A stretch of 21,879 nucleotides of DNA from a virus, in the IMG/VR virus record IMGVR_UViG_3300030329_005440, positions 1 to 21,879 of that record; one strand, 5' to 3'. The notes beneath the pieces were generated by a model, which did no database searches, had not been told where the DNA came from, and saw only the letters and a program-made list of their open reading frames with translations. This document shows positions 1 to 21,879 of this stretch, one piece after another. The position numbers and the translations under genes were made by a program. The first letter of the stretch is position 1; each line of letters opens with the position of its first letter.

Positions 1-344
1 TTGGTAATCTTGTAAAAATCAACATTTGTTTGGTCATAGCCCCAACTGCTCACATAGATGTCGCCAACCTTCGCGCTGTGCACAAAAGCTTTGGCCTTTT
101 GTCTCCGATCAACAACGGCCTTCTCCCAAGCCCTTATGCTTTCAAAAAACTTCTGCATTTTGGTATGAGCACCTTCTAAAGTCTTATAGGTGTAGTGAAA
201 ATCTGGCTTGGTTCTTTTGCCACCGAAACCCATGAGCGTGACGTAGGGGCCGTAGTCCCTTAAATAAACAACGGCGGTGCTTTCGGCGTCCTTGTGCTGG
301 ACGGCTTTCTTATCGATCCAAAAATCTCTCGTTAATTTTTTCAT
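1..344 (-). CDS. Conserved phage/plasmid-type protein of unknown function (3' end outside window)
   Basis: This minus-strand frame is open from an ATG at 344 to the window edge, about 114 codons, and its C-terminus is missing. The ATG is preceded on its own strand by AAAGGGAAA, a good ribosome binding site. The protein starts MKKLTRDFWIDKKAV and has a recognisable late block, GDIYVSSWGYDQTNVDFYKI. From memory, that block recurs in small uncharacterised proteins of phages and conjugative plasmids, sometimes beside ArdC-like antirestriction proteins. No enzyme motif or membrane segment is visible. It is the only leftward gene here and is divergent from the replication block. It shares with the 471-647 gene a short intergenic region containing a palindrome, so it may be a regulated early or accessory gene. 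The gene call is firm; the function is unknown. Confidence 0.8.
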   Translation of the reverse strand, partial: MKKLTRDFWIDKKAVQHKDAESTAVVYLRDYGPYVTLMGFGGKRTKPDFHYTYKTLEGAHTKMQKFFESIRAWEKAVVDRRQKAKAFVHSAKVGDIYVSSWGYDQTNVDFYKIT

Positions 345-374
345 TTGTTTCCCTTTCGTTAACTTGGCGATTTG

Positions 375-395
375 TGTACGTCAACTCAACGTACA
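375..395. promoter_or_regulatory. Perfect inverted repeat, candidate operator between divergent genes
   Basis: TGTACGT (375-381) is followed by 7 nt and then ACGTACA (389-395), a perfect 7-bp inverted repeat. It lies in the 126-bp gap between the leftward gene starting at 344 and the rightward ribbon-helix-helix gene starting at 471. A GATAAT hexamer at 403-408 could be a rightward -10 box, which would place the palindrome over its -35 region. No good -35 is visible. A dimeric repressor site is the simplest reading, and the adjacent ribbon-helix-helix protein is the obvious candidate ligand. This is inferred from position and symmetry only. Confidence 0.5.
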
Positions 396-470
396 GGTGC
401 ATGATAATGCAGAATGCGATACTGTGTCAAGAGGCCAGATGTTATTTCTAGCTTTTGAGGAGATTTGATC

Positions 471-647
471 ATGCGACAAGGGCAATTTTACGTGCGTTTA
501 CCGCAATCTGTTTTTGAAAAAATAAAACAAATTTGTGATGAGCAAGAACGAAGTTATAACTACGTTGTAACGCGTTTCATTGAGCAAGGGGTGCGACGGT
601 ATACCGGAGCTCAAAGTCTGATGCGGGAGAAGCAGGACAATGAGTAA
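471..647 (+). CDS. Small ribbon-helix-helix (Arc/MetJ-fold) DNA-binding protein
   Basis: The product is 58 residues. The ATG at 471 is chosen over an in-frame TTG at 465 because GAGGAG at 457-462 lies 8 nt upstream of the ATG. The whole protein fits one ribbon-helix-helix unit: a short N-terminal strand (QFYVRLP, about residues 4-10), a first helix (VFEKIKQICDEQE), then RSYNYVVTRFIEQGVRRY as the second helix, starting at a serine as in Arc-type repressors. Such proteins act as dimers, with the strand in the major groove. The gene follows the palindrome at 375-395 and overlaps the next gene by 8 nt, so it probably controls itself and the downstream replication genes. The fold assignment is by pattern only; the target is inference. 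Confidence 0.7.
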   Translation: MRQGQFYVRLPQSVFEKIKQICDEQERSYNYVVTRFIEQGVRRYTGAQSLMREKQDNE

Positions 648-975
648 GTACCGGGCCGTTCGCACTGTGGTTGATGGCATTACTTTTGACAGTAAAAAGG
701 AAGCGGCTTATTACAAGCAATTGAAGGTGATGGAAGCTGGCGGTTTTGCGAAAGACATTCGCTTGCAACCAAAGTTTGATTGCGTGGTGAATGGAAAAAA
801 GATCTGCACCTATCGAGCTGACTTTGAATACCTCGCCGCTGACCCAGTTGATCCGATTAAAGGGGAGCTCAATGTTCGCCGCATTGTGGACGTGAAAGGC
901 TATAAAACGCCGATTTATAAACTTAAAAAAAAGTTGGTTGAGGCAATCCACAATGTTGATATTATCGAAGTCTAG
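640..975 (+). CDS. DUF1064-family phage protein, putative PD-(D/E)XK nuclease
   Basis: The 111-residue product has the usual length and pattern of DUF1064. It shows VVDGITFDSKKEAAYY (residues 10-25), then LQPKF, then YRADFEY around Asp61, then IVDVKGYKTPIYKLKKKL (residues 82-99). In this family the acidic residue before the second strand and the D/E-x-K that follows (here Asp84-Val-Lys86) are taken as a PD-(D/E)XK-type metal site. A role as a phage endonuclease, possibly a Holliday junction resolvase, has been proposed but is not shown here. The ATG at 640 overlaps the previous gene by 8 nt, with GAGAAGCAGG upstream. It sits at the head of the replication block, which fits a DNA-processing role. 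Family call strong, activity inferred. Confidence 0.85.
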   Translation: MSKYRAVRTVVDGITFDSKKEAAYYKQLKVMEAGGFAKDIRLQPKFDCVVNGKKICTYRADFEYLAADPVDPIKGELNVRRIVDVKGYKTPIYKLKKKLVEAIHNVDIIEV

Positions 976-984
976 GAGTCCGCT

Positions 985-1554
985 GTGAGAGCCGGGCAGT
1001 TTCCCGCCCTAGGCGCTCACCGCCCCCAGTTCTGGCGAGCTGGGGCTGCGGGCTCCTTCGACCCGGCTGTATTCCGGGAAAAGAAACAGGCCGGGCAAAG
1101 CTTCGAGCAGACCGTCAAATCCTATTTTGAGGCGCAGGGATTTCAGTGCTGGAAGGATAAGGGCGACGACGCCAAGTACGATCTGAATGTGCTGGTCCCT
1201 ATTCCTCTGTGGGGAACCGTCAAACTGACGTGCGAAATTAAAGCTGACTTCGAGGCCGTGAAAACCGGCCGCCTGGCCCTGCAAATGCTCGAGCGAACGG
1301 CCGGGGGTAAGGTCCGAGCGTGTGGTATCCATCCGAAAGGACCGCGCCCTGATATTTGGATTCATGGCATTGGTGACCCGGACATTAATGAAATGTGGAT
1401 CATTCGTTTAGGAATTATTCATAGCTGCGCATCGATAGCTAAAAAGTCCTGGGCAAAAAACCTATCACCGATGGGGCAGTCGAAGGCCAGAGGGATCTTT
1501 ATGCCTTTAGATGAAGCCCGTAAAACTGTGGGCGGGCAATGGGTGACATTGTGA
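985..1554 (+). CDS. Putative PD-(D/E)XK nuclease-like protein
   Basis: The product is 189 residues from a GTG start at 985, chosen because AGGAG (974-978) sits 6 nt upstream and no ATG is suitable. The central part reads FEQTVKSYFEAQGF, DDAKYDL, then KLTCEIKADFEAVKTGRLALQ. A glutamate in the first helix (Glu41), Asp66, and Glu84-Ile-Lys86 give the E..D..ExK arrangement of PD-(D/E)XK nucleases. This layout also occurs in phage proteins of about this size that read D..ExK..KTGN. The N-terminal 30 residues are encoded by unusually GC-rich, hairpin-prone DNA (for example CCCCAG at 1024-1029 with CTGGGG at 1040-1045) and have no recognisable domain. The gene overlaps the next one by 16 nt. A recombination or repair nuclease is plausible; substrate unknown. 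Confidence 0.6.
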   Translation: MRAGQFPALGAHRPQFWRAGAAGSFDPAVFREKKQAGQSFEQTVKSYFEAQGFQCWKDKGDDAKYDLNVLVPIPLWGTVKLTCEIKADFEAVKTGRLALQMLERTAGGKVRACGIHPKGPRPDIWIHGIGDPDINEMWIIRLGIIHSCASIAKKSWAKNLSPMGQSKARGIFMPLDEARKTVGGQWVTL

Positions 1555-2543
1555 ATCAGAAACTCGAGCTGGAGCGCGACAAGATCCATAGAGCCCCAAC
1601 CGGCTTTGGGAACGGTGAAAGCCCGGGACCTGTTGTCGTCACTCCAGGTCGGGCCCTTGTTGATTTGAGGTTCAATCAGTTCCCAGCGACGTATCGGTGT
1701 CTAGCTCTGTGTTGCAGTTATGCGTGTAGTCATACCGGGGTTTTCTTTCCGAATCAAAGCACGATGGCTAAACAATTACAAGTGTGTCAGCAGACCATCA
1801 GCCACCATATGCGGAAGCTTGTTGAGTGGGGATATGTGCAAAAGCTGATAAAGGAATACCCGTTAAGACAGAACGCCAGGAAAGGCGCAACGTGGCGCGT
1901 GTTGTTCGATCCTGATCGGGACCTCAAAGAGATTCTATCTACCCTACCAGCGGACAAGAGGCCCGAGTGGTTGGATGAAGCTGAGGCCAATAAAACCTTA
2001 GCAGCAATGACGAGTAAGCGCCCGATAGCGAAGAGAGGCAATAAGACGGCCGATGCGGCGATCAAACAAGTAAAGGCAGCTTTAGGTATCAGTGAGCCAG
2101 CCAAAGGCTTCAGCAGCCCCGAGAAGCTGGTTAAAGAGACTGTCAATAAGCTTGTGGATAACTCTAGCTTAACAACAAGTGCTACGTACCCCAATGCGTA
2201 TAACCAGGTAGAAAAGAAGCCTAGTGTTACGCACCCCAGTACGTATCAGTCTACGCACTCCAATACGTGCATAACTAACCAATATAACTATAATAAAAAC
2301 CCTAAAAACGAAATTGTGGATAAATTGATATATGAGTATGCACGCCTGTGCGAGCAGGTGTACAGGCAGCCATGGCATCAAGACCAGAAGCAACGACATT
2401 TTGCCGCACAACTAGCTGACAAGGGGATCACGGTTGACTGGTTTAGGGGTACAGCACGAGACATACTTCAGACCAGGCTATCGAAAGGTAGCCCGCCCCC
2501 ACAAAGCCTCGCCTATTTTGTGAAGGTGTACGAAGATGTCTAA
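1539..2543 (+). CDS. Winged-helix replication initiator (lambda O-like role), containing the origin
   Basis: The product is 334 residues. The start is not certain: ATG 1539 or the in-frame GTG 1551, neither with a strong ribosome binding site. Residues about 50-122 form a winged helix-turn-helix: a helix with clustered Cys, then TMAKQLQVCQQTISHHMRKLVEWGYV, where residues about 83-98 would be the recognition helix, followed by a basic wing (PLRQNARKGATWRV). Residues 127-215 are charged and linker-like. Residues 216-245 are Thr/Ser/Asn/Tyr-rich and are encoded by the iterons. The C-terminal domain (from about 255) is helical, with KLIYEYARLCEQVY and QSLAYFVKVYEDV. An N-terminal DNA-binding domain, iterons in the middle of the gene and a C-terminal partner-binding domain match the layout of lambda O and similar initiators. 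It overlaps the next small gene by 8 nt. No helicase or loader is in this window. Initiator role likely, not proven. Confidence 0.75.
   Translation: MGDIVNQKLELERDKIHRAPTGFGNGESPGPVVVTPGRALVDLRFNQFPATYRCLALCCSYACSHTGVFFPNQSTMAKQLQVCQQTISHHMRKLVEWGYVQKLIKEYPLRQNARKGATWRVLFDPDRDLKEILSTLPADKRPEWLDEAEANKTLAAMTSKRPIAKRGNKTADAAIKQVKAALGISEPAKGFSSPEKLVKETVNKLVDNSSLTTSATYPNAYNQVEKKPSVTHPSTYQSTHSNTCITNQYNYNKNPKNEIVDKLIYEYARLCEQVYRQPWHQDQKQRHFAAQLADKGITVDWFRGTARDILQTRLSKGSPPPQSLAYFVKVYEDV
2153..2161 (-). promoter_or_regulatory. Perfect DnaA box (left)
   Basis: TGTGGATAA on the plus strand is the exact complement of the consensus DnaA box TTATCCACA. It lies 22 nt before the first iteron and has the same orientation as the box at 2315-2323. 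A perfect 9-mer is expected less than once in a window this size. Confidence 0.65.
2183..2269 (+). repeat. Three 18-bp palindromic iterons
   Basis: Copies lie at 2183-2200, 2228-2245 and 2252-2269 and fit TACGYA-CYCCAR-TRCGTR. Each is an imperfect palindrome: hexamer arms of the form TACGYA/TRCGTR around a 6-nt core. Start-to-start spacings are 45 and 24 nt, both multiples of three, so all copies are read in one phase and encode T-(Y/H)-(P/S)-(N/S)-(A/T)-(Y/C). The symmetry within each unit is a DNA-level feature and points to protein binding sites rather than only a peptide repeat. Confidence 0.75.
2315..2323 (-). promoter_or_regulatory. Perfect DnaA box (right), inside the AT-rich stretch
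   Basis: A second exact complement of TTATCCACA (TGTGGATAA on the plus strand), 46 nt after the last iteron and within the AT-rich segment. Together with the left box it brackets the iterons. Confidence 0.65.
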
Positions 2544-2706
2544 AGGCCAGAGGTTCCATTGGCCTTTATACACCCTGCCAGCGCCAGGAAAAAGTTTCGT
2601 TTTACCAGCAGACCCACCCTTACCCCCCCGCCCCCTGCTGTGTACGTGGGGGGTTCCCACAACTATTTTTCCAACTTACCATACGGGAGTTTACTATGCA
2701 CCTTGA
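2536..2706 (+). CDS. Small protein of 56 residues, unknown function
   Basis: The ATG at 2536 overlaps the stop of the initiator gene (ATGTCTAA), with GAAGG upstream (2522-2526). The frame stays open to a TGA at 2704-2706, which overlaps the start of the next gene by 11 nt. The first 25 residues (MSKGQRFHWPLYTLPAPGKSF, then VLPA) resemble a type of small phage protein with a pattern like (F/W)P-x3-L-x2-G-x-SF-x-VPA. The second half is proline-rich and looks less conserved. It is read through a C7 run (2623-2629), so a one-base length error there could have changed the true C-terminus. Tight coupling to both neighbours is the main support. It is too short for many gene finders. Confidence 0.5.
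   Translation: MSKGQRFHWPLYTLPAPGKSFVLPADPPLPPRPLLCTWGVPTTIFPTYHTGVYYAP
2541..2568 (+). other. Hairpin over the initiator stop codon
   Basis: TAAAGGCCA (2541-2549) pairs perfectly with TGGCCTTTA (2560-2568) around a 10-nt loop. There is no following T run, so it is not a standard intrinsic terminator. It lies just inside the 56-residue gene and could affect coupling or message stability. Confidence 0.35.
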
Positions 2707-2941
2707 TGCACTTACAGTACGCGAATACACCGCACAGGACGGTTCTCAGAAAAAGAATTGGACCAAGCTTGGCAAAGCTTTTCAAAGCAAAACAGGCGGC
2801 TACACCGTGGTTTTAGACGCCATGCCGGCCCCTGCTGAAGGCCAATACAAGATTATTCTAAAAGAGCCCAAAGACTTTGGAGATTCTCCACCCCCTGCTT
2901 CCAAACAGCAAAGTAACGACGACGAGGACTGGAATATCTAA
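2696..2941 (+). CDS. Small conserved phage protein with acidic C-terminal tip
   Basis: The product is 81 residues, starting at ATG 2696 with GGGAG in the upstream leader. The core (LTVREYTAQDGSQKKNWTKLG, then YTVVLDAMPAPAEGQYKIILKEP) has the strand-rich pattern of a small beta protein; I recall similar small proteins in other phage replication regions, without a known function. The tail is disordered and ends in DDEDWNI, an acidic stretch followed by an aromatic and a hydrophobic residue. Single-stranded DNA-binding proteins such as E. coli SSB and T7 gp2.5 also end in an acidic tip with an aromatic residue, and this gene directly follows the initiator. That makes a DNA-binding or replisome-contact role possible but unproven. 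Its stop overlaps the next start (TAATG). Confidence 0.75.
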   Translation: MHLDALTVREYTAQDGSQKKNWTKLGKAFQSKTGGYTVVLDAMPAPAEGQYKIILKEPKDFGDSPPPASKQQSNDDEDWNI

Positions 2942-3336
2942 TGGCCTTCGAGCTTTTTTGCCTCGCATTGATTTTATACCACGAAGCCCGTGGCGAGCCA
3001 AGAGTCGGCCAACTGGCGGTTGCTGAAGTTGTTCTAAACCGCGTTCAAGATGATCGCTACCCAGATAGCATTTGCGAAGTGATGGAGCAGAAACACGCCG
3101 GTGTATGTCATTTTTCCTTCTGGTGCGATGACATCTCCGACACACCTCAAGATGAGGATCTTTTCAAACAAATGCGTGAAGTTGCCTGGTCAATGTTCTA
3201 CAGCTTCCCGGACATAAAGCTTGTTGAGGGTGCGACTCACTACCATCATGTTGACGTTTCGCCACGATGGGCCTGGACACTCACCCCGGTTGCTCGCATT
3301 GACAACCACATTTTCTATCGATGGGATCAACCATGA
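2941..3336 (+). CDS. SleB-family cell wall hydrolase (endolysin candidate)
   Basis: The product is 131 residues. LALILYHEARGEPRVGQLAVAEVVLNRV (residues 8-35) is the hallmark block of the SleB/CwlJ hydrolase_2 family, with the presumed catalytic glutamate in YHEARGE (Glu15; Glu19 is also conserved). The following YPDSICEVM and HFSFWCDD blocks also fit. These enzymes cleave peptidoglycan; in phages of this kind the protein serves as an endolysin. The length is essentially the catalytic domain alone. No secretion signal or anchor is evident, and no holin or spanin is recognisable nearby, so release would need a holin outside this window. The start overlaps the previous stop (TAATG), and the end overlaps the methyltransferase start (ATGA). 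Confidence 0.88.
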   Translation: MAFELFCLALILYHEARGEPRVGQLAVAEVVLNRVQDDRYPDSICEVMEQKHAGVCHFSFWCDDISDTPQDEDLFKQMREVAWSMFYSFPDIKLVEGATHYHHVDVSPRWAWTLTPVARIDNHIFYRWDQP

Positions 3337-4223
3337 AAGTTATCGATCTATTCAGTGGCATTGGTGGATTTTCGCTAGGGTTGGAAGCTGTTGGTTTCCA
3401 AACAGTCCAGTTTGTGGAACAAGACCCTTTTTGCCAAAAGGTTTTGAAACATCACTGGTCGCACGTTCCGATTCATTCTGATATAAGGACTTTCGATGGC
3501 AAAAGACACAAAGACATTGGACTTATTTGCGGCGGCTTCCCCTGCCAAGGATTTTCGGTCGCAGGAAAGCAACGAGGAGTCGAAGATGACCGTTATCTCT
3601 GGCCGGAAATGTTGCGGACAATCTGCGATGTTGAACCGCGGTACGTCCTTGGCGAGAACGTTCCTGGAATCGTCAATTTGGCACTCGACCAGGTGTACGC
3701 TGATCTGGAAAAGTCATATGAGGTCACAGTATTCAATTTACCAGCTCTTGCCGCAGATGCACTCCACCGCAGAGAAAGAATCTTCATCATTGGGGTCAGA
3801 AAAGATTTGGCCTACGCCTCGTGCAGCCGAACCCGGAAGGACAAGCGAAGGTTTTGGTCGGGGTCTGAAAGAATTGGTGGAGGGAAAAAAACAATTGAAA
3901 AAACTTTGGCCGACTCTGACAGTGTCCGATTCCAACGGAGCACCAAAAAATCGGTTTTGGGGAAGCCCGACTTACAGAGGAAACTTGGACGAGGCGGTTC
4001 GGACAAAAGAATCGGACGGACAAATGAGTTACCAGTGGGTCACTTGGTTGATGGGATTTCCAGAGGGTTGGCTCGATTTGAATGGCCGGAAGAAAAGTTA
4101 CCGAGACTTGCCACTAATGAAAAAAATCGAGGACAAAAATTGAAGGGGCTGGGGAACGCTGTTGTTCCACCTCTAATTGCAAAAATCGGAAGTCTAATTA
4201 TGAACCATAATCAAAATGGCTGA
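3333..4223 (+). CDS. DNA (cytosine-5) methyltransferase
   Basis: The product is 296 residues. ATG 3333 is preferred to the in-frame ATG 3321 because it forms an ATGA overlap with the previous stop and gives the canonical start MKVIDLFSGIGGFSLGLE. Motifs run in order: motif I LFSGIGG (S-adenosylmethionine binding), motif IV GGFPCQGFSVAG with the catalytic Cys71, motif VI ENV (108-110), motif VIII RRERIFIIG, and motif X GLGNAVVPPLIAKIG (around 273-287). All catalytic blocks are present, so an active C5 methylase is likely. The target recognition region (about 155-265) is short, so specificity cannot be read. From nt 3496 to 4143 the same DNA is also open in the +1 frame with recognisable motifs (see the overlapping gene). 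A probable role is protection from host restriction; no cognate endonuclease is seen. Confidence 0.93.
   Translation: MKVIDLFSGIGGFSLGLEAVGFQTVQFVEQDPFCQKVLKHHWSHVPIHSDIRTFDGKRHKDIGLICGGFPCQGFSVAGKQRGVEDDRYLWPEMLRTICDVEPRYVLGENVPGIVNLALDQVYADLEKSYEVTVFNLPALAADALHRRERIFIIGVRKDLAYASCSRTRKDKRRFWSGSERIGGGKKTIEKTLADSDSVRFQRSTKKSVLGKPDLQRKLGRGGSDKRIGRTNELPVGHLVDGISRGLARFEWPEEKLPRLATNEKNRGQKLKGLGNAVVPPLIAKIGSLIMNHNQNG
3485..3489 (+). promoter_or_regulatory. Shine-Dalgarno of the overprinted gene
   Basis: AAGGA is followed by a 6-nt spacer and ATG 3496. It lies inside the methyltransferase coding sequence, where it has no other evident role, and it supports independent translation of the +1 frame. 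Confidence 0.6.
3496..4143 (+). CDS. Overprinted gene in the +1 frame of the methyltransferase (methylase-tail-like family)
   Basis: The frame is open for 215 codons, entirely inside the methyltransferase gene, with an AAGGA ribosome binding site 6 nt before the ATG. The protein begins with TLDLFAAASPAKDFRSQES, has CGQSAMLNRGTSLARTFLESS and WHSTRCTLIWK, then two WPT blocks (IWPTPRA at 104-110 and LWPTLTVSD at 137-145), and ends with WVTWLMGFPEGW (181-192). I recall these as the hallmark motifs of a phage and bacterial family, usually annotated as DNA methylase or hypothetical, with repeated LWPTPTASD and a terminal NPEWVEWLMGFPIGW. A chance frame should not carry them. The methylase frame reads the same DNA as LAYAS, LADSDS and LVDGISRG, also familiar from methylase C-termini. 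Function unknown; a translated product is inferred. Confidence 0.6.
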   Translation: MAKDTKTLDLFAAASPAKDFRSQESNEESKMTVISGRKCCGQSAMLNRGTSLARTFLESSIWHSTRCTLIWKSHMRSQYSIYQLLPQMHSTAEKESSSLGSEKIWPTPRAAEPGRTSEGFGRGLKELVEGKKQLKKLWPTLTVSDSNGAPKNRFWGSPTYRGNLDEAVRTKESDGQMSYQWVTWLMGFPEGWLDLNGRKKSYRDLPLMKKIEDKN

Positions 4224-4710
4224 CAAAAAAACAACAACCAAACCAAAAATCAAGCGAGGTCCGCTCAAACATTTTGGTGGCATCCGAAAACTTTCCCAGC
4301 GCGCCGCCGGGAGTGAAATCATCCATCGATCAAGGGACCGTATCGCCAACGACCTACTTGCTCTGTGGAACGCAAAGATAACCGATGTTGTTGTTTGGGA
4401 CGATACCGGCCAAAACTTTGCTGTGAAACCCATGAAGGAGATCCCCGAAGCGGTCCAGGCAAACATCAAGCGCATCAGGATTCAACCGAACAAAGATGGA
4501 TTGCCCCCGACCATTGACGTGGAAATGTGGGACAAGATGAAAATTGGTCAAATACTGGCCAAAAGTGCAGGGCTGTTGGAGCAAGAAAAGCATTCTGATA
4601 CCCCTGCTGTTATTGACGTAAAAATGGTGGGCCCTGATGAAAAAGATACCAAAATCGATGAATCTGGACTTCTCCAGGAGTCCGACGATCTGGAAATTCC
4701 TAAACGATGA
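4216..4710 (+). CDS. terS: Terminase small subunit
   Basis: The product is 164 residues. It is located directly before the large subunit and overlaps the methyltransferase by 8 nt. After a lysine-rich leader (GPLKHFGGIRKL), the blocks ANDLLALWNAKITDVVVWDD, IPEAVQANIKRIRIQ, TIDVEMWDKMKIGQILAKSAGLL match the end of the terminase_2 type small subunit seen in many podo- and siphoviruses. The small subunit forms a ring that recognises the packaging site on phage DNA and stimulates the large subunit. The usual N-terminal helix-turn-helix is not clearly visible in this short protein, so recognition may depend on a reduced domain. There is little sign of a ribosome binding site, and translation is probably coupled to the upstream gene. 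Confidence 0.75.
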   Translation: MADKKTTTKPKIKRGPLKHFGGIRKLSQRAAGSEIIHRSRDRIANDLLALWNAKITDVVVWDDTGQNFAVKPMKEIPEAVQANIKRIRIQPNKDGLPPTIDVEMWDKMKIGQILAKSAGLLEQEKHSDTPAVIDVKMVGPDEKDTKIDESGLLQESDDLEIPKR

Positions 4711-6169
4711 CAAAGCTTTCGTACGAGGCTTGATCGGCCCCGTTGGGTCTGGCAAATCCTACGCTTGTTGCGCCGAGATCTTTAGGCGAGCTGTCGAACA
4801 AAAACCAAGCCCAAGAGATGGCATAAAATATTCTCGAGCCGTTGTCGTGCGTAACTCCTACCCCATGCTGCGCACAACCACCCTCAAAACCTGGTTGGAG
4901 CTTTTCCCCGAGGATACCTGGGGGCCGGTGCGCATGGCTCCACCGATTACCCATCATTTGAAATTGCCCGCCAGGGAAGGAGCCGCCGGCATTGACCTCG
5001 AAGTTATTTTTTTGGCGCTGGACTCCGAGCGCGATACCAAAAAATTATTATCTCTTGAGATCTCTCACGCCTTTTGCAACGAATCTCGCGAGCTCCCGGT
5101 TTCGGTCATAGAGGCATTGACGCACCGAATCGGTCGATACCCGACAAAAGCCGACGGCGGCTGCACAGCTCCAGGCATTTGGCTCGATTCGAATCCTTCA
5201 GACAGCGACTCCTGGCTACATCGCGTTGCTGTTCGCGAACCGATCACCGGCAAATTTGCCTGGAATTTTTATCATCAGCCCCCTGGAGTTCTTGAAGCGA
5301 CCGCCGATGAAGTGCCCGATAAAAATCCCGAGGCCCAGGGATACACTCGAGCCGCGAACAAGTGGTGGAAAATTAATCCTGCCGCTGAAAACTACAACAA
5401 TTTGCCGTCAGGCTATTACCAACAACTGCTTGGTGGAAAGCAAGTGGACTGGATCAAATGCTACGCCGCCGGCCAATGGACGTATGTGAAAGAAGGCAAA
5501 CCCGTTTGGCCCGAATTTGACTCCGACCTAATGGTTTCCGATTTAACCATTGACCCCATGTCTACGGTCTATGTCGGCCTTGACTTTGGCCTCACACCGG
5601 CCGCTGTTTTTGCACAGCGCACAAAGCACGGGACCTGGCACGTTATTGGAGAATTGGTCACGTTCAGTATGGGCCTTCACCGTTTTGCTGAACTTTTAAA
5701 AAGCGAGATGGAGATTCGTTTTGATCGGCAAAACTTTGAGATCTACGGCGATCCGGCAGGATCACAACGAGATGCAACTTATGAGCATACATCTTTCGAA
5801 CACCTCAAAACGATGGGCATCTTGGCGCGTCCGACTCACAGCAACGTTTTCCGCATTCGCCGTGAGGCATCAGCTCTCCCTATGACTCGGTTGATTGATT
5901 CTAAACCAGGGTTACTGGTGGATCGCCAGTGTGAGCGGCTGATTAAAAGCTTGAGTGGTGGTTATCACTTCAAGCGCGTAAGCATGGGGAGCGGGCAAGA
6001 GCGATTCAAAGATGTGCCAAACAAAAACGAACACTCGCACGTCGGCGACGCCTTCGGCTACTGTATGTTAGGCGGCGGTGAAGCGCGCTCTCTCACTCAC
6101 GGGCACAACAAAAACTTTGCGCAACAAAAGCAACAAACAGCGAGTTTGGATTTTAATGTCTTCGATTGA
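4637..6169 (+). CDS. terL: Terminase large subunit (packaging ATPase and nuclease)
   Basis: The product is 510 residues. The start overlaps the small subunit gene by 74 nt; ATG 4637 (GGTGG 6 nt upstream) is used, with ATG 4658 as an alternative, and the family-like N-terminus NLDFSRSPTIWKFL lies after both. Walker A is GPVGSGKS at residues 34-41. FCNESRE with Glu149 fits the Walker B/catalytic glutamate region. The RNase H-like nuclease half has VGLDFGL (Asp316), YGDPAGSQRD (Asp372) and HVGDAFGY (Asp471) as the acidic triad. The protein powers DNA translocation into the prohead through the portal and cuts the concatemer. It is of the type found in many phages with headful or pac/cos packaging; the mode cannot be read from the sequence. 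Confidence 0.95.
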   Translation: MKKIPKSMNLDFSRSPTIWKFLNDDKAFVRGLIGPVGSGKSYACCAEIFRRAVEQKPSPRDGIKYSRAVVVRNSYPMLRTTTLKTWLELFPEDTWGPVRMAPPITHHLKLPAREGAAGIDLEVIFLALDSERDTKKLLSLEISHAFCNESRELPVSVIEALTHRIGRYPTKADGGCTAPGIWLDSNPSDSDSWLHRVAVREPITGKFAWNFYHQPPGVLEATADEVPDKNPEAQGYTRAANKWWKINPAAENYNNLPSGYYQQLLGGKQVDWIKCYAAGQWTYVKEGKPVWPEFDSDLMVSDLTIDPMSTVYVGLDFGLTPAAVFAQRTKHGTWHVIGELVTFSMGLHRFAELLKSEMEIRFDRQNFEIYGDPAGSQRDATYEHTSFEHLKTMGILARPTHSNVFRIRREASALPMTRLIDSKPGLLVDRQCERLIKSLSGGYHFKRVSMGSGQERFKDVPNKNEHSHVGDAFGYCMLGGGEARSLTHGHNKNFAQQKQQTASLDFNVFD

Positions 6170-6656
6170 TTTGCGCGAACTCAATCGCGTCTGCCGGCTC
6201 GATGGCAAGCGAAAAAAGCTTGTCCCGTTTCAGCCGTTTCACATGAAACTAATTCAACGTAACGAATTTGATATTTACATCGAAAAAATCATGCCAAATT
6301 GGAATGACTATTTACTGAGTTATGCCAACAACGGTTTAACGTTTACCGGCCTGGTTGACGGCAAAGTCTATGCTATTTTTGGGCTTATCTTGTACCCGAT
6401 CCCTGGACTAGCAGAAGCCTGGTTGGTCAGCGATAAAGACTTAGGCCGCGAAACTGTAGCTTTTCAGCGGGCGATTACCCGCTTTTTTCCCTTCATTGCC
6501 AAAAAAAAACAGCTCAGACGCATTCAGGTCATCATACGTACAAGTCACGTACGTTTTTTACGGTGGATAAAAAGGGTAGGATTCGTCGAGGAAGGCGTTA
6601 TGCGCAATTATGCGCCCGATGGTTCAAGTTTTACTTTATTTGCGAGGTTGTTTTAG
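6156..6656 (+). CDS. GNAT-fold protein (Gp13/DUF2833-like)
   Basis: The product is 166 residues from ATG 6156, which overlaps the terminase stop by 14 nt; upstream in-frame codons lie inside terminase and lack a ribosome binding site. The pattern is that of a divergent N-acetyltransferase fold: a strand pair (LTFTGLVDGKVYAIFGLIL), AEAWLVSDKD, a helix over the region ETVAFQRAITRFFPFIA, RRIQVII, HVRFLRWIKRVGFVEEG, then RNYAPDGSSFTLFARLF. Podoviruses of the T7 group and relatives often have such a protein near the terminase and portal genes, annotated Gp13 or GNAT family, with a reported role in virion morphogenesis. The acetyl-CoA loop (R/QxxGxG/A) is not obvious, so catalytic activity is doubtful. 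It may be structural. Confidence 0.7.
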   Translation: MSSIDLRELNRVCRLDGKRKKLVPFQPFHMKLIQRNEFDIYIEKIMPNWNDYLLSYANNGLTFTGLVDGKVYAIFGLILYPIPGLAEAWLVSDKDLGRETVAFQRAITRFFPFIAKKKQLRRIQVIIRTSHVRFLRWIKRVGFVEEGVMRNYAPDGSSFTLFARLF

Positions 6657-6914
6657 ATGGGCGGTATCTTCAAAGCTCCACCAGCACCAGCCCCAGCTCC
6701 TCCCCCGGAGGTTAGCGAGGCGACTACCCGACGTGAAGAGCGCGTCGAAGCGGATGAACGGCAGCAAAAAAAATCGTTAGCCCGTCGTCGTCGTGCGCAA
6801 TCAGGCCGACAAGCCGGGCTTATGTCGCCGCTGCGCGATGATCCCGCCAAAGGTGTTGAGCCGTTGCAAGAAACGCTGGGAGTTCCCCGCAAACGCCGCA
6901 CTTACAGTGTGTAA
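6657..6914 (+). CDS. Small proline- and arginine-rich phage protein, unknown function
   Basis: The product is 85 residues, starting immediately after the previous stop codon and ending immediately before the portal start codon. The N-terminus is MGGIFKAPPAPAPAPPPEV, followed by a highly charged segment (TTRREERVEADERQQKKSL) and RRRRAQSGRQAGLMSPL. Similar proteins with a glycine-rich start, a proline tract and an RRxGRxS/L motif are frequent next to portal genes of podoviruses and are not functionally defined. The lack of any spacer and the retained frame support a real gene translated by coupling. There is no hydrophobic segment. It could be a minor head or tail-assembly factor, by position only. 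Confidence 0.75.
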   Translation: MGGIFKAPPAPAPAPPPEVSEATTRREERVEADERQQKKSLARRRRAQSGRQAGLMSPLRDDPAKGVEPLQETLGVPRKRRTYSV

Positions 6915-8513
6915 ATGTCAATTGATCCGAAAAAATTAAAGAAACGATTTGAAACGGCGCACCGTCACAAAGAACAGTGGCGAACGATTTATGAAGAAGC
7001 GTACCGGTTCATGTTGCCGCACCGAAACCAGTATGACGGCTACGGAGATTCCGATGTGCCGGGTCAAGACAAGACCGATCCTGTTTTTGACAGCACGGCA
7101 CAAATGTCGTTGCAACGTTTAGCGAATCGTATTCAAAGTGGGTTGTTCCCGCCGCAGCGAAACTGGTGTCGCCTCATCGCGGGCAATCAAATTCCGCGAG
7201 ATGCCAAACCGATCTTGCAAGAAAGTTTAGATGTCTATACTGACGTCCTTTTCGATACGATGAAACAGAGTCAGTTCGACTTGGCCATGGGAGAATTTCT
7301 GCTCGACCTGTGCATCGGCACGGCCGTGATGATGATTCAAAAAGGTGATGATGATACCCAGCCGATAAAATTTACACCCATTAGCCCTTTTCAAATTGCC
7401 TTTGAGGAAGGCCCGCACGGGACCGTAGAAAATGTTTATCGCAAACAAAGAAGACCTTTCGAGAACATTGCGCGCGAATGGCCTGACGCTGAGATTCCCA
7501 AGTCCATGAAAGACAGCTATCGGGAGCGCCCGACAGAGCTCGTCGATTTGTGTGAAAGCATTTATTATGACAGTTCGAAAAAATTGTTTTGCTACTATGT
7601 GACCGACAAAACGTTTGAAAATGTTTTGGTCTATGATGAATTGAAAAATTCCCCATACATTGTGAGTCGGTGGCTTAAAGTGGCGGGTGAGCGTTACGGT
7701 AGAGGACCGGCATTAAGTGTTTTAGGGGACACAAAGACCTTGAATAAAGTCACCGAGTTGACGCTCAAAGGTGCGAGCCTGAGTATTGGCGGGGTCTATA
7801 CGGCGAAAGATGACGGGGTGCTTAATCCCTCAACGATTTCTATTGTGCCGGGGGCGATCATTCCAGTGGCCTCAAACGCCAGTGGTGGCGCGGGTCCGAG
7901 TTTGTTGCCGCTACCACGATCAGGCGATGCGCAAATGTCTCAAATTGTGTCAGCCGATATGCGCATGGCCATCAAAAAAGGTTTGTACGATGAAAGCTTA
8001 CCTCCGGACACAATGAGTGCTCGGTCTGCGACCGAGGTTGCGGAGAGAATGAAAGAACTCAGCCAAAATTTGGGTAGTGCTTTTGGTAGGCTGATTTCTG
8101 AAACGATGATTCCGATCGTCAGGCAAACACTTACGATAATGGATGAGCAAGGTTTGATTCAAATGCCGTTGAAAGTAAACGGTCTACAAGTGCAAGTGCA
8201 ACCGCAGTCTCCTTTAGCGATGGCCCAAAACATGGACAAACTGAACGAACTGCAAACCTTTGTCGCGATGGCCCAGGGCCTGGGACCGCAGGGCGCGCAA
8301 ATGTTACCGATGATTATGAATATGGAGCGTGCGGCCGACTACGCGGCTGATCTGATCGGTATTCCGCAGTCCATAAGAACGTCGCCGCAGGAGCGTGCGG
8401 AGATGGTTCAACAAGCCCAGGCGGTCATGCAAAATGTGCAGAGAGCGCAGCAAAACGTGAACGTTCCGAGTGATGAACAAGTGAACGCTGCCATGGACGG
8501 CACAATGCAATGA
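6915..8513 (+). CDS. Portal protein (T7-type head-tail connector)
   Basis: The product is 532 residues, almost the same length as T7 gp8 (536). The N-terminus (RFETAHRHKEQWRTIYEEAY, then RFMLPHR) and FDSTAQMSLQRLANRIQSGLFPP are typical of the bacteriophage head-to-tail connecting protein family. YGRGPALSVLGDTKTLNKV is the conserved central block, and MSARSATEVAERMKEL precedes the long tunnel helix. The C-terminus (from about residue 490) is a Gln-rich helical barrel-like tail. Twelve copies form the ring at the unique vertex, through which DNA enters during packaging and leaves during infection. The start codon follows the previous stop with no gap, and the end overlaps the next gene as ATGA. 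Confidence 0.95.
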   Translation: MSIDPKKLKKRFETAHRHKEQWRTIYEEAYRFMLPHRNQYDGYGDSDVPGQDKTDPVFDSTAQMSLQRLANRIQSGLFPPQRNWCRLIAGNQIPRDAKPILQESLDVYTDVLFDTMKQSQFDLAMGEFLLDLCIGTAVMMIQKGDDDTQPIKFTPISPFQIAFEEGPHGTVENVYRKQRRPFENIAREWPDAEIPKSMKDSYRERPTELVDLCESIYYDSSKKLFCYYVTDKTFENVLVYDELKNSPYIVSRWLKVAGERYGRGPALSVLGDTKTLNKVTELTLKGASLSIGGVYTAKDDGVLNPSTISIVPGAIIPVASNASGGAGPSLLPLPRSGDAQMSQIVSADMRMAIKKGLYDESLPPDTMSARSATEVAERMKELSQNLGSAFGRLISETMIPIVRQTLTIMDEQGLIQMPLKVNGLQVQVQPQSPLAMAQNMDKLNELQTFVAMAQGLGPQGAQMLPMIMNMERAADYAADLIGIPQSIRTSPQERAEMVQQAQAVMQNVQRAQQNVNVPSDEQVNAAMDGTMQ

Positions 8514-8797
8514 CCGTCCGGTCCATTAACACACCCGGCTGGAGTGGTTTGAATGCGACCGTTGCTGATACACAAAAAACCAAAATTACGAAAGAACAAA
8601 AAGAAATCGATCTGGCGTGCGCGCGTGCTTTTAAAACAGTTGATGGAAAAAAATTTTTAAACTATTTAAAAACCAAAACGCTGGATCAGCCAGCGTGGGT
8701 TCCCGGCGTTGATGCTTCTTTTGGGTATGCTCGGGAAGGTCAAAATTCAATTGTTAGAGAAATTTTTAACCGAATAGAAAGGGCCGAAAATGAGTGA
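8510..8797 (+). CDS. Bbp19-like small phage protein
   Basis: The product is 95 residues; the start overlaps the portal stop (ATGA) and the end overlaps the scaffold start by 8 nt. After an unstructured first third, ARAFKTVDGKKFLNYLKTKTL and YAREGQNSIVREIFNRIER fit the small helical Bbp19 type of protein found between portal and scaffold genes in podoviruses resembling Bordetella phage BPP-1. The characteristic features are A-x2-F-x-T-x-DG-x2-(V/F)-L in the first half and a late (R)EGQ-x-x(V/L)-x2-I. Its function is not established; the constant position between portal and scaffold suggests a head-assembly accessory. Confidence 0.7.
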   Translation: MTVRSINTPGWSGLNATVADTQKTKITKEQKEIDLACARAFKTVDGKKFLNYLKTKTLDQPAWVPGVDASFGYAREGQNSIVREIFNRIERAENE

Positions 8798-9596
8798 AGT
8801 CGATAACCCTGTAGCAGAATCAGAAAACGAAAAAGTTGGTTTAATGGCTAACGCTGAAGTCGAAGTTGAAGAAAAGGTGGAGGCTGATCCCGAGCCGATG
8901 GCTCACTTGGATCAACCAAAGGGAGAAGAGCCCGCCGAAAAAGCAGAGCGACCCGAATGGTTGCCGGAAAAATTCTGGAAGAAAGAAAAAATTGATAATG
9001 AAAGTTTAGCTAAAAGTTATGCCGAGCTCGAAAACAAATTGCGCGCCGGAAAGCACAAAGCTCCGAAGGAATACGATCTTAAATCAATTGTGGATGCTGG
9101 CGTGGCTGCCGATGACCCAACGGTTGATGTTTTTAAAACGTGGGCCAAAGACCACGGTATTAGCCAGGATGCTTTTGAAGAATTATCGACGAAATATTTG
9201 GAGGTGAACAGTGAAAATCTTGAAGACCAAGTTATTGATATTGAGCGTGAACGTGCGGATTTGGGTAAAAACGCGAATGAAATCATTGAAGGAAATGTGC
9301 GCTGGGGTCGCTCAATGGTTCAAAAAGACTTAATCACCGAGCAAGAATACTCCGAGCTCGAGGTCTTAGGTCAGACAGCTAATGGTCAACGGCTCATTCA
9401 AAAAATGCGAGCCATGATGGGCGAGCGCACTTTGCCGACGATGGCGGTTGACGCAGGAAATGAAGATCGAGATCTCACCGAAAGTGAGGCGCGACAAATG
9501 ATGAGCGATGAGCGATATGGCGTCGATCCCCAATACACTCGCCAAGTTGAAAAGAAATTTGAAAAACTGTACCCAGGGACACATCAAGGAGGTTAG
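8790..9596 (+). CDS. Capsid scaffolding protein
   Basis: The product is 268 residues. The first 50 residues are very acidic and low complexity. They are followed by ERPEWLPEKFWKKEKIDNESLAKSYAELENKL, in particular the (R)PEWLPEKFW and L-x-K-S-Y-x-EL-E elements, the hallmark of podovirus capsid-assembly scaffolding proteins. The middle contains a helical domain with long charged helices (EVNSENLEDQVIDIERERADL), and the C-terminus is basic and ends LYPGTHQGG, consistent with capsid contact. Scaffold guides coat protein assembly into a prohead and leaves before or during packaging. Position just upstream of the coat gene is as expected, but here an AT-rich island separates the two. Confidence 0.88.
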   Translation: MSEVDNPVAESENEKVGLMANAEVEVEEKVEADPEPMAHLDQPKGEEPAEKAERPEWLPEKFWKKEKIDNESLAKSYAELENKLRAGKHKAPKEYDLKSIVDAGVAADDPTVDVFKTWAKDHGISQDAFEELSTKYLEVNSENLEDQVIDIERERADLGKNANEIIEGNVRWGRSMVQKDLITEQEYSELEVLGQTANGQRLIQKMRAMMGERTLPTMAVDAGNEDRDLTESEARQMMSDERYGVDPQYTRQVEKKFEKLYPGTHQGG

Positions 9597-9598
9597 AT

Positions 9599-9712
9599 AT
9601 GCCAGGAAAAGGACCGTACGGTCACAATTCTCCAGTAAAAAAAGGGCGCAGCCGACCTAAATTTTGTTTAAGTTTGCATATGATAATGATAAGTTTCCGC
9701 CAAATTATTTGA
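9599..9712 (+). CDS. Short phage protein, probably truncated at its 3' end
   Basis: An excellent ribosome binding site (AAGGAGG, 9587-9593) sits 5 nt before ATG 9599. The first 21 residues, MPGKGPYGHNSPVKKGRSRP then K, look like the very short basic proteins found between scaffold and capsid genes of podoviruses. After that the frame reads FCLSLHMIMISFRQII and stops, in DNA that has abruptly become AT-rich. The natural end has therefore probably been replaced or frameshifted: one extra T in the run at 9662-9665 would join this frame to the following broken gene. The start is well supported; the C-terminal third is doubtful. Confidence 0.5.
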   Translation: MPGKGPYGHNSPVKKGRSRPKFCLSLHMIMISFRQII

Positions 9713-9973
9713 TACATAAAACAAAATACTCAGAAAACCTCAACTCTGTAGAATCTGCCATCTATAAAATTGATGATCTCATTTCTAAAAGTGCAAGATA
9801 TAGAGGATATGAAAAAAAACTGTATAGAGTTACTAAAGGTTCATTCAAAGATCCACCCGGACTTTTTTCATGAAGCACCTAGATTTGGCATAATTCAAAT
9901 GCAGAGAGGAGGGCAAAAACAACATCCAACGCAATTGCAATTTAATCTAGAAGCAGGTTATTTCTACAAATAA
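9661..9973 (+). pseudogene. Frame-broken gene in the AT-rich island, unknown function
   Basis: The first part is open in one frame from 9661 to 9873 (FKFAYDNDKFPPNYLIHKTK, later IDDLISKSARYRGYEKK) but has no ATG; a TTG at 9664 is the only start-like codon. The second part is open in another frame to a TAA at 9971-9973 (KNCIELLKVHSKIHPDFF, HEAPRFGIIQMQRGGQKQ, FNLEAGYFYK). Removing one A from the A8 run at 9812-9819 joins them into a smooth sequence of about 100 residues (RGYEKNCIELLKVH). No family is recognised. Base composition (about 32% GC by hand count) differs from the flanking genes. It may be a decayed accessory gene, a gene using slippage on the A run, or an artefact of homopolymer miscalling. 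Confidence 0.5.
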
Positions 9974-9992
9974 AAAAAGGAAGATACAAAGA

Positions 9993-10028
9993 AAAAAGCC
10001 CAGCTAATTGGAGTTAACTGAGCTTTTT
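9993..10028 (+). terminator. Intrinsic terminator after the broken gene
   Basis: AAAAAGC-C-CAG (9993-10003) pairs with CTG-A-GCTTTTT (10018-10028), 10 pairs with one mismatch, loop of 14 nt, ending in a T5 run. The leading A tract makes it potentially bidirectional. It would end transcripts from the terminase-scaffold operon. Confidence 0.6.
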
Positions 10029-10318
10029 GTTGAAACAAATTTTAGTACGTTTCGATTGAGTAAATTTAGCGTAGCACGAAGGCATACAAATGTCTACCTT
10101 TTTTTTCAGCTAAAAGGTTATGCGAAAAAGAAAAAGTAAAGGATTAAGTCATCATATTGTGGTTGTCTAAACGCTAAATACTACATCTAGCTTTACAACA
10201 GCCTTTTTTTTTGATAACTTTGCCATAATCGATAACCTTTTGGGCCGGTTAAACCAATAGGCCGGCATTGCCGATAACCTGAAAAAAACTTTTTTTTAAT
10301 TTTTTTAGGAGACTAAAA
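10029..10318 (+). promoter_or_regulatory. Non-coding, AT-rich leader of the capsid gene
   Basis: No convincing gene is seen in these 290 nt on either strand. From the 5' side they hold a palindrome TTTGTT-GA-AACAAA (10026-10039), the hairpin with T9 (10162-10212), three copies of GATAAC (10213, 10231 and 10273), and GCCGG/CCGGC arms (10244-10248 and 10262-10266). Oligo-A/T tracts and the capsid ribosome binding site AGGAG (10307-10311) follow. A promoter for the capsid genes is expected here, but no clear sigma-70 -35/-10 pair with correct spacing was found; a phage-specific promoter is possible. Confidence 0.4.
10162..10212 (+). terminator. Second terminator-like hairpin before the capsid gene
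   Basis: GTTGT (10162-10166), AAA (10169-10171) and GCT (10173-10175) pair with AGC, TTT and ACAAC (10189-10199) with small bulges, followed within a few bases by a T9 run (10204-10212). It could be a second terminator or a processing site. The bulged stem makes it weaker than the first. Confidence 0.4.
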
Positions 10319-11167
10319 ATGGCAGTGTCAATTTCAAACGCATTTGTCCAGCTCTTCGATGCCGAAGTGCATCAAGCTATGCAAGGCGCCAGCGTTCTCG
10401 ACGGAACCGTCAGAATGCGTACCGGCGTTGAAGGTAGTACCTATAAATTCCCGAAGATCGGAAAAGGTGTAGCTTCGATTAGAGTTCCACAAAGTGATGT
10501 GGTCCCACTTAATGTGACGTATTCCCAAGTAACCGCGACGCTCAGTGATTATGCGGCAAGCGAATACACCGACGTGTTCCATCAAGCAAAAGTCAACTTT
10601 AACGAGCGCAATGAACTGGCTCAAGTTGTTGGCCAGGCTATGGCGCGACGTCAAGATCAAGTTATCCTTGATGCTCTCGGTGCAGCTTCAAGCCCCGAAA
10701 CGGTTGCAAACACCGTTGTCACCAGCGGATCGGCAACAGCCAGCAATTTGAACGTCGGAAAAATCAGGGAGACTAAAAAACTTTTTGATAAAAACAACGT
10801 TCCTCAATCGGATCGTTATATGGCGATCCACGCTGATTCCCTAGCAAGTCTGCTGACCGATTCAACAGCGACTTCAATTGATTACAACCAAGTCAAACCT
10901 TTGGTTGATGGTCAAATCAATCAATTTTTAGGATTCAATATTGTAGTCATGGGCGATCGCGATGAGGGCGGTTTACCCGACGACGGTACAGATCGAACCA
11001 TTTATGCCTGGCATAAAAACTCGATCGGGTGCGCCGTTGGCCTCGGGCCAAAAATTGAAATCAATTACGTTGCTGAGAAGACATCTTTCTTAGTCACTTC
11101 AATGTTTAGCGCTGGTGCTGTTGCCGTGGATGATGAAGCCATTGCAACCATTACTTGTCGCTTATAA
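10319..11167 (+). CDS. Major capsid protein
   Basis: The product is 282 residues, started by AGGAG (10307-10311) 7 nt before the ATG. The N-terminal block (SNAFVQLFDAEVHQAMQGAS, LDGTVRMRTGVEGSTYKFPKIGKG), the central YTDVFHQAKVNFNERNELAQVVGQAMARRQDQVILDAL, and the C-terminal KNSIGCAVGLGPKIEINYVAEKTSFLVTSMFSAGAVAVDDEAI match capsid proteins of marine and BPP-1-like podoviruses with the HK97 fold. These are smaller than T7 gp10A (344). It follows the scaffold after the AT-rich island and is bracketed by terminators, with its own long leader, as expected for the most abundantly made protein. Confidence 0.92.
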   Translation: MAVSISNAFVQLFDAEVHQAMQGASVLDGTVRMRTGVEGSTYKFPKIGKGVASIRVPQSDVVPLNVTYSQVTATLSDYAASEYTDVFHQAKVNFNERNELAQVVGQAMARRQDQVILDALGAASSPETVANTVVTSGSATASNLNVGKIRETKKLFDKNNVPQSDRYMAIHADSLASLLTDSTATSIDYNQVKPLVDGQINQFLGFNIVVMGDRDEGGLPDDGTDRTIYAWHKNSIGCAVGLGPKIEINYVAEKTSFLVTSMFSAGAVAVDDEAIATITCRL

Positions 11168-11185
11168 TTTAAAGGAGATTTTCAT

Positions 11186-11464
11186 ATGGCTTTTGATGCA
11201 GCAGGACTCAACACAATCTCCGCAAGCAAGAGCGGAAACGCTCCCGCCTTGTTCAGCTACGCGACGACGGATACGATTGCCACTGTGAATACGGCAAACT
11301 ACTTCACGACAGTGGCCGATCTGTTCGAAGTGGGAGACATTATCTTTGCTCGAACCTCAACCGGCGGGACGCAAGTTGTTTCAATTTGCTTTGTCGCCAG
11401 CGTCAGCGGCACGTCCATTGACGTCACCGACGGGTTGACCGTAACAGCGACTGACTCAGACTAA
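11186..11464 (+). CDS. Putative head decoration protein
   Basis: The product is 92 residues with a strong ribosome binding site (AAAGGAGA) upstream. It is Ala/Thr/Ser/Gly-rich and beta-like: LNTISASKSGNAPALFSY, ATTDTIATVNTANYFTTVADLF, EVGDIIFARTS, then a strand-rich end (TVTATDSD). The pattern T(D)TIATVxTAxYF followed by VGDxI is common in small proteins encoded immediately after the capsid gene in many phages, usually without assigned function. Position in the same terminator-delimited unit as the capsid suggests high copy number, so a decoration or head-stabilising protein is the simplest guess. Direct evidence for that role is lacking. Confidence 0.7.
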   Translation: MAFDAAGLNTISASKSGNAPALFSYATTDTIATVNTANYFTTVADLFEVGDIIFARTSTGGTQVVSICFVASVSGTSIDVTDGLTVTATDSD

Positions 11465-11470
11465 GTGGTG

Positions 11471-11499
11471 GGGGAGCCTTGTGCTCCCCTCCTCTTTTT
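11471..11499 (+). terminator. Strong intrinsic terminator after the capsid unit
   Basis: GGGGAGC (11471-11477), loop CTTGT, GCTCCCC (11483-11489), then TCCTCTTTTT. A perfect 7-bp GC-rich stem with a short loop and a T5 end. It separates the capsid and decoration genes from the tail genes, and partial read-through would set lower tail gene expression, as the T-phi terminator after gene 10 does in T7. Confidence 0.85.
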
Positions 11500-11514
11500 A
11501 AAAGGATTTTTGGA

Positions 11515-12129
11515 ATGGCCATTGGCGATTCAGACGTAAGCATTTGCAATGATGCCCTCCTCCTTCTCGGAGCCGAGGGCATTACGTCTTTTACAGACGG
11601 CACAACGGCGGGATCTTTGTGTAACAGTTTTTATTCCCGTGTTAAAAATTTAACACTCTCGATGTACCCCTGGAGTTTTAGCTTAGCCAAACAAGAATTA
11701 ACCCAAGACAGTGGTTCGCCCACAACCGAATGGACTTATCAGTATCTTTTGCCGGGCGATTTAATAACGCACGTTCCGCGCGCCGTTTTTACCAGCAGCG
11801 CTGCCGGCGCAGCCCAGTTCAAAGACTGGGACATTAGTGGTCAATACTTGATGACCGATGCCACAACGATTTTTATTGATTACCAGAAAGACGTTGCTGA
11901 AGCTTCTTTGCCGCCCTACTTTGTGCAACTTCTTATTTATCAAATGACCTGGCATTTAGCCGAGCCGGTGACCGATCAAACTACTAAGGGTGATTATTGG
12001 CGCGCCATTGCGCTTGGCAATCCTTCCGAGAATGGACGCGGCGGTTATTTTAGGCAAGCAGCGAACATCGATGGTTCCGGGCAAACCCCGAACTTTATTA
12101 ACGACTACCCATTAACGGCGGTGCGATGA
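11515..12129 (+). CDS. Tail tubular protein A (T7 gp11-like adaptor)
   Basis: The product is 204 residues. ATG 11515 is chosen because AAAGGA (11501-11506) sits 8 nt upstream; the longer frame upstream runs back into the terminator. The N-terminal block SDVSICNDALLLLGAEGITSFTDGT, then CNSFYSRVKNLTLSMYPWSFSLAKQEL, and the later YLLPGDL are typical of the gp11 family (T7 gp11 is 196 residues). Twelve copies form the adaptor ring under the portal that receives the nozzle. It overlaps the next gene by ATGA, consistent with the paired gp11-gp12 arrangement. Confidence 0.9.
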   Translation: MAIGDSDVSICNDALLLLGAEGITSFTDGTTAGSLCNSFYSRVKNLTLSMYPWSFSLAKQELTQDSGSPTTEWTYQYLLPGDLITHVPRAVFTSSAAGAAQFKDWDISGQYLMTDATTIFIDYQKDVAEASLPPYFVQLLIYQMTWHLAEPVTDQTTKGDYWRAIALGNPSENGRGGYFRQAANIDGSGQTPNFINDYPLTAVR

Positions 12130-14144
12130 CGCGCCTGGCTCAGATTCAAACCAATTTTACGAGCGGCGAGCTTGATCCGCTGGTTAGGGGCCGAGTCGAT
12201 TTGCAACAATATTACAACGGGATGGAAACACTGACCAACGTGGTGGTTCAACCGCAAGGCGGCGTGAGTCGGCGCGAAGGTCTCAAGTACGTCTTCACCA
12301 TTCCAAGCTCACAAAATCCGCAAGATGGGCTACGAATTGTGCCCTTTGAGTTTTCTGAAACACAAACCTACATTTTAATTTTTGTGCATCAACGTATGTA
12401 CGTCTTCCAAAACCAACAACAGATCACAAACATTAATGGATCGGGCAACGCCTATTTGGCAACAGGATTGACGTCAGCAACATTGGCTGACAAGTTTGGC
12501 TTTACACAGAGCCACGATACCTTGGTGGTTTTTACGGTTGCCGGTATGCAGACCTTCGTGCGCGGCGCTACCAACTCGACCTGGACCGTTGACAGCTCTC
12601 CGGTTGCGGCTGCGAATCGACCGTATGTCCGCAGTGGCACAGCAGCCACTGATGGCAACACGACTGCGACTCCGAGTGCGACCAGCGGCAATATCACGAT
12701 TACGGCCGGCGCATCCTTTTTTTCAGCCGACCATGAAAACCAGCAATTTGAAAGCACCGATGGTTTTGGAACAGCGCGGATTACAAAATACGTTTCTGCC
12801 ACGGTAGTTGAAGCGGTCACGCAAACCAGTTTCTTTGACACCAGCGCCATGGCCTCTGGGACTTGGCGGGTTAACACGGGTTTCGATGAAAGACTTGAAA
12901 ACGCTAGTGGTGGGTGTTCGTGTGGAACTTTTCACGAAGGGCGTCTGTTTGTCGGTGGCAATAGCACAAATCCCAACATGATTTTTGGCTCGAAAGTAGG
13001 TGATTTTTTTAATTTTAGGCAAACCGATGGTCTGGATGACGATGCCATTCAAGCCGAAATATCAACCGACCAAGTGAATGAAATTACGTCAATTCGATCG
13101 GGTCGAGATCTTCAAATTTTTACAACCGGCGCAGAATATTATGTGCCGCAGCCTGACACATCGCCGCTTACGCCATCAAATTTTGTTGTTAAACAAGCGA
13201 CCAGGCAGGGATCCAAAACAGATATAAATCCGGTGGGATCTGAAACAGGAACGTATTTTGTGGCGCGCGGTGGTAAAGGCATCCGAGAGCTTACGTATTC
13301 AGATCAAGAAACGACTTACGCCGTAGCTAACATTAGTCTTTTGTGCAGTCACTTAGTGAGCACTCCAACCCGAATGGCCTATAAAGTTTCGCGCTCAAGC
13401 ACCGAGGGCGATCGACTCTTTCTCATCAACTCTGATGGAAGCATGGCAAACTTTACACTGCTAAGAAGTCAAAATGTGGTTGCTGCAAGTAAATTTACTA
13501 CGAGTGGCGAATTTGTCGACATTGCCGTGGATAACGACGATGTTTATGTGATTACAAAAAGAACCATTAACTCTGCAACTGTTTATTACCTGGAAGTTTT
13601 TGATGAAAATCGAACAACAGACGCAGCAATACAATATTTTTCGGGGGCTGTTGCACCGGATCAAGCCATCCCAACCGATGGCGATGGAACCACGCACAGC
13701 GGTTTGTCGCATCTTGAAGGCGCAACAGTTGACGTGATTCGCGATGACAATGTTTTAGCGCAAAAAACAGTGAGCAGCAGCGCCATCACAACCGATGTTG
13801 GCCCAACAACCTATACGGAAGTCGGATTGCCCTACACCGTTACAATGAAGACGATGCCGTTCGAACCACGGCTCTCAAGCGGTAACGTTCAAGCGCAGCG
13901 TCGTCGCATTGTTGAAGCGACTCCGATCATGTATAACACTCAGAATTTAACGATCAACTCCAAAGACGTCCCGTTCCGATCCTTTCCCTTGACCCTTGGG
14001 GCGGGCGTCACCAATTTTACTGGGACAAAAAAGGTAGGACCAATTCTCGGTTTTTCGCGGGCTCCTGCCTTAACGATCGGACAAAGCGCCCCTTTGTTTT
14101 TTACTCTACTAGCGCTCGAATATAAAGTGAGTTTAGGCCAATGA
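12126..14144 (+). CDS. Tail tubular protein B (T7 gp12-like nozzle)
   Basis: The product is 672 residues (T7 gp12 is 794). The start FTSGELDPLVRGRVDLQQYYNGMETLTNVVVQPQGGVSRREGLKYV is the family hallmark. The middle includes FHEGRLFVGGNSTNPNMIFGSKVGDFFNF and TDQVNEITSIRSGRDLQIFTTGAEYYV, which belong to the beta-propeller part. The final part (MPFEPRLSSGNVQAQRRRIVEA) leads to a beta-rich tip. Six copies form the tail nozzle below the adaptor, to which fibres attach. The gene lies between ATGA overlaps on both sides, with the upstream adaptor and the downstream internal protein, indicating coupled translation. Confidence 0.92.
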   Translation: MTRLAQIQTNFTSGELDPLVRGRVDLQQYYNGMETLTNVVVQPQGGVSRREGLKYVFTIPSSQNPQDGLRIVPFEFSETQTYILIFVHQRMYVFQNQQQITNINGSGNAYLATGLTSATLADKFGFTQSHDTLVVFTVAGMQTFVRGATNSTWTVDSSPVAAANRPYVRSGTAATDGNTTATPSATSGNITITAGASFFSADHENQQFESTDGFGTARITKYVSATVVEAVTQTSFFDTSAMASGTWRVNTGFDERLENASGGCSCGTFHEGRLFVGGNSTNPNMIFGSKVGDFFNFRQTDGLDDDAIQAEISTDQVNEITSIRSGRDLQIFTTGAEYYVPQPDTSPLTPSNFVVKQATRQGSKTDINPVGSETGTYFVARGGKGIRELTYSDQETTYAVANISLLCSHLVSTPTRMAYKVSRSSTEGDRLFLINSDGSMANFTLLRSQNVVAASKFTTSGEFVDIAVDNDDVYVITKRTINSATVYYLEVFDENRTTDAAIQYFSGAVAPDQAIPTDGDGTTHSGLSHLEGATVDVIRDDNVLAQKTVSSSAITTDVGPTTYTEVGLPYTVTMKTMPFEPRLSSGNVQAQRRRIVEATPIMYNTQNLTINSKDVPFRSFPLTLGAGVTNFTGTKKVGPILGFSRAPALTIGQSAPLFFTLLALEYKVSLGQ

Positions 14145-14641
14145 AACAAGCAGCAATGTTTGCACTCAGTGTTGCCAGCAGTGTCGTTGGTGCGTACGGC
14201 GCACATCTATCCGGTAAAGCGGCTGAACGCGCAGCATCCCGGCAAGCTGCGGAAGAAGAAGCTCGGGCTCGCATCGAAGCCTTGGAAGCTCGAGAAAAAG
14301 GCGTTGAAGAGCTGCGCAAAATTAACGCGGTGCTGGCAGCGAATGTTGCTCGTGGCGCGGCTGGGAACCTCAATCCTTTTAGTCCTACAAGCTCAATTGC
14401 GATGATTAACAATTTAAGTTTAGACAGCGCGGTCTCTAGTTACTACTCAAGTCTAGATAACGCCATCATTGCGCATTCGCTTGGTAAATCTAAAGCTGAA
14501 AGGTTGCGATACGCCGGCAAAATGAAGAAACGCGCGGGCAATCTCATGGCAGCTCAAACTCTCTTGCAAGGTGGCTCAGACATTGCGGCTTCCGGGTACG
14601 ACCCATTTGCAAGCGACACTAAATCGGAGAAGATCTTCTAA
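14141..14641 (+). CDS. Internal virion protein (T7 gp14-like)
   Basis: The product is 166 residues (T7 gp14 is 196). It begins with a small-residue hydrophobic segment (MFALSVASSVVGAYGAHLSG, residues 6-25) able to insert into a membrane, followed by a long charged coiled helix (ERAASRQAAEEEARARIEALEAREKG). It then has AANVARGAAGNLNPFSPTSSIAM, a typical motif of this family, and YYSSLDNAIIAHSLGKSKAERL. Gp14-type proteins are carried in the head and, on infection, form the outer-membrane pore of the ejection apparatus. Position after the nozzle gene and before the larger internal proteins supports this. It overlaps both neighbours. Confidence 0.82.
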   Translation: MKQAAMFALSVASSVVGAYGAHLSGKAAERAASRQAAEEEARARIEALEAREKGVEELRKINAVLAANVARGAAGNLNPFSPTSSIAMINNLSLDSAVSSYYSSLDNAIIAHSLGKSKAERLRYAGKMKKRAGNLMAAQTLLQGGSDIAASGYDPFASDTKSEKIF

Positions 14642-16572
14642 TGGCAGAGCTTATTCAGTACCGATCAACGCCGCAATCAATCAACCTCCGGTCAGGCACA
14701 AATGTGGACCTGACGGCTGAATCGGATGCGTATGGCGCACTGTATTCGGCCGCCGAGTCGATGCGCCAGTTTGCTAACAAGCGCCTGGCGGTTTATGCGG
14801 AGAAAGAAGGTATCGAATACGGGGTCGAAAACGTGCCTACATTGGCTCAATTGCGTGATATTTTTAGCGACCAAGAGCGCGTCGAAAACCAAGTTGTTCT
14901 TGACAATATTGATGGCAAAGCAACCAATGACGATGTTATTCAAGCTAATCGTCAGCGAATTGAACCAAAAAATATTTTAGAGAATCTTCCGCAGGGAATG
15001 AATGTCTACGATGTTGCGGCGCGATCTGCTGCCGGTGAAGCTCTGGCCGATTCGCTTAAAGTTATCGCCGCTGAAAAGTTTGATGCTATCCAACTTCAAG
15101 CTTTAAGTTTGGAGAGCTCGCCGCAAGAAGTGAAAGATCAACTACAAGCAACCATTGTGGGATTAAGTGAAGCCTTTGAAGGGTTAGGAGATCCTGCGGC
15201 GCTGCGAAAGTGGCGCGCCAGTGTGTCTCTTGCCGCAAACACGACTTATTCAGCATACGCACAAAACTACATTACGGTTGGTCGTCAAAAAAGAGAAGTT
15301 GATTTTCAGCGATCAATTCAGGCATTCAAAAGCCAGACAAAAAATTTGTTGGCGAATAAAGACATTAATGAACCGGTTTTTCGGAGCAATGGCCGCATCG
15401 TCAACATTCCAGAAGATCTTTCTGGAACCGATCGTCAAGCATTTATACAGGAAAACAAACTGGAAGTTTCAAATTTAAATGCTATTGATTTTTTGATCGC
15501 CGAGCGCGATAACATTTTGGCAAAAGCTTCTGGCATTTATCGCGATGAATCAAAGTTAAAATCGATCGCCAAAGATCTCAACGACAATATTAAAACCAAT
15601 ATAGCCGAATACTTTACCGACATTGTGTACTCCGAAGAGGAAATGCGGGTTGTTGCTGAAAACATTTTAACAGGATCCTTTGAAGGTTTAGCGCCGTATG
15701 ATATGGAGTTAGTGGAAACAGCTCGGTCTTACGGTTACACCGATGTTGAAGAGATCATTGCTGAAAATTTTATTAAAAGACTCGACGCGCTTGATAAGTT
15801 TGATGAGGATCGCCGAAAAAAAGAAAAGTTTGACGTTGATGATGCTAAAAGTGATTTAACAAATGATATTCAAATTGCGATGGGCAATCCAGACCCGGAT
15901 GCGCGATCGCGAATGATTGAGTCATCAATCGCGGTGTTTCGAAACAAAGCGCCAGGTGAGCCGATTCCCGCCGAACTTAATAAACTGATTACGACCGAGC
16001 AAGGGGCTTATGCCGCCGTTGACAACTCCGAGGTGGTCAACACTCTAAACGCCGCTCTCAGATTTAACGAGATGCCGCTTATTAGCATGAAGGAATTAAT
16101 TACCTATCAAAACGATTTAACTGAAAAAACGTTTAACGATTATCTTAAACTTTATACGGCCTTTCAAAACAAACAAATATCCCAGGTTGATTCTCTTGTT
16201 CGTGCTACTTTAAAAATGGCCCCACCAACTTTTCTCAGTTTAGTGCCTGATGGCACGCGAGCGCAAAACTACAATATTCGTGGCGAGGTTTTGAAGCAAG
16301 CTCAAGAAGCCTTGTTTGAGGCAAAAGTAAATCAAGAATCGTTTAACGGTTTTCTGTGGTTTCAAGATAACTTTGAGCGCATACGCAGCGAGTTTTCTGC
16401 TACCACAGTTCAGCCAAAAGAAGAACCAAAGTCAGTTGATCAGTTGCAACAAAGAAAAAACTTTCTACTTAAAAAAGACCAGTTAACTGAGCCTGACAGA
16501 GAAGAGTTAGCACAAATTAACGAACAGTTAAAAGAGTTTGCCGACAGAAAAAAAGAGACAAAAGATGAGTGA
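14641..16572 (+). CDS. Internal virion protein (T7 gp15-like position)
   Basis: The product is 643 residues (T7 gp15 is 747). It is almost entirely helical and charged, with no transmembrane segment or enzyme motif. The N-terminal part has the usual small-virion-protein start (IQYRSTPQSINLRSGTNVDL; AAESMRQFANKRLAVYAEKEG), where residues around 30-60 form a helix with the motif (A/F)-A-x-R-L-x2-YAE-K-EG found in podovirus ejection proteins. The long remainder is of the sort that builds the periplasmic tube. The C-terminus (from about 600) is a charged coiled coil. The call rests on position, size and composition rather than on strong sequence signature. Overlaps of TAATG upstream and 8 nt downstream show coupling. 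Confidence 0.72.
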   Translation: MAELIQYRSTPQSINLRSGTNVDLTAESDAYGALYSAAESMRQFANKRLAVYAEKEGIEYGVENVPTLAQLRDIFSDQERVENQVVLDNIDGKATNDDVIQANRQRIEPKNILENLPQGMNVYDVAARSAAGEALADSLKVIAAEKFDAIQLQALSLESSPQEVKDQLQATIVGLSEAFEGLGDPAALRKWRASVSLAANTTYSAYAQNYITVGRQKREVDFQRSIQAFKSQTKNLLANKDINEPVFRSNGRIVNIPEDLSGTDRQAFIQENKLEVSNLNAIDFLIAERDNILAKASGIYRDESKLKSIAKDLNDNIKTNIAEYFTDIVYSEEEMRVVAENILTGSFEGLAPYDMELVETARSYGYTDVEEIIAENFIKRLDALDKFDEDRRKKEKFDVDDAKSDLTNDIQIAMGNPDPDARSRMIESSIAVFRNKAPGEPIPAELNKLITTEQGAYAAVDNSEVVNTLNAALRFNEMPLISMKELITYQNDLTEKTFNDYLKLYTAFQNKQISQVDSLVRATLKMAPPTFLSLVPDGTRAQNYNIRGEVLKQAQEALFEAKVNQESFNGFLWFQDNFERIRSEFSATTVQPKEEPKSVDQLQQRKNFLLKKDQLTEPDREELAQINEQLKEFADRKKETKDE

Positions 16573-19174
16573 TGAGTTTGAAAACGAATTTATCGATCAC
16601 GAGTTAAAACGCGGATCACAACGATTTGCCTACACTGACCCAGCGACGGGAGAAAAGAAAATAGGCTACGGCGAAGTGCCCCTGCCTCACGGCGAATACC
16701 CGGCGGATATGGACCTGGAAAATGAAGAAGCCATGGCTCAGTATGATCTTGAGCGTTTCAAAATTCGAGGCGTTAACGTGTTGAAATATTCGCCCGAGGA
16801 TTTTGAGGATATTCGGTCCCAGGACGAAGGGTCGCAGTTGACAGATCCCGCCTGGATTGCGAGCTCCAAAATTCTGTACAGAACAACACAGGACAAAGCA
16901 TTTGAAGGAGAAGATAAAGACGTCGCACAATGGGGTCTTGATTTTATGGATCGGTTTGAAGCAAATCTGCCGGCCATGCTAGTGAACACAAATACGGTTT
17001 TGCAAGCTCCAACGCCGGTGCAAAGCGCCATGTATTATTTGATGGAAACGTATGATCGCAAAGGTTTAGATTTGCGTTCAACTCTTCGTCAAGTAGCCTG
17101 GAGCCTGGCCGATCCATCAAATTTGTTTGGTCTAGGAACACTGGGTGTTGGGTTTGTGGCTAAGGGTGGCGCAAAGAAGTTGTCAAAAGCTGGGTTTAAA
17201 ACGCTGCTGAAAGAAAGTATTTTGAGTAAACCAAACCTCGCGACCATTTTGACAGGAGTTGACGCGGCTGCTGTCACGGCAGCGTATGACGCCGCGCAAC
17301 AAAACATTGAAATCGGCGCTGGCGTTCGTGAAGAATTTGACCCAACACAAACAGCCATTGCCGGTGGCGTCGGAGCCGTGGTGGGTGATCGTCTTGCTGC
17401 TGGTTCTCCAGCAATTGTAGAGGGTGCTCGACGAGCAGGAACAGGTGTGGCTGAAGCAGTTACTGAAAAAGCTGGACAAGTTTATGAAGGCGTCGAAAAC
17501 TTAACCAACCTCAATGTCGTGCCACCAAAACGCGTAGGCACAACTGGCCAATATGTTGGCGCACCGCCAGGATTAGACAGCCCACAAAAACTAGCAGCGC
17601 TTAGAAACAATATGATGAAGATTGCTAAAGCTGGTGAAGAGGGACGGTTTTGGTATGAGCGCTCGGGCCGTGCATTATTAGATTTGTTAGATGGCGATGT
17701 AAAAGAAACTGATAAGCTTGCACAAGCTATTGCCATAACAAGTTCTGGATCAACTCCTGTGCTAACAAACTTTCAGTTTGCTATTCAAGCATATTACCAA
17801 CACAGAGCTGGCAAAGAAATTCGCACAGGAAAGTTTCCTACAGCCCAAAGCGATCGTTTAAAAAAATTGTTTGACGGCGAGGACTGGCCAGGGAGAAAAA
17901 CAAATACTTTCTATAACAATATAATGGCAGTAGTAGATCCGAGCAGAGCACAAGGCGTGACTGTGGATATGCATATGATGAGAGTTTTTGGTTTTGAGAA
18001 TGACGCGCCTAGCCCAAAACAATATGATTTTATTGAAAAAGAAGTTACCCGCATTGGTGACAAACTAGGCTGGACGCCTTACCAAGTGCAAGCTGCGATG
18101 TGGGTAAAGCAAAAAGCAGATCGAGCTGGCAAGCCTGTATCCGAAATGAAATTTGATTATTCTGATGCTTTGAAAAAGAATCTAGGTCAAATTTCCTCAG
18201 AAACAAAGCCATCAAAAAGTAGCGGCCATTTCCCAGAATTATTTGACGCGCCGATGCAAGAGCAAGCTGATTTTCATTTGAGAATGTCAAAAGCGTTAAC
18301 AAACGACGACGGTAAGGATTTAATAGCTAAAGAAGTCGGTTTGCTTTCACCCGGTAGTTTTGATGCTCCAGGAATATACAAAGGAGTTTTAAGCCCCGGA
18401 ACCCAAACATATGCATTAATGCCGCCGCAATATAAAGGCGAGCCTGGTGAAGTGGAACAGGGTGCGATAGATCTTGTGAAGATATATGCTGTAGCAAAAG
18501 GAATATTGTTAAAACAAGATAGCGTAGGAGCGCATAGAGTTTTTGTAAAAAAAGGTTATGCAAAAGATAGGGATGCTGTCGCTGTTGATATTGGAAGACG
18601 CTTTACTGATGAAGAAATGGTGAAATTAGATCTGTTATTAACCGAAGAGTTTAAATCAAATGATTTCTCACCAGCGTCTACAGAATTAGGTGTGAATATT
18701 GTTCATTGGATGGGTGAACGTGGCAAGATGGATTTTACAGATTTCCAAGACAAAGTTAGAAAAGTTTTAAAAAAGATGGAGATGTCTGATATAATTACAC
18801 CTAGTGGCAAGTTAGAAGCTGGTACAGCAGCTTCTCAAAAGGTGTATGTCACTAATGAAGTATATAATGAAAAAGGCGACGTAATAAGTAGTTGGAAAGA
18901 GGAACCTAATGGCAGAAATTATTTGGAAGGAGCTTTCCCCGGACGACCGGATCTTCAAGCAAGGGTGGATAGTATCGTCACCAAACTTGCAGACAGGGTC
19001 GATGCAGTCGAAGACGAAATCGTCAGAGATTACGGGTGGACAAAGCTCGACTACAACAGCAAGTACCGAGGCCAGCAAGAAGAAGCAGCCGAGCAAATAG
19101 CACCCTCCCCTGACACTGATCCTTCAGTGTTAGGCGAACGTCCTCCACAACCACCGGCGATGGAGGACCCATGA
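16565..19174 (+). CDS. Mosaic ejection-position protein with a DUF7178-like central module
   Basis: The product is 869 residues from ATG 16565 (overlap of 8 nt). Residues 1-320 look like phage ejection proteins: acidic start, then STLRQVAWSLADPSNLFGLG, followed by small-residue hydrophobic stretches (TLGVGFVAKGG; IAGGVGAVVGDRLAAG). From about 336 to 523 there is a different domain: EGRFWYERSGRALLDLL, AIAITSSGSTPVLTNFQFA, KTNTFYNNIM, GVTVDMHMMRVFGF, LGWTPYQVQAAMW. This matches my memory of an uncharacterised phage domain (DUF7178-like) with conserved W, S/P and V-T-x-D-x-H. A second module follows (IDLVKIYAVAKG, VAVDIGRRFTDEEMVKL). Arginine codon use changes at these boundaries (AGA/AGG 11 of 20 in the module, 1 of 15 before it), so it appears to be an acquired segment. 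C-terminus disordered, Pro-rich. Confidence 0.65.
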   Translation: MSDEFENEFIDHELKRGSQRFAYTDPATGEKKIGYGEVPLPHGEYPADMDLENEEAMAQYDLERFKIRGVNVLKYSPEDFEDIRSQDEGSQLTDPAWIASSKILYRTTQDKAFEGEDKDVAQWGLDFMDRFEANLPAMLVNTNTVLQAPTPVQSAMYYLMETYDRKGLDLRSTLRQVAWSLADPSNLFGLGTLGVGFVAKGGAKKLSKAGFKTLLKESILSKPNLATILTGVDAAAVTAAYDAAQQNIEIGAGVREEFDPTQTAIAGGVGAVVGDRLAAGSPAIVEGARRAGTGVAEAVTEKAGQVYEGVENLTNLNVVPPKRVGTTGQYVGAPPGLDSPQKLAALRNNMMKIAKAGEEGRFWYERSGRALLDLLDGDVKETDKLAQAIAITSSGSTPVLTNFQFAIQAYYQHRAGKEIRTGKFPTAQSDRLKKLFDGEDWPGRKTNTFYNNIMAVVDPSRAQGVTVDMHMMRVFGFENDAPSPKQYDFIEKEVTRIGDKLGWTPYQVQAAMWVKQKADRAGKPVSEMKFDYSDALKKNLGQISSETKPSKSSGHFPELFDAPMQEQADFHLRMSKALTNDDGKDLIAKEVGLLSPGSFDAPGIYKGVLSPGTQTYALMPPQYKGEPGEVEQGAIDLVKIYAVAKGILLKQDSVGAHRVFVKKGYAKDRDAVAVDIGRRFTDEEMVKLDLLLTEEFKSNDFSPASTELGVNIVHWMGERGKMDFTDFQDKVRKVLKKMEMSDIITPSGKLEAGTAASQKVYVTNEVYNEKGDVISSWKEEPNGRNYLEGAFPGRPDLQARVDSIVTKLADRVDAVEDEIVRDYGWTKLDYNSKYRGQQEEAAEQIAPSPDTDPSVLGERPPQPPAMEDP

Positions 19175-19296
19175 GCACACCTGATCAAACCAATTGGACT
19201 GATGAGCAAAAAGCTCGCTACGCGCTCGTTCAAGAAAAAAGCAAAGCGCGTCAAACTCCCAAAAAACCCGTTAGTTATCCCCGGAGGCCCAAATAA
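19171..19296 (+). CDS. Small basic protein of 41 residues, unknown function
   Basis: ATG 19171 overlaps the previous stop (ATGA) with GGAGG at 19162-19166. The frame closes with TAA at 19294-19296, whose last base is the A of the next ATG (TAATG). The product, starting MSTPDQTNWTDEQKARYALV and ending PVSYPRRPK, is basic and probably helical in its first half. Perfect fit between two virion genes with a good ribosome binding site supports a real gene. No family is recognised. It could be a small virion or assembly component. Confidence 0.65.
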   Translation: MSTPDQTNWTDEQKARYALVQEKSKARQTPKKPVSYPRRPK

Positions 19297-21879
19297 TGGT
19301 GACTACTGTTTCGCGTAAAATGGCAACAAAATTGTCGCGCCAAATATCTGGTGCGGTCGATGTGCTCTCGGGAAATTCCAAAGAGCGGATTCGAACGCGT
19401 GAGGAGCTCGACAAACTTGTAGATCAAGAGATCCCGGACGAAAAGTTAGTTCCGGTAGGCCCGAGTGAGCCGTTTGAACAGCCGCCGGGACAGACGCAAA
19501 TGGAAACCACTGTTGTAAAAAATCCACAGAATCCTGATACTTCTGTTGCAAAAAAACAACAGCCAATTATTGAGCCTGTTAGCAAAGTTGCTGACGACGG
19601 CACGATCGAAACTCGAGAGGTGAGCCCGGAAGAGGTTGCTGACATAAAAGCAGGGTTGAAAGCTACAGATTTAGACACTACCGGAGTTCGACCAAATTTG
19701 AACAAAATTAATTCAGAAGATGATTTAAAAAAACTTATCGCTCTGATGTTTGATAAGTTTAAAAACGACGCTGGTCCAGGGGGTAAAAAAATCTTACGCA
19801 AAGGTCAGCGAGGTTTCCAACAAGTTATTGAAGATGCAAATCGGTTGGACAGTCACACGCTTATGTTAATGCTCCTTAATAGGGCTCCCGGCGACAGACC
19901 GTTCACCGACGCCGAACTGCTTGGAGCTCGAAACATGGTAGCCTCGATGGAGCAAGTCACACTGGATCTTCTAAACAAAGCTAGTGATTCGGGTGATGTG
20001 GTTGATGAACTAAACGCGGCACAAAGTATTAGTCTCACGGGATATGCGCTGACACAATTGGTGGGCGTGCAGGAAGATCTTGGCCGTGGTTTGGTTATGA
20101 ACAAAATTATGGCGGGACCGAGCAAAGCTCGAATGGATAAAATGAGTCAGCTTATGGCCGGTCGTGATGGCGCCGCGTTTCAAGTGACTGGAACAGATCA
20201 AGGCGGTGCGGTTATAACAAAAGCAAACGCAGAACAATTTTTACAAAATTATGGCGGTCGCGACAAACTTAAATTATTTCTCGAGCTCTACCGACAGTTA
20301 CCGACCGATAAACGCGGAACGTTTGCCAAGCGTAGCCTCGCAAGAAAAACCGGCGATAGCCTGGTCGAGATTTATCAAAGCTCTTTAATTTCAAATCCGA
20401 TAACCTTTATGTACAACTTGGTTGGAAATTCGATTATGACGACGATCCTGCCCATTGAAAGATTTTTTGAAGGCCGCCCTCGGGAGGCATTGTCAATGGT
20501 ATCCGCGGTTGCCAGGTATATGCCGCAAGCTTTGCGAGCTGGTTGGAGTGCTTTGAAGACCGAGCAAGCCTCCGATGCTACCACTAAATTTGATTCAAAC
20601 AATGTTCGCGCAATAAGCGCTGATGCCTGGGAAATGGATTCTGAAAGTGCGGCGGCGAAATTTTTAAACGGCTTTGGAATTTTTATGCGGATGCAGGGGT
20701 TCCGGCCTATGGTGGCCACTGATGAATTTTTTAAAGCGCTATTGAGAGGCATGGAGTTAGAAAGTCTAGCGACACGCTCTCAGTACGATACCTATCGCTT
20801 GGCCATGAAAAACGGAGCAAGCAAAGATGATGCTGCAACCATGGCAAACGAAAGCTGGTTATCGACGATTTACTCCGAGGAAAGTTTTACCCAAGCCAAT
20901 GAATTTGCGCGTATGGGAACCTTCCAAAATGACTTACCGGATCTTTTTAAAAAAATCACACCGATCGTAAACCACCCGATCTCGAAAATTTGGATACCGT
21001 TTTACAAAACGCCGACTAACATCGCGATTCGCGTTTATGAGCGTTCCCCCTTTGGGATCGTTAGTCCGACCGTTAACGCCCTACGAGCGTTACATCAAAA
21101 AGTGACCAAAGGCCAGGCTGACGCCGAAACGGTCGCGAAGATGCGGGCGCAGATGTCGAAGGTTATGGTCGGGACCGGGGTTGGTGCAACCATTATGAGT
21201 TTGGCCAGCGGACAGTACGGTGAAGATATTATTATGACGGGCTATGGGCCGACCGATGCGAAGCAGCGAGGTCAATGGTTGCAACGGCATAAACCTTATT
21301 CTTTTGGTGTTAAAAAAGAAGATGGCAGTTATGAATACATCAGTTACGAGCGCTATGATCCCCTGTCCGGGTTGTTAGCGCTCGCGGCCGATTCCAGGGA
21401 TACCCTGATCAATAATGACAACTCGGAGTTTGCCGATTCAATTGTTTTAAATCTTGGTCTATCAACCTTGAGATACATTGGATCTGCATTGCCGATGATG
21501 GATTTTGTCGGCGAGCTGATCGATTTGAATGGATCGCCCTACATTTCAGCAGAAGATCGAATCAATCGCGTGCGCGAGCTTGTTGCAAAACAGGCAACCG
21601 GAGCTGCCCTTGTTGTTGGACAACACGTTGCGACGGGCGGGCAGTATGGTCAAACTATGAGTGCGTTTACCGAAAGATATTTGTCCGACGGTGGAGAGTT
21701 TGCTTCCAACACCCGAGCGCCAAATCAATACGGCTATGTTTTAGATCTTGGATTTCAGCCCGAAATTCGCGGATCTTATGAGGCATTGCAAAAAATACGA
21801 AGTCGGATTCCCGTGTTTTCGAAGGGCGTTCCTCAACTACACAACGACTGGTTCGAGCCGGTGAAACAACTCACCGGCG
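19296..21879 (+). CDS. Large phage protein with LPD38-like region, 3' end outside window
   Basis: The frame is open for 861 codons from ATG 19296 (GGAGG at 19283-19287, 8 nt upstream) to the window edge; I translated it fully and found no stop. Residues 1-130 are charged and Pro-rich, a flexible linker. Residues about 130-340 are helical (QRGFQQVIEDANRL; SISLTGYALTQLVGVQEDLG). From about 352 the protein resembles the LPD38 type region of large polyvalent phage proteins: DSLVEIYQSSLISNPITFMY, NLVGNS, then long helices, FYKTPTNIAIRVYERSP, a hydrophobic segment (MVGTGVGATIMSLASGQYG), RYDPLSGLLALAAD, SNTRAPNQYGYV. It occupies the place of T7 gp16, so it is probably an inner-membrane-acting ejection protein. 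No lytic transglycosylase motif is visible in the part present. Confidence 0.75.
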   Translation, partial: MVTTVSRKMATKLSRQISGAVDVLSGNSKERIRTREELDKLVDQEIPDEKLVPVGPSEPFEQPPGQTQMETTVVKNPQNPDTSVAKKQQPIIEPVSKVADDGTIETREVSPEEVADIKAGLKATDLDTTGVRPNLNKINSEDDLKKLIALMFDKFKNDAGPGGKKILRKGQRGFQQVIEDANRLDSHTLMLMLLNRAPGDRPFTDAELLGARNMVASMEQVTLDLLNKASDSGDVVDELNAAQSISLTGYALTQLVGVQEDLGRGLVMNKIMAGPSKARMDKMSQLMAGRDGAAFQVTGTDQGGAVITKANAEQFLQNYGGRDKLKLFLELYRQLPTDKRGTFAKRSLARKTGDSLVEIYQSSLISNPITFMYNLVGNSIMTTILPIERFFEGRPREALSMVSAVARYMPQALRAGWSALKTEQASDATTKFDSNNVRAISADAWEMDSESAAAKFLNGFGIFMRMQGFRPMVATDEFFKALLRGMELESLATRSQYDTYRLAMKNGASKDDAATMANESWLSTIYSEESFTQANEFARMGTFQNDLPDLFKKITPIVNHPISKIWIPFYKTPTNIAIRVYERSPFGIVSPTVNALRALHQKVTKGQADAETVAKMRAQMSKVMVGTGVGATIMSLASGQYGEDIIMTGYGPTDAKQRGQWLQRHKPYSFGVKKEDGSYEYISYERYDPLSGLLALAADSRDTLINNDNSEFADSIVLNLGLSTLRYIGSALPMMDFVGELIDLNGSPYISAEDRINRVRELVAKQATGAALVVGQHVATGGQYGQTMSAFTERYLSDGGEFASNTRAPNQYGYVLDLGFQPEIRGSYEALQKIRSRIPVFSKGVPQLHNDWFEPVKQLTG

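Follow-up and report, generated by a model that had tools for sequence, protein, structure and literature searches.

HhH-GPD enzymes, the mosaicism of gp16, phage polyvalent proteins and phage-coded HhH-GPD genes are all already known. Among the T7-type gp16 ejection proteins, which include LUZ100 gp47 and the internal virion protein D of Pelagibacter phages, the N-terminal lytic transglycosylase is phage-specific, being absent in P22 and not universal (PMC8954989). OGG2-type glycosylase/lyases (MjOgg 3knt, TmOgg 3n0u, SsOgg 3fhg; PF22175) are the described enzymes most similar to the domain considered here, which is itself a direct member of DUF7178 (PF23802, phrog_3842), a family whose Pfam entry gives no function. 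Giant phage polyvalent proteins have been described by Iyer et al. 2017 (PMC5512222), and glycosylases are absent from the main text of that paper. Base excision also serves as a weapon or a repair tool in phage-host conflict, as in Brig1 (PMC11078745) and Brig3 (PMC13160076), which are host anti-phage defence glycosylases of the uracil-DNA-glycosylase superfamily, in the restriction glycosylases (PMC10273834) and in Streptomyces phage Sf3 gp35, a stand-alone HhH-GPD gene (PMC5336643); in the accessible portions of these sources, none of them figures as a component of the virion or as a protein that is ejected.

The window analysed here, a virus record of 21,879 bases whose end falls inside the gene designated gp16B, holds the late region of a marine-type podovirus. 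The product of its gene at 16565..19174 is probably the first half of a T7-gp16-type ejection protein that has been divided in two, joined to a virion-carried, co-injected DNA glycosylase/lyase-like cassette of two domains. The locus shares with the T7-type systems the gp14-gp15-gp16 order; the N-terminus of the encoded protein is homologous to LUZ100 gp47, and the following gene is homologous to the C-terminal part of gp47. It differs from them in that two genes are present, the first half carries a C-terminal cargo cassette and no transglycosylase domain is detected. Domain 1 of the cassette resembles the OGG2 enzymes in its predicted fold and in the register of the Lys of a G-x-K and the Asp of a D-x-H motif, but the identity is only ~10%, neither PF22175 nor PF00730 is called on it, the His two positions after the Asp is often Trp in the cassettes, and it forms part of one chain with domain 2 and a virion protein. 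Compared with DUF7178 itself, the cassette form adds domain 2. The cassette also occurs in proteins of 1.6-3.5 kaa, several with LPD38 or ART-PolyVal domains, whereas the protein of the window, far from giant, is compact and belongs to the ejection machinery, and only one enzyme-like domain is recognised in it.

The ejection genes and the layout of the gp16A-like protein

The late genes present in the window are those for the terminase, the portal/head-tail adaptor, the scaffold (T7 capsid assembly, PF05396), the major capsid protein (MCP), and gp11-like, nozzle, gp14-like, gp15-like and gp16-like proteins, and the closest capsid among the named phages is that of Methylophilales phage MEP301 (61%). 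The order nozzle, gp14-like, gp15-like, the gene at 16565..19174 and gp16B, with all four genes after the nozzle on the plus strand, matches that of the relatives and of LUZ100. The gp14-like internal virion protein (14141..14641) was recognised by phrog_418 ('internal virion protein', E 8.8e-4) and is 36-41% identical to its counterparts in L001, L059 and L068. The gp15-like ejection protein (14641..16572) was assigned by its position and by 24-28% identity to the gp15-position gene of relatives. The second half of the split gp16, gp16B (19296..21878), runs off the contig end; it is 35-39% identical to the gene after gp16A in L001, L006, L059 and L061 and 25-27% identical to proteins of Pelagibacter and Methylophilales phages that bear the name 'internal virion protein (D)', and its profile matches residues 791-915 of LUZ100 gp47 (E 3.1e-6). 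A C5-cytosine methylase gene lies nearby. No RNA families or tRNAs were found in the window, and searches with PADLOC and NCBIfam gave no useful match.

The gp16A-like gene encodes 869 aa from an ATG start, an in-frame TTG upstream at 16538 being a possible alternative. Residues 1-320 (16565..17524) constitute the N-terminal ejection part, homologous to LUZ100 gp47 ('internal virion D') in tblastn (37% over residues 97-261, E 2e-9) and, more strongly, in a profile comparison (E 8.7e-40). A lytic transglycosylase domain like that of T7 gp16-N was not detected, residues 1-335 being without any Pfam family. The C-terminal cassette comprises residues 321 to ~852 (17525..~19120, ~530 aa) and is delimited by its occurrence as one unit in ORFs with different neighbours and by incongruent identities. 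Within it lie domain 1, the DUF7178, HhH-GPD DNA-glycosylase-like domain (residues 339-531, 17579..18157), and domain 2, an alpha/beta, ferredoxin-like partner domain predicted by an AlphaFold model (residues 533-851, 18161..19117). The original prediction had placed a foreign module, with a second module after a DUF7178-like domain, at 17530-18905. The second module is borne out and the left border agrees (17525-17530), but the right border moves to ~19120, since homology to all cassettes persists up to the motif 'YNSxYR' at residue ~851.

Mobility of the cassette and the cargo slot at the gp16A/gp16B junction

The proposal of a foreign module had been drawn in part from arginine codons. AGA/AGG account for 1/14 arginines in codons 1-320 and 10/20 in codons 322-783 (11/21 in codons 321-790; Fisher p = 0.0097 against 1/14), near the 1/15 and 11/20 counted earlier, and the greater AT-richness of the cassette is confirmed by a GC3 of 0.331 as against 0.425 in the N-terminal part. 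A segment scan delimited the GC3-poor stretch to codons 250-790 (z 5.11 against a maximum of 4.29 in 60 shuffles). However, GC3 differs to a similar degree within the nozzle gene (z 4.36, highest shuffle 3.95), and the nearest architectural relatives (L001, L003, L006, L007) are uniform in composition across the junction. Because of the similar contrast in the nozzle gene, composition by itself is only moderate evidence for acquisition. Codon bias is the weakest argument of the original prediction; being too weak alone as proof of acquisition, it was replaced by the incongruence of identities.

A search with the whole protein matched nine viral contigs. The full architecture is common to L001-L004, L006 and L007; L005 and L009 share only residues ~310-840 (75-76%) and have an unrelated N-terminus, and in L008 the cassette lies within a 2,658-aa protein with LPD38. 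An alignment search yielded 52 cassette loci in ORFs of ~750 to 3,500 aa, the giant carriers including proteins with LPD38 (L008, L027, L054) or ART-PolyVal (L051), for which injection is predicted as a class (PMC5512222). Cassettes 54-78% identical to that of the window occur between flanks whose identity is 24-59% or which are unrelated. Domains 1 and 2 are 75-78% and 70-78% identical, respectively, to those of L001, L003, L004, L005 and L009, while in the same five loci the N-terminus is 30-33% identical or unrelated, gp16B 24-38%, gp15 at most 28% or unmatched and the MCP 25-58%. For the relatives overall the corresponding values are 30-36% for the N-terminus, at most 28% for gp15, 24-39% for gp16B, 28-47% for the nozzle and 25-59% for the MCP. 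Because the identity of the cassette far exceeds that of its flanks, the only simple reading of these comparisons is that it was horizontally acquired and moved between distant phages, and its mobility is well supported.

Relatives both with and without the insert, the comparison envisaged in the original prediction, were recovered. A search with the N-terminus only revealed cassette-less relatives (L059, 342 aa; L060 and L061, 341 aa) and two others, L067 and L068, that carry a shorter, divergent DUF7178 domain (PF23802 E 1.1e-4 for L068). The flanking DNA of L059, which ends before the cassette, and of L068 (648 aa) is near-identical with an in-frame difference of ~0.9 kb, and by this comparison the two are a natural empty/occupied pair at the DNA level. 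Contig IMGVR_UViG_3300030118_000584 carries the full cassette (L004) at one end and the short domain (L067) at the other, with gp16B starts that are 90% identical, and may represent population variants joined in assembly.

In the loci examined, gp16B is the next gene and typically encodes ~930-1,170 aa. The one-chain gp16 of LUZ100 (1,210 aa) shows both the N-terminal homology and the weaker gp16B homology noted above, and the gp16 proteins of HTVC025P and Gjalp are likewise one-chain (1,234-1,246 aa), the gp16B profile finding a match in them too. As the one-chain gp16 spans both regions, the cassette therefore sits where gp16 is split. That the module might align throughout with ordinary gp16 proteins, or that all relatives might share one architecture, had been named beforehand as evidence against an insertion; neither holds, as LUZ100 gp47 is without the cassette, and gp16A proteins of 341-342 aa are without it too.

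A conservative search placed a DUF7178-type domain in 21/61 non-redundant genes preceding gp16B; this count derives from a stricter profile run, an iterative profile with growing borders having been discarded after it drifted into the N-terminus and scored the empty L102. The same N-terminal family occurs in an empty form and with at least five other cargo groups downstream. Such other cargo was seen in L093/L095, L096-L098/L120, L108 and L111, for which Pfam scans gave no confident family, and in the cultured Pelagibacter phage HTVC028P (gp34/gp33) gp16 is split as well, with a different cargo. Genome comparison has shown the gp16A/gp16B junction to be a cargo slot as judged from these sequences, empty in some close relatives and holding other domains in others. 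The existence of close relatives without the DUF7178 domain argues for an accessory role with conditional benefit, not for a core step of ejection.

Domain 1 as a putative HhH-GPD glycosylase fold and its partner domain 2

The DUF7178-like assignment made originally from the sequence agrees with a PF23802 match at residues 358-515 (E 1.1e-10; score 42.2 bits, curated Pfam cut-off 27), with a phrog_3842 match (E 1.3e-7) and with the finding that 36/36 aligned cassettes match the PF23802 model. An AlphaFold model of domain 1 from the 36 sequences (pLDDT 89.5, pTM 0.88) had as its four best VIA-align matches the OGG2 8-oxoguanine glycosylase/lyases MjOgg 3knt (Z 11.0), TmOgg 3n0u (10.7), SsOgg 3fhg (10.6) and MjOgg 3fhf (range 10.5-11.0), superpositions covering 164-173 residues, although the model is a prediction and a VIA Z of ~11 can be reached by unrelated helical bundles. 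AGOG came fifth (Z 8.2), with MutY (7.1) and hOGG1 (6.9) lower down, so that all the top five matches are 8-oxoG glycosylases of OGG2/AGOG type. Foldseek with the domain 1 model returned nothing below E 0.001. Since Foldseek was not significant and helical Z values can arise by chance, evidence at the sequence level was sought.

Profile-profile comparison by hhalign was performed against an Ogg-HhH set whose proteins came from genomes of one phylum, that of the Halomonas genome in which L074 lies. Domain 1 matched this set with E 4.9e-5, and with a wider membership E 3.8e-7 (probability 92.9, score 54), as compared with a maximum of 24.9 in 200 column shuffles and 11.5 for the reversed profile. 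The alignment registers K445, in the helix-hairpin-helix motif W-P-G-R-K445-T-N-T-F-Y-N-N (17885..17920; Lys445 codon 17897-17899), with the catalytic hairpin Lys of Ogg-HhH (GPK-QAS/GYK-TAS), and D468, in the motif G-V-T-V-D468-M-H-M-M-R-V (17954..17986; Asp468 codon 17966-17968), with the catalytic Asp of the Ogg-HhH (V/L)-D-x-H motif (AVLDRH/AILDIH). In position, the hairpin of Lys445 corresponds to GRKTAN in endonuclease III of E. coli. The VTxDxH stretch, around which the original prediction proposed to look for a helix-hairpin-helix or enzymatic fold, falls at the catalytic Asp of the predicted HhH-GPD fold.

K445 and D468, the counterparts of the Lys and Asp of bifunctional glycosylase/AP-lyases, are invariant in 36/36 cassettes, with H or W two positions after D468. 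The same Lys and Asp are kept in stand-alone DUF7178 proteins of Streptomyces, Salinibacter and Roseobacter phages, in which the Asp belongs to a DRH motif and the SPQT-like loop, the G-x-K hairpin and D-R-H follow one another as in HhH-GPD enzymes. The stand-alone genes are located away from virion genes. One of them, BartholomewSD gp81, is seven genes from an OCR-like antirestriction gene.

Direct Pfam scans gave no HhH-GPD or Ogg-HhH call on domain 1 and no PF22175 match anywhere in the window, scans of DUF7178 proteins listed no HhH family, and no relative emerged when the sequences of solved structures were searched with the cassette or the short domain. Endonuclease III was rejected as the closest relative, as hhalign against the single E. 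coli Nth gave nothing and OGG2 fits. Comparison with aGPT-Pplase3 and HMUDK_hel gave no match, nor did its control. As the predicted fold, the profile match and the active-site residues agree, domain 1 very probably adopts the HhH-GPD DNA glycosylase fold, and it would be related to the Ogg-HhH family only as a remote relative. Base excision or AP-lyase activity is predicted for it from the model.

In 77/80 loci domains 1 and 2 share an ORF, in that order, the three exceptions being two truncations at contig ends and one locus with the halves in overlapping frames; by this co-occurrence domain 2 is an almost obligate partner. Its AlphaFold model (pLDDT 89.3, pTM 0.88) had no confident structural relative, only common ferredoxin-like arrangements, and matches to RND-porter and PII-like proteins (Z up to 8.4) were set aside as such. 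A structural match to phage SAM lyase (Foldseek E 0.039; VIA Z 6.9-7.2, ranked under the RND porter rows) was not supported by sequence, the hhalign score of domain 2 against T3 SAM lyase lying inside the shuffle range. A sequence search of solved structures found no relative of domain 2, and Pfam and NCBIfam provided no function for it. Its invariant residues include E14, D53, Q119, H125, R146, E152, N232, W245 and Y254 (domain numbering).

Probable role of the cassette and its significance

In line with the biology of gp16 (PMC8954989) and the concept of polyvalent proteins (PMC5512222), the protein would be packed in the capsid with gp14, gp15 and gp16B and, as happens with gp16 proteins in general, be ejected before the DNA. 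The cassette would arrive in the cytoplasm, although it may be located in the periplasm or membrane region instead. Domain 1 would flip out a particular base (damaged, deaminated or modified), which the Lys445/Asp468 chemistry would excise, possibly with nicking of the abasic site, and domain 2 would set the substrate or the DNA context. The enzyme would most likely act on DNA during the first minutes after infection begins; removal of lesions from the phage genome as it enters and an attack on DNA of the host, a prophage or a rival that contains a particular base are about equally probable. The cassette would be delivered at infection and might have an anti-defence role.

Other explanations of the locus were also considered. 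That nothing was acquired, and that the codon difference is local drift in an old, vertically inherited gene, would accord with the contrast inside the nozzle gene and the uniform codon use of the architectural relatives, but is extremely improbable in view of a cassette 75-78% identical to those of phages in which the capsid, nozzle, gp15 and gp16B proteins either share 24-59% identity with those of the window or find no match, and of the existence of empty and occupied relatives. It is quite improbable, too, that domain 1 is not kin to glycosylases and has another role (nuclease, effector or structural), its likeness to OGG2 being a chance helical one: the poor Foldseek E-values, the attainability of Z values near 11 by unrelated helical folds and the lack of an HhH family in the Pfam scans of DUF7178 proteins are in keeping with chance, yet the top five structural matches all belong to one enzyme family, the hhalign score reaches double the highest value from 200 shuffles, K and D being aligned in register, and the stand-alone members keep the motifs in HhH-GPD order.

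A different role for an HhH-GPD-like domain would be that of a DNA-holding part of the ejection machine, which binds non-specifically and pulls or anchors the entering DNA with no chemistry. HhH domains do bind DNA backbones, gp16-C has been described as cytoplasmic and DNA-binding (PMC8954989), and the domain recurs in a third or so of the gp16A proteins of this phage group (the 21/61 above). Nevertheless this role is unlikely, since L059, L060 and L061 keep the rest of the machine without the domain, which is thus not needed for ejection, the catalytic Lys and Asp are invariant in 36 divergent cassettes, which plain DNA binding would not call for, and stand-alone genes exist away from virion genes. 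The enzyme could, finally, work in the producing cell, where it would be expressed late, for instance for genome maturation or base modification, and be fused to gp16A only so that it is co-expressed or locally concentrated. Its gene lies among the late genes, and HhH-fold enzymes (aGPT-Pplase families) are predicted to act in base hypermodification, which counts in favour of such a role. That the cassette is attached to an ejection protein, and at a cargo slot, points to delivery instead, as does its presence in other phages within polyvalent proteins for which injection is predicted, and no base hypermodification genes were seen in the window, only the nearby methylase; action in the producing cell is therefore held to be a distinctly poor prospect.

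A broader proposal that extends the co-injected glycosylase/lyase reading is put forward tentatively, as a possibility rather doubtful at present: the junction may be a general cargo dock in a large group of marine podoviruses, holding interchangeable enzymes, chiefly a new glycosylase/lyase family (DUF7178 with domain 2), injected before phage gene expression either to remove one specific base from the DNA of the host, a prophage or a rival or to overcome a defence. Searches of the open-access literature found no paper on DUF7178 and none linking DNA glycosylases with ejection proteins, and within that literature the link between DUF7178 and HhH-GPD and the gp16A cargo slot appear unreported. 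With them, DUF7178, an uncharacterised phage family, gains a concrete, testable chemistry with candidate active-site residues. Close relatives, in which the slot is naturally empty, filled with the short domain or filled with the full cassette, offer ready comparisons. A cargo slot in many marine podoviruses would tie the compact ejection proteins of podoviruses to the giant polyvalent proteins found elsewhere among phages, and a base-excising enzyme arriving with the genome would, if true, be an unusual activity of early infection.

Methyltransferase gene and low-GC stretch in the window

A gene for a C5-cytosine DNA methyltransferase (PF00145, E 1e-44; positions 3321-4223, + strand) lies immediately upstream of the terminase genes, and none was found in the DNA examined from related loci. 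Directly ahead of the capsid gene, a low-GC stretch of about 720 bases (9597-10318; GC 0.33-0.39) carries T runs and inverted repeats and is devoid of a long ORF; neither an Rfam family nor a tRNA was detected in it.

Contents of the gp16A/gp16B slot

The ejection-position gene gp16A and its downstream partner gp16B, the second half of the split gp16, are separated in the window by a 41-codon ORF (19171-19298), which overlaps gp16A through ATGA and gp16B through TAATG, and these overlaps suggest translational coupling. The slot at this junction differs in content even between the two ends of contig IMGVR_UViG_3300030118_000584, where L004 holds the full cassette (DUF7178 domain 1 plus domain 2) and L067 a short DUF7178, the starts of gp16B being 90% identical; the pair may represent population variation or an assembly join. 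In L201, domains 1 and 2 occupy separate, overlapping ORFs, suggesting a frameshift or a sequencing error.

Other cargo is also found behind the common gp16A N-terminus. That of L108 and L112 shows a K..SF......VLVLDRIQGRHLW-like sequence and may be an additional divergent HhH-GPD-type domain, a candidate that received no Pfam call. An E-[IM]-Q-S-D motif is present in the slot cargo of L096-L098, L120 and L255:1724-4588 (gp34 of the cultured Pelagibacter phage HTVC028P), for which no Pfam family was called; the motif presumably resembles that in some large polyvalent proteins.

Repeated motif in a giant cassette-bearing protein

The 2,658-residue polyvalent-type protein of L008 (L008:4845-12821), which contains the cassette, carries [KR]QAR five times (residues 639, 738, 1286, 1467 and 1683), against 0.08 expected from shuffles. 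The motifs fall at apparent module junctions, one directly preceding the cassette, and may serve as a processing or linker signal.
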